Below the pieces are notes generated by a model. The model did not search any database. It was not told where the DNA came from and was given only the letters and a program-made list of their open reading frames with translations. DNA of 64,000 nucleotides from Pelagicoccus sp. SDUM812005 (GTDB lineage Bacteria > Verrucomicrobiota > Verrucomicrobiia > Opitutales > Opitutaceae): positions 310,001-374,000 of the forward strand of contig NZ_JARXIA010000002.1 of the NCBI RefSeq assembly GCF_031127875.1. The letters are read 5' to 3'. Of this stretch, positions 1 through 64,000 are shown piece by piece; the first letter of the stretch is position 1, and each line of letters begins with the position of its first letter. A program made the translations under genes and the position numbers.

Positions 1-2
1 TG

Positions 3-560
3 CTCATCTCCAACTACTTCGAGTTCTACCGCCTCACGTCCTACTTCCGTCGATACACCGGCGAAATGATCGGCGTCTGCATGGGCATCAATAACCTGCT
101 CGAGGTCTTCAACGAAAAGTACTACGCCCACCTCGCCGGCGGCATCCTCGAATCCTTCGGCCGCCTCCTCAAGAATTCGGTACGCCTCTACATCTACCCC
201 ATGAAACAGAAGGCCTATCGACGCTACCTGGAAATCCAGAACGCCGAGAACAACGGCCAGCCCGTTCCTCCCAACAACGGCGGCCCCGCCGAAACCAAAG
301 GCGGCCTCACCGACGACCTACTCATCACCTGCAACAACCTCCGCGTAAAGCCCCAGCTCACCAACCTCTACCTCCATCTACTGGAAAACGGATACATCGA
401 GCACATCCGCGGGATAGACGAAGAGCTGCTCGAAATCTTCTCCCGAGACATTCTCAGCGCCATCGCCGAAAAGGACCCCATCTGGGAAAAGATGGTCCCG
501 CCCGCCGCCATCGAATTCATCAAATCGAAACAATTATTTGGATACAGCGAGCAAGCATAA
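3..560 (+). CDS. C-terminal part of an unrecognised protein (5' end outside window)
   Basis: The frame is open from the window edge to a TAA at 558-560, giving about 185 residues without a start, so the gene begins upstream. The visible part is rich in aromatic residues near the edge (an FEFYRLTSYFRRYTG stretch). It then has a helical region, a Pro/Asn/Gly-rich linker (around PVPPNNGG) and an acidic, helix-rich C-terminal half containing LLEIFSRDILSAI. No membrane segment or catalytic motif is evident. Codon use (C-ending codons) matches neighbouring genes, so it is a real coding region. It lies 34 bases upstream of the polyphosphate kinase and may be co-transcribed with it. I do not recognise the family. 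Confidence 0.8.
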   Translation, partial: LISNYFEFYRLTSYFRRYTGEMIGVCMGINNLLEVFNEKYYAHLAGGILESFGRLLKNSVRLYIYPMKQKAYRRYLEIQNAENNGQPVPPNNGGPAETKGGLTDDLLITCNNLRVKPQLTNLYLHLLENGYIEHIRGIDEELLEIFSRDILSAIAEKDPIWEKMVPPAAIEFIKSKQLFGYSEQA

Positions 561-594
561 GCTTCCGCAAACGCCCACAACCACTCACGCCAAG

Positions 595-2094
595 ATGACA
601 GACACCCAAGACCCCACTCCAAGCGAATCCACCAAGTCGCCCCTCAAGCTCCTTGCCCAAAAGCTCGGCGTCGTCCAGCGCGAAGCCGGTCGCCTCGGAA
701 TCCCCACCCTCGTCATCATCGAAGGGCTCGACGCCTCCAGCAAAGGCAAGCTGCTCAACCAAATCCTGCTGGAGATCGACAGCCGTTCCTTCAAGGTCTA
801 CTCCACCCACGCCTCCCACGAAGAGCCGCGCCACTATCCCCTGCTCCATCGCTTCTGGAACAACACCCCCAGCCAAGGAAAGATCCAGTTCTACGACCGA
901 GGCCCCTACTACCTCGTGCTCGACGCCTGGGCCGAAGGCAAGCTGCACGAAGACCAGCTCGACCAGTACTGGTCCGACATCATCAACTTCGAAAGGCACC
1001 TCCACGACAGCGGCGTGGAAATCGTGAAGCTCTTCCTCGACGTATCCAAAAAGACCCAGGCCAAGCGCTTCCGCAAACTGGAAGAGAACCCCAAGACCGC
1101 TTGGCGCGTCACCGCCAAGGACTGGCGGCGCCACCGCCAGTACCGCAGCTACCGCGATACCGCCATGCAAGGCATCGAAACCACCGACCGCGACTACGCC
1201 AAGTGGCACACCATCGACACCGAAAACTTCAAGGGCGCCCTCATCGAAATCTACAACCGGATCATCGACCACCTCCAAGGCGCCATCAACCGTAAGAAAA
1301 AAGCGCTACAAAGCCCGGCCGACAAAAGCGTCACCCACCAGTGGATTCCGTACATCGGCCACGATTACCTCGGCGATACCAAATTCGAGGAAGCCATGGA
1401 TCGGGCCAAGTACAAGGCCGCCCTCAAACGGAAGCAGGCCAAGATCCACGAGCTCGTCCACGAAATCCACACCCACCAAATCCCAGTCGTCATCGTCTTC
1501 TGCGGTTGGGACGCCGCCGGCAAAGGCGGCTGCATCAAGCGACTCGTGCAAAGCATCGACCCGCGTGGATACGAAGTAAACCCCGTCGCAGCTCCCACCA
1601 AGATCGAGCTCAGCCACCACTACCTCTGGCGCTTCTGGAAGGAAATGCCACGCCGCGGCAAGATCGCCATCTTCGACCGCTCCTGGTACGGCCGCGTGCT
1701 CGTCGAACGCGTCGAGGCCCTCTGCTCCAACAAGGAATGGCAAGCCGCCTACCGCGAGATGAACGAGATGGAGCTCCACCTCGCCAACTTCGGAACCACC
1801 ATCCTCAAGTTCTGGCTCCACATCGACAAGGATACCCAACTCGAACGCTTCGAAGCCCGCCAGCTCGACCCCCTCAAAAACTGGAAGATCACCGAGGAAG
1901 ACTGGCGCAATCGCGAGAAGTGGGAAATGTACGAAGACTCGATCAACGAGATGATCGAAAAAACGAATACAGATTACGCCCCATGGCACATAGTCCCCGC
2001 CACTTGTAAAATGCTGGCCCGCATCGAAGTTCTCGATACCGTCATCCGCGCCCTGAAGAAAGCCATCAAGCAAGCCCGCAAAGCGCCGCTCTAA
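595..2094 (+). CDS. ppk2: polyphosphate kinase 2 family, two-domain polyphosphate:AMP phosphotransferase type
   Basis: A 499-residue protein made of two tandem PPK2 domains, the class II arrangement known to phosphorylate AMP with polyphosphate. The C-terminal domain has a P-loop GWDAAGKG at residues 304-311 and the IFDRSWYGR Walker B/lid block near 359-367. The N-terminal domain keeps the fold but its loop reads GLDASSKG (44-51) and the second block reads FYDRGPYY, so it looks degenerate. ATP or ADP synthesis from polyphosphate is therefore probably carried by the C-terminal domain (inference from these motifs). I chose the ATG at 595: an upstream in-frame TTG at 538 lies inside the previous gene. 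A bidirectional terminator follows directly. Confidence 0.92.
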   Translation: MTDTQDPTPSESTKSPLKLLAQKLGVVQREAGRLGIPTLVIIEGLDASSKGKLLNQILLEIDSRSFKVYSTHASHEEPRHYPLLHRFWNNTPSQGKIQFYDRGPYYLVLDAWAEGKLHEDQLDQYWSDIINFERHLHDSGVEIVKLFLDVSKKTQAKRFRKLEENPKTAWRVTAKDWRRHRQYRSYRDTAMQGIETTDRDYAKWHTIDTENFKGALIEIYNRIIDHLQGAINRKKKALQSPADKSVTHQWIPYIGHDYLGDTKFEEAMDRAKYKAALKRKQAKIHELVHEIHTHQIPVVIVFCGWDAAGKGGCIKRLVQSIDPRGYEVNPVAAPTKIELSHHYLWRFWKEMPRRGKIAIFDRSWYGRVLVERVEALCSNKEWQAAYREMNEMELHLANFGTTILKFWLHIDKDTQLERFEARQLDPLKNWKITEEDWRNREKWEMYEDSINEMIEKTNTDYAPWHIVPATCKMLARIEVLDTVIRALKKAIKQARKAPL

Positions 2095-2140
2095 AGCGCG
2101 GTCGCGACTCCAAGTAGCGCCGTAGATTCAACGCAAAAAA

Positions 2141-2168
2141 AAGCCGAGGCTAACCAGCCTCGGCTTTT
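2141..2168. terminator. bidirectional intrinsic terminator between ppk2 and the histone-like gene
   Basis: An 11-bp perfect stem (2141-2151 with 2156-2166) closes a 4-base loop. T residues follow it on the plus strand and an A tract precedes it, so it can end transcription from both convergent genes. Confidence 0.88.
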
Positions 2169-2192
2169 GTGTTTTGAAAAGGATTGAAGCGA

Positions 2193-2819
2193 CTACTTCT
2201 TCTTTTTCTTAGCGACCTTCTTCTTGGCAGCCTTCTTGGCAGGCGCCTTCTTAGCAGGTGCTTTCTTGGCAGCCTTCTTAGCGGCCTTCTTAGGAGCTGC
2301 CGCCTTCTTGGCAGGTGCCTTCTTCGCAGCCTTCTTGGCTACTTTCTTGGCAGCCTTCTTAGCAGCTACCTTCTTCACTGCCTTCTTAGGAGCAGCTTTC
2401 TTGGCAGCCTTCTTAGCGGCTTTCTTGGCAGCCTTCTTAGCAGGCACCTTCTTGGCAGCTTTCTTAGCGGCCTTCTTGGCAGGCTTTGGCTTCGGAGCAG
2501 CCTTTTCGATTCCAGACTTGGAAGGAACAGTTGGTAGCTTCTCGAGAGCTGCGCGAAGCAGTTCGCCGATGCTTACCTTCTTGCCCTTAGCGAGCGCTAC
2601 GAGCTCCTTCTTTTGGTCGAGCGGAAGACGTACCGAAATTTGACGGTGGTCTTCTGCTGCTGGAGCGAATCCAGCGTAGTCAAACCCAGCGATCGCGTGG
2701 CGAATAATTTCGCTTTTGGATACACCGAGCTGCTTTTGATACTTGTCGAGGACAGCGATCAAATCTGCCTTTAGATCGAATGTGAGAGGAGAACTCTCAG
2801 CGCCTTTTTTTGCGGCCAT
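2193..2819 (-). CDS. double ribbon-helix-helix DNA-binding protein with histone H1-like lysine/alanine tail
   Basis: This 208-residue protein has two parts. Residues 12-46 and 60-95 each look like a ribbon-helix-helix unit: a short strand (LTFDL, ISVRLP) followed by two helices with the turn seen in SKSEIIRHAI and SIGELLRAAL. From about residue 102 to the end the chain is almost only Lys, Ala and some Pro or Val in KKAAKKA repeats, like eukaryotic H1 tails and bacterial histone-like proteins. A single chain with two RHH units could act as a pseudo-dimer that recognises a site while the tail coats or bridges DNA (inference). It is probably a nucleoid-associated regulator. An AT-rich, gene-free stretch lies upstream. 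The tail DNA is a degenerate tandem repeat and prone to length change. Confidence 0.85.
   Translation of the reverse strand: MAAKKGAESSPLTFDLKADLIAVLDKYQKQLGVSKSEIIRHAIAGFDYAGFAPAAEDHRQISVRLPLDQKKELVALAKGKKVSIGELLRAALEKLPTVPSKSGIEKAAPKPKPAKKAAKKAAKKVPAKKAAKKAAKKAAKKAAPKKAVKKVAAKKAAKKVAKKAAKKAPAKKAAAPKKAAKKAAKKAPAKKAPAKKAAKKKVAKKKKK
2199..2490. repeat. low-complexity degenerate tandem repeat coding for the KA-rich tail
   Basis: On the plus strand, units close to CTTCTTGGCAGC or CTTCTTAGCGGC recur about every 12 bases with Pro-, Val- and Thr-type variants. It is coding sequence, not a CRISPR: there are no unique spacers. Confidence 0.85.
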
Positions 2820-2948
2820 AACTTTAGTATGGTTTGGATTAACGGTTTATTCGGTGAGAATTATTAAACCTAAGTTAGCGTTCAATTACCCAAAAACCTT
2901 AGTTTTTCAATCTTATTTCTGTTAGTATTTTTTGGGTACAGCCGGTTT
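2820..2948 (-). promoter_or_regulatory. AT-rich upstream region of the histone-like gene
   Basis: This stretch is clearly richer in A and T than the surrounding coding DNA and lies directly upstream of the minus-strand histone-like gene, so its promoter is expected here. I could not settle on a convincing -35/-10 pair, and no strong Shine-Dalgarno precedes the ATG. Confidence 0.4.
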
Positions 2949-3155
2949 TTACAAAAAATTGCGGCCAAATTCGCCCGTATTCAGATTTTCGGCATCAATC
3001 GATCCCGCATTCCGAATTCGCGTATCCAGATCATAAAACCGGATACATGGGTAATACTTCCCAAGAATAAGCCTACCCTCGTCAAACACTGAAAGTACCA
3101 GAATCGTCGATACAGCATTCACCGTATCCACAATTCCGAACCCTCTCGCGACCAT
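2949..3155 (-). CDS. possible small gene coupled to the end of aas (hypothetical)
   Basis: A 68-residue frame whose ATG overlaps the aas stop codon as TGATG, the arrangement typical of translational coupling. It has no recognisable domain. The middle is hydrophobic (TVNAVSTILVLSVF) and the rest is polar. Against it: base composition and codon use are much more AT-rich than in neighbouring genes, and the stretch contains three copies of the GTATCC/GGATAC hexamer discussed under findings. It may be a pseudogene end or non-coding. Low confidence. Confidence 0.28.
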   Translation of the reverse strand: MVARGFGIVDTVNAVSTILVLSVFDEGRLILGKYYPCIRFYDLDTRIRNAGSIDAENLNTGEFGRNFL

Positions 3156-6100
3156 CAGACCAAGGTTCCTAGCTCCACGTCCGACCGCTCCACGCAAAGG
3201 CGCTGGCAGCGCTTCAAGTCCAACTTACCCGTCCCCAACTGCGGCAGGGCCGCGACCTGCAAGACCTCTTGCGGTATCCACAAATTCGGTATCCCGCGTT
3301 CCCGCAGCGAACGAGCGAGTGAGCTCAGATCTATCGCCCCAGTAGCCAACAGCACCAAGGCCTCTCCCTTGCGCTCGCAATCGCGAGCGCCCACGAACAA
3401 GCCCAACTCTGGATACAGGCTGGCGATTTCGTTTTCGACCATCGTGTGGGAAACCATTTCACCCGCGATCTTCGAGAAGCGAGACAGCCTCCCTTCGATC
3501 ACAAGGCAACCGTCCTCGTCGAATCGCCCGACGTCTCCCGTATCGAACCAGCCATCGCCGACGAACCGACTTTCGCTTACCGTATCCAAATACCCGCGAA
3601 AGACATTGGGAGCCTTCACCAAGATGCGTCCGGACTCGCCGCGAGCTCGCAGCTGCGTTTCGTTTTCCTCGTCCACGATACGCAGCCAAACGCCCGGCAA
3701 AGGACGCCCCGCCGTCCCCAGCTTGTATCCAATTTGGCTCAGCGCATAGCGCCCCAGCATCTCCCGACTGTGCAAGCAATTCGCCGCAACCACCGGAGCG
3801 CACTCCGTCAATCCATAGCCTTCCAAAACGGGAATGCCGAAACGCGACTCCCATTGCGCCGACAATTCGACAGGCAGCTTTTCCGCGCCCGCGATCGTCA
3901 AACGCAAACTCGCAAAGTCTTCCGCGCTCGCCCGCTTCAAGTAGCCGCGCAAAAAGGTCGGCGTTCCCAGCATCACGCTCACCGACTCTTCACGAATCGC
4001 GGCCACATTCTCCTTCGATTGCAAAGGCGACGGCGTCGACACCACCTGCATCCCTTTCAGCAAAGGCAGCCACAGGCCTCCCGTGAGGCCAAAGCTGTGG
4101 AACAGCGGCAGGTTCGCCAACACGCGATCCGAGGATCGCATCAAGTAACACTCCGACAACTGGGTCACGTTCGCCACTAGGTTTCGGTGCGACAAGGGAA
4201 TCGCTTTCGGCTGCGCCGAGCTGCCGCTCGAAAACAGCAAGGTCGCCTCTCGGTCGCCTCCCGTATCCTGAATCGAATACAAGCGACGCAACCAAGCGGC
4301 CGGAAAAATGGCGCAAGCAAACGCATCCCAAAGCAAACGAGGACCGCGCATCTGCGGCATCACGTCTTCTACGAACAGCAAGTCGACACCCGAAAAGTCC
4401 AGCTCGCCAAATCGCCCCAAGACCTTCCGCGAAGTGACCACCGTTCGCAAATCCGCCGATTTCAGCATCGCTTCGAAAACGTCGGAACTCACCGTTGGAT
4501 TCAGGTTCACGCTCGACTTCCCCGCCCACAAAGCGCCGAGGTTGGCCGCAAAACCTGGCAAGCCAGGAGGCAACAGAATCCCAACTCGCCGCGCCGTATC
4601 CGCTTTTTCCATCACGCGAGCAAAGCCAAGCCCCAGGCCAAGCAGAGCGTAGTTGCGAACCTTCAAAGCCCCCAAGCCCCGGTCGTTCAAACGCAGCGAA
4701 AACAAACGTCGCTTGAGCGCAGCGAAGGCAAGAGCGCCGAGATTCGCGCCCAGCTCCGCCCGACTCGAAAACGCTTCATACCCCAGCTTCGCAACCGCAT
4801 CCTGCATGGCATCCGTATTCGCATCGCCACCGCGCAACGCATCGCCAAACGAAATCGAAACCGGACGACGCAGCGGCATGCCCGCCCGATAACGGAACGG
4901 CTTATCCGCGAAGCTGAAAGCCGAACCCCACATCCCATCGATAGATGCCGGCAACACCGCGGCGCCCGAAAGCTTCGCCATCAACTCCGCGCCTTTCTTG
5001 AACGGCATGATCATACCGGTACGCGTCAGAGCTCCTTCCGGAAAGATGCAGACGACATCGCCCGCCTTCAACGCTTGCACCGACTTCGACACCGCTTCCT
5101 TCGCTCCCTTCGGCGACACCGCGATGACCTTGAATTTTCGATACGCCCAACGCATCAAGCGAAAGCGCAGCATCTCGTCCGTACCCAGAAAGCGAACCGG
5201 ACGGGGCGACGCGAGATAGATCAACAATGCGTCCACATAACTCACGTGATTCGCCACGATCAATACGCCTCCTTCCGTCGGCATTCGCTCCAAGCCCTTC
5301 AAGCGCATCGGGTAAATCACCTTTGCGATTCCCAGCAAAAGCACGCGAACCAAACTTTCCGGAACCAAGACGACCATAAAGCCCAGCACCAGCACTGCGG
5401 TCGCTGCTACCACCCAAAGCTGAGCTTGCGGACTCCAGGCTAGGTATCCCATCGCAGACCCCAAAGCGACGAAGGCCCCCGACATCAAGTTAATGAATAG
5501 ATTGTTCGCCGCGATCGATCCCACCCGTACCTCGTCGCGGGCCGATGCGACAAAGAGCGCGTTCAAGGGAGCCGAGAAAAGCCCGCCGCTCACGCCCAAC
5601 AAAAAGACGCAGCCCACCGCCCATGGACCCGCTTCCCAAAGCAAAGCCGTTGCCGGGACCAATGCCGCCAGCATCACGGCTCCCACGAACGACAAACCGA
5701 CTTCGATCCGCTTCCGACAAAGGTAAGCAGCCATGCCACTTCCCATCGCAACCCCCAAGCCCAGCAAAGCCGCCATCATTCCGCCTTGGCTCGCAGACCC
5801 CATCTCTTGTCCATGATCCCAACGACTATCCTGCAACAGGATCATCACCAACAAAGCCCCTACTCCATAAAACCAAGCCAAGCCCAACGAAGACCAACGG
5901 AGCGCGGGACGGCCCAACACCTCGCGAGCTACCGATAAAAAACGGTCCCGCGACTCGCGCCCGACCTCCGCTCCAGAGCGTATCCCCGAAACCACGACAT
6001 AGGCCGTAGCCGAAATTGCCGCCGAGGCCAACCCCGCAACCGCAGCCGCCGACCACGGAGAACCCAGCACCCCCCACACCTGATCGAAGGACCAACCACC

Positions 6101-6571
6101 CAAAGCCAAACCTGCCAAAGTCGCGCCCACGCCCGCCAACCCGAGCAAGCCCATCATCTGACCAATCTTCGCCTCTCCGCACAGATCCTTCAGCAATGCG
6201 TTTCGCGACGGAGCCAGAAAGCTAGACTGGCAAGCCACGGCAGCCAAGGAGACCAGCACGCCAGCGAAGGAGTGCAGCAAGGCGCTCACCGCCAAAAGCG
6301 TCATCGCCGCAGTTTGCAAAAGCAGGCTTCCCCGCACCACCGCAACCTTGGAATAACGGTCGCTCAAACGCCCCGCCACCGGAGCCAAGAAGATGTACGG
6401 CAAAACGTAGAGAGCCGAAATAACGCCTACCCAAACCGCAGCCTGCCGCTCCACAAAGGTCGCAGCCACCAAAGCCGACGCCGTTATTTTTGCGACGTGG
6501 TCCCCGAAGGCATTCAAGCCTTGGGTCACGATCAATCGATACGAAGAAGAGAGAGGTGCATGTGTGCTCAT
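3155..6571 (-). CDS. aas: MFS transporter / 1-acyl-glycerophosphate acyltransferase / acyl-ACP synthetase fusion (Aas-LplT type)
   Basis: A 1138-residue three-part membrane protein. Residues 1 to about 410 form a major facilitator domain with many hydrophobic helices, including LAPVAGRLSDRYSK near 62-75. A PlsC acyltransferase follows, with the HX4D motif in NHVSYVD (441-447) and FPEG at 510-513. From about 640 to the end is an AMP-forming synthetase with LLFSSGSSAQPKAI, GYGLTECAP and WFDTGDVGRF blocks and a C-terminal GTGKL. In the known family (LplT fused to Aas) this imports lysophospholipids and reacylates them, which recycles membrane lipids. An AGGGGAG ribosome site lies before the chosen ATG. 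The TGA overlaps the ATG of a possible small gene. Confidence 0.92.
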   Translation of the reverse strand: MSTHAPLSSSYRLIVTQGLNAFGDHVAKITASALVAATFVERQAAVWVGVISALYVLPYIFLAPVAGRLSDRYSKVAVVRGSLLLQTAAMTLLAVSALLHSFAGVLVSLAAVACQSSFLAPSRNALLKDLCGEAKIGQMMGLLGLAGVGATLAGLALGGWSFDQVWGVLGSPWSAAAVAGLASAAISATAYVVVSGIRSGAEVGRESRDRFLSVAREVLGRPALRWSSLGLAWFYGVGALLVMILLQDSRWDHGQEMGSASQGGMMAALLGLGVAMGSGMAAYLCRKRIEVGLSFVGAVMLAALVPATALLWEAGPWAVGCVFLLGVSGGLFSAPLNALFVASARDEVRVGSIAANNLFINLMSGAFVALGSAMGYLAWSPQAQLWVVAATAVLVLGFMVVLVPESLVRVLLLGIAKVIYPMRLKGLERMPTEGGVLIVANHVSYVDALLIYLASPRPVRFLGTDEMLRFRLMRWAYRKFKVIAVSPKGAKEAVSKSVQALKAGDVVCIFPEGALTRTGMIMPFKKGAELMAKLSGAAVLPASIDGMWGSAFSFADKPFRYRAGMPLRRPVSISFGDALRGGDANTDAMQDAVAKLGYEAFSSRAELGANLGALAFAALKRRLFSLRLNDRGLGALKVRNYALLGLGLGFARVMEKADTARRVGILLPPGLPGFAANLGALWAGKSSVNLNPTVSSDVFEAMLKSADLRTVVTSRKVLGRFGELDFSGVDLLFVEDVMPQMRGPRLLWDAFACAIFPAAWLRRLYSIQDTGGDREATLLFSSGSSAQPKAIPLSHRNLVANVTQLSECYLMRSSDRVLANLPLFHSFGLTGGLWLPLLKGMQVVSTPSPLQSKENVAAIREESVSVMLGTPTFLRGYLKRASAEDFASLRLTIAGAEKLPVELSAQWESRFGIPVLEGYGLTECAPVVAANCLHSREMLGRYALSQIGYKLGTAGRPLPGVWLRIVDEENETQLRARGESGRILVKAPNVFRGYLDTVSESRFVGDGWFDTGDVGRFDEDGCLVIEGRLSRFSKIAGEMVSHTMVENEIASLYPELGLFVGARDCERKGEALVLLATGAIDLSSLARSLRERGIPNLWIPQEVLQVAALPQLGTGKLDLKRCQRLCVERSDVELGTLV

Positions 6572-6733
6572 GCACTCCCCTTCGCTCAGTCCGCGCCAAG
6601 GCCGGATCCACGCCTGATTATCAACGCCTTACAAAACCTACCAGATCCACAACACCAAAACACCCAACCTTAACTACACAACCCATACCTACAAATTATG
6701 CGCATACCCACCAGCTGAAGGCTTGTTTGCGCC

Positions 6734-8260
6734 TTATTCCACACCTAGCACATAGCGCTTGGCGGTGCGCCGATCGACCTGCAGGATCCGCGCGGTCTCC
6801 TCGTAGCTTCCCCCGCGTCGATACACCTCCTGGGCATAGCGGCTCAGCAACTGGTTCGCCGTCAGCGACTGATCGGCGCCTTCCTGCACGCGAACCGCAT
6901 CGTCGCGACTCACGCTCAGGTCTTCCGCTTCGTAGCTCCCATGTATCAGAATATTGCGTACGCACTGCTCCAGCTCGCGAAAGTTGCCAGGCCAACGGTA
7001 GGCCTGTCCCAGGTTTTTGGATATCCACGAAGTCGCCTCGTCCGCTAACGAATCCCCGTCGCTCGGGCCTGCCACCTTGATGGCGATATGCCGCACCAGC
7101 ACCTCCAACTCGCTCCCCTTCCCCGCGAGCACCTCCCGAAGGCTAGGCGTGCGGATGCGATCCGCGCACAAACGAAAATAGAAGTCCTCCCGAAAGTTTC
7201 CGCCCGCAATCTCGTCCGGCAGATCCCGATTTGTGGCCGCCATCACCTTACCCACGAAGGGACGCAACGAGGTATCGCCCAAGCGCTGAAACTGGCGCGT
7301 CTGCAATACACGCAAGAGCTTTACCTGAATCGACGCATCCGTCTCGCCAATCTCGTCCAGGAAAACCGTGCCAAAGCGACCGCACTCCTCGAAGTACCCC
7401 TCGCGATCCTGCAAGGCTCCGGTAAAGGCGCCTTTGCGGTGCCCGAAAAGCTCGGACTCGATCAAGGTCGGCGAAAGGGCAGACAGGTTGAGCGGATAAA
7501 ACGCTGCCCCGAAATCCACTGCGAACTTACCAGCCTGCAGATCGAAAGGCACGAAACGGGACATGCCCACGGCGCGAGCCACCAATTCCTTACCCGTTCC
7601 CGAAGGACCCGTGATCAAAGTCACGATATCGCTCATACGATTGTATAGAGATCTCTGATACCGCCGCATGTCGTGCGTGAAACAGCTGCTCCAGATGCGG
7701 CCGCGCAAAGCGCTGATCGCTTCCGATCCCCCCACCAAATACCGATAAATATTCAGCCAAGCGCGACGCAGCTGGAAATAGAGAGCGAAGTACAGGCTCT
7801 CCTGTTCCGGAGAAAAGCGGGTCGCCGCATGCACCGACAGAAAATATCGCTGGCGATCTCTGTATTCATAATAAAACGACACGCCACCCGGTTGCGGTTT
7901 TCCCTCCAAGGACGACTCGATCAACTTGTCGTACTTTTCCATGAACTCGTGGTAGACCACGAAATGGACCAGGTTCTCGTAAGCCGCGCTCTCCGCCGGC
8001 GAAACGTCCTTCACTTTCGAAAGCTTAGCCCGAGCCGGCTCCATCATCGAAAGCGCCAGAGCGATCAGCTTCTTCAAATTCGGAGCCAAGAGCTCCTCCG
8101 CTTCGCCCGGCCCTACATAACTCTCGCGCTCCTGGTAATCCTTGCCCAAGCACTCCCGCTCCAGCTCCCAACGCGATTCCTCGAAGGGATTGCAATAAAC
8201 GATATCCGCCAGCTTCTGGGCAAGCGGCCATTGGTCTCGGGTAAAGATCTTTTGTGGCAT
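6734..8260 (-). CDS. sigma-54-dependent transcriptional activator with an unusual N-terminal sensor region
   Basis: A 508-residue bacterial enhancer-binding protein. The AAA+ domain has Walker A GPSGTGKE (218-225), the sigma-54 contact loop GAFTGA (277-282) and Walker B VFLDEI (299-304). A C-terminal helix-turn-helix of Fis type lies near 485-506 (SYEETARILQVDRRTAKRYV). Residues 1 to about 210 are not a receiver, GAF or PAS domain that I recognise; they are helical with a Tyr/Phe-rich middle. Activation therefore probably does not use aspartyl phosphorylation. A near-consensus sigma-54 promoter lies upstream on the opposite strand, in front of a small membrane-protein frame that is the likeliest local target. 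The gene lies upstream of aas in the same direction, 162 bases apart. Confidence 0.9.
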   Translation of the reverse strand: MPQKIFTRDQWPLAQKLADIVYCNPFEESRWELERECLGKDYQERESYVGPGEAEELLAPNLKKLIALALSMMEPARAKLSKVKDVSPAESAAYENLVHFVVYHEFMEKYDKLIESSLEGKPQPGGVSFYYEYRDRQRYFLSVHAATRFSPEQESLYFALYFQLRRAWLNIYRYLVGGSEAISALRGRIWSSCFTHDMRRYQRSLYNRMSDIVTLITGPSGTGKELVARAVGMSRFVPFDLQAGKFAVDFGAAFYPLNLSALSPTLIESELFGHRKGAFTGALQDREGYFEECGRFGTVFLDEIGETDASIQVKLLRVLQTRQFQRLGDTSLRPFVGKVMAATNRDLPDEIAGGNFREDFYFRLCADRIRTPSLREVLAGKGSELEVLVRHIAIKVAGPSDGDSLADEATSWISKNLGQAYRWPGNFRELEQCVRNILIHGSYEAEDLSVSRDDAVRVQEGADQSLTANQLLSRYAQEVYRRGGSYEETARILQVDRRTAKRYVLGVE

Positions 8261-8295
8261 CGCTGTACACTATTTGCGCGCCCGCTCCCGTCAAT

Positions 8296-8316
8296 GATTG
8301 CCTAACAATCGGATTG
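8296..8316. promoter_or_regulatory. candidate upstream activating site (inverted repeats)
   Basis: GATTG, CAATC and GATTG occur in succession at 8296, 8306 and 8312, forming two overlapping dyads. They lie about 75-95 bases upstream of the sigma-54 promoter at 8389, the usual distance for an enhancer-binding protein site, and next to the activator gene. Confidence 0.45.
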
Positions 8317-8388
8317 CTCCCGTTACAAAACATCCCAAGCGCAGCTATCCAGCTATATATGAGTGACTTACAAAAACCCTCAAATCAT

Positions 8389-8405
8389 CTGGCACCACCC
8401 ATGCA
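8389..8405 (+). promoter_or_regulatory. sigma-54 (-24/-12) promoter
   Basis: CTGGCACCACCCATGCA matches the sigma-54 consensus (YTGGCACGrNNNTTGCW) at most defined positions, with invariant GG and GC at the correct spacing. Predicted transcription start is about 8416, one base before the ATG of the small gene at 8417. Confidence 0.62.
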
Positions 8406-8416
8406 ATTACGGCCGC

Positions 8417-8629
8417 ATGAGCAAGCTAAAAACCCTTCACTCGAACGCCTCCCTCCGCTTCACCAAGATCTGCCTTAGCTGCATCGGCATCGCAGGAACC
8501 GCCGTACTCTGCTCGGGCATCCTGAAAATGGGCGTCCTCAACAACGACCGGAAGCTCGACCACGCCTTTCGCTTGCTACGTCCGCTCAGCGACAGCCTCA
8601 CCCAAATCGCAGAACGCGCCCTCTACTAA
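8417..8629 (+). CDS. small single-pass membrane protein (hypothetical), likely sigma-54 regulated
   Basis: A 70-residue frame. It starts with a basic N-terminus (MSKLKTLHSNASLRFTK), then a hydrophobic segment at about 19-40 (IGIAGTAVLCSGIL) and ends in a charged amphipathic tail. An N-in single transmembrane helix is likely. I do not recognise the family. The sigma-54 promoter just upstream would place transcription start one base before this ATG, so the mRNA would be leaderless unless a later start is used; no Shine-Dalgarno is visible. Divergence from an enhancer-binding protein gene suggests a stress- or signal-induced membrane peptide, but that is inference. Confidence 0.5.
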   Translation: MSKLKTLHSNASLRFTKICLSCIGIAGTAVLCSGILKMGVLNNDRKLDHAFRLLRPLSDSLTQIAERALY

Positions 8630-8669
8630 GAAAGCCGCTCCCTTCGACCGTCGCCGCCCCCCTCCGGCG

Positions 8670-9593
8670 CTACTCCACTTCCTGCTCCTTCGCCGGAGCC
8701 TGCAGGCGAGCCAGTTCCGTGCCGTAGATATCGCGCTCGAGCCCCTCGGGCTCGAAAACCCAATCCGGAACATCGACTCCGATCGCCGCATCCTGCACCC
8801 GGAAACGGGTCTTGTCGCGAGTCAGTTCGTTGCGCACGTCGACTTGGCTCAAGACGCCTTGACCGTCCACGATCTTGAAAGCAACTACCGTAATCGTCTT
8901 CGCCAACTCCTCGCTTCCGTCGTAGATCTCGACCCGATTCAAGGCATTGAATTCCTCGTCCAAATAAATCTTCACCCGCGAAATGCGTTCGCGCAGGGCC
9001 TTGTCGCCCTCCGGCGGATACAGGCTAAAAACATGGGTCGGCCGACTCCGCATCGTCGTACGCCCCTCGTACTTGAATTCCTGCCAAAACGAAAACGGCA
9101 TCAGCAAGTCGAAGATGGTGAAATCGCTGCCGGCCAGCTTTTCGAAGAATGCGTCCGACTCGATAAGGCGGGCCTCCTCCCTGTCCGGCTCCCAGCTGTT
9201 CATCTCCAAGGCATTCGCGAAGATCCCGTTCTGCAACAAGAGGCGCTTCACCTTCGCCGGCACCAAGTTGCCGCGCTCCGTCACGTCCGCAGGCTCCAAA
9301 GCGATATCGATACGCGAGAGCGGACCGTACTGCGACTGGGTTCCCAGCAGAACCCCTGAGACGATTCGGGTCTTATCCTTGCGGGGCCGAACCTCCAGCT
9401 TGAAGCTGAGGCGGAAATCCCCCGCGATCCCTAGGCGACGAAACGTATTCAGGATCTCCAATCCCTCCGCCTGGCTGACCTCCTCCCCTAGCGTATCCAA
9501 GGGACTCGATCCATGCCGCCGCTGAGCGGAAAGATCCCCCGCCGTCAAGGCGAGCAATAAGGCGATCCCTAAAATTCCCTTGGCAGTAGACAT
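8670..9593 (-). CDS. secreted LolA-fold (outer-membrane lipoprotein sorting-like) protein
   Basis: A 307-residue exported protein. It starts with a signal peptide (MSTAKGILGIALLLALTAG, cleavage near DLSAQ) followed by alternating beta strands typical of the LolA/LolB-like fold: repeated amphipathic segments such as FRLSFKLEVRP, SRIDIALEP and HVFSLYPP. Such proteins bind lipids or lipoproteins in the periplasm; the ligand here is unknown. I chose the ATG at 9593 over an in-frame codon at 9638 because the secG terminator (9594-9636) lies between them. No ribosome site precedes this ATG, which directly abuts the terminator T run; this is unusual. Confidence 0.72.
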   Translation of the reverse strand: MSTAKGILGIALLLALTAGDLSAQRRHGSSPLDTLGEEVSQAEGLEILNTFRRLGIAGDFRLSFKLEVRPRKDKTRIVSGVLLGTQSQYGPLSRIDIALEPADVTERGNLVPAKVKRLLLQNGIFANALEMNSWEPDREEARLIESDAFFEKLAGSDFTIFDLLMPFSFWQEFKYEGRTTMRSRPTHVFSLYPPEGDKALRERISRVKIYLDEEFNALNRVEIYDGSEELAKTITVVAFKIVDGQGVLSQVDVRNELTRDKTRFRVQDAAIGVDVPDWVFEPEGLERDIYGTELARLQAPAKEQEVE

Positions 9594-9636
9594 AAAAAAG
9601 GCCGGGCGTATTCCCATGCGAAGGGTAGACCCGGCC
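9594..9636 (-). terminator. intrinsic terminator of secG
   Basis: Read on the minus strand, a GGCCGGG/CCCGGCC stem (9636-9630 with 9606-9600) closes a partly paired loop and is followed by six T residues. The T run ends at the start codon of the next gene. Confidence 0.8.
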
Positions 9637-9662
9637 ATTTGAAATTGTTTCCCGAACGTCCG

Positions 9663-10109
9663 CTATTCGGCAGTCGCTGGTACCTTTTCGGCAGCTTCCT
9701 CAACCGCGGATTCCGCTTCGGTCGCGGCTGCAGCTGCGTCAGCTTCCGTCTCCTCTGCCGCCTCTTCCGCCTGCGACACTAGCTCGCGAAACGCGTTGGA
9801 CGCGGGGCTCGGCTCGGACGCCTCGATAGCGGGCAGCGCTCCGTCTTGCTCGACTTTCGCGAGCTCGTGCTGGTGAAGCTTGGAGAGATAGAGGCCGAAT
9901 CCGAGAACGAAGAAAACGATCGCCGTGTTCTTGGTCCACTTGGACAGCACGCTCGAAGTCTCGGCGCCCAAGGCCGACTCGGCCATGCCACCACCCATTG
10001 CAGCGCCTAGGCCACCGTTTGCGTTACCGCGCTGCATGAGAACCAAAAGGATCATGAAGATCGAAACGAGGACCAGTACTACTGTAAGAAAGGCGTTGAG
10101 AAATTCCAT
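9663..10109 (-). CDS. secG: preprotein translocase subunit SecG
   Basis: A 148-residue SecG. The N-terminal half holds two transmembrane helices around LVLVSIFMILLVLMQRG and IVFFVLGFGLYLSK, separated by the Gly-rich loop characteristic of the family (NGGLGAAMGGGMAES). SecG assists SecYE and SecA in moving unfolded proteins across the inner membrane. The C-terminal 50 residues are an Ala/Glu-rich acidic tail that is longer than in the E. coli protein and probably disordered. The gene is on its own: ParB lies 121 bases upstream and a terminator follows. Confidence 0.93.
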   Translation of the reverse strand: MEFLNAFLTVVLVLVSIFMILLVLMQRGNANGGLGAAMGGGMAESALGAETSSVLSKWTKNTAIVFFVLGFGLYLSKLHQHELAKVEQDGALPAIEASEPSPASNAFRELVSQAEEAAEETEADAAAAATEAESAVEEAAEKVPATAE

Positions 10110-10182
10110 AATTTGAGCCGGAGACAGTCGAAAAAGGAAATTGCCTTGTCAAGTACCGAAACCGACAGGCGTTTCCATTGTT

Positions 10183-10188
10183 ATTATA
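10183..10188 (-). promoter_or_regulatory. possible -10 element upstream of secG
   Basis: On the minus strand a perfect TATAAT lies 74 bases before the secG ATG in a locally AT-rich patch. No good -35 sits at the right distance, so this is tentative. A separate TTGACA (10152-10147) lacks a clear -10. Confidence 0.35.
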
Positions 10189-10230
10189 TAATGTAGCAAG
10201 AAAGGGCAGCGATCGGGCAATCCAGACGCC

Positions 10231-11223
10231 CTAGCGCTCCTCCAAACCGATCCGGTCGAGGATTCGCTGCAGGTCGTCGTTCCCCGTGTACTCGATGACA
10301 ATCTTGCCCTTCTTGGCCGCGTGCTTGAGGGCCACCTTGGCGTTCAAATAGGAAACCATGCGCTTTTCGATGTCCTCGATGGCAGCCGCCTCCGCGGCCG
10401 AAACGCTGCGCCCGCCGGTTTGCTTGCCCTTGCCCGAACGCTTCATCGAATCGATCAAGCTCTCCGCGCCGCGGACGCTGACACCTTCTTCGATGATGCG
10501 ACGCGCGATCAAAGTCTGCTCCTGCTTGGCCTCCAACCCGAGCAGCACCTTGGCGTGCCCCGTGGAAAGCAAGCCGGTGGAGAGGTAGCCGCGCACCTCG
10601 TCCGGAAGCGTGAGCAAACGCAGCGAATTCGCGATCGTAGCGCGACCCTTGCCCACTCGCTCCGCCACTTGCTCCTGCGTCAAATCGAAATCCCTCAGCA
10701 AGCTCGCGTAACCCATCGACTCTTCGATCGGGTTCAGGTTCTCGCGCTGCAAGTTCTCGATCAGCGCCATGGAAGCGGACGAAGAGTCGCCCGCCTTGAT
10801 GATGCGAGCCGGGATCTTGCCGAGCTTCAGCATCTTGAAAGCCCGCAGACGACGCTCGCCCGCGATCAATTGGTAACGGCCATCCACCTCGCGAACCACG
10901 ATCGGCTGGATCAAGCCCTCGCTGCGGATGCTCTCCGCCAAATCGGTCAGCTGGCTCTCCTCGAACTCGCGGCGCGGCTGGTGCGGATTCGGCTCCACCT
11001 TGGAAACCGGCAATTCCAAAAAGTCGGGGCTGCTCGACGGCTCCTTGGCGACGGCGACCGGAGCGGCCGTCTCCTTTGCCTTGGCAGGAGCGGCTGCCGC
11101 CTTCTTGGCGGGAGCCTTCGCGGGAGCGGAAGTCTTGGCAGCCGGTGCGGTCGCCTTGTTCGCAGTGTTGCCGGAGATGAGGCCGGCTAGCCCTTTACCC
11201 AATCTGGGTTTCGCTTTCGCCAT
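10231..11223 (-). CDS. parB: chromosome partitioning protein ParB (Spo0J family)
   Basis: A 330-residue ParB. It has the N-terminal RLGKGLAGLI peptide known to contact ParA, then a long Ala/Lys/Pro-rich linker (about 20-60). The CTP-binding ParB core follows with PNPHQPR and GERRLRA boxes and the ENLQREN segment. The helix-turn-helix parS-binding region is around LTQEQVAERVGKGRATIANS, and a C-terminal dimerisation domain ends the chain. It loads at parS sites and spreads as a CTP-gated clamp for chromosome segregation. No parA and no recognisable parS palindrome were found in this window, so the usual parAB pairing is not visible here. Confidence 0.95.
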   Translation of the reverse strand: MAKAKPRLGKGLAGLISGNTANKATAPAAKTSAPAKAPAKKAAAAPAKAKETAAPVAVAKEPSSSPDFLELPVSKVEPNPHQPRREFEESQLTDLAESIRSEGLIQPIVVREVDGRYQLIAGERRLRAFKMLKLGKIPARIIKAGDSSSASMALIENLQRENLNPIEESMGYASLLRDFDLTQEQVAERVGKGRATIANSLRLLTLPDEVRGYLSTGLLSTGHAKVLLGLEAKQEQTLIARRIIEEGVSVRGAESLIDSMKRSGKGKQTGGRSVSAAEAAAIEDIEKRMVSYLNAKVALKHAAKKGKIVIEYTGNDDLQRILDRIGLEER

Positions 11224-11238
11224 GTGATGTCTGGGGAT

Positions 11239-11853
11239 CTATTCGGATGCTTGAGGAACGAAAATCTTTTGACCGACCTGGAGGAGTCGAGGGTCCGAGA
11301 TCTTGTTGGCGTTTTGAATCCAGTCGATACGAGAATTCAACTTCTTGGCGATTCCTGCCAGGCTGTCGCCCGGAGCGACGTCGTAGGGAATCCCTGTCGA
11401 CGGGAAGTTGTCGCTGAAGTTGGTCCGTACGTTGGGATCCGGCTTGGCCACGGTCGGGACGGAGCTCACCGCCTCGCGCACGTCCTTGGCAAACTTCTGC
11501 AGCTCCCGGTTCACCATAGCCGTCAACTCGCGCTGGATCACATCGTCCCGGGCCGACAAGTCCGCCGCCGTCTTGCGCATGAGCTCGTTGACCTGGGCCA
11601 CCGTTGCATAGCTGCCGGACTGGCGAGCGGCCTTCGCCTCGAAATCCTCCACCAAAGCCCGCAGCCGAGCGTTCTCGCGACGCATCTCGTCCATCTCCGC
11701 CAACAAGCCGCGCATCTGCTCCATCATCAAGCGCTGGTCCTCTACCATGTTCGCCACTTGATACTGCAAATTCGAAGACTGGGCGCTCGCTTGAAAGACA
11801 GGCGAAACCGAAGCGAAAAGAAAGACGGCAAATAACGGGATGAATCGTTTCAT
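11239..11853 (-). CDS. exported coiled-coil protein with C-terminal LysM domain
   Basis: A 204-residue protein with a signal peptide (MKRFIPLFAVFLFASVSPVF, cleavage near ASAQ). A heptad-rich coiled coil follows (about 30-75, MMEQMRGLLAEMDEMRREN), then a helical middle. A LysM module ends the chain (about 155-202: YDVAPGDSLAGIAKKLN and LQVGQKIFVP). LysM binds N-acetylglucosamine polymers, so the protein is probably a periplasmic peptidoglycan-associated factor; the coiled coil suggests oligomers. It lies 15 bases upstream of parB and 120 bases downstream of fmt on the same strand. Confidence 0.85.
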   Translation of the reverse strand: MKRFIPLFAVFLFASVSPVFQASAQSSNLQYQVANMVEDQRLMMEQMRGLLAEMDEMRRENARLRALVEDFEAKAARQSGSYATVAQVNELMRKTAADLSARDDVIQRELTAMVNRELQKFAKDVREAVSSVPTVAKPDPNVRTNFSDNFPSTGIPYDVAPGDSLAGIAKKLNSRIDWIQNANKISDPRLLQVGQKIFVPQASE

Positions 11854-11973
11854 GATACGGGAATGCTGGGTAAATCTGATTTCGAAAACAAGCGTTTAGC
11901 GGATGCGGAAGCATGCTTGTCGCGCCGCACGCGAAAAAGGCGGACGGCAGACGCCCGCCCACGACAAAAACTC

Positions 11974-12960
11974 CTATCCCCTGACGTGCTCGGAACTGAC
12001 AAGTTCCGTCATCTCGCGCGATTCGAATACCGCATTCTCCGGCAGCTCGAAACCACGAACGAAATCCGCCGCGGGCAACATCTTGCCGCCGGGCCGCTGC
12101 AGCTTCTTGAGCAGCAAAGAGCCCTCCCCGCAAGCGACTCGCAAGCCTCCCGGCTCGATCCCAATGACCGTGCCCGCAGGCTGGTCGAACGACTGGTCTT
12201 CCGCCACCGCGAGGCCAACCTTGATCGACACCTCGCCGAGGCAGGCGCGCGTGGAAGGCCAGGGAAACAAGCCGTTGATGCGCCGGGCCAGCACGCCCGC
12301 GGACGCTCGGAAGTCCAACTCCCCGTCTTCCTTGCCCAGCTTGCGCACGAAACTCACTTGGGACACGTCCTGCTCCTGCAGCTCCGCCGTCCCCGCATGC
12401 ACGCGCGGCAAACCGCGCTGCAAGAGCGGCGCGCAAGCCGCCGCCAAACGAGCCTCCACGTCCAAAGCGGTATCCTCTTCTCCGATACGCACCCGCTCGA
12501 CGTCCAGTACCGGCCCGGCATCCATCTCGCGTACGAGCTTCATCAGGGAAACGCCGGTTTCCGCATCGCCGCTCGCCACCGCGCACTGGATCGGCGAGGC
12601 TCCGCGATACTTCGGCAGGAGCGATGTATGCAAATTCCAAATACCTAGCTTGGGCGTATCGATGAGCTTCTGCGACAGGATATGGCCGTACGCCATCACC
12701 AGGATAGAGTCCGCCTGCATCGCTTCGATCTCCAAACGCTCTGCCTTGCCCACCTTCTCCGGCTGATGGACAGGCAAACCACGCTCGAGCGCCCAGGTCT
12801 TGATCTCGTTGGGTACCACCTTCTTGCCACGGCCGCGCGGGCGATCGGGCTGCGTATAGACCGCAACCAGCTCGATGTCGCCGCACTTGCCTGCGACAAT
12901 CGACTCCAAGCCGGGTAAAGCGATGGGGTCCGACCCCATGAATATCATTCGAAAAGCCAT
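11974..12960 (-). CDS. fmt: methionyl-tRNA formyltransferase
   Basis: A 328-residue Fmt. The N-terminal domain starts RMIFMGSDPIALPGL and carries the formyl-donor/catalytic block NLHTSLLPKYRGASPIQ (the SLLP motif with the conserved Asn and His before it) and the GETxxSLM-like EMDAGPVL region. The C-terminal OB-like domain contains ARRINGLFPWP. It formylates initiator Met-tRNA using 10-formyltetrahydrofolate. The usual partner def (peptide deformylase) is not adjacent. Length is close to the E. coli enzyme. Confidence 0.95.
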   Translation of the reverse strand: MAFRMIFMGSDPIALPGLESIVAGKCGDIELVAVYTQPDRPRGRGKKVVPNEIKTWALERGLPVHQPEKVGKAERLEIEAMQADSILVMAYGHILSQKLIDTPKLGIWNLHTSLLPKYRGASPIQCAVASGDAETGVSLMKLVREMDAGPVLDVERVRIGEEDTALDVEARLAAACAPLLQRGLPRVHAGTAELQEQDVSQVSFVRKLGKEDGELDFRASAGVLARRINGLFPWPSTRACLGEVSIKVGLAVAEDQSFDQPAGTVIGIEPGGLRVACGEGSLLLKKLQRPGGKMLPAADFVRGFELPENAVFESREMTELVSSEHVRG

Positions 12961-13015
12961 CTCAAAAAAAAACTAGCGCGGAGCCAGAGTCCGCGTCCAC
13001 GAAGAATCGATCCCG

Positions 13016-13035
13016 CTCGCTCCTCGGAGCGAGCA
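13016..13035. other. GC-rich hairpin between fmt and der
   Basis: GCTCGCTC and GAGCGAGC pair across a 4-base loop. There is no T run on either side, so it is not a canonical terminator; it may stabilise mRNA or attenuate der-fmt read-through. Confidence 0.5.
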
Positions 13036-13051
13036 AGCGAACCTCGCCGCT

Positions 13052-14458
13052 TTAGTCTTCGTCCCGCACGTACGGATTCGTCTTGTTAACCAAGTCGAAA
13101 ACCATGGGACATCCATCGAGCTCGAACTCCTGCACCAACCCCTTGAGAAGGAAGCGACGGTAGGAGTCGTCCAGCTTCTTGGCCTGGTTGCAGAAGATCT
13201 TGAAGCGATACGGATAGTTTCCGGTGTGCACCGCGTAGTAGATGCGGAAGCGCTTTCCGTCCCGCTTCGGAGCAGGCAGGCGCTCGGACATCTTGTAGAG
13301 CTTGTTGTTGAGGCGGCCGGTCGGAATGCGACGGTTCTGGCGCTTGTTGAGCTGACGCGCCGAAAGCAGGATCTTCTCCACGTCGATCCCCTCCTTGGCG
13401 GAAACGAAACGTATCGGAGATCCGGGTACAAAGAACAGCTCGCGCTGGATACCCTTCTCGAAGGCTTCGCGGAAATCCTTCTCAGTCTCGAAACCGTCGA
13501 TCTCTTCCTTCTCCCAAGCTTCCAAGGCCAAGTCCCACTTGTTCACGACGATGACCACCGGCTTGTTGGCCTTGGTCGCCTCGCCCGCAATCGCCTTGTC
13601 CTGATTGGTCGGACCTTCCTTGGCATCGATCACCATGAAGACCACGTCCACGTCGCGAATCGCGTCAAGCGAACGCACCCGCGAGAAATACTCGACCGAG
13701 GAATTCAGCTTGGTCTGCTTGCGAATGCCCGCCGTGTCGGTGAGCATGAAGTGCCAATCTTCCCCGCGCTTCGACTTCCATACGAAAGGCATTTCGATCG
13801 AGTCGCGCGTGGTGCCTGGAACGTCGCTCACGATGAAGCGCTCCGACTGAACCAAGCAATTGCTCAAGGAAGACTTGCCCACATTTGGACGTCCGATGAA
13901 GCACACCTTCAACACCTTCTTGCCGTCGTCTTCCTCCGGCACCGGCGGTCCTGCCACTTCGTCGCGAAGCTTGAGGATTGCCTTCTTCAGGGTGCTCATC
14001 CCGCGTCCGTGCTCCGCGGATACCAGATGCGGCTCGCCGAAACCGTAGCGGTAGAACTCCTTGTCGTTAATCGCAGTCGTCTCGGTATCGACCTTGTTCA
14101 CCACCAGCAGGACACGCTTCTCGCTGCGACGCAGGCGCTCGGCCATCTGCTTATCGAGCGCCATCAAGCCTTCGCGACCATCGACGACGAAGAGGACCAA
14201 GTCCGCCGCATCGATAGAGAAGTCGATCTGTCCCTCTACCGCATTGACGATCTTGCCCGGCGTATCGCTCATCCCCTCCACGAGGCCCATGCCTCCGGTA
14301 TCCATGAGCGTATAACCATCGTCCAAATCCCGCGTGATAACATCGCGCGTTACCCCCGGCATATCGTGAACGATAGAAATGCGTTTGCCCGCCAATCGGT
14401 TAAAAAGGCGGCTTTTGCCGACGTTAGGTCGGCCTACGATTGCCACATTGAAGTTCAT
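13052..14458 (-). CDS. der: ribosome biogenesis GTPase Der (EngA)
   Basis: A 468-residue protein with two consecutive GTPase domains, the hallmark of Der. G1 motifs are GRPNVGKS at about residues 8-15 and again near 187-194. G3 motifs are DTGG and DTAG, and G4 motifs are NKVD and NKWD. A C-terminal KH-like domain ends the chain ([20 protein letters not shown] region). It acts in late 50S subunit assembly. The C-terminus is slightly acidic. It lies upstream of fmt in the same direction, 91 bases apart. Confidence 0.96.
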
Positions 14459-14490
14459 ATCCAGAAAGTTGTTACGCGAAAGAAGTCGCT

Positions 14491-15663
14491 CTACTTGAGA
14501 TTGTTGACGAAACGCTCGATGCGGTTGCAGGCTTCCACGATCTGGTCATAGCCGGTCGCGAAACTGCAGCGCACGAAGCCTTCGCCGTACTTGCCAAAAG
14601 CGGTGCCCGGTACCATAGCCACGCGCTCCTCCTCAAGCAAGCGCTTGGAGAAAGTCGTGGAGTCGAGCCCCGTCGAAGTGATGTTAGGAAAGGCGTAGAA
14701 AGTTGCGTTGGGCTTGTGGCAAGTGAGGCCGATCTCGTTGAAGCGGCGCACTACGAGGTCGCGGCGACGCTGGTAGGCCTGGCGCATCGTCTTCACCGCT
14801 TCGTCTCCATTGCGCAGCGCCTCGATGCCCGCATCCTGGGCCACGATCGAAGCGCACATCATGGAATACTGGTGCACCTTCATCATGGCCTCGGTCAAAT
14901 AGGCCGGAGCGCAAGCGTAGCCCAGGCGCCAGCCCGTCATGGCCCAGCCCTTGGAAAAGCCATGCAAGAAAATCGTGCGCTCGCGCATGCCGGGAAAGAT
15001 CCCGATGCTCACATGCTCGCCCTCGTAGGTCATCTCCGCGTAGATCTCGTCGCTGATGACCAGCATGTCCTTCTCCACCGCGAACTTGGCGATCTCCTCC
15101 AGCTCCTTGCGTTCGGCAACGCCGCCAGTCGGATTACAGGGCAAGTTGATCAGCAGGACCTTGCAGCCCGGCTCCCAGGACTTCTTGACCTCTTCCGCCT
15201 TCAAGGTGAACGCCGACTCGGCATCCGTCTTGATCGCCACGCCCACGCCATGGGCCAGCAAAACCGTCGGATGGTAGGACACGAAACAAGGGTCTTGGTA
15301 GAGCACCTTGTCGCCCGGATTCAAGACCGCTCGCAAGGCGATATCCATAGCCTCCGAAACGCCCACCGTCACCAGCACCTCGTTGTTGGGATTGTACTCC
15401 AAGCCGAAGTTGCGGCCCACGTAGGCCGAGATTTCACGACGCAGCTCGATCAAGCCAAGGTTCGACGTGTAGTGCGTGCGCCCCTTCTCCAATGCGTAGA
15501 TCGCCGCCTCGCGTATGTGCCAGGGGGTGGTGAAGTCCGGCTCGCCGATACCCAGCGAGATAACGTCCTTCATCGCCGCCACCAGCTCGAAGAAGTCGCG
15601 GATTCCCGAACGCGGGAGCCCGATAACATGATCGGCGATAAAACGGTTTTGAGCTTGAGACAT
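14491..15663 (-). CDS. class I/II pyridoxal-phosphate aminotransferase (PatA-like)
   Basis: A 390-residue fold-type I aminotransferase. The PLP lysine lies in [17 protein letters not shown], the Asn and Asp that bind the cofactor lie in NLPCNPTGG and VISDEIYAE, and the C-terminal arginine block is EGFVRCSFA. It starts at an ATG that reads MSQAQNRF. This subgroup includes aspartate, tyrosine and N-acetyl-diaminopimelate aminotransferases; the substrate cannot be fixed from sequence. An Lrp/AsnC-family gene lies upstream on the same strand, a pairing often seen with this aminotransferase group, which suggests amino-acid-responsive control. Confidence 0.88.
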
Positions 15664-15799
15664 GATATTTATGGTTTTGGTGAAATGCAGCTCCTTGGCG
15701 GCTGCGTATTCGAAAATCGGTTACGTATAGAAACTGGAAGAGCGGCGTGACAAATGTCGCGGCCGCTCGAAAGGATACGAAGTATGGATTCGCTTCCCG

Positions 15800-16282
15800 T
15801 TACGGCGTCACGTCGAGACGTGCCTTGTCCTCTGCTGGCTGCTCGATCAGGTAACCCTGCTCCTTGTAGGCTCGCAGCATGAAGTGCGTCGCGGTGGAAA
15901 GCACGCCCTCGATGGTCGACAGGCGCTCGGAAACGAAACTGGCGACCTTGTGCAAGGACGACCCCTTCACCACCACCAGCAAGTCGTAGCCGCCGGACAT
16001 CAGGTAGCAGGACTCCACTTCGTCGAAGCGGCTGATCCGCTGGGCCAGGCGATTGAAGCCGCCGTCGCGCTCGGGAGAGATCTTCACCTCGATCGCGGCG
16101 CGCACCGCCAAGGAATCGTCCTTCTCGGGATTGAGCACAGGGATCCAGCCGAGAAGCAGCTCCTTCTCCTTCAACACAGCAAGCTGCGCCTCAACCTCTT
16201 CCACGGACAAGCCGAGAATTTCGGCCATCTGGCTCTCGTTGAGTCGCTCGCCCTCTGCTAGCAGCTTGAATACCTCGTTCAT
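15800..16282 (-). CDS. Lrp/AsnC-family transcriptional regulator
   Basis: A 160-residue protein. The N-terminal winged helix-turn-helix is visible in LNESQMAEILGLSVEEVEAQLAVL (about 14-38). The RAM ligand-binding domain follows, with VESCYLMSGGYDLLVVVKG near 88-107. Such proteins form octamers and respond to amino acids. The gene is divergent from ffh across 109 bases and lies 136 bases upstream of the aminotransferase, its likely target. No clear operator was identified between them. Confidence 0.85.
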   Translation of the reverse strand: MNEVFKLLAEGERLNESQMAEILGLSVEEVEAQLAVLKEKELLLGWIPVLNPEKDDSLAVRAAIEVKISPERDGGFNRLAQRISRFDEVESCYLMSGGYDLLVVVKGSSLHKVASFVSERLSTIEGVLSTATHFMLRAYKEQGYLIEQPAEDKARLDVTP

Positions 16283-16391
16283 AATGGGCCGTCACATTGC
16301 GCGTTTCCTCTAGAAGATCCAGAAGGAAATTCACAAGCAAGCTCAGCTTCCTCTTTACCAATCCAATCTCTCGCCCTAACGTCTCCCCCTT

Positions 16392-17807
16392 ATGTTCGAA
16401 AGCCTGACTGACAAGCTCACTAACGCCATGCGCCACCTGCGCGGCACCGCCAAGCTTTCCGAGGAAAACATGGCCGAAGCGCTCAAGGAAGTACGCGCCG
16501 CCCTGCTTTCCGCCGACGTGCATTTCAAGGTCGCTCGCGCCTTCATCGAACGCGTAAAGGAGAAATGCGTAGGCCAAGACGTGCTCAAAACCGTCACCCC
16601 CGGCCAGCAGATCATCAAGATCATCAACGACGAGCTCACCGCCCTGCTCGGCGAAGGCTCCACCGAACTTTCCAAGAAAAAGCCGCTCAAGATCATGATG
16701 GTCGGCCTGCAGGGCGGCGGCAAGACCACCACCTCCGCCAAGCTCGCCAAGGCCCTCAAGAAGGACGGCTACAAGCCGCACCTCGTGGCCTGCGACGTCT
16801 ACCGCCCGGCCGCCATCGACCAGCTCGAGACCGTAGCCCGCCAGATCGACGTCCCTTGCTTCGCCAAGCGCGGCACTCCCGACGTGCCGGCCATCGGCGA
16901 AGAAGGCCTCCGCGTCGCCACCGCCTCCGGCGACGACCTCATCATCTTCGATACCGCCGGCCGCCTGCAGATCGACGAGCAGCTCATCGACGAAATCAAG
17001 GAGCTCAAGCGACGCGTCAATCCGGACGAAGTCCTGCTCGTCGTCGACGGAGCCATCGGCCAGGAAGCGGTCAACGTCGCCAAGACCTTCAACGAAGCCG
17101 TCCAGCTGACCGGCATCGTCATGACCAAGCTCGACGGCGACGCCCGAGGCGGCGCCGCCCTCTCCATGAAGGAGATCACCGAAGTGCCGATCAAGTTCGC
17201 CGGTACCGGCGAAAAGCTCGACGACTTCGACGTCTTCCACCCGGACCGCATGGCCAGCCGCATCCTCGGCATGGGCGACGTGGTTTCGCTGGTTGAAAAG
17301 GCCCAGGAAAGCATCGACGAAAAGGACGCCGCCAACATGGCCGAGCGTATGATGGCGGGCGACTTCAACTTCGAGGACATGCTCAAGCAGTTCAGCCAGA
17401 TCAAAAAGCTCGGCTCCATGTCCTCCATCATGGGAATGCTGCCCGGCATGGGCAAGATGGCCGGCAACATGGGCATGGACGACAAAGCCGAAAAGCAGAT
17501 GAAGCGCAGCGAGGCCATCATCCTCTCCATGACCAAGGTCGAGCGCCAAAAGCCGCAGCTTCTCAACTCCAGCCGCCGCACCCGCATCGCCCGCGGATCC
17601 GGCACCAAGCTCGCCGAAGTCAACCAGCTCATCAAGCAGCACATGCAGATGAAAAAGATGATGAAGAAGATGCAAGGCGGCGGGAAGAAGATGGGCAACA
17701 TGAAGAAGATGATGAAGCAAATGAAAGCTTCCGGCATGGACCCCAACCAAATGGGAGGCATGGGCGGCGGAGCCGGCATGCCCAACCTAGACAACCTAAA
17801 GTTCTAG
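16392..17807 (+). CDS. ffh: signal recognition particle protein Ffh (SRP54)
   Basis: A 471-residue Ffh. It has an N-domain helical bundle (1 to about 90), then the G domain with P-loop [15 protein letters not shown] (about 105-119), [16 protein letters not shown] and [10 protein letters not shown] motifs. A methionine-rich M domain (from about 300) contains [16 protein letters not shown] and the RNA-binding [11 protein letters not shown] block. The end is extremely rich in Met, Lys and Gly. It binds signal peptides and 4.5S RNA and docks with FtsY. The 4.5S RNA gene is not in the window. A terminator follows. Confidence 0.97.
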
Positions 17808-17840
17808 GCCACGCCGCCCCGAGCCGCAGAAACCAAAGAA

Positions 17841-17868
17841 AAAGGCGACCCCGCAAGGAGTCGCCTTT
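17841..17868. terminator. bidirectional intrinsic terminator after ffh
   Basis: AAAGGCGAC (17841-17849) pairs with GTCGCCTTT (17860-17868). T residues end the arm on the plus strand and an A-rich stretch precedes it, so it serves ffh and the convergent secreted-protein gene. Confidence 0.85.
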
Positions 17869-17898
17869 CAAAATATTTGCTCAGCGAACCGAACCGCC

Positions 17899-18501
17899 TC
17901 AGTCGCCCGTCGGCACTGCAGCTTGGTCATCCGTAGCCTTCTTTTCGCGCATCGATTCCTTAGCCTTCTTCAAGGCGTCGCTCAAGGCCGAGCCCACCTT
18001 GCGGAAATCGACGTTCGCCGTCGACCCCGCGTTCATGTCGTTGCCGTAGTCATTTTCTCCGGCAAAGAAGCGCTCTTCGGCGCGAGCCGTTACGCGAATG
18101 TTCGCCGCGGCGACCGGATCGAGCTCCGCCAGCCGGGCCAGGCGGCGACGCGGCTGCGGATCCAGCTTGTCGATGAGCAAGTCGAGATTGCGAACCTCGT
18201 AGGCTTGGGCGTTGACCGCTCCGAGCTCGATGACCTCAAGGTCGTCGAAGTTCATATGCGGGGCAAATTCCTTGGCGACCCGCTCGTTCTCCGCCTTGTA
18301 GGTCTCGAAAAGTTCGTTCACCGTTTCCGCGTCGAAAGATTTCGTCCCCACGGTGGCCTCCTCCGCAGGAGGAGCCTTCTCCTCTGCCTGGCTTTCGGAT
18401 TTCACGAGCGGCGAGACCTCTTCCGCATCCTGGGCGAACAGAGATGCGACGGAAAAGAGCGAGGCGATAACGAATGTTCTGTGTCGCAATGTCTTTGGCA
18501 T
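17899..18501 (-). CDS. exported protein of unknown function
   Basis: A 200-residue protein with a basic N-terminus and signal peptide (MPKTLRHRTFVIASLFSVAS, cleavage near LFAQ). An acidic, Pro/Glu-rich stretch follows (about 30-50), then a helical body with LDLLIDKLDPQPRRRLARLAEL and VTARAEERFFAGENDYGND. The C-terminus is Lys/Glu-rich. No enzymatic or structural family is recognised. I chose the ATG at 18501 because the signal peptide starts there; the frame is open further upstream but the extension has atypical codon use. It is the last gene of the minus-strand run before ffh. Confidence 0.72.
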   Translation of the reverse strand: MPKTLRHRTFVIASLFSVASLFAQDAEEVSPLVKSESQAEEKAPPAEEATVGTKSFDAETVNELFETYKAENERVAKEFAPHMNFDDLEVIELGAVNAQAYEVRNLDLLIDKLDPQPRRRLARLAELDPVAAANIRVTARAEERFFAGENDYGNDMNAGSTANVDFRKVGSALSDALKKAKESMREKKATDDQAAVPTGD

Positions 18502-18568
18502 AGGGCGTCTGGGGCAGAGATTAGCGTTTCTATAAATGTAGCCTAAGGGTAAAAACTCCACTAAAAAA

Positions 18569-19231
18569 CTAGGAGTTCCCCATTGCAGCTTCCGATAAAG
18601 AGACTCTGACCTGCGAAATTCGTTCAAGATCCTTCAGCCCGGGCTCAATTTCGAGTGAACTATTGAAGTCCAAGACATCCGCCCCGGTCTCCACCAAGGC
18701 TTCCGCCGCGTTCTCCGGCGAGATTCCGCCCGCCAAAATCCACTTCGCTTCCGGATAGCGCTTCCGGTTATCCGCAAAGCTCCCCCAATCGCTCTTAGTC
18801 CCAGTCCCGCCATAGGTGTCCTGGTCCTGCTTGAACGCATCCCAGAGAATTCCGCTGGCATGCTGCAGGAGCAACGGATCGAAGGCCACGCCCGGAGCCA
18901 TCTTGGGTGCCAACCACAGCCTTTCCTTCCCCACGAGCTTCGACCAGCCTTCGACCTCCTCCACGATCCCTATCGGGAAATGGATCTGGAACTTGTCGAA
19001 GCCGAGCCCTTCGAGCTGAGCCAGCGAATAAAGGTCGGGAGCCACCGTCACCGCCACCTTCGGCACCTCCGGCAAACGGGGCAAGATATCACGGTAGCGC
19101 TCCAGCCGAATGCCGCGCGGCGACTTGGGATAAAAAATAAACCCCAAGTAATCCGCTCCCGCCTCCGCAGCCGCCTGAGCGTCGCGGGCCCGCGTGAGCC
19201 CGCAAACCTTGAACTGGATTCCGTTTACCAT
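18569..19231 (-). CDS. trpF: phosphoribosylanthranilate isomerase
   Basis: A 220-residue TIM-barrel enzyme of tryptophan synthesis. It has the N-terminal catalytic KVCGLTRARDA block (Cys at about residue 10), DYLGFIFYPKSPRGI, and the C-terminal phosphate-binding LAGGISPENAAEAL and LDFNSSLEIEPGLKD region, whose Asp is the catalytic acid in the family. It lies 9 bases after the DegT-family gene and shares its operon. The trpB gene is elsewhere in this window (34.7 kb), so the trp genes are scattered in this organism. Confidence 0.95.
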   Translation of the reverse strand: MVNGIQFKVCGLTRARDAQAAAEAGADYLGFIFYPKSPRGIRLERYRDILPRLPEVPKVAVTVAPDLYSLAQLEGLGFDKFQIHFPIGIVEEVEGWSKLVGKERLWLAPKMAPGVAFDPLLLQHASGILWDAFKQDQDTYGGTGTKSDWGSFADNRKRYPEAKWILAGGISPENAAEALVETGADVLDFNSSLEIEPGLKDLERISQVRVSLSEAAMGNS

Positions 19232-19240
19232 TCCGCCACC

Positions 19241-20338
19241 CTAGGCGAACGCGTTGAGCTTTTCGATCACGTAATTGACCTCCTCGTCCGTGAGCTCCGG
19301 TACGATCGGCAGACTGAGACAGGTCTTGGCCAACTCCTCCGCCACAGGGAAATCGCCCTCCTTGTAACCCAAGAAATTGAAGCACGGCTGCAGATGGAGC
19401 GGATAAGGATAGACGATATCGCTGCCGATCCCCTCCTCCGCCAAGTACGCCTTCAAGCGATCCCGCTCCGCGTGGCGAATGGTGAACATGTGGTAGACCG
19501 ATTCGCCGTAGCGAGCCGGCACCGGCAAGGCGATGCTAGGATTGTCGATCCCGCCCAAGTAGCAGCGGGCGATCTTCTGGCGGCGAGCCGTCTTCCCGCG
19601 CAAGTGCGGAAGCTTCACGTTGAGCGAAGCCGCCTGCAGGCCTTCCAATCTATTGTTGTAGCCCACGAAATGGTTGAGGTAGCGCTCCTTGGAGCCATGC
19701 GCCCGCAGGATCTTGATCTGCTCGAGCATCCCCGCGTCGCGCGACGTGACCGCGCCGCCCTCACCCAGGCCGCCCAAATTCTTGGTCGGATAGAAGGAAA
19801 AGGCACCCGCATCTCCGATGTCACCTACCGAGCGATCCTTGTACCGGGCCAAGTGAGCCTGGGCCGCGTCCTCCACCACCTTGATTCCACGGGACGACGC
19901 CAGCTCCAGGATCGGCTCCATGTCGGCCGCCTGACCGAACAAATGAGTCACCACGATCGCCTTCGTCTTCTCCGTGATGAGCGACTCGAGTCCCTCCGGA
20001 TCGATGGTATAGGTCTTGGGGTCTATATCGGCAAATACAACCTTGGCGCCCACGTACTGGGCAAACCAAGCGGATGCGATAAAAGTAAACGCCGGCACAA
20101 TGACCTCGTCGCCAGGGCCGATGCCCATGGCTAGGGCGATCAAGTGCAACGCCTCCGTCCCACTGCCAACACCCACGCAGCCCGCCACTTCCTGCACCTC
20201 GGCGAACCCTCGCTCGAAGGCATCCACATCCGGCCCCAAGCAAAAACCGCCATGGTCGAGCGTGTTTGCAAACGCTGCGAGCAACTCCTCCTTCAGCGGC
20301 TCATGGGCCCGCTTGAGATCGATAAAAGGAACCTTCAT
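19241..20338 (-). CDS. DegT/DnrJ/EryC1/StrS-family sugar aminotransferase
   Basis: A 365-residue PLP enzyme. The family starts MKVPFIDLKRAHEPL, the cofactor lysine is in FSFYPTKNLGGLGEGGAV, and the conserved VVEDAAQAH block precedes it. Members usually aminate NDP-linked keto-sugars for surface polysaccharide, but no sugar-nucleotide genes are nearby, so the substrate is open. It sits between the tetrapyrrole genes and trpF on the same strand, 97 bases after cobA/hemD. Confidence 0.9.
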   Translation of the reverse strand: MKVPFIDLKRAHEPLKEELLAAFANTLDHGGFCLGPDVDAFERGFAEVQEVAGCVGVGSGTEALHLIALAMGIGPGDEVIVPAFTFIASAWFAQYVGAKVVFADIDPKTYTIDPEGLESLITEKTKAIVVTHLFGQAADMEPILELASSRGIKVVEDAAQAHLARYKDRSVGDIGDAGAFSFYPTKNLGGLGEGGAVTSRDAGMLEQIKILRAHGSKERYLNHFVGYNNRLEGLQAASLNVKLPHLRGKTARRQKIARCYLGGIDNPSIALPVPARYGESVYHMFTIRHAERDRLKAYLAEEGIGSDIVYPYPLHLQPCFNFLGYKEGDFPVAEELAKTCLSLPIVPELTDEEVNYVIEKLNAFA

Positions 20339-20434
20339 AATTTAAAAAACAGAAATCCAAAGGCGAAAAGCGAGCTTGCCTCGCGATCGCCAAACCTAAA
20401 TCGCGGCGCCGGGCCGCTTCCCACAATCAAAAAC

Positions 20435-21958
20435 TCACTTTCCGAAACGCTTTACCACCGCGTCGACCAAACTTTCCAAGCTGGCCTCCTTGGCCTCGAG
20501 GTCGACCGGCATGCCGATCTGCTTCATCGAAGCCGAAGTGATCGGACCAATGCTGATCGTCTTGGGGCGCAGCGCGTCGGGACCGAGCTGCAGGTGCTTC
20601 GCCTGGTCGATGAAAGAACGCACGCCCGAGGAACTCGTGAACAGGATCCCGTCCGCCCCCTGCTCGCGAAACATCTTGGCCGCCGGGTTTTCGCTGAGAT
20701 CCGTCTGCTCCGTCTTGTAGACCTCGAAACGGTCCACGATGGCCCGCGCCTCCTCGAGCTTGTCCAGCAAGACGTCGCGGCCGAGGTTTCCAGCGACGAC
20801 CAGCACCTTGGCGCTGTCGAGGCTATCCGTGGCGACCAAGGCTTCCGCCAAGCTCTCCGCATTGGCCTCGTCCGGTATCAGGTCGGTGGTGACGTAATAC
20901 TTCTTGATCTCCTTCGCAGTCGACTTCCCCACCGCCGCGATCCGCAGGAAACCTAAGGAACGAATGTCCTCGAAGCGCTTAAAAAAAGCCTCGAAGAAAT
21001 AGCGCACCCCGTTCGGACTGGAAAAAACGAGCCAATCGTAGGATGCGATTTCCGAAAACACATCTTCAGCGGTTTGCGGATTCACATTTCCGGAAATCGT
21101 GATCAAAGGCAGGCCAATCACCTCCGCTCCCAGCTTTTCCAGCATCGAACTCAATTCGCTCGCTTGCCCTTGGCTACGCGTAACGACGAGCTTGCGCCCT
21201 TGCAGCGGCTTCTTTTCGAACCATGACAAATCTTCACTCATAGCAGCAGTCTCTCCTACAATAATTATGGCCGGAGCCTTCAGGCCAAAGGCCTTGGTCG
21301 TATCTGAAATAGTATCCAGCTTTCCGCGACAAATCCGTTGATGCCCCATGGTCGCCCACTCCACGCACGCGACCGGCGTCGTCCCCGGAAAACCGCCCTC
21401 CATCAAACGACCGGAGATCCGCTCGATATTGGCGACCCCCATGTAGATGCAAATCGTGGCGTTCTTCTTGGGCAAGCTCCCCCAGTCCACCGTCGTATCC
21501 ATCTTTTCTGGATCCTCGTGGCCCGTTACGAAAACCAAGGTCGCGTTCGTATTGCGGTTGGTCAGCGGAATTCCGCTAAACGCAGACGCCCCCATCGCAG
21601 AGGTAATGCCCGGAACCACCTCGAACGGAATTCCCGCTGCGGCAAGCGCCATAGCTTCCTCGCCGCCGCGTCCAAAGATAAACGGATCCCCGCCCTTCAA
21701 GCGCACCACCCGCCTTCCCTCCCGGGCCTTCGCGAGCAAGATATCCTGAATTTCCTCCTGCTTCTTGGAGTGAAACCCCTTTCGCTTGCCCACGCAGATC
21801 TGTTCGCAGCCTTCCGGCAGCAGGTAGGTAAAAGCAGGATGAACAAGGTAGTCGTAGACCAAGACTTCTGCCGTCTCGATCAGTTGCTTGGCCCGCACGG
21901 TGAGGAGGTCCGGATTTCCAGGTCCCGCCCCAACCAGATAAACGATTCCCTTAGGCAT
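20435..21958 (-). CDS. uroporphyrinogen-III C-methyltransferase / uroporphyrinogen-III synthase fusion
   Basis: A 507-residue two-enzyme protein. The first half is a SAM-dependent CobA-type methyltransferase: VYLVGAGPGNPDLLTV at the start, VVRLKGGDPFIFGRGGEE near 87, and PGITSAMGASAFSGIPLT. From about residue 255 a HemD domain follows (RKLVVTRSQGQASELSSML, WLVFSSPNGVRYFF, LFTSSSGVRSF). It closes the tetrapyrrole ring and then directs uroporphyrinogen III toward sirohaem or cobalamin. The start overlaps the end of hemC by 8 bases, so translation is coupled. Confidence 0.93.
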   Translation of the reverse strand: MPKGIVYLVGAGPGNPDLLTVRAKQLIETAEVLVYDYLVHPAFTYLLPEGCEQICVGKRKGFHSKKQEEIQDILLAKAREGRRVVRLKGGDPFIFGRGGEEAMALAAAGIPFEVVPGITSAMGASAFSGIPLTNRNTNATLVFVTGHEDPEKMDTTVDWGSLPKKNATICIYMGVANIERISGRLMEGGFPGTTPVACVEWATMGHQRICRGKLDTISDTTKAFGLKAPAIIIVGETAAMSEDLSWFEKKPLQGRKLVVTRSQGQASELSSMLEKLGAEVIGLPLITISGNVNPQTAEDVFSEIASYDWLVFSSPNGVRYFFEAFFKRFEDIRSLGFLRIAAVGKSTAKEIKKYYVTTDLIPDEANAESLAEALVATDSLDSAKVLVVAGNLGRDVLLDKLEEARAIVDRFEVYKTEQTDLSENPAAKMFREQGADGILFTSSSGVRSFIDQAKHLQLGPDALRPKTISIGPITSASMKQIGMPVDLEAKEASLESLVDAVVKRFGK

Positions 21959-22826
21959 CCTTGAGTTCGAGCTGCTCTATCAGCTTAGCGGCAATCTTCT
22001 TGTAGCGAGTCGCCACGTACTCCATCGGGAGAGAACGCACTTCCTTGCCGCACTGCTTGTGGTAAATCCGCAAGCTGCCGCCCACGTAATTGACAGCAAA
22101 GGCGACTTGGCACCCGCCCCCGAGTTCCTCCAAAAAGGCTCGTTCGAGATTGACCGCAATAGCCGTCTCCTCATCGAGATGGGCTGCAAACGTATCCACA
22201 TCTTCCGTACGGCACTGGATAGCAACCGCAGCCTGACCGACCGCCGGCACGCACTCGTCCAAGCTCAAGGTGCGAAAAGTTACGCCTTCCCACGACTCGA
22301 TTCCCAAGCGATTCAAGCCGGCCGAGGCCAAAACCGTCGCATCGGCATCGCCCCGAGCAATCTTAGTGAGGCGCGTATCCACATTTCCGCGAATCTCCGT
22401 GAACTCAGCTTCCGGAAACAGGTAGCGCAGCTGGATACGGCGACGCGGACTCCCGGTCGCGATGAGCTTGGGGCTTTCGACGCCTTCGCGTAGGATCAAA
22501 ACATCCTCGCAAGTCTCGCGCGGCAAGAAGCCGGCGAGAGAAAGGCCCTCCGGCATCTCGGAGGGCAGATCCTTGGCGCTATGTACCGCGAAATCCGCGC
22601 GACCTTCCAGCAGAGCTTCTTCGAGCTCCTTCGTGAAGAGCCCCTTTCCGCCCTGCTTTTCCAATGACCACTCCTGACGCTTGTCGCCAGTAGTCACCAT
22701 TTTTTCGATACGAAAGATCGCATCCGGCATTCCACGCTCGAAGAGCTCCTTGGCCAGATGCGTCTGGGCCATAGCCAACGGGCTCTTGCGCGTGGCGATG
22801 ACGTATTCCCGAGCGGGTTTGATCAT
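21951..22826 (-). CDS. hemC: porphobilinogen deaminase (hydroxymethylbilane synthase)
   Basis: A 291-residue HemC. It has the N-terminal EYVIATRKSPLAMAQT block, the active-site AVHSAKDLPSEMPEGL, and the dipyrromethane-cofactor cysteine in ELGGGCQVAFAV. It polymerises four porphobilinogen molecules into the linear tetrapyrrole that the downstream fusion enzyme cyclises. I chose the ATG at 22826; a TTG at 22850 would add eight residues. ilvN lies 36 bases upstream on the same strand, an unusual pairing. Confidence 0.94.
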   Translation of the reverse strand: MIKPAREYVIATRKSPLAMAQTHLAKELFERGMPDAIFRIEKMVTTGDKRQEWSLEKQGGKGLFTKELEEALLEGRADFAVHSAKDLPSEMPEGLSLAGFLPRETCEDVLILREGVESPKLIATGSPRRRIQLRYLFPEAEFTEIRGNVDTRLTKIARGDADATVLASAGLNRLGIESWEGVTFRTLSLDECVPAVGQAAVAIQCRTEDVDTFAAHLDEETAIAVNLERAFLEELGGGCQVAFAVNYVGGSLRIYHKQCGKEVRSLPMEYVATRYKKIAAKLIEQLELKDA

Positions 22827-22862
22827 CTTGAGAGTTTGCTGAGAAGACAAAAGCCGCGGAGC

Positions 22863-23333
22863 CTAGCGCTCCATGGCGAGATTGCCCGTACGGCCAAGCT
22901 CGATGATTCCGAAGGACTCGATCAGATTCAGGAAAGCCTCGATCTTGCCCTCGTCCCCCGTGATTTCCGCAACCACGTCGGAATGCGTCACGCTGATGAT
23001 CTTCGCGCGGAAGAGGTCGCAGATCTGGATGATCTCGGCGCGATTGGTGGAGTCGGTCTTGAGCTTCACCATAACCAGCTCGCGGGAAACCGCTTGCCCG
23101 GTCTTGAAGTCGTGCACCTCGACAACGTTGATCAGCTTCTTGAGCTGCTTGGTGATTTGATCGAGCACAGCATCGTCGCCACGCACTACAGCAGTTACGC
23201 GAGACAGCTCGGAATCGTGGGTCGGAGCCACGTTGAGAGTGTCGATGTTAAAACCGCGGCCGCTGAAGAGGCCCGCGATACGCGCGAGTACGCCGAATTT
23301 GTTTTCTACGAGGACGGAGATGGTGTGTCGCAT
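22863..23333 (-). CDS. ilvN: acetolactate synthase small (regulatory) subunit
   Basis: A 156-residue ACT-domain protein: MRHTISVLVENKFGVLARIAGLFSGR at the start, with the GRGFNIDTLNVAPT segment, and a second ACT-like half after about residue 75. It binds valine and gives feedback control of the large subunit IlvB. The large subunit is not adjacent here; the gene instead heads the hemC-cobA/hemD transcript. A strong hairpin lies in its leader and tRNA-Val is divergent just upstream. Confidence 0.93.
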   Translation of the reverse strand: MRHTISVLVENKFGVLARIAGLFSGRGFNIDTLNVAPTHDSELSRVTAVVRGDDAVLDQITKQLKKLINVVEVHDFKTGQAVSRELVMVKLKTDSTNRAEIIQICDLFRAKIISVTHSDVVAEITGDEGKIEAFLNLIESFGIIELGRTGNLAMER

Positions 23334-23375
23334 GAGAGATCAGGTTTAAAAAAGGGCGACTTCTTAGCCGAGGGG

Positions 23376-23407
23376 TTCGGGGCATGCAAGGAGCATGTTA
23401 CCCCGAA
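23376..23407 (-). promoter_or_regulatory. leader hairpin upstream of ilvN
   Basis: TTCGGGGCATG pairs with CATG and CCCCGAA across a 7-base loop with a 3-base bulge. It lies about 45-75 bases before the ilvN ATG, and a run of six T residues follows nearer the gene. An attenuation role is possible but no leader peptide was identified. Confidence 0.45.
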
Positions 23408-23473
23408 CTCAATTTTCTTAAATTTTGCCTTGCCAAGGCGCTTTGGCAGATTCTTATTTGCGGCCTTTCCCAT

Positions 23474-23550
<77 letters not shown>

Positions 23551-23551
<1 letters not shown>

Positions 23552-23571
23552 TTCTTCGCTCCGCGAAGAAT
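23551..23571 (+). other. hairpin directly after tRNA-Val
   Basis: ATTCTTCG pairs with CGAAGAAT across 5 bases, overlapping the last A of CCA. It has no T run; it may mark 3' processing of the tRNA precursor or act as a weak terminator. Confidence 0.5.
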
Positions 23572-23682
23572 CCGTTCCCGCCTCAGGCGGAGAACCTGCC
23601 CAAAGAGACGGCGCCGCGATCAAGTTCTACTTGAAACACAAGGAGCGTTCGCCCATGCAATGAAGGCCTTTTCCCTCTCAAC

Positions 23683-24519
23683 ATGCCTGCAGAAGCCGAA
23701 CCGAAGCCAGACCCAATCCCCATCACGCCTTGGAAAAAGGCCATGCTCTTCGCGGTCGCGCTGCTCTTCGGGGGCACGCTTTTCGAATACTACCGGGGCG
23801 GCATCAACGAGACGGGCGGCTGGCTTTGGCCCATGCTCTTCATCCCGCTAATCCTCTACCTGCTCGGAATCGTCTACGGCGACGTCCCCGCCCGCTACTA
23901 CGACCTCAAAGTACTCAAGCCCTTCCCAGTTCCCTTTGCCCGCCAGTTCGACCGCTGCGTCCTGGCCATCATCGTCCTCTTCACCGGACTCTTCCTCAAC
24001 CTGGTCCTGCTCGGACTCTCCCTATTCGTGGGGGCCAAGCTGATGCTCACCATTTTCTACCTGCTCTACATGGTGCTGATGCTAGCCGAATTGCCCAACT
24101 CGCTCCGCATCTTCCGCTTCATCCAGCACGTCAACACCGTGCAGTACGTCTCCGCCATCCACCCGAACACCTTCAAGAAGGCGATCGCCTACTACTCTCC
24201 GGAACAAGACAAACTCAGCGGCGAAGAACTCATCCAACACCTCTCCACCCTCTACAAAAGCCTGGTAGCGGAAGCGGAAGAACTCGTCGTCAAGGAATCG
24301 CCGCTCACCCGCGAGCAACAAATCGCCCTCAACCTCGCCGTACGCGCCGGGGAAGCCATCCGTCGCTCCCGCATTGCCAACCAAAGCCACGAATGCGAGC
24401 GCCTGCGAGCCAACATGTTCCTGCTCGAAGCGCTCGAAGCCAACGCCGGCCTGCAAATCCCCGAGGACGTGCAAGCCCTGCGCAACAAAATCAAGGGCAT
24501 CCAGCCCGGCGTCGCCTAA
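23683..24519 (+). CDS. multi-pass membrane protein of unknown function
   Basis: A 278-residue protein. After a Pro-rich N-terminus there are about four hydrophobic helices (around AMLFAVALLFGGTLF, WPMLFIPLILYLLGIVYG, CVLAIIVLFTGLFLNLVLLG and LMLTIFYLLYMVLML). They end near residue 135 and are followed by a soluble helical region of about 140 residues with AEELVVKESPLTREQQIAL and a Leu-rich C-terminus. No family is recognised. It lies downstream of tRNA-Val on the same strand. A C-rich, G-poor tract follows the stop codon. Confidence 0.75.
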   Translation: MPAEAEPKPDPIPITPWKKAMLFAVALLFGGTLFEYYRGGINETGGWLWPMLFIPLILYLLGIVYGDVPARYYDLKVLKPFPVPFARQFDRCVLAIIVLFTGLFLNLVLLGLSLFVGAKLMLTIFYLLYMVLMLAELPNSLRIFRFIQHVNTVQYVSAIHPNTFKKAIAYYSPEQDKLSGEELIQHLSTLYKSLVAEAEELVVKESPLTREQQIALNLAVRAGEAIRRSRIANQSHECERLRANMFLLEALEANAGLQIPEDVQALRNKIKGIQPGVA

Positions 24520-24750
24520 AGCCGTCTTCCCGGCACCCGCGCCAAACACCCCAGCACGCCCCATCGCCCGACGAAAAAAGCGACGCCCCCAGCTCCCCCA
24601 ACGCCGCACGCCACGCTCCCACGCGCAGCGACGCCCCAACGCCCGCTCCAACACCCCAACGCGCCGCCCATACACGCTCCGAACGCACAAGCACGCCCCA
24701 CAGGCATCACGCGCAAACCGCCTCGCGCGCAAACCAAACCCAACGTTATA
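24520..24750 (+). other. C-rich, G- and T-poor intergenic tract (possible Rho-dependent terminator)
   Basis: From the stop codon of the membrane protein for about 220 bases the plus strand is dominated by C and A with few T, and contains imperfect repeats of ACGCCCCAAC and two copies of CGCGCAAACC. A C-over-G bubble just after a gene is the known signature of a Rho loading site. Frames across it show no protein-like composition. Confidence 0.4.
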
Positions 24751-24996
24751 TTATTTTTGCGCAGAAGCTAAGCGCCGCCGCCTTTCCCCTTTCCCCGTAA
24801 ACAAGAAAAAAAAGTTCACCACCCTTGCGCGGGGAAACGCTCCCGAGGGCAGGGCTGGCGCTCGTGCCACGCCGCAATGCAGGATATTAGAGCAGCGATC
24901 TGCGGCACGCCGCAAGCAGCCTTCGCTCTTTGAGCTTCGTCCCCACGGCGACGGACCCACAGCCAAACGGCAATCCCAATGCTTTTGATGATGAAC
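24751..24996. other. gene-free stretch between the membrane protein and glnB terminator
   Basis: No credible gene. It holds two copies of CACGCCGCAA (near 24869 and 24908) and a GC-rich patch. A short minus-strand frame exists but has low-complexity, atypical composition. Confidence 0.5.
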
Positions 24997-25037
24997 AAAA
25001 AAAAAAAGACCGACCTTCCCCTGCGGGAAAGTCGGCC
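24997..25037 (-). terminator. intrinsic terminator of glnB
   Basis: On the minus strand a 13-base arm (25037-25025) pairs with 25020-25008 around a 4-base loop with one mismatch, followed by about ten T residues. Confidence 0.9.
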
Positions 25038-25066
25038 AGAAAAGGAATTAACCTTGCGGGCTAAGC

Positions 25067-25432
<366 letters not shown>

Positions 25433-25492
25433 TTAGTACGGATTGAGTTACTTTATGCAAGTAAATGTCCTTCTTAACCTTACAGGCATTCC

Positions 25493-26824
25493 CTAGCGGG
25501 AAGTGATGGAGAAGTCCGGATAGGCTTCTTGACCGTGCTCGCCGATGTCGAGCCCTTCGAATTCTTCCTCTTCCGAGACCCGAACTCCCATGACTGCCTT
25601 GATCGCGCCGAAGACGATGATCGAGAAGACAAAGGCAAACGCCGCGTAGGTGAGCGTGCCGATAAGCTGAACGCCGACGCTGAAGTCACCGAAGATCCCT
25701 ACTGCCAACGTTCCCCAGATACCACAGACACCGTGGACCGAAATCGCGCCGACCGGATCGTCGATCTTGATCTTGTCGAAGAAGAGGATGGCGAAGACCA
25801 CGAGCACACCAGCGACCGCACCGATGATGATGGAGCTGAAGACACCGACCGAGTCAGCGCCAGCCGTGATGCCCACGAGACCGGCAAGGATACCGTTGAG
25901 CGCCATGGAAAGGTCAGGCTTCTTGAGCACGATCGCGCTCGTCGCCATGGAAGCGATGGCGCCGCCACACGCTGCCAGAGCAGTCGTTACGAAAACGTAG
26001 GAGACGAGCAAAGGATCTGCGGAAAGAACCGAACCGCCATTGAACCCGAACCAACCGAGGAAGAGGAGGAAGACGCCGATCGTCGCGAGCGGCATGCTGT
26101 GGCCGAGGATCGGCTTGATCTTGCCGTCCTTAGTGTACTTGCCCTTACGCGGGCCGAGGACGAGCACACAAGCGAGCGCCGCGAAACCGCCGAAGGCGTG
26201 TACGATGGAAGAACCGGCAAAGTCGTAGAAGCCCATGCGGTCGAGCCAGCCTCCGCCCCACTTCCAGGAACCTGCGAGCGGGTAAGCGAAGCCCACGAGG
26301 ATCACCGCGAAAACCATGAAGGAAGAGAGCTTGATACGCTCCGCAACCGCGCCGGACACGATCGTGGCCGCAGTCGCGGCGAACATCGCCTGGAAGATAA
26401 AGTCCGTCCACCATGTGTAGGCAGCGTAGCTGTCGGTCATGAGGGAGACGTCAGCGTTGTCGACCCCGAACCAGCTGCCCATCGCGAAGATGCCAGCGGA
26501 ATCGTCAGCAAAACCTGGATACATCGCATTGAAGCCCCAGAAAGCGTATGTGAGCACACCCGCCGCAAGGATAAACACGTTCTTGAAGAGGATGTTTACA
26601 GTGTTCTTCTGCTGGGTGAGACCCACCTCAAGAGTGGAGAATCCGAGGTGCATGGTAAAAACCAATGCAGCGGAGATAAGCAGCCAAAGGTTGTTTACAG
26701 TGAAAAGCGCGTAGCCGTCGGATTCGGCGAAGGCTTCGTAGCTTTCGTAGTCAGCTGCATAGGCCGATGCAGCGGCCACTCCCGCCAGGGCCAATACAGA
26801 TACATTTCTAAGGAGGTTTTTCAT
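25493..26824 (-). CDS. amt: ammonium transporter (Amt family)
   Basis: A 443-residue Amt protein. A cleavable-type signal peptide (MKNLLRNVSVLALAGVAAAS) precedes eleven expected transmembrane helices. Family blocks include FSTLEVGLTQQKNTVNIL, DFAGSSIVHAFGGFAALA with a pore histidine, and GFNGGSVLS. The second pore histidine is in SVHGVCGIWG. It conducts ammonium across the inner membrane. It is transcribed first, with glnB behind it. A good sigma-54 promoter lies 70 bases upstream, consistent with induction under nitrogen limitation. Confidence 0.95.
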   Translation of the reverse strand: MKNLLRNVSVLALAGVAAASAYAADYESYEAFAESDGYALFTVNNLWLLISAALVFTMHLGFSTLEVGLTQQKNTVNILFKNVFILAAGVLTYAFWGFNAMYPGFADDSAGIFAMGSWFGVDNADVSLMTDSYAAYTWWTDFIFQAMFAATAATIVSGAVAERIKLSSFMVFAVILVGFAYPLAGSWKWGGGWLDRMGFYDFAGSSIVHAFGGFAALACVLVLGPRKGKYTKDGKIKPILGHSMPLATIGVFLLFLGWFGFNGGSVLSADPLLVSYVFVTTALAACGGAIASMATSAIVLKKPDLSMALNGILAGLVGITAGADSVGVFSSIIIGAVAGVLVVFAILFFDKIKIDDPVGAISVHGVCGIWGTLAVGIFGDFSVGVQLIGTLTYAAFAFVFSIIVFGAIKAVMGVRVSEEEEFEGLDIGEHGQEAYPDFSITSR

Positions 26825-26890
26825 GTGGATCTATCAGTTGTTATTCAGGAATTGACGCTGCTTCGTGCAGATCAACAACCCCGAGCATTT

Positions 26891-26907
26891 AGCAACTGGC
26901 ATGCCAG
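26891..26907 (-). promoter_or_regulatory. sigma-54 promoter of amt-glnB
   Basis: Read on the minus strand, CTGGCATGCCAGTTGCT matches the -24/-12 consensus with correct GG-to-GC spacing. The predicted transcription start is near 26880, about 56 bases before the amt ATG. Amt-GlnK operons are commonly sigma-54 controlled. Confidence 0.7.
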
Positions 26908-26977
26908 CGCCCTCCTCTCCCAAAAAAATCGCGAGTTAGCCCCTCTAGATCCATGAATATTATTACTGCCAAGCAGT

Positions 26978-26991
26978 GATCTAGGTAGATC
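26978..26991. promoter_or_regulatory. candidate enhancer dyad upstream of amt
   Basis: GATCT-AGGT-AGATC, about 75-95 bases upstream of the sigma-54 promoter. Its TAGATCCA half recurs at 26945 and inverted at 26826. It may bind an NtrC-like activator; it does not closely match the E. coli NtrC site. Confidence 0.4.
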
Positions 26992-27034
26992 CAACCGCAC
27001 GCCCTCGCTCGGGCGCTCAAATGTGACCGAGCAC

Positions 27035-27066
27035 AAAAAAGGAGCCGCTCGAATTTGAGCGACTCC
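27035..27066 (-). terminator. intrinsic terminator of aspS
   Basis: On the minus strand GGAGTCGCTC pairs with GAGCGGCTCC (27066-27057 with 27050-27041) and is followed by six T residues. Confidence 0.9.
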
Positions 27067-27105
27067 CCTAAAGTATTTGCAATCAGTCCCGAAGGCTGCC
27101 CCGAA

Positions 27106-28911
27106 CTACTCTTCGTCGTCGGCCAGAACCGTAGTGTCGATGTGCAGATCCTTGAGCTGCTTCTCGGTCACCGGCGTCGGGCTGTCGGTCATGAGGCACT
27201 GGCCCTTCTGCGTCTTCGGAAAGGCGATCACATCGCGGATGCTGTGCAAGCCAGCCAGGATCATGACCAGGCGATCGAGACCGAAAGCGATGCCGCCGTG
27301 CGGCGGAGCGCCGTACTTGAAGGCCTCCAGCATGTAGCCAAAACGCTCCTTCACCACGTCCTCGGGAATCTTGAGCACATCCTCGAAGACCTTCTTCTGC
27401 ACGGAGGTCTGGTGGATACGGATCGAGCCGCCGCCGAGCTCCACCCCATTGAGCACGAGATCGTAGTGCTGGCCGCGAACCCGCTTGGGATCGCTGTCGA
27501 GGTACTGAACGTCCTCCGGCACTGGCGCCGTGAACGGATGGTGCGTCGCCGCGAAACCGCCGCGCTCCTCGTCGTAGGACATGAGCGGGAATTCGATCAC
27601 CCAAAGGAAATTGAACTGGTTGGCTGGGATCTCCAGGCGACCGCGCTTCTTAAGAAGCTCCGCGCACTCGAGACGCGTGCGGCCCAAGATCGCACAGGCC
27701 TGCTCCCAATCGGAAGCCGCGAAGAAAACGATATCGCCTTCCTCCAGCTCCAGACGCTCGCTGAGGGCCGCCTTCTCCTCGTCGGAGAAGAACTTCACGA
27801 TCGGAGACTTCCACTCGCCGCCTTCGGCCACCTTGATGAAAGCCAGCCCCTTGGCGCCGAGAGATTTCGCGGTTTCCTCGAGGTGCTTCATCTCGCCCTG
27901 CGTCACGTCGGCCAAAGTCGGAGCCTTGAAGGCTTTGACGACGCCACCCTTGGCAACCGTCGCCTGAAAGACCTTGAAAGAAGAGTTCGCGAAGGTTTCG
28001 GAGAAGTCCTGGATTTCCAGACCGAAACGGGTGTCCGGCTTGTCCACGCCGAAACGGTTCATCGCATCCTCGAAGGACATGCGCGGGAACGGGGTCGGCA
28101 AATCGATATCGAGCACATCCTTCCAGACCTGCTTCATCAAGCCTTCCATCAGCTCGTACATGTCCTCGCGGTCGATGAACGAGAGCTCGATGTCCAGCTG
28201 GGTGAACTCCATTTGGCGATCCGCCCGCAAATCCTCGTCGCGGAAACAACGGGCGATCTGGTAGTAGCGCTCCACTCCGGCCACCATCAGCATCTGCTTG
28301 AACTGCTGCGGCGACTGCGGAAGCGCGTAGAATTCGCCCGGATTGATGCGGCTCGGCACCAAGTACTCGCGAGCGCCTTCCGGCGTGCTCTTAAAGAGGA
28401 TCGGCGTTTCCACGTCCACGAAACCGTTCGTGTCCATGTAGTCGCGGATGGAGCGCGTCGTCGCGTGGCGCATACGCACCACCTTGTTCATCTTGCTGCG
28501 ACGCAGGTCGAGGTAACGGTAGCGCAGGCGCATGTCCTCGTTGACCTTATCGCCCTTTTCGTCGTCGATCGGGAACGGCGGCGTCTCGGAGATGTTGTGG
28601 ATCACCACCTCCTTGACCTGCACCTCGATCTCGCCCGTAGGCATCTTGGCGTTGGTAGTGCCCTCGGCTCGCGCTTCCACTTCGCCATGGAACTCGACGA
28701 CCGACTCCGGCTTGAGACGATTGATCGCCGCGTTGAACTCGGCATCGTCGCTATTCGGATTCGCCTTCACCTGAGTCAGGCCCTCGCGGTCTCTTAGGTC
28801 GATAAAGAGAATGCCGCCGTGATCGCGGATGGAGTCCACCCAACCGATCAGCGATACCGATTTTCCAACATCGCCTGAGCGAAGTTGGCCGCAATGATGT
28901 GTTCGTTTCAT
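27106..28911 (-). CDS. aspS: aspartyl-tRNA synthetase
   Basis: A 601-residue class II synthetase. An N-terminal OB-fold anticodon domain (LIGWVDSIRDHGGILFIDLRDREG) precedes the catalytic core. Motif 2 is around CFRDEDLRADRQMEFTQLDIE, the bacterial GAD insertion fills the middle, and motif 3 ends in GIAFGLDRLVMIL. It starts at an ATG reading MKRTHHCGQLRSG; the frame is open upstream without coding character. Whether it also charges tRNA-Asn (non-discriminating type) cannot be decided here because no gatCAB or asnS is in the window. Confidence 0.96.
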   Translation of the reverse strand: MKRTHHCGQLRSGDVGKSVSLIGWVDSIRDHGGILFIDLRDREGLTQVKANPNSDDAEFNAAINRLKPESVVEFHGEVEARAEGTTNAKMPTGEIEVQVKEVVIHNISETPPFPIDDEKGDKVNEDMRLRYRYLDLRRSKMNKVVRMRHATTRSIRDYMDTNGFVDVETPILFKSTPEGAREYLVPSRINPGEFYALPQSPQQFKQMLMVAGVERYYQIARCFRDEDLRADRQMEFTQLDIELSFIDREDMYELMEGLMKQVWKDVLDIDLPTPFPRMSFEDAMNRFGVDKPDTRFGLEIQDFSETFANSSFKVFQATVAKGGVVKAFKAPTLADVTQGEMKHLEETAKSLGAKGLAFIKVAEGGEWKSPIVKFFSDEEKAALSERLELEEGDIVFFAASDWEQACAILGRTRLECAELLKKRGRLEIPANQFNFLWVIEFPLMSYDEERGGFAATHHPFTAPVPEDVQYLDSDPKRVRGQHYDLVLNGVELGGGSIRIHQTSVQKKVFEDVLKIPEDVVKERFGYMLEAFKYGAPPHGGIAFGLDRLVMILAGLHSIRDVIAFPKTQKGQCLMTDSPTPVTEKQLKDLHIDTTVLADDEE

Positions 28912-29084
28912 AGCTCTTGGAAAAAAGGGCAGCACATTGGGCAAATCCCCCCCGAGAAAGCAAACCCATTCTCCCGCCGATGAAAATCCTATCAATCGCT
29001 CCGACCGCGCCGCCGTTGTTCAAGTTGGCGCAGTTGAGGCTTGGATACCGCAACGCGTAAGCACTGGGCAAATCGCGCCGCGCT

Positions 29085-29405
29085 ATGACTATTATAATAA
29101 GAGACGAACTGTTGAATCCCCCAACCTGGTTCGCGTCTTTTCGCGACCTCACCCTCATTTGCAGCCTCCGGCTCAAAACCGACATCCTCATAGAGAGCCA
29201 ATCGGAGAACGTTGACCTCTATTATAAGTGGCTTCGCCCCCGCGGAGGCATGGACTTCATCTCCGACTTCGTGTCCCCCGGCTCCGAGGACGGACTGCAC
29301 ATCGACATCGAGCACCAATACGCCCCCTCCATCGTGGTCGACCGCATCGTCCCCGAAAACACCCACCAGCTCTACCACAGCATCCGCAGCGCCGTCGGAC
29401 TGTGA
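29085..29405 (+). CDS. small hypothetical protein in the aspS-ileS gap
   Basis: A 106-residue frame; the start is uncertain. The last 50 residues, from an internal ATG at 29250 (MDFISDFVSPGSEDG), use the strong C-ending codon bias of real genes here. The first 55 codons do not, so the true gene may be the shorter one, with a GGAGG only one base before its ATG. The C-terminal part has HIDIEHQYAPSIVVDRI. No family recognised. The remaining 28912-29084 and 29406-29587 hold no other gene. Confidence 0.42.
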   Translation: MTIIIRDELLNPPTWFASFRDLTLICSLRLKTDILIESQSENVDLYYKWLRPRGGMDFISDFVSPGSEDGLHIDIEHQYAPSIVVDRIVPENTHQLYHSIRSAVGL

Positions 29406-29537
29406 CGGGACGCAGCCTTAGCCGGGCCTTTTGCCGATCCAGAGCGGGACGCCGGATCGAAGGCTTCCCCTATCCAACTGCAAGGGAAGGAGAAAGACGA
29501 CCGACGCGGCCGCCCGCAAATCCATTTCCCTCCATCC

Positions 29538-29567
29538 TTGACACGCCTCCCCCCGTAGCCAGTATCC
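29538..29567 (+). promoter_or_regulatory. possible promoter of ileS
   Basis: A perfect TTGACA lies at 29538-29543, with a weak -10 (TATCCG or GTATCC) 18-19 bases on, just upstream of the ileS ATG. Only the -35 is convincing. Confidence 0.3.
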
Positions 29568-29587
29568 GCGCATTCCTAAAAACGGGC

Positions 29588-32374
29588 ATGTCAGATAACT
29601 TTAAAGATACCCTGAATCTTCCCAAAACCGCCTTCCCGATGAGGGCAAATCTTGGCAAGCGCGAGCCAGCCAGAGTCGAGCACTGGAACAAGATTGGGTT
29701 GTATCAGAAACTGCAGGACAAAAACGCGGACAAGCCTGCCTTCCTCCTCCACGACGGTCCCCCGTTCACCAACGGCGAGCTCCACCTCGGACACGCCCTG
29801 AACAAGACCCTCAAGGAAATCGTCCTGCGCTACAAGGCCGCCCAAGGATTCCGCACGCCCTACGTCCCCGGCTGGGACTGCCACGGCCTCCCCATCGAAC
29901 ACAAGGTCACCAAGGAACTGCAGGCCGAAGGCAAGGACCTTCCCACCGCCGAGCTCCGCGACAAGTGCGACGCCTTCTCCGAACACTGGATCGACGTGCA
30001 ACGCTCCCAGTTCAAGCGCCTCGGCGTCTTGGGCGACTGGGAAAACGAGTATAAGACCAAGAACCCAGCCTACGAGGCGGAAATCCTCCGCACCCTCGCC
30101 TCCTTCGTGGAGCAGGACCTCGTCTACCGCAGCAAGAAGCCAGTCTACTGGTCCATCCCCTGCGCCACCGCACTCGCCGAGGCGGAAATCGAGTACAAGG
30201 ACCACTCCAGCCCCTCAATCTGGGTCGCCTTCGACATCGCCGACAAAGCTAAGTTCGGCATCGAAAAGCCGCTTTCCATCGTCATCTGGACCACCACCCC
30301 CTGGACCATCCCGGCCAACCTCGCCGTAGCCGTCCACCCCCGCCTCACCTACGCCTTCGTAGACGCCGGCGAAAAGGTCCACATCGTCGCCAAGGACCTC
30401 GCGGAGCAATTCGCCACCGACCTCGGCCTCGAAGACTGGAAGATCGTGCACGAGCTCAAGGGCGAGGAACTGGAAAACGTCCAGCCCCACCACCCTTTCA
30501 TCGACCGGCCGAGCCCCATAGTGCTCGCCGACTACGTCACCACCGAATCCGGAACCGGCTGCGTCCACACTGCCCCCGGACACGGACAGGAGGACTACAT
30601 GACCGGCCTCAAGTACGGTCTCGACATCTACTGCCCCGTTAACGACGAGGGCAAGTACGCCGACGACGGCCAGATCCCCGACTTTCTCGTTGGCGAATCC
30701 GTGCTCGAAGAAAAAGGCTGGGTCCCCGCCAACGGCAAGGTCCTCAAAGCCCTCGACGAAGCGGGAGCCCTGCTCAAGAAGAAGAAGATCAACCACAGCT
30801 ACCCGCACTGCTGGCGCTCGAAAACGCCCGTCATCTTCCGCGCGGTCGACCAGTGGTTCGTCGCCATCGACAAGAACGACACGCGGAAGAAGGCCATCGC
30901 CGCCATCGAGAAGGTTAAATGGATCCCCAACTGGGGCCAAAAGCGTATCACCGCCAACGTCGAAGCCCGCCCAGACTGGTGCATCAGCCGCCAACGCTCC
31001 TGGGGCGTGCCCATCCCCGCTTTCTACGACGAAGACGGCGAAGCCTACATGGACGCCGGCGTCATCAAGGCCATCGCCGACAAGGTAGCCACCGCCGGCA
31101 CCAACCTCTGGTACACCTCCACCGTCGAAGAGCTGCTGGACGGCGTCGAGCTTCCGGAATCCTGGAAAGGCAAAACGCTCAAGGCCGGCACCGACACCCT
31201 CGACGTCTGGATAGACTCCGGCTCCAGCCACTTCTCCGTCCTCAAGGGACGCGAAGGCTTCGACTGGCCCTGCGACCTCTACCTGGAAGGCAGCGACCAA
31301 CACCGCGGCTGGTTCCAATCCTCCCTCTGGACTGGCGTCATCCGCGCCGGCGGAGCTCCCTACAAGAGCATCCTCACCCACGGCTTCCTCGTAAACCAGG
31401 ACGGATCCAAGCTCTCCAAGAGCGACGGAGCCATGACCCTGATGCACTACATGGACAAGTTCGGCTCCGACGTCGTTCGCCTCTGGGTCGCCTCCACCGA
31501 CTTCCGGGCCGACATCGGCATCTCCGAGCAAATCCTCGGCGGCGTCGGCGACGCCTATCGCCTCTTCCGCAACACCTTCCGCTTCCAGCTCTCGAACCTC
31601 TACGACTTCGACTACGAGCAGGACGCCCTCAAGATCGACGAGCTCCACGAACTCGACCGCTGGGCCGTACACAAGGCCGGCGAACTCGCCGAAGCCGTCG
31701 AAAAAGCCTACGAAAACTACGAGTTCCACAAGGTCTACCAGCTCTGCAACCAGTTCGCGTCCGTCACCCTCTCCTCCCTGTACCACGACATCCTCAAGGA
31801 TCGACTGTACACCCTGGCGGCCGACTCTCCCCTGCGACGCTCCTCCCAGACCGCGATCTACCATATCTTCAAAACGCTCGTCCGTCTGATGGGGCCCATC
31901 ATCCCCTTCACCACTGACGAAGCCTGGGCCTACTTCAAGGAAGGAAGCGACTTCACCGAAGACGCCCTCGTCCTCCAAGCCTGGCCCTCCGAAGCGAAAG
32001 AATGGCAGGACGTGAACCTGGCCGACGACTTCGTGGAGCTCTTCGCCTTCCGCGACCAAGTGAACGAAAAACTGGAAGCCTTGCGCGCCGCCGGTGAAAT
32101 CGGTCGCTCCCTTGACGCGTTCGTGAAGATCTCCGGCGACTCCGCCTCGGAAGACTTCTCCCGACTCAGTCGCTATCAACATTTTCTCGAGGAACTCCTC
32201 ATCGTCTCTCAAGTCGAACTCGCAGCCAATTCCGGCTCCGAACTCTCGGTTTCTGCAGAAAAAGCAAGCGGCGGCCGCTGCCCTCGCTGCTGGAGATGGG
32301 AACCCCAACTTAATAACGGAACCGACAACGAGCACACATGCTCACGCTGCGACCAAGCCTTAAAGAAAGCCTGA
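29588..32374 (+). CDS. ileS: isoleucyl-tRNA synthetase
   Basis: A 928-residue class I synthetase, close to the E. coli length. HIGH motif is HLGHALNKT (after DGPPFTNGEL), and the KMSKS motif is KLSKSDGAM near 610. The editing domain contains TTTPWTIPANLAV. The C-terminal zinc site is intact, with CPRCWRWE and CSRCDQ. It starts at an ATG reading MSDNFKDTLNLPKTAFPM; the frame is open upstream but without coding character. It heads a tight ileS-dksA-like-lspA transcript. Confidence 0.97.
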   Translation: MSDNFKDTLNLPKTAFPMRANLGKREPARVEHWNKIGLYQKLQDKNADKPAFLLHDGPPFTNGELHLGHALNKTLKEIVLRYKAAQGFRTPYVPGWDCHGLPIEHKVTKELQAEGKDLPTAELRDKCDAFSEHWIDVQRSQFKRLGVLGDWENEYKTKNPAYEAEILRTLASFVEQDLVYRSKKPVYWSIPCATALAEAEIEYKDHSSPSIWVAFDIADKAKFGIEKPLSIVIWTTTPWTIPANLAVAVHPRLTYAFVDAGEKVHIVAKDLAEQFATDLGLEDWKIVHELKGEELENVQPHHPFIDRPSPIVLADYVTTESGTGCVHTAPGHGQEDYMTGLKYGLDIYCPVNDEGKYADDGQIPDFLVGESVLEEKGWVPANGKVLKALDEAGALLKKKKINHSYPHCWRSKTPVIFRAVDQWFVAIDKNDTRKKAIAAIEKVKWIPNWGQKRITANVEARPDWCISRQRSWGVPIPAFYDEDGEAYMDAGVIKAIADKVATAGTNLWYTSTVEELLDGVELPESWKGKTLKAGTDTLDVWIDSGSSHFSVLKGREGFDWPCDLYLEGSDQHRGWFQSSLWTGVIRAGGAPYKSILTHGFLVNQDGSKLSKSDGAMTLMHYMDKFGSDVVRLWVASTDFRADIGISEQILGGVGDAYRLFRNTFRFQLSNLYDFDYEQDALKIDELHELDRWAVHKAGELAEAVEKAYENYEFHKVYQLCNQFASVTLSSLYHDILKDRLYTLAADSPLRRSSQTAIYHIFKTLVRLMGPIIPFTTDEAWAYFKEGSDFTEDALVLQAWPSEAKEWQDVNLADDFVELFAFRDQVNEKLEALRAAGEIGRSLDAFVKISGDSASEDFSRLSRYQHFLEELLIVSQVELAANSGSELSVSAEKASGGRCPRCWRWEPQLNNGTDNEHTCSRCDQALKKA

Positions 32375-32380
32375 TAAAAC

Positions 32381-33151
32381 ATGCCCGAAAAGAAGACCCC
32401 TGCCAAAAAAACTGCCAAAAAAGTAGCCGCTAAATCTCCAGCTAAGAAGAAAGCAACCGCAGCAGCAGGTGGCTTTTCCTTGGACGACGCGCTCGCGGTA
32501 GCCAGCACGCGCGGAGAGGAAGAGTCACAGAGCAAAGCGGATATCGCCGCTAAGGAAAAAACTCGCAAGGCTCTCGAGGAAGCGGAAGCCAAGAAGCAGA
32601 AGCAAAGCTTCGGAGCCGCCTCCCTCGCGGATATCCTCGGCTACAACCCTGCCGCGCCCGCGCCCGAAACCAAGAAGCGCGACGCCAGCAAGGTCCCCGC
32701 CGACCTCAAGCCTTTCTACGATCTGCTCATCGAGCTGCGCGACCACGTCAAGCACGGCCTCACCGCCCACGCCGAAGAAACCCTCAAGCGCTCCAGCAAG
32801 GACGACGCGGGCGACCTCTCCGGCTACAGCCAACACATGGCCGACGCCGGCACCGAAACCTTCGACCGCGACTTCGCCCTCTCCATGGTCTCTTCCGAGC
32901 AAGACGCCCTGCAAGAAATCGAAGCCGCTATCGACCGCATCTTCGCCGGCACCTACGGGATCTGCGAAATGACCGGCAAGCGCATCCGCGACGAGCGCCT
33001 CATGGCCGTGCCCTTCACGCGCTACTCCATGAAAACGCAGGAGCAGATCGAGAAGAACACCTTCCGCGTTCGCAACCAGGCGGGCGGCGTTTTCGCCGAC
33101 GCATCGTCGGAAGACTCGCTCAACTACGGATCGGACGACGACGACAACTGA
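32381..33151 (+). CDS. DksA/TraR-like protein with lost zinc ligands and H1-like N-terminus
   Basis: A 256-residue protein. Residues 1-30 are Lys/Ala/Pro-rich like a histone H1 tail. A linker and a helical coiled-coil region (about 105-185) follow. The C-terminal part aligns with the DksA zinc finger: YGICEMTGKRIRDERLMAVPF. Of the four zinc cysteines only Cys195 remains; the others read Thr198, Ser216 and Thr219. The coiled-coil tip residues typical of DksA (DXXDXA) are not obvious. It may bind RNA polymerase or DNA without zinc, but this is inference. The start lies 6 bases after ileS and the stop 10 bases before lspA. Confidence 0.85.
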   Translation: MPEKKTPAKKTAKKVAAKSPAKKKATAAAGGFSLDDALAVASTRGEEESQSKADIAAKEKTRKALEEAEAKKQKQSFGAASLADILGYNPAAPAPETKKRDASKVPADLKPFYDLLIELRDHVKHGLTAHAEETLKRSSKDDAGDLSGYSQHMADAGTETFDRDFALSMVSSEQDALQEIEAAIDRIFAGTYGICEMTGKRIRDERLMAVPFTRYSMKTQEQIEKNTFRVRNQAGGVFADASSEDSLNYGSDDDDN

Positions 33152-33161
33152 GCCGCGCCGC

Positions 33162-33743
33162 GTGTCCAAACTTTCCAAATACAGGCTGCTGCTTATCTTG
33201 GCAGCAGCCGTTTTGTTTCTCGACCAGGCCACCAAGCTTTGGGTCGTGAGCCTCCTCCCGGAAGGCTCTTTCTTCGAGCCCAACCGCATCGAGGTCATCA
33301 GCGGATTCTTCCATATCGTGCACGTCACGAATACCGGAGCCGCCTGGTCCATGTTTTCCGGATACACATGGCCGCTCACAGCCGTCGGATTCGTCGTGCT
33401 CGGCTTCCTCTTCTTCTTCCGCAAGGCTCTCGAGCTCGACAAACCGAAAATCCAGCTCGGCTACGGCCTCATGATCGGCGGGATTATCGGAAACATGATC
33501 GACCGCATCCGTATCCAAAAAGTCATAGACTTCCTGGATTTCCAGTTCGGCGACTACCATTTTCCCAGCTTCAATATCGCCGATTCCGGCATCACCGTCG
33601 GCGTCGTCCTGTACATTCTCCTCTCCTTCAGATCCGAAAAAGAGAATACGCAAAAAGCCGAGGCAGCCTCCGACGAGAATTCCCCAAAGAAAATTCCAAG
33701 CGACGAACCCCAGGCCGAAGAGGAAAAGCCTCCCTCCGCCTAA
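33162..33743 (+). CDS. lspA: lipoprotein signal peptidase (SPase II)
   Basis: A 193-residue membrane protease with four transmembrane helices. The catalytic aspartates are in GNMIDRI and FNIADSGI, and the conserved NTGAAWSMF block is present. It cleaves prolipoproteins before the lipid-modified cysteine. Translation starts at GTG (33162). The C-terminal 40 residues form a Glu/Ser/Pro-rich tail not seen in E. coli. It is third in the ileS transcript, a common position for lspA in bacteria. It ends 6 bases from convergent yicC. Confidence 0.95.
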   Translation: MSKLSKYRLLLILAAAVLFLDQATKLWVVSLLPEGSFFEPNRIEVISGFFHIVHVTNTGAAWSMFSGYTWPLTAVGFVVLGFLFFFRKALELDKPKIQLGYGLMIGGIIGNMIDRIRIQKVIDFLDFQFGDYHFPSFNIADSGITVGVVLYILLSFRSEKENTQKAEAASDENSPKKIPSDEPQAEEEKPPSA

Positions 33744-33749
33744 CGGCCG

Positions 33750-34622
33750 CTACTCCACGTTAGCGACCTGTTCGCGGATCCGCTCCAGCTCGTTCTTCAT
33801 TTCAAGCACCAGCCGCGACACCTCGATCGAGCTCGCCTTGCTTCCAGTCGTATTGATTTCCCTCCCGACCTCTTGAAGCAAAAATTCGAGCGGGCGCCCA
33901 ACCGGCTCCTCCTTCTCGATCAGTTCGGAAAATTGCTCCAAATGGCTGTCGAGCCGCGTGATCTCCTCGGAGATATCGCAGCGATCCGCGAACAACGCGA
34001 TTTCGCGAAGCACCCGGTCGTCGTTCACGTCGAGCTCCAGACCTCCCTGCTCTAGGCGAGCGAGAAGGTTTTCGCGATACTTGGCGACCATCCCGGGGGC
34101 CTGTTCCTTCACGGCTGAAACCAGCGTCGCCAAAGTTTGGCGACGGGCCTCCAAGTCCTGCTTCAAGGCAGCCCCCTCCTTCTCGCGCATCTCGACCAGT
34201 TCGCTCAGAGCCGTATCCACCGCTTGGAACAAAAGCTTCTCCGCCGCCTTCTCAGGCAGTCCGGCATCCTCCTTTTCAAGCAAGCGAGACACCTGCACCA
34301 GCAGGTCCCCATCCACCTTGAAATCCGCTCCGTGGCGATCCGCAATGGACTTCAGGCGAGCGATGGCTGCGTCGATCTGCTCGTCGCTGGGCAAGCCGCC
34401 GCTGGCCGCGCCGTCTTGACGAACGTCGAGCGAAAACTGGAACCGTCCCCGAGCGGCCACTTCGCGCACCCGCTCCTGCACCTTGCGATCGAGCTGCTGC
34501 AGCTCCTTCGGCAACGAGCAAACGACCTCGAGATTCTTGCGGTTCACCGAGCTCACGCGCAGCGAAACCACAATTCCATCCTCCGCCACTTCGCAGCGGC
34601 CAAATCCAGTCATGCTCTTCAT
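33750..34622 (-). CDS. yicC: YicC family endoribonuclease
   Basis: A 290-residue YicC/YloC protein with the diagnostic N-terminus MKSMTGFGR and the C-terminal block GRPLEFLLQEVGREINTTGSKA. The E. coli member is an endoribonuclease that affects small-RNA decay; the family is widespread. It is often next to gmk and rpoZ, but here it is followed by convergent lspA and has trpB upstream on the same strand, 117 bases apart. Confidence 0.93.
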   Translation of the reverse strand: MKSMTGFGRCEVAEDGIVVSLRVSSVNRKNLEVVCSLPKELQQLDRKVQERVREVAARGRFQFSLDVRQDGAASGGLPSDEQIDAAIARLKSIADRHGADFKVDGDLLVQVSRLLEKEDAGLPEKAAEKLLFQAVDTALSELVEMREKEGAALKQDLEARRQTLATLVSAVKEQAPGMVAKYRENLLARLEQGGLELDVNDDRVLREIALFADRCDISEEITRLDSHLEQFSELIEKEEPVGRPLEFLLQEVGREINTTGSKASSIEVSRLVLEMKNELERIREQVANVE

Positions 34623-34738
34623 AATGCCAAAAAATTAAAACTACCCCCGCAAGGACCGCCACCGCTAAACTCGGCCCCCTTTCGAAATCCTGCCCACGAC
34701 CTTCCCGGGCAAGCCGCGCCCTTCGCGCTTTCGACCAA

Positions 34739-35962
34739 TCAAACGTCCGCTCCGAACATCTTGGCGACCTGGTTAACGTCCTTGTCCCCTCGTCCGCTCA
34801 AGCTCATGACCAAGATCTGGTCCTTCTCCATCTGCGGAGCGCGCTTCAAGACGTAGGCGAGAGCGTGGCTCGACTCCAAAGCGGGAATGATCCCCTCGGT
34901 ACGGCTCAAGGTCTTGAACGCCTCCAGTACCTCCTCGTCGGTCGCGTAAGCGTACTCGATCCGGCCCGTGTCGCGATAGTACGCGTGCTCCGGCCCGATC
35001 GCCGCATAGTCCAAGCCCGCCGAAATCGAATGCGTCAACTCGATCTGGCCATCCGGGTTCTGCAAAATGTAAGTCTTCGAACCCTGCAGCACGCCCAGGC
35101 GCCCGCCCTCGAATCGAGCCGCATGCTCGCCGAGCTTGATGCCATGGCCGCCCGCTTCCACGCCGACCATGCGGATTCCCTCCTCGTCGAGAAAATCGTA
35201 GAACAAACCGATCGCGTTGCTGCCGCCACCCACGCAGGCTACCAGCTCGTCAGGCAAACGCCCTTCCTTCTCCAGGATCTCCTTGCGGGTCTCTTCGCCG
35301 ATCACCTTGTGGAAGTCCCTCACCATCATCGGATACGGATGGGCGCCCAAGGCTGAGCCCAAGATGTAGTGCGTATCGCGAACATTGGTCACCCAGTCGC
35401 GCATCGCTTCGTTCACCGCGTCCTTGAGCGTCTTCTGACCGCTCTCCACGCCGCGAACCTCCGCCCCGCAAAGCTCCATGCGGAAGACGTTCAGCTTCTG
35501 GCGCTCCATATCGACAGCGCCCATGTAGACCACGCACTCCAAGCCGAAGTGAGCGCAAACCGTTGCCGTCGCCACCCCGTGCTGACCCGCGCCGGTTTCC
35601 GCGATCACCCGCTTCTTGCCCATGCGCTTGGCAAGCAAGGCTTGGCCGATCGCGTTGTTGATCTTGTGGGCACCCGTGTGCAGCAAGTCCTCGCGCTTGA
35701 GATAGATCTTCGCCCCGCCCAATTCCCGCGTCAGGTTCTCCGCCAGGTAAAGCCCGGTCGGGCGCCCGGCGAACTCCTTCAAGTAGAAAGCAAGCTCCTT
35801 CTGGAACTCAGGATCCTTCTTGGCCACCTCGTATTCCTTGGTGAGATCCTCCAGGGCAGTCACCAAAGTCTCCGGCACGTAGCTGCCGCCAAACTGGCCA
35901 AAACGCCCTTTCGCATCGGGCAAAGCTGACTTGTCGTTAGAAGTGTTGGGGCTTGCGCTCAT
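34739..35962 (-). CDS. trpB: tryptophan synthase beta chain
   Basis: A 407-residue TrpB. The PLP lysine is in [13 protein letters not shown], the phosphate-binding loop is [10 protein letters not shown], and the start has [15 protein letters not shown]. It condenses indole with serine. trpA, its usual partner, is not adjacent, and trpF is 15 kb away, so the trp genes are dispersed. No trp leader or operator was identified in the 250-base gap upstream. Confidence 0.96.
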
Positions 35963-36213
35963 AGGTGCATCGAATGAGCAGCCCCTCGTCTAAGCAACCT
36001 GAAAAATCGAACGAAATTCCACCCCCGCAGCCCCCTGCCCCAGCCTCCCCAGCGATCCGATTCACCCGGTAAACACGTAGTGAAATCCGCAATACAGAAA
36101 AAATTCGTCAATCGCTCGGAATAAAATCCGCAAGGCCCTCCTCTCTTAGTCGGCGCCGGGCAATGAAGCCCTTCTCAAGATCGATCTGAAACAACTCGTC
36201 TCAGAATCAACAC

Positions 36214-37023
36214 ATGTACTCACAATCAAGCACCCTCACTCGGGCCGCGCTCCGCGGCATCGCTGTCGCCGCCTGCCTCGCCGCAGCCAGCGCCCACGCC
36301 GTAAGCCTCAAAATCAAAGTCGAAAACCTAAGCGAAGCGGACGGCCTCTGGTTCACTCCCGTCTTCCTCGGCTTCCACGACGGAGGCTTCGATCTCTTCG
36401 ACGAAGGCTCGCCCGCCTCTCCCGGACTCGAAGCCCTCGCCGAAGGAGGCGACCCCGGCGGACTCGCCTCGGAAATCGCCCCCTACGGCCATCACGAAGT
36501 TCTCTTCGGATCCGACGGTCCTCCAGGCGTGCTTTTCGCACCGGGCTCCATGGCCTACACCCTGCTCGACCTCGCTCCGGGCAGCAGCCTCTACTTCAAC
36601 TACGCCTCCATGTTCATCCCCTCGAACGACGCCTTTTTCGGCAACGACATCGCCCACATGCTCTTCGACGCCGCCGGAAACTACACCGGCGACTTCTCGG
36701 TGGACATCTACGGACGCGACGTCTGGGACGCGGGCACCGAAGCCAACGACACCTTCGGCGCCCCCTTCTCCCTCATCGGAGGCACCAGCACCGACACCTC
36801 CCTCAACGTGGAAACCCACGGCGGCCTCGTTAACTTCGAAGGCTCCGAACTACCCGCCGGCCTCGGCACCCTCAATAGCACCTTCGGCAGCGCCACTCCA
36901 CTCGCCCGCATCTCCGTGCAGCAAGTTCCGGACTCCACCCAATACATCGGCTTCATGGGAGCCCTCGCCGTCATCGGCTTCCGCTACATGAGCAAGAAAC
37001 GCATGGGCAAAGAAAAAGCCTAA
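36214..37023 (+). CDS. spondin-domain exported protein with VPDSG-like C-terminal sorting signal
   Basis: A 269-residue protein with a signal peptide (about 1-30, ending SAHA). A spondin_N domain (about 33-205) follows: IKVENLSEADGLWFTPVFLG and the FDLFDEGSPASPGLEALAEGG segment are typical. The C-terminus has VPDSTQYIGF, a hydrophobic helix and a basic KKR tail. This tripartite signal matches the VPDSG-CTERM exosortase class described in Verrucomicrobia, with Ser-Thr in place of Ser-Gly. It is therefore probably sorted to the cell surface or into extracellular matrix. No exosortase gene is in the window. A strong terminator follows. Confidence 0.85.
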   Translation: MYSQSSTLTRAALRGIAVAACLAAASAHAVSLKIKVENLSEADGLWFTPVFLGFHDGGFDLFDEGSPASPGLEALAEGGDPGGLASEIAPYGHHEVLFGSDGPPGVLFAPGSMAYTLLDLAPGSSLYFNYASMFIPSNDAFFGNDIAHMLFDAAGNYTGDFSVDIYGRDVWDAGTEANDTFGAPFSLIGGTSTDTSLNVETHGGLVNFEGSELPAGLGTLNSTFGSATPLARISVQQVPDSTQYIGFMGALAVIGFRYMSKKRMGKEKA

Positions 37024-37051
37024 CACCCGTTTACAGCTAAAAACTTACCCG

Positions 37052-37081
37052 AGGCGGCCTCTTCCCAGAGGCCGCCTTTTT
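37052..37081 (+). terminator. intrinsic terminator after the spondin-domain gene
   Basis: An 11-bp perfect stem (37052-37062 with 37067-37077) with a TCCC loop, followed by five T residues. Confidence 0.93.
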
Positions 37082-37151
37082 CGCGTTTCCGAGAAGCGAA
37101 TTGCCAGTTCGCCCTTCACTTTTCTCCCTTCTCCCCTCTCTCTTCACTCCC

Positions 37152-38153
37152 ATGGATTCCGTCACCCAAGGCGTACTCGGCACCGTCGCCGCCCTCGCGA
37201 TCGCAAAACCCGGCCACCTCCGCATCGCCGCCCTCGCAGGCTGCGCCGGCGGAATGCTTGCAGACCTCGACATCCTGATCCGTTCCTCACAAGACCCGCT
37301 CCTCAACGTCGAGTACCACCGGCACTTCACCCACTCCCTCGCCTTTATCCCGCTCGGCGGACTGATCACCGCCCTGCTATTCCTACCCTTTTGCCGCAAG
37401 TGGATAACGCCCGCTCGCCTCTACCTATATTCAACAAGCGGATACGCCACCGCCGGCCTGCTCGACGCCTGCACCAGCTACGGGACCCAGCTGCTTTGGC
37501 CGTTCTCCGACGCCCGAATCTCTTGGAGCATCATCTCGATCGTCGATCCGCTCTTCACCCTGCCCCTCCTCCTACTCGCCCTATTGGCTGTATTCAAAAA
37601 ACGAACACTCTTCGCCCAAGCAGCCACCGGCTTCGCCATCGCCTACCTTAGCTTTGGCCTCCTGCAAAACCAACGCGCCAGCTCCCTGCAACAAACGCTT
37701 ATCAGCGAACGCGGACACCACGCCGTTACCCGCCTCACCGTCAAACCCTCCATCGCCAACCTCGTGCTCTGGCGCAGCGTCTACCTCTACCAAGGAAGCT
37801 ACTACGTGGACGCCGTCCGCGTCGGCTTCTTCACTCCCCGCAAAACCTATCCCGGCGCCCAGCTTCCTGCCTACGACCTCGAAGCCGCCCTGCAGTCGAT
37901 TCCCGCAGACGATCCCCTCGCCGACGACCTCCGCCGCTTCGACCACTTCTCCGACGGCTACCTCGCCGCTCTCCCCCAAGAACCCGACTTCATCACAGAC
38001 CTCCGCTACTCGGCCATCCCGAACGCCATCGATCCGCTCTGGGGGCTCAATCTCGCCCAAATAAACGACGCCGGACACGCCGCCTTCGAAACGAGGCGAG
38101 CCATCAGCGAATCCGACCGAGAGAACCTGCTGCGAATGCTCAAAGGCGAGTAG
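37152..38153 (+). CDS. DUF457/YdjM-type membrane-bound metal-dependent hydrolase
   Basis: A 333-residue protein starting MDSVTQGVLGTVAALA and carrying the family signature DLDILIRSSQD...YHRHFTHSLAF, with His and Asp residues that are putative metal ligands. Four to five hydrophobic helices occupy the first 190 residues (including WSIISIVDPLFTLPLLLLALL). The C-terminal half is soluble. Members are annotated as LexA-binding or metal-dependent hydrolases; the true substrate is unknown. The chosen ATG begins the conserved block; an upstream extension is only Leu/Ser/Pro-rich. Confidence 0.85.
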   Translation: MDSVTQGVLGTVAALAIAKPGHLRIAALAGCAGGMLADLDILIRSSQDPLLNVEYHRHFTHSLAFIPLGGLITALLFLPFCRKWITPARLYLYSTSGYATAGLLDACTSYGTQLLWPFSDARISWSIISIVDPLFTLPLLLLALLAVFKKRTLFAQAATGFAIAYLSFGLLQNQRASSLQQTLISERGHHAVTRLTVKPSIANLVLWRSVYLYQGSYYVDAVRVGFFTPRKTYPGAQLPAYDLEAALQSIPADDPLADDLRRFDHFSDGYLAALPQEPDFITDLRYSAIPNAIDPLWGLNLAQINDAGHAAFETRRAISESDRENLLRMLKGE

Positions 38154-38167
38154 CCTCGAAAGAGCCC

Positions 38168-39052
38168 TCAGCCTTTTAACAAATCCAAGAGCGGCGCCAC
38201 GCCACCACTTGCGCCCGAACGGTAAAGGAAGACCTCACGCAAGCGGGCTTCCGATCCCTCCAGCGGCACCGCAGCGATCCGTCCCTCCGCCCGACGCAAG
38301 GCCGACCGCGGCAGCAAGGCAACGCCACAGCCGGCCACCACCATGCTCAAAATCGCGTCGGAACCATTCGTCTCCAAGCAGGAGTCCACCCGTCCTCCCT
38401 CCTTCTCGAACAAGTCGTCCAAGAAATCTCGATACGAAGGAGCCAGCCCCGCCGCCAGCACCACCAGAGTTTCCCCAAGCAGGTCCCGCACCTTGATACG
38501 TTTTCGCTCCGCCAAGCGATGCTCGCGCGGCAGACAGGCCAGCACCGGCTCCACCTTCCATTGAAAACTCGACACCCCGTTCGGCAATTCCTTCGGCTTC
38601 ACTCCCAAAAACGCCCCGTCGAGCTCGCCCGACTCCACCTGCCTCAACAGGTCGGACGGAGCCAAATCGAACAAACTCAACTGCGTATCCGGATGACGAC
38701 TACGGTATCCCTGGAATACCTCAAGCAACTCCTCGCCCATCAAGGCGCCGACGAACCCGATGCGCAACACCGACTCTTCGCCCGCCGCCGCCCTTCGAGC
38801 TCCCTCCACCGCCCGCGCCAAAATCGCCGGCAGCTGATACACTTCCCGCAAAAAAACCTCTCCCGCAACACTGAGCGCTATCCGACGCCCCTGCCTCAAA
38901 AAGAGCCTCGTCCCCACCAAGCTCTCCAGCTCCCGCACCGTCCGGCTCAACTGCGGCTGCGCCACCCCCAGACGCTTCGCCGCCTGCGAAAAATGGAAAT
39001 CGCGACAAACCTCCAAAAACGTCTGCACCTGCTTGTGAGTGGGAATCTCCAT
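38168..39052 (-). CDS. LysR-family transcriptional regulator, divergent from the aminotransferase-ebo genes
   Basis: A 294-residue LysR protein. The winged helix-turn-helix is near residues 8-65 (FLEVCRDFHFSQAAKRLGVAQPQLSRTVRELE), and the effector-binding domain starts near VLRIGFVGALMGEELLEVF. I prefer the ATG at 39052: an in-frame ATG at 39079 would place a perfect inverted repeat inside the gene and add nine residues with AT-rich codons. The 70-base divergent spacer to the aminotransferase suggests it controls that gene and perhaps the ebo genes behind it. The inducer is unknown. Confidence 0.88.
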   Translation of the reverse strand: MEIPTHKQVQTFLEVCRDFHFSQAAKRLGVAQPQLSRTVRELESLVGTRLFLRQGRRIALSVAGEVFLREVYQLPAILARAVEGARRAAAGEESVLRIGFVGALMGEELLEVFQGYRSRHPDTQLSLFDLAPSDLLRQVESGELDGAFLGVKPKELPNGVSSFQWKVEPVLACLPREHRLAERKRIKVRDLLGETLVVLAAGLAPSYRDFLDDLFEKEGGRVDSCLETNGSDAILSMVVAGCGVALLPRSALRRAEGRIAAVPLEGSEARLREVFLYRSGASGGVAPLLDLLKG

Positions 39053-39055
39053 ATC

Positions 39056-39073
39056 GTTTTTGTTATCAAAAAC
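39056..39073. promoter_or_regulatory. perfect inverted repeat in the LysR/aminotransferase spacer
   Basis: GTTTTTG (39056-39062) and CAAAAAC (39067-39073) flank TTAT. A second, shorter dyad, AATA-CTGA-TATT, is at 39078-39089. They may form the LysR operator. Confidence 0.5.
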
Positions 39074-39122
39074 ATCCAATACTGATATTTTCGTTATTTA
39101 AAGAACTTTGCTAAGATGGGGA

Positions 39123-40331
39123 ATGAAAACCCCGTCTCAGTCCACGCCACGCCTTGCCCAGCGCATCCAGAAGCTCACCGGCTCCGTCGCTCGCGACATC
39201 CTTTCCCGCACCCAGGACAAGGAGATCATCTCCTTCGCCGGCGGACTGCCCGACGCCTCCCTCTGGCAAAACCTCAAACTGCCGGATGTCCCTCCCGCCG
39301 CCTACCAGTACGGCCCCTCCGAAGGCGAGCGATCCCTGCGATCGATCCTCGCCGCCCGCAGCCAATCCCTCGGGCTCGACGCCACCGCGGACTCCACCTT
39401 GATCACCTCCGGCTCCCAGCAAGGCCTCGACCTCGCCGCCAAGCTCATTCTGGAGCCGGGCACGCCCATCATCCTGGAAGCCCCCTCCTACCTCGCAGCC
39501 ATCCAAGTCTTCAAGCTCTTCCAAGCCGAGCTGCACAGCCTCGAGCTCGACAGCGAAGGCATCTGCCCGCAGGCCCTCGACCGCTTGCTCGCAGAGACAC
39601 AGGCTCCTGTCATCTACCTCAATCCAACCTTCCAAAACCCGTCCGGCGCCTGCTACAGCCTCGAGCGTCGCAAGCAAATCGCAGCCGTGCTCGACCAGCA
39701 CGACACCATTCTCCTCGAAGACGACCCGTATCGAGATATCGCCTACGACACTCCACCCGCGCCCCCCATCGCCAGCTTCCTCAAGCGCTGCCCTTGGATC
39801 TACCTCGCCAGCGTTTCCAAAACCCTTATCCCCGGGCTTCGACTCGGCAGCCTCACCTGCTCGCCCGAGCTCTTCCCGCACCTGCTCAAGCTCAAGCAGG
39901 CCGCCGACCTGCACAGCAATCGCCCGGCCCAGTTCGTCGCCGCCCAAATGCTTCAGGATCCGCAAGCCAACGCCGAGCGCCTGGCCGGACTCTGCCAGCA
40001 CTACCGCGAAAAGCGCGACCTCATGCAGCGTTACCTCAGCCAGCACTTCTCCGACCTCGCCACCTGGGAGATCCCCTCCGGAGGCATGTTCTTCTGGCTC
40101 ACCTTCAAGCTCTCCATCGACCTCTCCGCCGCCCTCGCCCAAACCCTCGAACGCGGCGTCGCCTTCATGCCCGGCACCCCCTTCTTCTCCGAAGCCGAGC
40201 AAGCAGGTTGCAGCATGCGGGTCAACTTCTCCCTCGTTTCGCCCGAGCGCATGGAAGCCGGCATCCGAATCCTCGCCGAGGTCGTCCGCGACTTGCATCA
40301 GCCTGCCGCCTGCGCAAAGTCGAGCGCATGA
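39123..40331 (+). CDS. class I PLP aminotransferase (2-aminoadipate/aromatic type)
   Basis: A 402-residue aminotransferase of the MocR/LysN-like subgroup without the DNA-binding domain: SFAGGLPDASLW at about 42-53, YGPSEGERSLRSIL, the NPTFQNPSG cofactor-binding block, and PLP lysine in ASVSKTLIPGLRLGSL. The family transaminates 2-aminoadipate, aromatic or branched amino acids. I chose the ATG at 39123 with a GGGGA just before it. It is divergent from a LysR gene, and its stop overlaps the next start as ATGA, so it is co-transcribed with the following gene and probably with the ebo cluster. Confidence 0.9.
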   Translation: MKTPSQSTPRLAQRIQKLTGSVARDILSRTQDKEIISFAGGLPDASLWQNLKLPDVPPAAYQYGPSEGERSLRSILAARSQSLGLDATADSTLITSGSQQGLDLAAKLILEPGTPIILEAPSYLAAIQVFKLFQAELHSLELDSEGICPQALDRLLAETQAPVIYLNPTFQNPSGACYSLERRKQIAAVLDQHDTILLEDDPYRDIAYDTPPAPPIASFLKRCPWIYLASVSKTLIPGLRLGSLTCSPELFPHLLKLKQAADLHSNRPAQFVAAQMLQDPQANAERLAGLCQHYREKRDLMQRYLSQHFSDLATWEIPSGGMFFWLTFKLSIDLSAALAQTLERGVAFMPGTPFFSEAEQAGCSMRVNFSLVSPERMEAGIRILAEVVRDLHQPAACAKSSA

Positions 40332-40597
40332 AGCCAGCCAAGCCGCAAAACCCCGTCGACCTCTACTTCATGGACGCCCGATCCAAGCTGATCGACATCG
40401 CCGCTTTCATGGACCGCGTCGAACGCGAAGGAGCCACCGACGACTTCCGCTACCAAGCCTTCCTCGAAGCCCTCAAAGAGCTCGGCCAAGCCGACCGGGC
40501 CCGTTCCGTCCTGCTCTCCCTCTCCGACCCTACCAAAGAACTCATCCCAGCCGCCACCACCAAGGCCGCCTGCGGAGCATGGCCCGGTAAAGGCTAG
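40328..40597 (+). CDS. 89-residue protein coupled to the aminotransferase; in the position expected for EboA
   Basis: A short, helical protein. It starts MKPAKPQNPVDLYFMDARS and continues with KLIDIAAFMDRVEREGATDD and a Leu-rich helix (QAFLEALKELG). The start overlaps the aminotransferase stop (ATGA), so translation is coupled; codon use is native. I do not recognise it. It precedes eboB by 66 bases. Canonical EboA is a much longer protein, so this is either a reduced EboA or an unrelated cluster protein. No signal peptide or membrane helix is visible. Confidence 0.75.
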   Translation: MKPAKPQNPVDLYFMDARSKLIDIAAFMDRVEREGATDDFRYQAFLEALKELGQADRARSVLLSLSDPTKELIPAATTKAACGAWPGKG

Positions 40598-40663
40598 GGC
40601 GACCTCCACATCCCTTCGCTTTCCGGTTTGCCAAGACCAGCGAGTCGCGCAGCAATCGACAAC

Positions 40664-41467
40664 ATGCGCTACATCGAACCCCATGCACACATGGTAAGCC
40701 GCACCACGGACGACTACGTCGCCATGGTCACCGCAGGCTGCAAGGCCGTTTGCGAGCCCGCCTTCTGGGCCGGCTTCGACCGCAGCTCCTCCAAAGGGTT
40801 CTACGACTACTTCCGCCAGCTCACCGAGTACGAGCCGGCCCGGGCCGCCAAGTTCCACCTTCCCCACTTCTCCTGGCTTTGCATCAACCCCAAGGAATCC
40901 GAAGACCTCGTCCTCGCCAACGAAGTCATCGACCTCATCCCCGAATTCCTAGACAAGCCCAACGTGCTCGGCATCGGCGAAATCGGCCTCAACAAGAACA
41001 GCCGCAACGAGATGACCATCCTCGAGCGACACGTCGACCTCGCCGCCCAACACCAGCAGCTCATCCTCGTCCACACCCCCCACCTCGAAGATAAGCTCAA
41101 AGGCACCCAGCTCATCGTCGACCTCATCAAGTCCGACTCCCGCATCGACCCCAGCCGCGTACTCATCGACCACGTCGAAGAGCACACCGTCAAGTACGTC
41201 ATGGACGCCGGCATGTGGGGCGGCATCACCCTCTACCCCGAGTCCAAAGCCACCTCCCCCCGAGCCATCGACATGATCGAGGCCTACGGCGCCGACCGAC
41301 TCTGGATGAACTCCGCTTGCGACTGGGGAGTTTCCGTACCCCTCGCCGTCCCCTACGCCGCCATGGAAATGCGCCGCCGCGGCTACGACGACGAAACCAT
41401 CGACCAAGTCTTCTACAAGACCCCCCTCGCTTTCCTCAGCCAGTCCCAGAACTTTAAGCTCAACTAA
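40664..41467 (+). CDS. eboB: TatD-family metal-dependent hydrolase, EboB
   Basis: A 267-residue TIM-barrel amidohydrolase of the TatD family. The N-terminal metal motif is EPHAHM, and further ligands are likely Glu in IGEIGLNK, His in LVHTPH, His in LIDHVEEHT and Asp in SACDWG. The TatD superfamily contains DNases, but in the ebo cluster the EboB branch acts in an unknown metabolite step. I chose the ATG at 40664, which starts just before the conserved block. It is the first recognisable ebo gene here; the next gene, a histidine kinase, interrupts the cluster. Confidence 0.87.
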
Positions 41468-41503
41468 AAGAGCAGGCCATTTGCCTTTCTCGCCGACTTC
41501 CCC

Positions 41504-41530
41504 GAGTGTACGTGGAAGTACGCGACACTC
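41504..41530. other. imperfect inverted repeat before the hybrid kinase
   Basis: GAGTGT and ACACTC with an inner CGT/ACG flank GGAAGT, ending two bases before the kinase ATG at 41533. It could be an operator or an mRNA hairpin that hides the ribosome site. Confidence 0.45.
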
Positions 41531-41532
41531 AA

Positions 41533-43956
41533 ATGGCTTTACCTCCTCTTCCTCCAGGAAAGCATCCCCGCTCGCCCGCCTTTCTCAAAGACGCCCCCAT
41601 CCAAAGCCCCCTTTTGGACTCCCTCTGGCTGCACGCGCCGCTGGGCATCCTCGTCATCGTACCCGGCTCCGACGACAAGCACCCCATCCTCATCGGCGAC
41701 TGCAATCCGAAGGCATGCCAGATCCACGGCTACGCCCGCGACGAACTGGTCGGCCAATCCCTAGACATCCTTCACGCCGTTCCTTGGACCTCCACCGTCG
41801 GCCTCCAATGGTTCGTTCCCCCCAAGAACACGGAAGCCATCCACGGAATGTCCCTCCACCGCCGCAAGGACCAGAGCACCGTCATGATCGAATACACCCT
41901 CGTATTCGCCGAAATCAACGGAGTCGCCTGCGCCATCGGCTTCGATCGGATCGCCGACAAGCTCAGCGAGGACCAAAGCACCTTGCACCGCATCGCCAAC
42001 CGCTGGGTGCACGCCATGGAATCCAGCGAGGAAGGCGTCTGGGAAATCGAAATCGCAAGGAAGCGAATCTGGACCTCCCCCCATTGGCAAAGCCTCCTCG
42101 GACTCCCCCCTCACGAGGAAACCCGAAGCCTCGCCAGCCTCTACCGAGACCTCCACCCCCACGACTTACCGCGCCTGGAAGAAGCCCTTCGAAACGTCAC
42201 CGAAGACCTCTCCCGCTCCTTCCATACGGAAATTCGCATCCGCCACGCCGAAGGCAATTGGCTCTGGGTTTCCCTCCGGGGAAAGGTCGCCTACGCCGCC
42301 GACCGGAGGCCCCAAAGGATACTCGGCAGCATGACCGACATCACCGAACGGAAACGCTCCGAAGCGGAGCTGGAACGAGCCCGCCAAAAAGCGGAGGACG
42401 CCAACAAAGCCAAAAGCCAGTTCCTCGCCGCCATGAGCCACGAGATCCGCACCCCAATGAACGGCGTGCTCGGGATGGCCTCCCTCCTCGACGATACCAA
42501 GCTGGACCCCGACCAAAAAAGCTACCTCAAGACCATAATCGACAGCGGCGACTCCCTCCTCGCCATCATCGACGAAATCCTCAGCTACTCCAAGCTGGAG
42601 GCAGGCGGCATCGAACTGGAAGCCCATCCCTTCGACATCGAACGCTGCCTCTACCAAGCCCTCGAAGTCGTTCGCCCCCTCGCCGCCAGCAAAAACCTCG
42701 AGCTCCACTTTTCCGTGGCTCCGGAAGTCCCCCGCCAAGTACTGGGGGACAAGACCCGACTTCGCCAAATCGCCGTCAACATCCTCGGCAACGCCGTCAA
42801 GTTCACCGCCGCCGGCCAAATCGAGCTGCACCTCGCCGCCCAGCCCGAGTCCCCCGGCGAGACCGACGGACCCCGCTACCGCTTCAGCTTCTCCGTCAAA
42901 GACACCGGCATCGGCATCAAGCCAGAGACTATCGACAAGCTCTTCCGCCCCTTCTCCCAAGCGGACGCATCCACCACCCGCCAGTTCGGAGGAACCGGAC
43001 TCGGGCTCGCCATCTGCCAACGCCTCGCCAAGCTCATGGACGGAGAAATCCGGGTCGAAAGCGACTTCGGCAGCGGCAGCACCTTCACCTGCGTCGCCTC
43101 CCTGCCCGCCCTTAGCCCCCCTACCCAAACGAACTTCCCGGAATTCGCCGCCCGCGAAGCGCTCGTCATCGGCGCCCCCAGTCGCAGCAAGGAAATCCTC
43201 AACCAAGCCCTCGCTTCCCTAGGACTGCGCGTCACCGCCGTCGCCACCCCCGAACGCGCCCTCAAGTCATTGCAAGGCGACACCCGCTTCGACTGCGCCT
43301 TCGTCGACCTCGACGCCGACTGGCAACGCGCCAACTCCTTCGCCCGCCAGATCAAACGAGTCCGGCTCCCCTACCCGCTCCCCTTATTCCGAATCGACAC
43401 CCTCGAAAACCAGCTCGACAAAGCAGCCCCCAGCGAATTCCAAATCCGCATCCTCAAGCCGATCGCGCCCTTCCAGCTAGCCGAGGCGCTCGCCAAAATC
43501 CTTACCGATCCCAGCGAACGAGCCCAGACCGAAAGCCAGCCTCGCGGCAAAACCGCCAGCGCCGTCTACGCGGAACGGGTCCTCATCGTCGAAGACAACC
43601 CCGTCAACCAAACCGTCGCCGCAAACCTGCTCAAGAAATGCGGCTACCAAACGGACCTCGCCGAAAACGGATACACCGCCCTCGACCTCTGCCAGCAGAC
43701 CCCCTACGACATCGTTTTCATGGACATCCAGATGCCCGGCCTCAACGGCATCGAAACCTTCGCCAAGCTGCAAAGCCTCCTTCCCCCGGAGTTCCCGCGA
43801 CCCTGGGTCATCGCCCTCACCGCCGGGGCCATGGAAGGCGACAAGGAAAACTGCCTCGAAGCCGGGATGGACGACTACCTCTCCAAACCCATTCGCCCGG
43901 AACAGCTCACCTTCGCCCTCCAAAAGGCCCGCGAGTACCTGAGCAAGCGAGACTAG
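41533..43956 (+). CDS. hybrid sensor histidine kinase (PAS-PAS-HisKA-HATPase-degenerate REC-REC)
   Basis: An 807-residue soluble hybrid kinase. Two PAS-like regions lie at about 25-135 and 150-285; the second ends in the PAC-type [13 protein letters not shown]. The phosphoacceptor is His303 in [11 protein letters not shown], and the ATPase has N box, DTGIGI and GTGLGLAI blocks. A REC-like domain at about 540-660 seems degenerate. A standard receiver follows ([11 protein letters not shown]) with Asp731 in FMDIQMPG and LSKPI. No transmembrane helix is seen. It sits inside the ebo cluster on the same strand, which is not typical of that cluster. No output domain is attached, so phosphorelay must pass elsewhere. 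Confidence 0.92.
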
Positions 43957-44083
43957 ATCTCCGGCGCCTCCCGCCCCGAGCCAAACAAGGCCCCACACTC
44001 CGCGCCGCCTCGGCCCGCATATCCTTGCCTCCGGCCTTCCGTCCCCTACACCTTCGGTAAACACAAGCCGAACAGGATCCTCC

Positions 44084-45277
44084 ATGCGCCTCAAACACCA
44101 CGCACACCTCGCCTACTGCACCAACGTCCACCCTGGCAAAGACTGGGAGCAAACCTTCCGCTCCCTCCAAGAGGACGTGCTCTCCGTACGCCGAAACCTG
44201 TGCCCAAACGACGAATACGCCATCGGACTCCGCCTCTCCGCCTCCGCAGCCCAGGAGCTCTCACGCCCCGCCACCCTAGCCAACTTCAAAGGGTGGCTCG
44301 AAAAGGAAAATTGCTACGTCTTCACCATCAACGGCTTCCCATACGGCGACTTTCATGGCCAACCCGTCAAGGAACGCGCCTACTCTCCCGATTGGACCAC
44401 CCCGGAGCGCCTAGCCTATACCCAGCAGCTCTTCGACATCCTCGTCCAGCTCGTCCCCCAAGGCGTTGCCGGCTCCGTCTCCACCGTCCCCGGCTCCTTC
44501 AAACCCTTCATCCAATCCGACGAGCAGATCCAGGCCATCAACCAAAACCTGTATCGACTTTTTGAACACATCGAGAAACTCTCGGAAAAGAACGACGTCG
44601 ACCTCCACCTCGGCCTGGAGCCCGAACCACTCTGCCTCTTCGAAACCACCCCCGAAACCCTCCGCTTCTTCGACCGACTCCTCGACGGCCAAGCCCAGGC
44701 CGACCGTATCCGCCAACGCATCGGCGTCAACTACGACACCTGCCACCTCGCTCTCCAATACGAAAGCGCCCCCGAATCCCTCGCATGCTACCAAGCCAAC
44801 GGCATCCGACTTTCCAAGATCCACCTCTCCTCCGCCCTTAAGGTCCGCGACTTCTCCCCCGCCACCCTCGACCAACTGCAGACCTACTGCGAACCCACCT
44901 ACCTCCACCAAGTCATTGCCGCCCCCCGTCCCCAAAAAACAGCCCCCCAAACCCAACGAAAATACCTCGATCTCCCCGAGGCCCTCGCCGCCCGACGAAA
45001 CGGCCAGGACACCGCCGACGAATGGCGTATCCACTTCCACATTCCTCTGCACGCCCAACCGGCCTCTCCCTTGCTCTCCACCGCCGACCACCTTCTCGAC
45101 ACTCTCGACTACGTCGCAGCCAATCCCGCTCTCTGCCAGCACTTCGAGATGGAAACCTACACCTGGGCCGTCATGCCCCAGCAACTACACACGCCCACCG
45201 TCGTCGAGCAAATCACCGCCGAATACCGCTGGCTTCTCCCCCAACTAGAAACCCGTTCCCTCCTCCCTTCTTCCTAA
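44084..45277 (+). CDS. eboE: EboE, sugar isomerase/epimerase-like metabolite traffic protein
   Basis: A 397-residue protein of the AP-endonuclease/xylose isomerase-like TIM barrel fold: HLAYCTNVHPGKDWEQTF at the start, FTINGFPYGDFHG, LGLEPEPLCLFET (metal-ligand Glu) and IGVNYDTCHLALQYE (Asp and His). The CTNVH signature and length fit the EboE branch. It follows the kinase by 127 bases and leads the eboE-C-D-F block. Its reaction is unknown; the family is required for scytonemin precursor export in cyanobacteria. Confidence 0.88.
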   Translation: MRLKHHAHLAYCTNVHPGKDWEQTFRSLQEDVLSVRRNLCPNDEYAIGLRLSASAAQELSRPATLANFKGWLEKENCYVFTINGFPYGDFHGQPVKERAYSPDWTTPERLAYTQQLFDILVQLVPQGVAGSVSTVPGSFKPFIQSDEQIQAINQNLYRLFEHIEKLSEKNDVDLHLGLEPEPLCLFETTPETLRFFDRLLDGQAQADRIRQRIGVNYDTCHLALQYESAPESLACYQANGIRLSKIHLSSALKVRDFSPATLDQLQTYCEPTYLHQVIAAPRPQKTAPQTQRKYLDLPEALAARRNGQDTADEWRIHFHIPLHAQPASPLLSTADHLLDTLDYVAANPALCQHFEMETYTWAVMPQQLHTPTVVEQITAEYRWLLPQLETRSLLPSS

Positions 45278-45321
45278 CCACGATCCTAAAGCAAGACCCA
45301 CCCAGGACTCGCCACTTCCCT

Positions 45322-46200
45322 ATGCGCACTCACCTCACCCTCGCCCGAGCCTCCAACCTGCCCACCGTCTGGTCCAATATCCTCTGCGCCTGGATCATCG
45401 TCGGCGGCTACAACAACCTCCAGCTCGCCAGCTACCTCCTCGGAGCCAGCCTCCTCTACATCGGCGGCATGTACCTCAACGACTACTGCGACCGCGAGAT
45501 CGACGCCCAACAACGCCCCGAGCGCCCCATCCCCTCCGGCCAAATTTCCGCCCCCGCCGTGCGAAACATCGCCGCCGCCCTGCTTGCCCTCGGCTTCGCC
45601 GCCATCGCCTGGACCGGCCTGCTCAACGACCCCGGCCTCACTCGCTGGCTCCCCGCCGCCTTCGCCGCCGGCGTCGTCGCCAGCGTCGTCCTCTACGACA
45701 GCAACCACAAAGGCAATCCCATCGCCCCCATCTTCATGGCCGCATGCCGGGCCCTGCTCTACCTCGCCGTCGCCTCCGCCTTCGCCAACGGCATCGATAC
45801 CAACAACCTCATCGCCACCGGCACCATCTTCGTCTTCGTCCTCGGCATCACCTTCCTCGCCCGTACCGAAGCCACCACCAACGAGATCGACTACCCCGCC
45901 CTCGCCATGATCGCCGCCCCCGTACTCGGAGCCTTCTACTACAGCCGACACGGATTCACCGCCGAACAGACAGCCGCCCTCGCCCTTTTCCTGGTCTGGA
46001 TCGCCCGCTCCTTCCTGCGAGCCCGCGTCGGGGGAAAGCTCATCATCGGCAAAACCATCGGCCCCCTCCTCGCCTCCATCCCCCTGCTCGACCTCCTCAT
46101 CCTTGCCACCCTCGGCCTCGCCACCCAACCCCACCTCGTCCTCTTCGCCGTCCTCTTCGCCCTCACCACCGCCGCCCAACGCTTCATCCCCGCCAGCTGA
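45322..46200 (+). CDS. eboC: EboC, UbiA-type prenyltransferase-like membrane protein
   Basis: A 292-residue polytopic membrane protein of the UbiA superfamily. The first aspartate motif is NDYCDREID near 60, and the region expected to hold the second reads YDSNHKGNP, with fewer aspartates than a canonical UbiA. About eight hydrophobic helices are seen. UbiA enzymes attach prenyl groups to aromatic or phenolic acceptors. In the ebo cluster the prenyl acceptor is unknown. It lies 44 bases after eboE and 68 before eboD. Confidence 0.9.
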   Translation: MRTHLTLARASNLPTVWSNILCAWIIVGGYNNLQLASYLLGASLLYIGGMYLNDYCDREIDAQQRPERPIPSGQISAPAVRNIAAALLALGFAAIAWTGLLNDPGLTRWLPAAFAAGVVASVVLYDSNHKGNPIAPIFMAACRALLYLAVASAFANGIDTNNLIATGTIFVFVLGITFLARTEATTNEIDYPALAMIAAPVLGAFYYSRHGFTAEQTAALALFLVWIARSFLRARVGGKLIIGKTIGPLLASIPLLDLLILATLGLATQPHLVLFAVLFALTTAAQRFIPAS

Positions 46201-46268
46201 CAAGTATTCGAAATCTAATGCCGCGCTCGTTCGTGCCCACTCCTGTCCCTCGTGGGCAAAATCAAAAG

Positions 46269-47423
46269 ATGAACCTTCCAAACATCGAACACTCCATCGC
46301 CATCCCCTACCAACTGCGCGTCCTCTTCACCGAGAACGCCTTCGCCACCGAAAATCCCCTCCTGCTCAATCTGCTCTGCTCCAAGGAATCCGGGTCCCGC
46401 CGCAAAGCCATCCTCTACCTCGACGAAGGCGTAGCCGCCGCCAACCCCCAACTCGTTCCCCAAATCGAGGCCTACTTCCAGCACCACCGCGAAGAGCTCA
46501 ACCTGCGCGGCATCCACCTCCTCCCCGCCGGCGAACCCATCAAGAACAACACCGACTACCTCAAGGAAATCTACGCCCAGATCGAAGACCAAAAGATCTG
46601 CCGCCACTCCTACCTCATCGCCATCGGCGGAGGCGCCCTGCTCGACACCGTCGGCTTCGCCGCCGCCACCGCCCACCGCGGCATTCGCCATATCCGCTTT
46701 CCCACTACCACCCTCGGCCAAGGCGACGCCGGAGTCGGCGTCAAAAACGGCTTCAACTTCCGCGGCAAGAAAAACTTCGTCGGCACCTTCGCGCCCCCCT
46801 TCGCCGTCGTAAACGACTTCGCATTCCTCGACACCCTGCCCGAAAAGCACCTGCGCAACGGCTACATCGAAGCCATCAAAGTCGCCCTCATCCGAGACGC
46901 CACCTTCTTCGACTGGATCGAGTCCCACGCTGACGCCCTCAACGCCTTCCAGCCCGACGCCGTGCGCCAGCTCGTGCACCGCTCCGCCAAGCACCACGTC
47001 ACCCACATCGCCACCTCCGGCGACCCCTTCGAGATGGGCTCCGTGCGACCCCTCGACTTCGGACACTGGGCCGCCCACAAGCTCGAGCAACTCTCCGACT
47101 TCCGCATCTCCCACGGAGAAGCCGTCGCCATCGGCATCGCCATCGACACTCTCTACTCGCAAAAGATGGGCTACCTCGACCAAACGTCCGTCAACCGTAT
47201 CCTAAACCTCATTACAAAGCTCCAACTCCCCACCTACGCCCCCGAACTCGAGCAAAAGACCGCGGACGGCAAAAACGCCACGCTCGCCGGCCTCGAAGAA
47301 TTCCGCGAACACCTCGGCGGCCTGCTCACCATCACCCTGCTCAAAGAAATCGGCCAACGCTTCGAAGTCCACGAAATGGATACCGAAAAGATCCTCCAAT
47401 CCATCCAAAGCCTCCCACGATAG
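46269..47423 (+). CDS. eboD: EboD, 3-dehydroquinate synthase-like
   Basis: A 384-residue protein of the sugar-phosphate cyclase/DHQ synthase fold. The NAD-binding block is AIGGGALLDTVGFAAA, and FPTTTLGQGDAGVGVKNG matches the family lysine region. Zinc ligands likely are Glu in GYIEAIKVAL, His in DFGHWAAHKLE and His in ISHGEAVAIG. Canonical AroB makes dehydroquinate for the shikimate path; this branch (EboD) is a paralogue in the metabolite cluster. I chose the ATG at 46269; a second in-frame ATG 51 bases upstream gives a Pro/Arg-rich extension. Confidence 0.9.
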   Translation: MNLPNIEHSIAIPYQLRVLFTENAFATENPLLLNLLCSKESGSRRKAILYLDEGVAAANPQLVPQIEAYFQHHREELNLRGIHLLPAGEPIKNNTDYLKEIYAQIEDQKICRHSYLIAIGGGALLDTVGFAAATAHRGIRHIRFPTTTLGQGDAGVGVKNGFNFRGKKNFVGTFAPPFAVVNDFAFLDTLPEKHLRNGYIEAIKVALIRDATFFDWIESHADALNAFQPDAVRQLVHRSAKHHVTHIATSGDPFEMGSVRPLDFGHWAAHKLEQLSDFRISHGEAVAIGIAIDTLYSQKMGYLDQTSVNRILNLITKLQLPTYAPELEQKTADGKNATLAGLEEFREHLGGLLTITLLKEIGQRFEVHEMDTEKILQSIQSLPR

Positions 47424-47431
47424 CCCCCGTA

Positions 47432-47455
47432 GGGCACGGGCTTTACGCCCGTCCC
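47432..47455. repeat. palindromic intergenic element between eboD and eboF
   Basis: GGGCACGGGC and GCCCGTCCC arms flank TTTAC. This kind of GC-rich, stop-adjacent palindrome resembles REP-type elements. No second copy was seen in the window. It lacks a T run. Confidence 0.5.
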
Positions 47456-47554
47456 GCAGAGTCAACCACCCACCTCCCCGCACCCCCAAAGCAAGCCGCT
47501 ATCAAATCTAAAACGATCCGTTTTCATACCCGTCCATCCGTGGTTTAAAAATAA

Positions 47555-48913
47555 ATGCAACGTCTCGCAGTCATCAACGTCGTCGGCCTCACCCAAGGCC
47601 TCATCGGTCCCCACACACCCCGTATCCAAAAGTACGCGACCACCCACAACTCCGCCTGCGTCAAACCCGCCTTCCCGGCCGTCACCTGCACCGCCCAGTC
47701 CGACTACCTCACCGGAGCGACGGCCTCCGAGCACGGCATCGTCGCCAACGGCTGGTACAACCGCGACTACTCCGAGATCCATTTCTGGAAACAATCCAAC
47801 CACCTCGTAAAGAGCCCTAAGCTCTGGGAAAAGCTCCGCGACGCCAACCCCGACTTCACCACCGCCAAACTCTTCTGGTGGTACAACATGTATTCGTCGG
47901 CCGACTACACGATCACCCCGCGCCCCATGTACCCCGCCGACGGACGCAAAGTCTTCGACGTCTACACCCAACCCATGGGCATGCGCGAAGAAATCAAGGC
48001 CGACCTCGGCGAATTCCCCTTCTTCACCTTCTGGGGCCCAAAAGCCAGCATTCCCTCCTCCCAGTGGATCGCCAAGTCCGCCATTTGGACTGAAGAAAAA
48101 CACAGCCCCAACCTCAGCCTCGTCTACCTCCCCCACCTAGACTACAACCTTCAGCGCCTAGGCCCCCAGCACCCCCACATCGCCCGCGACCTGCAAGAAA
48201 TCGACACCGTAGTCGGCGAGCTCCTCGACTTCTACGAAAGCCGACAAGTCCAGGTCGTATTGCTTTCCGAATACGGCATCACTCAAGTCGACACCCCCAT
48301 CCACATCAACCGCGCCCTGCGCGAAAAAGGTTGGATCACCATCAAAGACGAGCTCGGCCTCGAGCAGCTCGACTGCGGCGCCAGCAAAGCCTTCGCCGTC
48401 GCCGACCACCAAGTCGCTCACGTCTACCTCAACGACCCTTCCCTCGAAACCCAGGTCCGCGAGACCATCGCAGCCCTCCCCGGCGTCGACCAAGTTCTCG
48501 ACCGTGCCGCCCAACAAGCAGCCGGCATCGCCCATCCCCGCAGCGGCGACCTCGTAGCCGTCTCGCGCGAAGACGCCTGGTTCACCTACTACTACTGGCT
48601 CGACGACTCCCTCGCGCCCGACTTCGCCCGCTGCGTCGACATCCACCGCAAAGCTGGCTACGACCCCGTGGAACTCTTCATCGACCCCCAGATCAAATTT
48701 CCACCGGCCAAAATCGCCAAATTCCTCCTCAAGAAAAAGCTCGGCTTCCGGGCCCTGCTCGACGTCATCCCCCTCGACGCCACCCTCGTCAAAGGCTCCC
48801 ACGGAGCCTGCCCCAAAAACAAATCCGACTGGCCCGTATTCATAACCCCACGACAAACGCCACCCGAACTCACCTCCACCGCAGTCCACCACCAACTGCT
48901 CGCCCATTTCTAA
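47555..48913 (+). CDS. eboF: EboF, alkaline-phosphatase-superfamily (nucleotide pyrophosphatase/phosphodiesterase) protein
   Basis: A 452-residue protein of the alkaline phosphatase superfamily. The putative nucleophile Thr lies in FPAVTCTAQSDYLTG, with metal ligands likely from LPHLDYNLQRLGP, LLSEYGIT and GSHGACPKN. No signal peptide is seen, unlike most exported phosphatases, so it may act in the cytoplasm. It is the last gene of the ebo block, 131 bases after eboD with the palindrome between, and converges on the pseudokinase gene. Confidence 0.88.
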   Translation: MQRLAVINVVGLTQGLIGPHTPRIQKYATTHNSACVKPAFPAVTCTAQSDYLTGATASEHGIVANGWYNRDYSEIHFWKQSNHLVKSPKLWEKLRDANPDFTTAKLFWWYNMYSSADYTITPRPMYPADGRKVFDVYTQPMGMREEIKADLGEFPFFTFWGPKASIPSSQWIAKSAIWTEEKHSPNLSLVYLPHLDYNLQRLGPQHPHIARDLQEIDTVVGELLDFYESRQVQVVLLSEYGITQVDTPIHINRALREKGWITIKDELGLEQLDCGASKAFAVADHQVAHVYLNDPSLETQVRETIAALPGVDQVLDRAAQQAAGIAHPRSGDLVAVSREDAWFTYYYWLDDSLAPDFARCVDIHRKAGYDPVELFIDPQIKFPPAKIAKFLLKKKLGFRALLDVIPLDATLVKGSHGACPKNKSDWPVFITPRQTPPELTSTAVHHQLLAHF

Positions 48914-48952
48914 AGCGGAAAGCGCCCTCGGTTGAAGCCGCGAAGTCGTTCG

Positions 48953-51718
48953 CTAAAGAGCGGGAGCCAGCGCCACCCGCAGGCCAAGGGAGTGGAACCG
49001 GTCGTCAGGGCGGGCGCTATTGCGCTTGGCCGACCGACAAAAGTCCGCCCCTGCCCCCCAGCTGCCGCCGCGAAACACTCGAGTAGTGCCCGAAGCGGGA
49101 CCTGACGGATTCTCCTCCGCTCCCGGCGGATAGTTGCCATACCAGTCATGGCACCATTCGCTGAGGTTGCCGTGCATATCAAACAGCCCCCAGGCATTGG
49201 CTTTCCGAACGCCTACCTCTCGGGATCTGTGCCCGCTGTTCTCGACGTACCAGGCCATCGCCTCCAGTTCGTCGCCGCCAAAGGGACCTTCCGATCCCGC
49301 GCGAGAGGCGTACTCCCATTCCGCCTCCGTCGGCAGCCGGTATTCGTAGCCCTCCACTTGACGGCCTTCTCGCCGGGCCTGCTCGTTCAGCCGACGGCAA
49401 AACTCCTGAGCCTCGCTCCAGCTTACCGTATCGACCGGAAGTCGGCCTCCCCCGGACCTAAAGAGCGAAGGATTGCCTCCCATCACTGCCTGCCACTCGT
49501 CTTGCGTCACTTCATGCAGGCCGATCCAAAAGCCCTTCTCCAACGTCACGCGGCGCGAGGACTCATCGTCGCGGCGGCCTTTTTCGTCAGGCGGACTTCC
49601 CATCATGAAGGAACCAGGCTGTATCCAAACTTGCGGGATTCCAACGCCAGGCACTTGGCGCTCCCAAACGCGACCGGGAGGGCCCTCCATGCCAACGAGC
49701 TGCGCCGAAAGGTCCGCCTTTTTCCCAGCCACGGCCACGCCCGAAACGGTGACGCTCTGGTTAAAACGCCGTCGCAACTCGAACTGGACAGGGCCAGGCG
49801 CCAAGCCCTCTAGCAAAAGCGGAGTCTCGCCCAGCTTCCGGCTGCCCTCCCAAACCTCGGCTCCCTCAGGATTGCTGGTTAGGTAAACGGAGGCTTCGCT
49901 CAGATCGAAAGTCCGCTCCACTGTGCCATTCGCCCGCAGCTCGAAATCCCAAGTCTGCGTGGGCCACCCTTCCCGGCTCACCGTCGCTCGGTAGCGCCCT
50001 GCCGGCAAACCGTCGGCTTCCAAGACGTTCTCGGCATCCAACTCGACTGGAGGAGCTTCCGCTTCGAGCTCAAGGCTTCGCAAAGATATCTTCGCCACAG
50101 CTGGGTTTTGGCCAGAGCCCGTTTCAGCCACCAACCGAGCCGTTCCCTGCGGCGTCTCCACTGTCACCGGCTCAGGCGCGACCGCTCGACTTCGATCGGT
50201 CTCTTCCCCGACGGCGGCCAGCGATTCGCGCTCAGGGAGCTGTTGCAGCTGTTCCAAACGCTCCGCCTCAAGCCGTTCCGCCTCCCGACTTTCCGCTGCG
50301 AGCCTCTCGGCCGCCAGCCGTTCGGCTTCGATACGCTCGGCTTCCAATCGCTCCGCCTCCCATCTCGCTGCTTCCCGCCGTTGCTCCGCCAAGCGTTCGG
50401 CTTCCCTTCGCTCGAGCGCTTCCTGCTCGATGCGGAGCATCTGCGCCGCGGCCGCTTCCTGGGCGAGCCGCTCTTGCTCCGCCTGTTCCTGAACCTCCGC
50501 TGCCGCGGCCGCAGCCAGGGCTTGGCGGTGGTCCCGCACCGGCAACCATGCAAAGAAGTAATAGACCACGCCGAAGACGACGAACAGCAAAACGAACGCC
50601 AGTCGCAGCAGCATGCGCGAGGTGGGTGGCCCGCCATCTTCGGCGTCTTCGAAAGATAGCCTCCGAGCTCCATCCGCGAGGCCCTCGGACTCTCGATCCG
50701 TATCCGCGTCGGCGTCTCCCCGCCGAGACGCCGATTCCTCGTCCTCAACAGCGGCCGTCTCTTGGCGAAAGCCTGCGCTTTCCCGCTCCGGCGGCTCAGG
50801 AACCGGTACCTGAGCCGCTGGGACCAAGCATGGATGGCTACCATCCAAATAGGCTAGGAATTCCTCGCCGCCACTCGGGCGGTCGTCCGCATCCTTAGCC
50901 AAGCAGGCCGCCACCGCCGCTTCCCAGCCCGATGGAATCGAGTCGCCCGCTTGACCCACCTGCAGGCGACGCTCCTTCATCGTAGGCGGAACCTCGCTTC
51001 GAATTTGCTCCTCAAGATCGCCCTCGTGGAAGGGCGGGAGACCGGTGATCAGCTCGTACAGCGTGGCGCCGAGGGCGTAAAAGTCGTCCGAGAAGCGAGC
51101 CGGCTCTCCTGCCAAGAGCTGTGGGCTGGAATAGGCAAGCGAGCCTGCCAAGCTTGCTTGCACCGCCTCCGGGCCGCTCCTCTGCGATAGCTCTGCGGCC
51201 AAGCCCCAACGCGTTATGACGCGGTCCCCTTTCTTGCCCTGCAGGAGAGCTCCCGGTTTCAGGTCGCCGTGGGGCGGCCCGCCTTGGGCTCGAGCATAGT
51301 CCAAGGCCGAGCAAACCTCCTTGACCCACCCCTCCAGATCCGCGGTCTCAAGGACGCGCAGGGGTCGGGTCATGCGTTCTCTCCCTAAGGTGAAGCCTTC
51401 GCGGTACTCGGAGATCAAGGCGTAGAGGCAGCCCTCCCAGCGAAAATCGAGATCGCGGTTGATGCTGCTATGGTCCAGGCCCCAATTGACGCGAGCCTGT
51501 CGCGTTAGCTCGCTCACTGCGTCCTCGTCCAAGCCCAGCGACGTCGGAAGGAACCGGAGCGTGACCCAACTTCGCGATTCCTTGTCCTTGGCGAGCCACT
51601 CCGCATCGCCTTCGCCGCGGGAGAGCAGTCGCTCCAGCCGATAGCGTCCGCCGAAAACGGTCCGCCCCGGACTGGCGCTGTGGTAGGTAGAATCAGGAGC
51701 TAGCGGGAGGCTTTGCAT
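48953..51718 (-). CDS. transmembrane pseudokinase with PEGA and FGE-sulfatase domains
   Basis: A 921-residue protein. Residues 25-290 form a Ser/Thr-kinase fold in which the VAIK lysine is Arg55, the catalytic loop reads HGDLKPGALL without Asn, and the DFG position reads RWG (170-172). SDDFYALGATLYELITG is intact, so it is a probable pseudokinase. A transmembrane helix follows near 372-394, then an Arg/Glu/Ala coiled coil (about 400-500), a PEGA-type beta domain (about 610-680) and a C-terminal FGE-sulfatase/C-type-lectin-like domain (about 695-921: FMMGSPPDEKGR, RLPTEAEWEYA, FRGGSWG). The two formylglycine-generating cysteines are not both present. The N-terminus should be cytoplasmic. It follows a beta-propeller lipoprotein by 51 bases. 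Confidence 0.88.
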   Translation of the reverse strand: MQSLPLAPDSTYHSASPGRTVFGGRYRLERLLSRGEGDAEWLAKDKESRSWVTLRFLPTSLGLDEDAVSELTRQARVNWGLDHSSINRDLDFRWEGCLYALISEYREGFTLGRERMTRPLRVLETADLEGWVKEVCSALDYARAQGGPPHGDLKPGALLQGKKGDRVITRWGLAAELSQRSGPEAVQASLAGSLAYSSPQLLAGEPARFSDDFYALGATLYELITGLPPFHEGDLEEQIRSEVPPTMKERRLQVGQAGDSIPSGWEAAVAACLAKDADDRPSGGEEFLAYLDGSHPCLVPAAQVPVPEPPERESAGFRQETAAVEDEESASRRGDADADTDRESEGLADGARRLSFEDAEDGGPPTSRMLLRLAFVLLFVVFGVVYYFFAWLPVRDHRQALAAAAAAEVQEQAEQERLAQEAAAAQMLRIEQEALERREAERLAEQRREAARWEAERLEAERIEAERLAAERLAAESREAERLEAERLEQLQQLPERESLAAVGEETDRSRAVAPEPVTVETPQGTARLVAETGSGQNPAVAKISLRSLELEAEAPPVELDAENVLEADGLPAGRYRATVSREGWPTQTWDFELRANGTVERTFDLSEASVYLTSNPEGAEVWEGSRKLGETPLLLEGLAPGPVQFELRRRFNQSVTVSGVAVAGKKADLSAQLVGMEGPPGRVWERQVPGVGIPQVWIQPGSFMMGSPPDEKGRRDDESSRRVTLEKGFWIGLHEVTQDEWQAVMGGNPSLFRSGGGRLPVDTVSWSEAQEFCRRLNEQARREGRQVEGYEYRLPTEAEWEYASRAGSEGPFGGDELEAMAWYVENSGHRSREVGVRKANAWGLFDMHGNLSEWCHDWYGNYPPGAEENPSGPASGTTRVFRGGSWGAGADFCRSAKRNSARPDDRFHSLGLRVALAPAL

Positions 51719-51769
51719 AATGGGTTATCCAAGAGAGTCCCCGATTTCGCAGAATCCATGCCGGATCGA

Positions 51770-53227
51770 CTACAAACTGAGATCGACGTAGATCCTCCAA
51801 ATCGCCCAGCGATGTCCGCGATTAGACAGAAAATAGATCCCTTTCTGGTCCGGAGCAAAGAGGGCGTGGGTGTCAACGGAGCCGTTGGTAGTCAGCTGCC
51901 GCTTGGAGCCTGCGTCGAAATTCATGATCCAAATGTCCTCGTTGGGGCGTCCAGTGGAGTCGAGCCCCTCCCAGGAGCTGTAGGCGATGTATTGGCCGTC
52001 CGGCGACCAGGTTGGAAGCGAGTACGGCTGGATCGGCTTGAACCCGGAGGCCTTGAGCTCGTCAAAAGCAACCCGCTCCTGCTCGTTCAGCGAAGCGTAG
52101 TACTGGGTTTCGATTTCCCGCGCGTTGAGGGTAAGCTGGGTGGAGCTGCTGCCATCCGCGGCCGTTACCCAAAGGTTTCCGTCGGTGCCGATAAACGCGA
52201 TGTTCTCACCATCCGGCGAAATGGAAGGCTGCGACCCCCGAATCACCTGCGTCGGGTAGCCGTCCTCTCCCCCCACCGTCCAGACATAGGGTTCGCGCAG
52301 CCGCGGCTCTCCCTCAACCCTGTCCAGTCGGCGCACCTCCATGGCGATCACGCCGTTATTTGCCACCGTCGGTCGCATGACGAGCGATTCACGATTGCTG
52401 ACGAATATGTCCGTAAATCCGCTACGCCCAGTGGAACGGATTCTCAATATATCGGAGAGCCCCGTCTGGCGTCTGTTGGAACTGAAAACCAGGTGCTGGC
52501 CATCGGCGGTGTAGGCGGGAAACTTGTCGAGAAACGAATCCGAAGTTAAGTGCTGCAGCCCGCGGGAACCGATTCGCAGGCTCATCAAATTGGACCCGAC
52601 CAGCTCCGAAACCTCGCGCAGCTCCGACTTGCGGCGGGAGACGGGCACTTCAACCGACCGTGTCTCGTAGACGCTTTGCGAAAAAACCATGCGCTCGCCG
52701 TCTGGAGCAATGTCGATCCCCGACACCCCGAGCTCCGAGCCGAAATCGTAAATGAGGGCGGGGGCCGACCCGCCCACTTCCTCGATGTCGTTGAAAGACC
52801 GGCGCGCAACTGGAGCCGTCGCCCAACGCCCTTGCGGATCGAGCTGCTCCAGCAGGTCCTCGAGCAGCACATAGGCCTTCCGGTCCAGTTCGATGACGAA
52901 TTCGCGCTCGCCCGAGGGCGCCGGCGCCCCCTCGTACACGCTGGGGTCGATGCGGGCGACGGTGGGCAGATGGGTTTCCGCCGCTTCGCCGATCGGAGTG
53001 GCCTTAACCTCGTAAAAACGGTCACTTTCGAAGTCGATAGGCAGTTTGACGCCTGTAGAGCGCGGCTTGCCCAACCGGACGGAGTCGCCCGAGGCATTGG
53101 TGGCCGTAAGCTCCGCCTCCTCCGGCGCAGTCCTAAGGTTCAAACTCGATCGGGTGCCGCACGCCGTCAAGGCGAGCAGCAGTAGCGACGCCGTGCACTG
53201 CCTAGCTTTCGGAATGTAACGTTTCAT
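51770..53227 (-). CDS. TolB-like beta-propeller (PD40) lipoprotein
   Basis: A 485-residue predicted lipoprotein: basic start MKRYIPKARQ, hydrophobic segment and lipobox LLALTAC with Cys at about 23. PD40/WD40-like blades follow in the C-terminal two thirds, with ISPDGENIAFIG, WSPDGQYIAYSSW and FAPDQKGIYFLS, as in TolB. An N-terminal domain of about 150 residues is not recognised. It is probably anchored in the periplasmic face of a membrane. It is transcribed before the pseudokinase, so the two may act together, but the partner is inferred from position only. I prefer the ATG at 53227 over 53239. Confidence 0.83.
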   Translation of the reverse strand: MKRYIPKARQCTASLLLLALTACGTRSSLNLRTAPEEAELTATNASGDSVRLGKPRSTGVKLPIDFESDRFYEVKATPIGEAAETHLPTVARIDPSVYEGAPAPSGEREFVIELDRKAYVLLEDLLEQLDPQGRWATAPVARRSFNDIEEVGGSAPALIYDFGSELGVSGIDIAPDGERMVFSQSVYETRSVEVPVSRRKSELREVSELVGSNLMSLRIGSRGLQHLTSDSFLDKFPAYTADGQHLVFSSNRRQTGLSDILRIRSTGRSGFTDIFVSNRESLVMRPTVANNGVIAMEVRRLDRVEGEPRLREPYVWTVGGEDGYPTQVIRGSQPSISPDGENIAFIGTDGNLWVTAADGSSSTQLTLNAREIETQYYASLNEQERVAFDELKASGFKPIQPYSLPTWSPDGQYIAYSSWEGLDSTGRPNEDIWIMNFDAGSKRQLTTNGSVDTHALFAPDQKGIYFLSNRGHRWAIWRIYVDLSL

Positions 53228-53453
53228 AAGTTGGCCCAAGTTCGGTTAGATTCTCGTTGTAGGTAAGCCATGCCCGAAAAAAGATCCCTCGAATTGATTC
53301 ACCCCCGAGGGGACGATCTCGCTACTTTTAATTTCCGCAGAGAATGAAGAAGCCGCTCCCTTCCTAAATTCCGACGCCCACCCCACCGCCCCAACTCGTA
53401 ACAAACAATATCCTCGCCCTCCTTGGCGAAGCCTCCTGTCCTTCGGGGGCAAC

Positions 53454-54290
53454 ATGAACACACACCGCAGCACTTCGCCTTTTCACCCGATCCGTGCCGT
53501 CGCCATCGACCTCGACGGTACCTTGCTGGCTCCCGACCACTCCATCAGCATGGAAAACCGGGCCGCTATCGCTGCCATGCACGAAGCAGGCGTGGAGATC
53601 ATCCTCGCCTCCGGACGCCACTACCAAAGCATGTTGCCCTTCGCTCGCAGCCTTCCCCAAGTCCGCTACATGGTCTCCGCCCAGGGCGCCTACGCCTCCG
53701 ACGTGGACAACACCCAGACCTTCTTCGAATCGCACATGCCCACCGACGCGGCCGAAGCCACCATCGCATTCGGACTGGAAAACAAACTCTCCATCGTCGC
53801 CTACGCCGCCACCGGACTCTACTCCCTCACCCCGCCCTCCCCTTGGCTCGACTACTACACCAAGCTGGCAGGCATCACCCCCACCCCGACCACTCCGGAA
53901 GCCATCTTGAAGGAATCGATCTTCAAGATCGTCTACTTCGAAGCCAGCGAGCGACTCGACGCGGTCCAGCAACTCCCCTTCCTGCGAGACAGCCAGCTCT
54001 ACACCGTGCGCTCCATGGAAAACATCTTCGAGCAAGCCGACCCCAAGACCTCAAAAGCGTCCGCTCTCAAGCCCCTCATCGCCCACCTCGGCATCGCCCC
54101 TTCCGAACTCGCGACCTTCGGCGACGGGAACAACGACATCCCAATGTTCGAGTTCTCCGGCTTCTCCGCCGCCATGGACCGAGCCTGGATCTCACCCAAG
54201 GAAGCCGCGACCCTCGTCACCCCCGACGGCCCTCCCGAAACTTCCTTCGCCCGCGCCGTGCAAGCCATGCAGGACTACTACAAGCAATAG
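53454..54290 (+). CDS. Cof-type HAD-superfamily phosphatase
   Basis: A 278-residue HAD hydrolase (class IIB, Cof/YidA-like). Motif I is AIDLDGTLL, motif II is ILASGR, and motifs III/IV are KASALKPL and FGDGNNDIPMFE. Members dephosphorylate sugar phosphates, FMN or PLP; the substrate is not predictable here. It is the first plus-strand gene after the lipoprotein and is divergent from it across 226 bases, and it precedes ydbH by 142 bases. Confidence 0.93.
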   Translation: MNTHRSTSPFHPIRAVAIDLDGTLLAPDHSISMENRAAIAAMHEAGVEIILASGRHYQSMLPFARSLPQVRYMVSAQGAYASDVDNTQTFFESHMPTDAAEATIAFGLENKLSIVAYAATGLYSLTPPSPWLDYYTKLAGITPTPTTPEAILKESIFKIVYFEASERLDAVQQLPFLRDSQLYTVRSMENIFEQADPKTSKASALKPLIAHLGIAPSELATFGDGNNDIPMFEFSGFSAAMDRAWISPKEAATLVTPDGPPETSFARAVQAMQDYYKQ

Positions 54291-54432
54291 CAGGGCCTGC
54301 TGCCCATTCCGGCGGCGAAACCGAACGCCAACCACGGCGCGGCCACTTCTCTCCGCGCAAGATTTCTCAAGGACCTATTGAAAAGCCGGAGCATATCCGG
54401 CAATCATCTGTCGGATCCTCCCACTACGCCCT

Positions 54433-57372
54433 GTGAATCCCCGTCTTCGCAAACTAAGCCGCATCCTGCTCCGAGCGCTCCTCGTCCTAACGGTCTTGCT
54501 GCTGATCGGCGCCGTCGCGCTCTGGGGATTCCGCACCCGGATCGCCACCCACCTCGCCAAGAACTTCCTGCAAGACCAAGGCGTTTCAGATCCCGAGCTC
54601 ACCATCACCCAACTGCAGCCGGACTCCCTCACGATCGAGTCCCTCAAGCTCGCGTTCCAAGGCCACGAACTCTCCGGCGACCGCATCGAACTTTCCTTCG
54701 ACCTGCGCGACCTCCTCTCCGAATACCGGATAGACGAAGCCATCCTGAGCGGCCTCTCCCTCTCGCTAACACTCCCCGATTCAAGCGAACCTTCTCCTTC
54801 TACCAACGCCCCCCTCCCCCCGCTCAGCGAACTCACCCGCCAGCTGGACCTCACCCCTTTCTTTCCCCTTCCCTTCAATCGTATCCAAATTGTCGATTCA
54901 TCCCTGACGCTCTCCAACCTCCCGGAACCGAGCGCCTTCGCCCTAACCGCGACCGCAACCGCACCGCGCCCCGATGCCCTCCAGCTCGAAGCTCGGCTCG
55001 CTCGCCAGAGCGACACCCTCCAGCTCAGCGCCCACCTCTCCAGTCCTCACGACAGCGAGTTCGAAGCAACCCTCCATCTAGAGTATCCCCAATCCTTGCT
55101 CGACTCCTACTATCCAGCGTGGAGCCAGTCCCTACCGGAGCTAAACCGTCTCGCCGCCGGCCCCCTAGACCTAACTGCCAAAATCGCGCCGCCGCTCGAC
55201 AAATCCCCCCGCCTCGAGCTCTCCCTCGAAATCCACGACCTAGATATTGGATACGAAGAAGTCTCCGCCCAGCTCCATCAGCTCAGCGCGAAAACAACGC
55301 TCACCGACTTCGCCAAAATCCCCCTTCAACTCACCCTAAGCCCGGCTGCCATTACCCGCGAAACGCTTTCGCTCGACTCCCGCGACCCGATCCAACTCGT
55401 CGCCACCATCACCGACTTCAGCGTATTGGATATTCAAACACAGAAGCCCATCTCGTGGAACTACGACTCCGACTACATCCAAGCCGCCAGCTCCCTGCAA
55501 CTACGCTACGAACTCGAAAATCCAGCCACCCCCCTGAACGCCAAAGCCGACCAACATCGTTTCACCGCCAACGCATTCGACCTCGCGCCCTTCACCCTCA
55601 CCCTTTCGGGCGACACCCAGCAGCTCTCCTTCCAAGCCACCCCCCTAGAGCTCGCAGAAACCAGCCCTGCCACCTTGCGCAACGGAACAGGAACCATCCA
55701 GATTTCGGATACGCCCAGCGACCCGATCCGCATCCACCTCACCGGCGAGCTCCACCCTGCCTCCCTTTCCCTCGCCGGAACCGAAGCCAGCCTCCCCACC
55801 TCAAGCCTCACCCTCGACACCCAAGTCTACGACACCCGTAGCGAAATCCAGCTCAACCTCTCCGCGTCTCCGGAGGGCCCTCTCGCCAGCTTTCCTCCAA
55901 TCGCCACCTTGCAAGGCAGCTACCAACTTATCCTGTCTCTGACCCAACCCGACGACTCCGATACCCTTTCCGGAAACATAAACTTCGACGCATCCAATAT
56001 CTCGATACAATCCGATTCGCTCAACGGAAATGGCATCGCCATCCAGTCGCAGATCGAATTCCAAGACCTCGACACCGCGCCTCTCGACGCCGACTTCAAA
56101 CTCGACGAGGCTTCGCTCACTCCCCTTCTCGCCAACACAACCTTCAATCTCGACTGGCAAGCCAACCAACTTGCAACCCCCGAACTCAAAGCTCAATGGA
56201 GCGGCGGCAGCGTCTCCCTCAAGCCCCAAGCGAGCGAGTGGCTTCTCTCGTCGGCCTTCGGAGCCGGCATCCTCTCCTACGACAAGCTTCGCATCGAACA
56301 ACTCTACCTCGAAAACGAGCTCCACGGCCCGTTGGAAAACCTCGAGGGAAGCTCCTCGCTCTCCGCCATGATTGACGGCACCCCCGTCCAAGCCTCCAGC
56401 CAACAGACTTTAGAAAACCCTCTTTCCAACCTGTCCTTAAACGGCGAATACAGCCTCTCCCCCCTTAGCTTCCAGCATTCCGACCTGCCCGGACGCCTGG
56501 TTCCGGAGCTGTCAGGCATCACCGTATCCGCCGACCTGCAGGCCAAAGGCGCCTTCCACGCCACGGCTGACTCCAGCGACGCAACCCTCTCCCTCACCCT
56601 TCGTGACGGATCCCTGGCCTATCCCGCCTCCCAGCTAAATGCTCGCGGCATCGAGCTCGACCTCGAGCTGGCCTCCCTCGCCCAGCTGGACAGCGGCGAG
56701 CTCAGCTCCACCCTCCGCATCGCCGATATCGAAGCGGGCGACCTGAAATCCATGCAGGCCCAAAGCCGATTCAAGCTCCAAGCCGGGGAACTGCTCGCCG
56801 TCGACTTCGCCACCCTATCGCTCTTCGGTGGACAAGCCCACCTCCGCTCCGCCCAAATCCCCATCGACGGCACCGACTTCCAAAGCGCCCTCGACCTCGA
56901 CCAGTTCGACCTCGGCCAAATCACCAGCTACATCGACTTCTTCGACGGACGCATGCAAGGCAAGGTGAGTGGACAACTGCCCTTCCGCCTCAAGGACGGC
57001 AGCTTCGAACTGCTGCGCGGGGAGCTGCGACTGCCCGACGGCGCTCCCGCCTCCCTCCGCTACAATACTCGCGGCCTGCTCACCCAAGATTCCGCCGACA
57101 CCCCTACCCAAAAGCCAAGCTTCTCCGATCGCCTCCTCAAGTTCCTCAAGATCGATCCCGAAAAGGCGGCCGAACAAGCCCTCGGAAACATCACCATCAC
57201 GAAATTCTACGCCGACCTCTTCCCCGAGAACGAACCCGACACCCCTATAAAAATCCAGATCGGCGGCACCGCCCACACCGACCTCGGCGACGTTCCCGTC
57301 GTGATCGCCACCGAACTCCACGGATCGCTCACCGAACTCTACAACTTTGTCATCCGCCTCAATTCTCTTTGA
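54433..57372 (+). CDS. ydbH: YdbH-family AsmA-like intermembrane protein
   Basis: A 979-residue protein with an N-terminal transmembrane anchor (about 12-35, LLRALLVLTVLLLIGAVALW) and then a very long run of amphipathic beta strands, as in AsmA-like lipid-transport proteins. The C-terminal part (about 800-900, SYIDFFDGRMQGKVSGQLPF) resembles the YdbH conserved domain. In E. coli YdbH, YnbE and YdbL act together in outer-membrane lipid homeostasis, with YdbH bridging the periplasm. Translation starts at GTG. The same three genes follow here in order, which supports the call strongly. Confidence 0.85.
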   Translation: MNPRLRKLSRILLRALLVLTVLLLIGAVALWGFRTRIATHLAKNFLQDQGVSDPELTITQLQPDSLTIESLKLAFQGHELSGDRIELSFDLRDLLSEYRIDEAILSGLSLSLTLPDSSEPSPSTNAPLPPLSELTRQLDLTPFFPLPFNRIQIVDSSLTLSNLPEPSAFALTATATAPRPDALQLEARLARQSDTLQLSAHLSSPHDSEFEATLHLEYPQSLLDSYYPAWSQSLPELNRLAAGPLDLTAKIAPPLDKSPRLELSLEIHDLDIGYEEVSAQLHQLSAKTTLTDFAKIPLQLTLSPAAITRETLSLDSRDPIQLVATITDFSVLDIQTQKPISWNYDSDYIQAASSLQLRYELENPATPLNAKADQHRFTANAFDLAPFTLTLSGDTQQLSFQATPLELAETSPATLRNGTGTIQISDTPSDPIRIHLTGELHPASLSLAGTEASLPTSSLTLDTQVYDTRSEIQLNLSASPEGPLASFPPIATLQGSYQLILSLTQPDDSDTLSGNINFDASNISIQSDSLNGNGIAIQSQIEFQDLDTAPLDADFKLDEASLTPLLANTTFNLDWQANQLATPELKAQWSGGSVSLKPQASEWLLSSAFGAGILSYDKLRIEQLYLENELHGPLENLEGSSSLSAMIDGTPVQASSQQTLENPLSNLSLNGEYSLSPLSFQHSDLPGRLVPELSGITVSADLQAKGAFHATADSSDATLSLTLRDGSLAYPASQLNARGIELDLELASLAQLDSGELSSTLRIADIEAGDLKSMQAQSRFKLQAGELLAVDFATLSLFGGQAHLRSAQIPIDGTDFQSALDLDQFDLGQITSYIDFFDGRMQGKVSGQLPFRLKDGSFELLRGELRLPDGAPASLRYNTRGLLTQDSADTPTQKPSFSDRLLKFLKIDPEKAAEQALGNITITKFYADLFPENEPDTPIKIQIGGTAHTDLGDVPVVIATELHGSLTELYNFVIRLNSL

Positions 57373-57480
57373 ATTTTGGAGCGTGCGCCACCGTCTATTC
57401 TCCTACAAGCTACCCACCATCCGAAACAAGCCTCCCACGCCGCGGTCCCAAACAACACTTTACCAACCCAATCCAGTCTC

Positions 57481-57681
57481 GTGAAATCAACCATCGCCCT
57501 CACCTCCCTCGCGCTCGTCGCGATCGCCAGTTCCGGCTGCATCAACGTGCGCACCCATAGCAGCTTCGATCCGATCTATATGAACCTCACCATCGACCTC
57601 CGCGTTAAGCTCCAGAAGGAACTCGCCGACGTCTTCGGGGATATCGACGCCGCCTCCACCACCGTCAACGAATCTGAATAG
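57481..57681 (+). CDS. ynbE: YnbE-like small outer-membrane lipoprotein
   Basis: A 66-residue lipoprotein starting with GTG. The signal peptide ends in the lipobox ASSGC (Cys near 20), followed by INVRTHSSFDPIYMNLTID and a helical LQKELADVFGDID end. YnbE stacks onto the C-terminus of YdbH in the known system. It lies 108 bases after ydbH; a longer frame from 57376 would add an atypical Pro/His-rich extension. Identified by the combination of size, lipobox and position between ydbH and ydbL. Confidence 0.8.
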   Translation: MKSTIALTSLALVAIASSGCINVRTHSSFDPIYMNLTIDLRVKLQKELADVFGDIDAASTTVNESE

Positions 57682-57708
57682 CATCACCACCTCACCGTCC
57701 AAACGACC

Positions 57709-58101
57709 ATGAAAACACTTTCCATCGCCCGTTTCCTCCCCCTTTTCGCCCTGCTCTTCGCCCTCGTCCCTAGCTTCGCCTCCGCCCAGTCCGCCGACGA
57801 GGAAGCCATCAAGCAACGCATCATCGATCGCGTCGCCAGCGTCGACGCCCTCAAGCTCGCCGGCAAAGTCGGCGAAAACAATTCCGGACTGCTCGAGCAA
57901 CGAGCCATGCTCAAGCCCGACGAGACCAAGCTCATGAATGCGGAAAACGCAGACCGCCGCGCCCTCTACACCCTCGTCGGCCAGCGCCTGGGCCTCACCT
58001 CCACCGTAGTCGGCCAAGGCCGCGCCGAAGAGCTCCGCAAGAAGTCCGCTCCCGGCGTTTGGATACAAGCCCCCGACGGAGCCTGGTCGAAAAAAGGATA
58101 A
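57709..58101 (+). CDS. ydbL: YdbL-like DUF1318 periplasmic protein
   Basis: A 130-residue protein with a signal peptide (MKTLSIARFLPLFALLFALV, cleavage near SFASAQ). The DUF1318 body follows: IKQRIIDRVASVDALKLAGKVGENNSG and the C-terminal GVWIQAPDGAWSKKG. In E. coli YdbL modulates YdbH-YnbE assembly. It lies 27 bases after ynbE. Length and motifs agree with the family. Confidence 0.87.
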   Translation: MKTLSIARFLPLFALLFALVPSFASAQSADEEAIKQRIIDRVASVDALKLAGKVGENNSGLLEQRAMLKPDETKLMNAENADRRALYTLVGQRLGLTSTVVGQGRAEELRKKSAPGVWIQAPDGAWSKKG

Positions 58102-58225
58102 CAACGCCCAACACGCAGCGCGGAGCTTTCATGTCCGCAATAGCCTTGGCGAAGCAGGAAGCCTGCGACCGCGCTGCAAGATCCCTTGCGGGCTGAAGCG
58201 CCCCCGCCCCCAGGCGCATCCCCCT

Positions 58226-58255
58226 AGGCCTGCCGTCCGTGAGCGCGGCAGACCT
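58226..58255. repeat. imperfect palindrome downstream of ydbL
   Basis: AGGCCTGCCG and CGGCAGACCT (one mismatch) flank a 10-base loop. It lies in the 208-base gap between ydbL and trkA, otherwise gene-free. No T run follows. Confidence 0.45.
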
Positions 58256-58309
58256 CACCCAAAAGCAATTCTTGCTCAGCAAGGTCCGATCGCCTAAACG
58301 CTCTCTCTA

Positions 58310-59671
58310 ATGAAGATCGTTATCGTTGGAGCTGGCGAAGTCGGCACCCATTTGAGCGAAACCCTGAGCATCGCCGACCACGACGTCACCGTGATCGAAC
58401 GCGACGACGCGCTCGCCAATACCCTCTCGGAGACGGTCGACGTGCGCGTCGTCAAAGGAAACGGAGCCTCCGCCGGCACCCTGCTCAAGGCTGGGGCCAA
58501 CAAGTGCGACTTCTTCCTCGCCATGACGAGCAGCGACGAGACCAACCTCGTCTCCGCCTCCCTCGCCAAGGCCCTCGGCGCCACCAAGACCTTCGCCCGC
58601 GCCCACGACGCGACCTACCGCGACAACACCCTCATCAACCACCAGCGCCACTTCGGCATCGACCACCTCGTCAATCCCGAAGCGCTCGCAGCCGTAGAAC
58701 TCGCCAAACGCATCCGCAACCCCGGACGCGTCGCCGTAGAGGACTTCGGTCGCGGCCAAATCGAGGTCAAGTCCATCGAGATCCAGCCCGGCGCCAAGGT
58801 CTGCGGCACGCCGCTCAAGGACATGCGCCTGCCCGGAAATATCCGCATCGGTCTCATCCAACGAGGCGACAGCAACATCGTCGCCAACGCCAACACCACC
58901 CTCTCCGTCGGCGACCAAGTCACCGTATTCGGACACCCCGACTCCCTTTTCGAAACCAAAGCCCTCTTCGACCCCTCCTCCAAAGGATCCGCCAAGATCA
59001 CCGTCACCATCCTTAGCGGCACCGAAATCGCCATCTCGCTGGCGCGGCTCCTCTCCAACCCGCGCTTCAAGATCCGCATCATCGAAAAGGACCTCAAGAT
59101 CTGCCACACCCTGGCCGAGCGACTCCCCAGCGTCACCATGATCCACGGCGACGGCACCTCCCTGCGCGTGCTCGAGGAGGAAGAAGTCGGCCACTCGGAC
59201 TTCTTCGTCGCTTGCCGCAAAGACGACGAAGACAACATCATGACCTGCCTCCAAGCCTTCAAACTGGGAGCCAAGCACACCATGCTTGCCATCAACCGGG
59301 CCGACTACATCGAGATCCTGGAAAAGCTGAACACCAATCTCGGCGTGGAGCTCGCAGTCTCCCCTCGCGTCGCCGCCACCAACGAAGTCCTCCGCTACAT
59401 CGGCAAGAAACCCTTCATCGAGCTCGAAGACCAAGTCCGCCAAGAAGTGGACAACAACTTCATCATCGAACTCGATATCGCCGAAAAGTCTGCCGTAGTC
59501 GACAAGCGAATACGCGATATCAAGTGGCCTGCCGAATGCGTGATCGTCGGGCACGAGCACAACTACATGCCGAAAACCCCTACCGGCGACGACATCCTGC
59601 AAGCCGGCGACTCCATCATCGCCATCATCTGCAAAAGCCGCATCAAGGAGCTCCTCAAGCTCACCAAGTAA
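58310..59671 (+). CDS. trkA: Trk system potassium uptake regulatory protein TrkA
   Basis: A 453-residue TrkA with the four-part layout of the family: an RCK-N domain (IVIVGAGEVGTHLSETL with the GAGEVG nucleotide loop and an IERD acidic end), RCK-C, a second RCK-N-like domain starting near 225 (VTILSGTEIAISLARLL, less canonical glycines) and a second RCK-C. It binds NAD(H) or ATP and gates TrkH from the cytoplasm. It precedes trkH by 72 bases, so the pair is complete. Confidence 0.94.
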   Translation: MKIVIVGAGEVGTHLSETLSIADHDVTVIERDDALANTLSETVDVRVVKGNGASAGTLLKAGANKCDFFLAMTSSDETNLVSASLAKALGATKTFARAHDATYRDNTLINHQRHFGIDHLVNPEALAAVELAKRIRNPGRVAVEDFGRGQIEVKSIEIQPGAKVCGTPLKDMRLPGNIRIGLIQRGDSNIVANANTTLSVGDQVTVFGHPDSLFETKALFDPSSKGSAKITVTILSGTEIAISLARLLSNPRFKIRIIEKDLKICHTLAERLPSVTMIHGDGTSLRVLEEEEVGHSDFFVACRKDDEDNIMTCLQAFKLGAKHTMLAINRADYIEILEKLNTNLGVELAVSPRVAATNEVLRYIGKKPFIELEDQVRQEVDNNFIIELDIAEKSAVVDKRIRDIKWPAECVIVGHEHNYMPKTPTGDDILQAGDSIIAIICKSRIKELLKLTK

Positions 59672-59743
59672 GCCCAACCGAGCCAGCTCGCCTCCTCGAA
59701 CGCATCCCGTTCCACTCTCCACCCTCCACCTTTCGCTCTCCCC

Positions 59744-61219
59744 TTGAACTTCCCACTCGTATCGAAGCTCCTCGGCGTCGTGATGCTGATCCTGGCAATC
59801 GCCTTCATCGTCTGCCTCTGCACCGCCCACTGGCTCGATTCTGCCGCCGAGCTGGAACTCACCCAAAAAGCCTTCATCACCTCGCTGGGCATTTCCGTCT
59901 TCGCAGCTGTCCTCTTCTTCTGGGTAGGCCGTAACCACACCAAGAAGTTTTTCCGCAAGGAAGCCCTTTGCACCATCGGCCTCGCCTGGCTACTCGCCAG
60001 CCTCATCGGAGCCATCCCCTACGTCATGGTGCTGCCCTACGCCGACATGGCGGACGCCATCTTCGAGAGCAGCTCCGGACTCACCACCACCGGAGCCTCC
60101 GTATTCGGCGACCTGGAAAGCTTCCCCCCAAGCCTCATGTTCTGGCGCTGCCTCAGCCAGTGGATCGGCGGCATGGGCGTCGTCGTATTCTTCGTGGCCG
60201 TGCTCGGCTTCATCGGAGTCGGAGCCAAAATGCTCTACGCCAACGAAGCCTCGGGCAGCGTCTCCGAATTCGAGGAAAGCCGCATCCAGTCCACCGTGGC
60301 CAAGCTCGTCTGGGTCTACCTCGGCCTCTCCACCGCCTGCTACCTCGCCTATTGGGGAGCCGACATGTCTTGGTTCGACGCCGTCTGCCACACCTTCACT
60401 ACCGTATCCACCGCCGGCTTCAGCACACGTTCCGCCAGCTTCGCCGCCTTCGACAGCCCCACCATCGAGTGGATCTCCATCGTCTTCATGACCTTGGCCG
60501 GCCTGAACTTCATCCTCATCCTCCGCCTGTGCATGGGTCGCTTCCGCTTCGTCCTGCGCAATACCGAATTCGCCGCCTACCTTTCCATCCTGGTCATCGC
60601 CTGCATCCTCGTCAGCGCCTTCCTGCGCTTCGACGGCACCGGCTGGTCCACCGAGCACGCCATCCGCGCCGGCACCTTCCAAGTAGTCTCCATCATGACC
60701 ACGACCGGCTTCGCCACCGAAGACTTCACCCAGTGGACCTCCCTCCCGCAGATGATGCTGCTCTTCCTCATGCTGGTGGGCGGCTGTACCGGCTCCACCG
60801 CGGGCGGGATCAAGATTTCCCGCCTAGTGATCGCCCTGCGGCAATCCATCGTCGGCGTCGAACGCTCCTTCCGCACCCGCGTGGTCCGCCAAATTCGCGT
60901 CAACGGCAATACCCTCAGCCCCCAAGCCGTCAGCGAAGTCAATTCCTACCTCGTTCTCATCGCCAGCGTCATCTGCGGCTCCATCCTCTTGGTCTCGGTC
61001 TTCGAAACCTCCCACAAGATCGACACCAACCTCAGCATCGTCTTCGCCTGCCTCTTCAACGTCGGCCCCGGCATCGCGGAAGTCGGCCCCACCGAGAACT
61101 TCGGCTTCCTCCACTACCATACCAAGCTCTTCCTCTCCCTGCTCATGATCATGGGACGACTCGAGCTCTACGCCATCCTAGCCCTCTTCGCTCCCCCCCT
61201 CTGGAAACGCTTCTCCTAA
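59744..61219 (+). CDS. trkH: Trk-type potassium transporter membrane subunit TrkH
   Basis: A 491-residue potassium channel-like transporter. The four selectivity-filter loops are visible as SSGLTTTGAS, TVSTAGFSTRS, MTTTGFATED and GGCTGSTAGGIK. About ten hydrophobic helices flank them. It moves K+ inward, powered by membrane potential and gated by TrkA. The start is a TTG at 59744 or an ATG at 59783 (13 residues shorter); neither has a strong ribosome site. Confidence 0.94.
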   Translation: MNFPLVSKLLGVVMLILAIAFIVCLCTAHWLDSAAELELTQKAFITSLGISVFAAVLFFWVGRNHTKKFFRKEALCTIGLAWLLASLIGAIPYVMVLPYADMADAIFESSSGLTTTGASVFGDLESFPPSLMFWRCLSQWIGGMGVVVFFVAVLGFIGVGAKMLYANEASGSVSEFEESRIQSTVAKLVWVYLGLSTACYLAYWGADMSWFDAVCHTFTTVSTAGFSTRSASFAAFDSPTIEWISIVFMTLAGLNFILILRLCMGRFRFVLRNTEFAAYLSILVIACILVSAFLRFDGTGWSTEHAIRAGTFQVVSIMTTTGFATEDFTQWTSLPQMMLLFLMLVGGCTGSTAGGIKISRLVIALRQSIVGVERSFRTRVVRQIRVNGNTLSPQAVSEVNSYLVLIASVICGSILLVSVFETSHKIDTNLSIVFACLFNVGPGIAEVGPTENFGFLHYHTKLFLSLLMIMGRLELYAILALFAPPLWKRFS

Positions 61220-61275
61220 GCGCTCCGCGGCGTAGTCCCGCGCGCCCCAGAATTTAAGCTTACCGTAAAGCCACG

Positions 61276-61306
61276 AAAAAACGCGTCCCCTTGCGGGAAC
61301 GCGTTT
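61276..61306 (-). terminator. intrinsic terminator of the ferredoxin gene
   Basis: AAACGCGT and ACGCGTTT arms with inner CCC/GGG pair around a TTGC loop, with T residues following on the minus strand. It may also serve trkH. Confidence 0.8.
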
Positions 61307-61335
61307 GCAAAATTCTTGGCGCTTAGCTCGCGCGA

Positions 61336-61572
61336 CTACTCGTCGCCGTCGTCGCCGATCGCCTCTACCGGGCAACCTTCGAGAGCTTCCATACAGAGGT
61401 CGATGCCAGCCTGGTCGGTAGGCTGCGTGTGCACGAACGAGTAGGCTTCGTCGTCGTTGCGAGTGAAGAAGTCTGGTGCGGTTTCACGGCAAAGGTCACA
61501 GTCGATGCACTGCTCATCTACGTAAAACTTGCCAGCTGCGTTGTCTGACCACTTATCGGATTTGTCTGCCAT
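61336..61572 (-). CDS. ferredoxin, single [4Fe-4S] cluster type
   Basis: A 78-residue acidic ferredoxin. Cluster ligands are in QCIDCDLCRETAPDFF (C-x2-C-x2-C) with the fourth Cys in EGCPVEAIGD near the end. An extra Cys (DLCMEAL) may form a disulphide or be free. It carries electrons for unidentified partners; no redox enzyme is adjacent. It lies between trkH (convergent) and waaA, whose end is 47 bases upstream on the same strand. Confidence 0.92.
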   Translation of the reverse strand: MADKSDKWSDNAAGKFYVDEQCIDCDLCRETAPDFFTRNDDEAYSFVHTQPTDQAGIDLCMEALEGCPVEAIGDDGDE

Positions 61573-61619
61573 ATCAGCGTTTAAATCTATAATTCACCGT
61601 TCCTGTCAAGATGCGAGCG

Positions 61620-62912
61620 CTAGCGATCCAGCCAGCTCAGCACTCCCGCAGCCGTGCGGGCGACCGCTCCCCTGCTCCCCGCATGCCAAGCCAATCCCCC
61701 CGTGCTCATCTTGGCGCGAGCGTCCGCGTCCTGGCTCAATTCCACGATCGCCTCGATCGCCTCCGCCGCATCCTTCACCTCGCGCGCCGCGCCATGCTGC
61801 AAAAGCCCCTCGCGAATGCTGCGGAAATTCGACATGCCGCTGCCGAAGACCATCGGAGCGCCCAGGGCCCCGCACTCTACGGGAGTCTGCCCCTCCGTAT
61901 GCGGCGGCAGCGACTTCCCCACGAACGCCAAGTCCGACAACTGCGTCAGAGCCCGCAGCTCCCCATGCGTGTCGGCCACCAAAATATCCAGCTCCCCTTC
62001 CGGAACGCCGCGGCTCTTGAAGTGAAACCTCAAGTCGCTCGCCCGCTCCCGCAACATCGCCTCGATCTCGTGGCGACGCTCCGCATGCCGCGGCACGATC
62101 AGCAAACGGGCCGCCGGCTCTCGCTCCCGGATCGCCCGCAGGGCCTCGACCAGCATCTCCTCCTCCCCCGGCCACGTCGAGGACCCCAGCAAGAGGAACC
62201 CCTCGCTCAAGCCCATCTCCGCTCGCATCGACGCCCGCGTCACCGCGTCCAAGATCGGCTCGATCGTCACGTCGACCTTGATGTTTCCCGTCGCGCTCAC
62301 CCGCTCCGCAGGTGCCCCCAAGGCGATATAGCGTTCCCGGTCCAGATCCGAACAGGCGTAGACCTGCGACGTATTCGAAAGGATAGTACGGAAAAAGCCG
62401 CGCAACTTCATGGCCCGCTTGAAGGAGCGGTCCGAAAGGCGACCGTTCACCAGCAGGAACGGAACCCCTCGCTTCGCCGCCTGCCGCGTGTGCTCCGGCC
62501 AAAGCTCCGTCTCCGCGCAGATCGCGACATCCGGGTCGATCTTGTCCCAAACCCGAGCGCTGAACGGATAGAAATCGATCGGAAAATAAGAGATCCCCAC
62601 CGCCAGTTCGCCGTACTTCTCCTGGGCCAACGCATAGCCCGTGCTCGTCGTCACTGTAAGGTAAATCTCGATACGCTCGTCCGCCGCCAGAGCCTTGAGC
62701 AGCGGCTCGATCGCCAGCATCTCCCCCAAGCTCACCGCCTGGATCCAAATCCGCTTCGCTCCCGCTCGCTTCGCCGGCACCTCCATCCCGCGGCCGAAAC
62801 GCGTACCGAAATCCTTCCGGTACCCGCCGCGCTTGCGGATGTGCAGCAAGTAGCCCGGCAAAGTCAGCAGCCAGAGTGGAAGAAAAAGGACTCGATAGAT
62901 CCAAATAAACAC
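61620..62912 (-). CDS. waaA: 3-deoxy-D-manno-octulosonic acid (Kdo) transferase
   Basis: A 430-residue GT30 enzyme. It has an N-terminal membrane-associated helix (IYRVLFLPLWLLTLPGYLL), the catalytic AVSLGEMLAIEPLL (with the conserved Glu), AETELWPE, and the C-terminal Kdo/CMP-binding block with SLPPHTEGQTPVECGALGAPM. It adds Kdo to lipid A precursors, so the organism makes LPS of a Gram-negative type. Confidence 0.94.
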   Translation of the reverse strand: MFIWIYRVLFLPLWLLTLPGYLLHIRKRGGYRKDFGTRFGRGMEVPAKRAGAKRIWIQAVSLGEMLAIEPLLKALAADERIEIYLTVTTSTGYALAQEKYGELAVGISYFPIDFYPFSARVWDKIDPDVAICAETELWPEHTRQAAKRGVPFLLVNGRLSDRSFKRAMKLRGFFRTILSNTSQVYACSDLDRERYIALGAPAERVSATGNIKVDVTIEPILDAVTRASMRAEMGLSEGFLLLGSSTWPGEEEMLVEALRAIREREPAARLLIVPRHAERRHEIEAMLRERASDLRFHFKSRGVPEGELDILVADTHGELRALTQLSDLAFVGKSLPPHTEGQTPVECGALGAPMVFGSGMSNFRSIREGLLQHGAAREVKDAAEAIEAIVELSQDADARAKMSTGGLAWHAGSRGAVARTAAGVLSWLDR

Positions 62913-63035
62913 CCGCCCTCAAAACCAACTCTCCCCCGCCAAGGCAAGCCTCCCCATCCTAAACCCGCTCTTCCCCCCCCTTCTAAGTTACAGTACGGTC
63001 CAGTTTTCGCCCCTCGCCGCCGCCCGCCCTCCTCA

Positions 63036-63063
63036 TTGACAAGCGCCCCCTCGAACCTATTCT
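63036..63063 (+). promoter_or_regulatory. sigma-70-type promoter of the HIT gene
   Basis: TTGACA (63036-63041) and TATTCT (63058-63063) are separated by 16 bases. The predicted start is near 63070, leaving an 11-base leader before the ATG at 63081. Confidence 0.65.
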
Positions 63064-63080
63064 CCCGCTTTCAAATCAAG

Positions 63081-63572
63081 ATGGATCACCTTCACGCATA
63101 TTGGAGAATGGACTACGTGAAGCAGGAAAAGACGCCTGCTCAACGGCACCCCTTTGTCGACCTGCCCGCCTTGGACAACGACAAGGAAACCCTCATTCTC
63201 TCCCGCGAGAAGCACAGCTTCATCCTCATGAACCGCTATCCCTACAACGCCGGACACCTGCTCATCCTCCCCTATCGGGAAGTGCCCGACCTGGAGGACC
63301 TCAGCGACGAGGAACTGCTCTGCTTCACCAAAACCACGCTAAAAGCCAAGAGATTGCTGGCTAAGGCCTTGAACCCGAACGGCTTCAACATCGGCATCAA
63401 CCTCGGCGAAGCCGCCGGAGCGGGCGTGCCCAAGCACCTGCACCAGCACGTCGTGCCCCGCTGGAGCGGCGACACCAACTTCATGCCCGTCCTCGGCTCC
63501 ACCCGCGTCCTCCCCCAGTCGCTCGAAGCCATGTGGGAACACCTGAGTCAAACTTTGAAAAGTGGCATCTGA
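63081..63572 (+). CDS. HIT-family nucleotide hydrolase or phosphorylase
   Basis: A 163-residue HIT protein. The catalytic triad motif is HLHQHVV, preceded by FNIGINLGEAAGAGVP, and the fold includes LMNRYPYNAGHLLILPYRE. The family acts on Ap4A-like dinucleotides or nucleoside phosphoramidates. It starts at an ATG (MDHLHAYWRMDYV), with a good promoter just upstream, and precedes phoH by 61 bases. Confidence 0.92.
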   Translation: MDHLHAYWRMDYVKQEKTPAQRHPFVDLPALDNDKETLILSREKHSFILMNRYPYNAGHLLILPYREVPDLEDLSDEELLCFTKTTLKAKRLLAKALNPNGFNIGINLGEAAGAGVPKHLHQHVVPRWSGDTNFMPVLGSTRVLPQSLEAMWEHLSQTLKSGI

Positions 63573-63633
63573 AAACGTGAAACAGGGGCGCCTGCCCCGT
63601 TCACCCATCGCTTTTCACCCCTAGCTCTACTAC

Positions 63634-64000
63634 ATGCCTTCCCGCAAAATCCATTTCCAAAGCCCTCGCCAGCTGAGCGAGCTCTATTGCAGCGACCAAG
63701 GAAACCTCGAGCTGCTGGAGTCCACCTTCGACGCCACCGTCGTGTCCCGCGACAATTGGATCCAGGTCGACGCCGCCAGCGAGACCGCCATCGCCGCCGT
63801 GGCCGACGTCTTCGAGCTTCTCCTCGAAGGCCGCGAACAAGGCCTCACCGTAAAGAACGCCGACTTCCAAAAGACCGTCACCGGCGTCTCCGAAGGCAAG
63901 CAAGACGAGCTGCGCTCCCTCTTCGAACGGGGCACCGTCATCAAGACCAAGCGCAAGAGCATCGTCCCCAAGACCTTAGGACAAAAGCAATACCTCCGCT
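63634..64000 (+). CDS. PhoH family ATPase (5' part; gene runs off the window)
   Basis: At least 122 residues from the ATG reading MPSRKIHFQSPRQ to the window edge. The visible part is the N-terminal domain (TFDATVVSRDNWIQVDA, then the FELLLEGREQGLTV helix) and the family junction block IVPKTLGQKQYL that precedes the ATPase P-loop. The P-loop itself lies outside the window. PhoH proteins are cytoplasmic RNA-associated ATPases. Confidence 0.9.
   Translation, partial: MPSRKIHFQSPRQLSELYCSDQGNLELLESTFDATVVSRDNWIQVDAASETAIAAVADVFELLLEGREQGLTVKNADFQKTVTGVSEGKQDELRSLFERGTVIKTKRKSIVPKTLGQKQYLR

Follow-up and report, generated by a model that had tools for sequence, protein, structure and literature searches.

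An eboG-type ebo operon in Pelagicoccus with a LysR regulator, an aminotransferase and resident sensor kinases as proposed partners

The ebo genes are distributed in several bacterial phyla and some plastids (Yurchenko et al. 2016, PMC5133447; this and the other papers are cited from the available parts of their text). In the window, which denotes the whole stretch of 64,000 nucleotides analyzed from Pelagicoccus sp. SDUM812005, positions 38168-48913 hold a divergent LysR gene, an aminotransferase gene, an 89-aa gene, eboB, a hybrid histidine kinase gene, and eboE, C, D and F. The question raised by this locus is which type of ebo cluster it represents, and whether the additional genes belong to it. 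The cluster is a genus-level variant, previously undescribed, of the known eboG-type operon. Our main reading, with a probability of about 0.5 and a mechanism that we partly infer, is that in the genus a dedicated LysR, an aminotransferase and resident kinases have joined this operon to make one unit. The features are as follows.

38168-39052, minus strand: LysR-type regulator, divergent from AT (PF03466 131 bits, PF00126 64 bits)
39050-39066, no strand: operator-like site 1, which includes part of the start codon region of LysR; its columns do not vary when seven spacers are aligned
39085-39097, no strand: operator-like site 2, ATATTTTCGTTAT, kept with small changes in six of seven genomes and absent in G392
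39123-40331, plus strand: PLP aminotransferase (AT) of fold type I (Pfam Aminotran_1_2, 116 bits)
40328-40597, plus strand: eboG, 89 aa, with an ATGA overlap with AT; profile matches in Deinococcus and Gemmatirosa
40664-41467, plus strand: eboB, metallo-dependent hydrolase (invariant residues in 13 rows; EboB tree)
41506-43956, plus strand: hybrid histidine kinase HK-a, PAS-PAS-HisKA-HATPase-REC
44084-45277, plus strand: eboE, xylose-isomerase-like TIM barrel (NF035939, 452 bits)
45322-46200, plus strand: eboC, UbiA-superfamily prenyltransferase (PF01040, 59.9 bits; NDYCDREID motif)
46269-47423, plus strand: eboD, sugar phosphate cyclase with the SVRPLDFGHWAAH signature (profiles and motif)
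47432-47454, no strand: REP-like palindrome between eboD and eboF, one copy in the window
47555-48913, plus strand: eboF, phosphodiesterase of the alkaline-phosphatase superfamily (PF01663, Phosphodiest, 197 bits)

All genes named in the preliminary description were present at these positions with open frames and profile matches. EboB, C, D, E and F are encoded in a cluster on one strand, with short intergenic gaps; none of the eight terminator-like sites lies on the plus strand, and a search of the window found no sigma-70-like promoter. The order is repeated in relatives, and the exact string G-B-E-C-D-F was read in 22 of 121 loci. Since the six core genes recur in this order elsewhere, the locus is more than a chance grouping.

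The profile searches agree with the earlier assignment to the ebo family. EboE passes its own equivalog NF035939 (452 bits, cut-off 250). EboB is only a marginal TatD protein (Pfam 28.9 bits, cut-off 27; NCBIfam TatD 24.7 bits, below the cut-off of 206), and its residues H7, H9, E106, H137, H170 and D220, which we take to be ligand residues, are invariant in 13 rows. EboC exceeds the UbiA cut-off (59.9 against 34.2 bits), possesses the Asp-rich NDYCDREID motif in the expected place, and falls below the EboC equivalog NF035940 (107.7 against 250 bits). This NCBIfam model may be too narrow for the eboG type, and the ebo call leans on the whole set. EboD scores above the cut-off for PRK06203, named 3-dehydroquinate synthase (533 against 333 bits), and below that for TIGR01357 aroB (226 against 305 bits). 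Its motif PLDFGHWAAH has Asp at the site where the 3-dehydroquinate synthase (DHQS) motif LNxGHTxGH has Asn; Asp is the state seen in valiolone synthase (ValA). PLD[F/L/Y]GH with Asp was found in 41 of 43 profile matches, the other two being one presumed AroB with Asn and one truncated protein, and the EboD signature differs from that of the presumed AroB paralogue in locus L055. For EboF, a search of PDB sequences gave no match at 1e-5; an eboF orthologue is present in seven of the eight genus genomes and absent in G391.

The short gene decides the type of the cluster. Its ATGA coupling to the AT gene had been described correctly, with a 4 nt overlap, but that it is a core ebo gene, eboG, had been missed. 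A profile built from 13 verrucomicrobial copies of the 89-aa product, including that of the window, matched the ebo clusters of two Deinococcus plasmids at their short gene, which eboD and eboB flank (6.6e-24 and 1.1e-17), and in Gemmatirosa a gene preceding eboB (5.6e-23). Equating the 89-aa gene with EboG, the published alternative to EboA (Yurchenko et al. 2016, PMC5133447), is based on genus (Deinococcus), size and place. A broken EboA was considered for this gene and rejected on two grounds, the clean match to the Deinococcus gene and a genome without EboA signal, in which the best E-value for NF035938 was 0.83. The earlier description as the ebo set of cyanobacteria and plastids thus holds for ebo, but the window is of the eboG type and not of their eboA type. 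The AlphaFold model of EboG has three helices (pLDDT 87.6); Foldseek against the PDB gave no match at E 0.001 or better, and the best phmmer hit among PDB sequences had an E-value of 0.13.

EboE was found in 154 of 387 sampled Verrucomicrobiota genomes. EboG was present in all 46 EboE genomes of the window's class, and none of the 387 genomes possesses both EboA and EboG. A total of 55 genomes had strong EboG matches, and a hand count placed EboG within 20 kb of EboE on the same contig in 16 of them: all 11 that belong to the taxonomic order of the window, against five of the 44 outside it. The ebo operon arrangement is not general among EboG-bearing genomes. Set A2 comprises the window and 54 of 60 usable EboG candidates; loci L076-L155 gave 63, three of them without a usable start. 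In the EboB tree, a check proposed at the outset, 29 eboG-type rows, the window's EboB among them, share the same side of a branch with 100/100 support; the program gave a long-branch warning for this tree, and the eboG label of L058 comes from an EboG elsewhere in that genome. Of two loci examined that are without EboA and EboG, no convincing small gene was seen before eboB in L062, and a 242-aa ORF precedes eboB in L066.

Eight genomes of the genus were compared, seven with ebo and one without; the named strains are DG1235 and Pelagicoccus mobilis KCTC 13126, both presumably in culture and both from a set kept to the best 80 of 582 relatives. Gene maps were drawn with a script keeping non-overlapping long ORFs, and eboG of G388 and G393 was placed by tblastn instead. 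Orthologues of LysR and AT adjoin ebo in all seven ebo-bearing genomes, as expected from the claim that both belong with the cluster. The ebo-lacking genome gave no LysR match at E 1e-40, and its AT match is a 32% paralogue. The presence of LysR and AT therefore tracks ebo in eight of eight genomes (seven present, one absent), a new observation in which the ebo-free comparison is a single genome. A flanking YdjM gene is kept in all eight. No exact empty site was drawn for G391, because YdjM is the sole shared gene within the 20 kb examined. The genes eboC-D-F are separated from eboE by 5 kb in G392 and 14 kb in G387. Outside the genus, close LysR and AT (E 1e-25) were not found in ebo loci.

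CAT is invariant in the seven aligned spacers, which favors ATG at 39052 over TTG at 39079 as the likely LysR start. Operator-like site 2 has one match in the window at no more than one mismatch, against 0.01 expected, and LysR may bind at the operator-like sites within 39050-39097. AT belongs to the branch of multiple-substrate aminotransferases, KAT II and LysN; its best PDB relatives are 1wst, 1x0m, 3aov and LysN 2egy, with human KAT II lower in the list. The substrate specificity is not readable from sequence; given AT, an amino acid may plausibly be the source of the product. In G392, AT has one TGA within the matched stretch and an ORF of 390 aa.

The kinase had been described as interrupting the cluster after eboB; the place is right, but the kinase recurs in ebo clusters of the genus. 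HK-a has the architecture PAS-PAS-HisKA-HATPase-REC, without a transmembrane segment by hydropathy. Its orthologues lie 5' of eboE in four other genus genomes (five of five, window included), and at 45% identity or more were found only in ebo clusters. HK-b lies 5' of eboB in all three genomes bearing it. A total of 12 open sensor kinases of four architectures were found between AT and eboE in six genus ebo clusters, and all 12 run with ebo. The seventh cluster, of G393, retains only a decayed kinase module, so that no kinase is essential. Kinase content varies among most genus genomes, and one kinase appears to travel in a shared module together with two proteins, one weakly porin-like and the other fn3-like. 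In a phmmer search of 97 loci with the window's kinase core (E 1e-6), the core lay inside none of the 94 other ebo loci; the 97 loci were defined by at least two ebo genes within 16 kb, some genomes counting twice and many contigs holding G and B only. LOV-type light sensing was considered and rejected, the LOV motif not being seen by eye. A profile search of 38168-48913 gave no DNA-binding regulator besides LysR; the two-component control put forward in the preliminary description is conjectural. The genomes thus present a changing set of co-oriented predicted kinases between ebo genes, a new observation for the genus.

In the proposed mechanism, LysR would bind the conserved paired sites and drive AT, then ebo by read-through. 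AT would convert an aromatic or similar amino acid to a keto acid, and EboD would form a cyclitol by ring closure of a sugar phosphate that resembles sedoheptulose-7-phosphate and is not DAHP. This cyclitol may be prenylated by EboC at the inner membrane. Trimming or activation of the intermediate would fall to EboB, EboE and EboF, with EboG as a putative small helical partner. The isoprenoid-cyclitol could be a carrier or precursor through which an aromatic metabolite reaches the cell envelope, much as ebo serves the Nostoc scytonemin monomer. The kinases would be co-produced with the pathway and may tune the response to it via unlinked phosphorelay partners. Several points count against the proposal. 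With a score over the cut-off, NCBIfam gives EboD the name 3-dehydroquinate synthase, and EboC scores under its equivalog cut-off. Further points are the AT specificity that sequence does not reveal, the sigma-70-like promoter looked for and not found, a cluster in which LysR is the one DNA-binding regulator, EboG lying within 20 kb of EboE in a minority of genomes, the distant eboC-D-F of G392 and G387, the decayed module of G393, the failure to find close LysR and AT or kinase cores in ebo loci outside the genus, and the single ebo-free genome.

That these are ordinary TatD, UbiA, AroB and phosphatase paralogues, neighbors by accident, is hardly credible: the Pfam families are generic and NCBIfam names EboD a DHQS, but the EboE equivalog, the recurrent gene order, EboG, the EboB tree and an EboD signature unlike the presumed AroB of L055 speak against it. 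It is possible, though doubtful, that ebo makes an isoprenoid-cyclitol secondary metabolite without a transport role, with LysR and AT in the same biosynthesis. Yurchenko et al. proposed such a product (PMC5133447), and the Asp pattern of EboD and the EboC motif are consistent with it, as is the EDB cluster, which carries full ebo (PMC6282210) and yields tryptophan-derived indoles in E. coli (review, PMC9655573). Nostoc ebo mutants, however, make the scytonemin monomer and hold it in the cytoplasm without export (Klicki et al. 2018, PMC6282210).

The kinases, LysR and AT might instead be bystanders, tolerated insertions without a functional tie to ebo, and their absence from ebo loci outside the genus, the differing kinase content and the decayed module fit this. 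Such a reading is improbable in view of the eight-of-eight agreement of LysR and AT with ebo, the shared orientation of all 12 kinases, and the fixed places of HK-a (five genomes) and HK-b (three). Very improbable is a kynurenine aminotransferase supplying quinoline-2-carboxylates to EboC. AT resembles KAT II homologues, and Ubi-297, an EboC-like enzyme, prenylates quinolines with a preference for 8-HQA and quinaldic acid (PMC9235831). Xanthurenic acid, however, is a poor Ubi-297 substrate (PMC9235831), and this route is weakened because tryptophan 2,3-dioxygenase (PF03301) was found in none of the eight genus genomes, against two of 14 controls. We also consider a bolder and unlikely extension of the main reading, a self-monitoring chemical system in which the rotating kinases would let the cell detect the ebo product, or that this product has reached the envelope, and change its behavior accordingly, while LysR and AT gate the precursor. 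If true, the ebo product would be a signal or envelope effector and not a passive carrier.

For the eboG-type unit of our main reading, a genus with LysR, an aminotransferase and several sensors alongside ebo provides new handles on the ebo product: its precursor could be traced through the ligand of LysR and the substrate of AT, and the sensed stimulus through the sensor domains of the kinases. EboG accompanies EboE throughout the sampled members of the class, and the available text of the two main ebo papers does not name Verrucomicrobiota.

The nearest known system is the Deinococcus eboG-type operon (PMC5133447), which like the window has EboB, C, D, E and F and a short EboG before eboB, with EboA not annotated. 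The order is G-B-(kinase)-E-C-D-F in the window and D-G-B-E-C-F on two Deinococcus plasmids; LysR, AT and the kinase are additions in the window. The ebo cluster of Nostoc punctiforme (PMC6282210) shares EboB, C, E and F, with D nearby, but has EboA in place of EboG and serves scytonemin. The Nostoc scytonemin operon is under two-component control, and the terms histidine kinase and aminotransferase are absent from the available text of that paper (PMC6282210). The export role of ebo is demonstrated solely in Nostoc, and metabolite traffic, as the preliminary description put it, would apply to the window by analogy. The EDB cluster of Pseudomonas fluorescens NZI7 (PMC6282210) carries a full ebo set, of the eboA type in contrast to the window. 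The Ubi-297 operons of Maribacter, Zobellia and Algoriphagus (PMC9235831) share an EboC relative with the DxxDxxxD motif in an ebo cluster; they are described with EboA, and LysR, AT and a kinase are unmentioned in the available text.

The genes named in the preliminary description were all found in place with open frames by ORF reading and profile searches of the window, in a source genome of 6.65 Mb that is 99.5% complete, where the window occupies C42:310001-374000. The names eboA-F come from Yurchenko et al. 2016 (PMC5133447), and that paper describes a short eboG that replaces eboA in Deinococcus and some others. EboA was without match in the window genome by profile search (best E 0.83). 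Thirteen verrucomicrobial copies of this 89-aa gene, with that of the window among them, went into an EboG profile. It matches the short gene flanked by eboD and eboB in Deinococcus sp. QL22 (6.6e-24) and AB2017081 (1.1e-17), and a gene 5' of eboB in Gemmatirosa (5.6e-23). At the level of sequence, these matches identify the 89-aa gene as EboG, on the basis of the genus, size and place of the Deinococcus gene. In the EboB tree, midpoint-rooted and with long branches flagged, a 100/100 branch parts 29 eboG-type rows, those of Deinococcus and Gemmatirosa among them, from three eboA-type rows and two with neither. Profile matches and tree thus bear out the assignment to an ebo cluster and give its type as eboG. 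The nearest named relatives by EboB identity, among the best 80 of 582, are Verrucomicrobiae bacterium DG1235 (93%) and Pelagicoccus mobilis (92%), both of the same genus.

All genes from the aminotransferase gene (AT) to eboF share one orientation. AT shares 4 nt with the 89-aa gene, and the remaining gaps are, in order, 66, 38, 127, 44, 68 and 131 nt. Eight terminator-like sites occur across the region, all on the minus strand (13.8 in shuffles), and no sigma-70-like promoter was found there (1.0 in shuffles). Alignment of seven LysR-AT spacers reveals two common AT-rich elements, the second with one window match against 0.01 expected. From the spacer sequence we infer LysR autoregulation and LysR control of AT. 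A protein kinase-PEGA-FGE-sulfatase fusion lies convergent to eboF at 48953-51718.

Elements in the window and in one genome of the genus
Window 39050-39066: AT-rich element 1, overlapping the LysR start codon
Window 39085-39097: AT-rich element 2, ending 25 nt 5' of AT; lost in G392
Window 47432-47454: REP-like palindrome between eboD and eboF, single window copy
G393, L164:8017-10578: decayed porin-like/fn3-like/HAMP-PAS kinase module between eboG and eboB, pieces missing

LysR and AT had been proposed as part of the cluster, and their distribution agrees. The genus sample comprises eight genomes, the window genome included (the others are G387-G393, with DG1235 as G390 and P. mobilis as G389). 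EboE and EboF are present in seven of them and both absent from G391. AT (50-83% identity) and LysR (56-81%) orthologues adjoin ebo in the six other ebo-bearing genomes; in ebo-less G391, LysR has no match at 1e-40 and AT only a 32% paralogue. YdjM, the LysR neighbour in the window, is retained in G391 and lies on a different contig in G392. Across 121 ebo loci, only the window, DG1235 and P. mobilis have matches to AT and LysR at 1e-25.

The kinase described as interrupting the cluster after eboB is present and recurs in the genus: twelve open kinase genes stand between AT and eboE in six clusters, all in the ebo direction. HK-a, a PAS-PAS hybrid without TM segments (window, G387, G388, G390, G392), is always 5' of eboE; its orthologues of at least 45% occur only in ebo clusters, and G392 has a 36% paralogue elsewhere. 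HK-b, a membrane hybrid (G388, G389, G392), is always 5' of eboB, with one of its three copies passing the Pfam threshold for MASE11. HK-c is a HAMP-PAS hybrid with two TM segments (G387, G388, G392), and HK-d a two-component propeller kinase, receiver not recognised, between AT and eboG in G390. Of the 97 loci with at least two ebo genes, only those of the window, DG1235 and P. mobilis have a kinase core within the span; in L074 a wide gap contains a receiver ORF. The pair of porin-like and fn3-like genes stands immediately 5' of HK-c at different positions in the ebo cluster (L165:15024-17047 and L166:12163-14201). It is found in G388 and G392. Its porin-like member is weakly so, scoring 21.5 bits in G388 (cut-off 27) and matching no family in G392. 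G393 keeps only decayed remnants. Pair and HK-c look as if they were one moving module. In G392 and G387 (L201:7225-12005, L202:4841-19164), a block with lamin-tail, VTC, DUF4956 and HlyD genes parts eboC-D-F from eboE; that of G387 further holds an OEP gene, CotH and another kinase, as well as two DNA-binding response regulators (OmpR-type and LytTR).

A profile search found EboE in 154 of 387 sampled Verrucomicrobiota genomes, EboA in five (a single family, all with EboE) and EboG in 77 at E up to 1e-4; none has both EboA and EboG. Strong EboG (E below 1e-20) occurs in 55 of the 77, always with EboE, and weak EboG in 22, of which 19 have EboE and three lack it. The EboE and EboG sets coincide in the window's class (46 genomes, window genome included). 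In 75 EboE genomes the models used detect neither EboA nor EboG, and a third or divergent small partner may exist there; four such loci (L055, L061, L062, L066) have the order C-F-D-E. A hand count of strong EboG puts it no more than 20 kb from EboE in all 11 genomes of the window's order and in 5 of the 44 others; a tight ebo cluster is not general across the sampled genomes. In G375, eboB is split over two overlapping frames (L041:8589-9412), a frameshift or assembly error.

The EboD motif PLDFGH carries Asp at the position that is Asn in 3-dehydroquinate synthase, and Asp is also found in valiolone synthase (ValA, 4p53). Of 43 profile hits 41 keep it; one of the other two is a truncated ORF and one a presumed AroB paralogue that reads LNFGH. 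This sequence pattern supports a substrate other than DAHP, contrary to the NCBIfam name. EboC carries NDYCDREID. Six EboB residues, which we take to be metal ligands, are kept in 13 of 13 rows. Classical phosphodiesterases have SDHG at the position of SEYG[IL] in EboF; this pattern is matched in 29 of 40 EboF proteins of the window (47555-48913) and relatives and unmatched in 11. AT branches with multiple-substrate AT, a KAT II homologue and LysN, and tryptophan dioxygenase was not found in the genus genomes by profile search.

A literature search of titles and abstract starts found no report of ebo in Verrucomicrobiota, nor of LysR, AT or kinases within ebo clusters, and a term search of the text of PMC5133447 and PMC6282210 (2016, 2018) gave no 'Verrucomicrobi', 'histidine kinase' or 'aminotransferase'. 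We give the full mechanism, in which LysR would drive AT and ebo and the kinases would tune a response to the pathway, roughly even odds (about 0.5); a check of the counts lowered this slightly, since most genomes outside the window's order do not have EboG linked to EboE. Any assignment of the ebo product and of the sensor role is not firm. The identification is firm: the operon belongs to a known kind, the eboG type, and takes a sensor-rich form specific to this genus.
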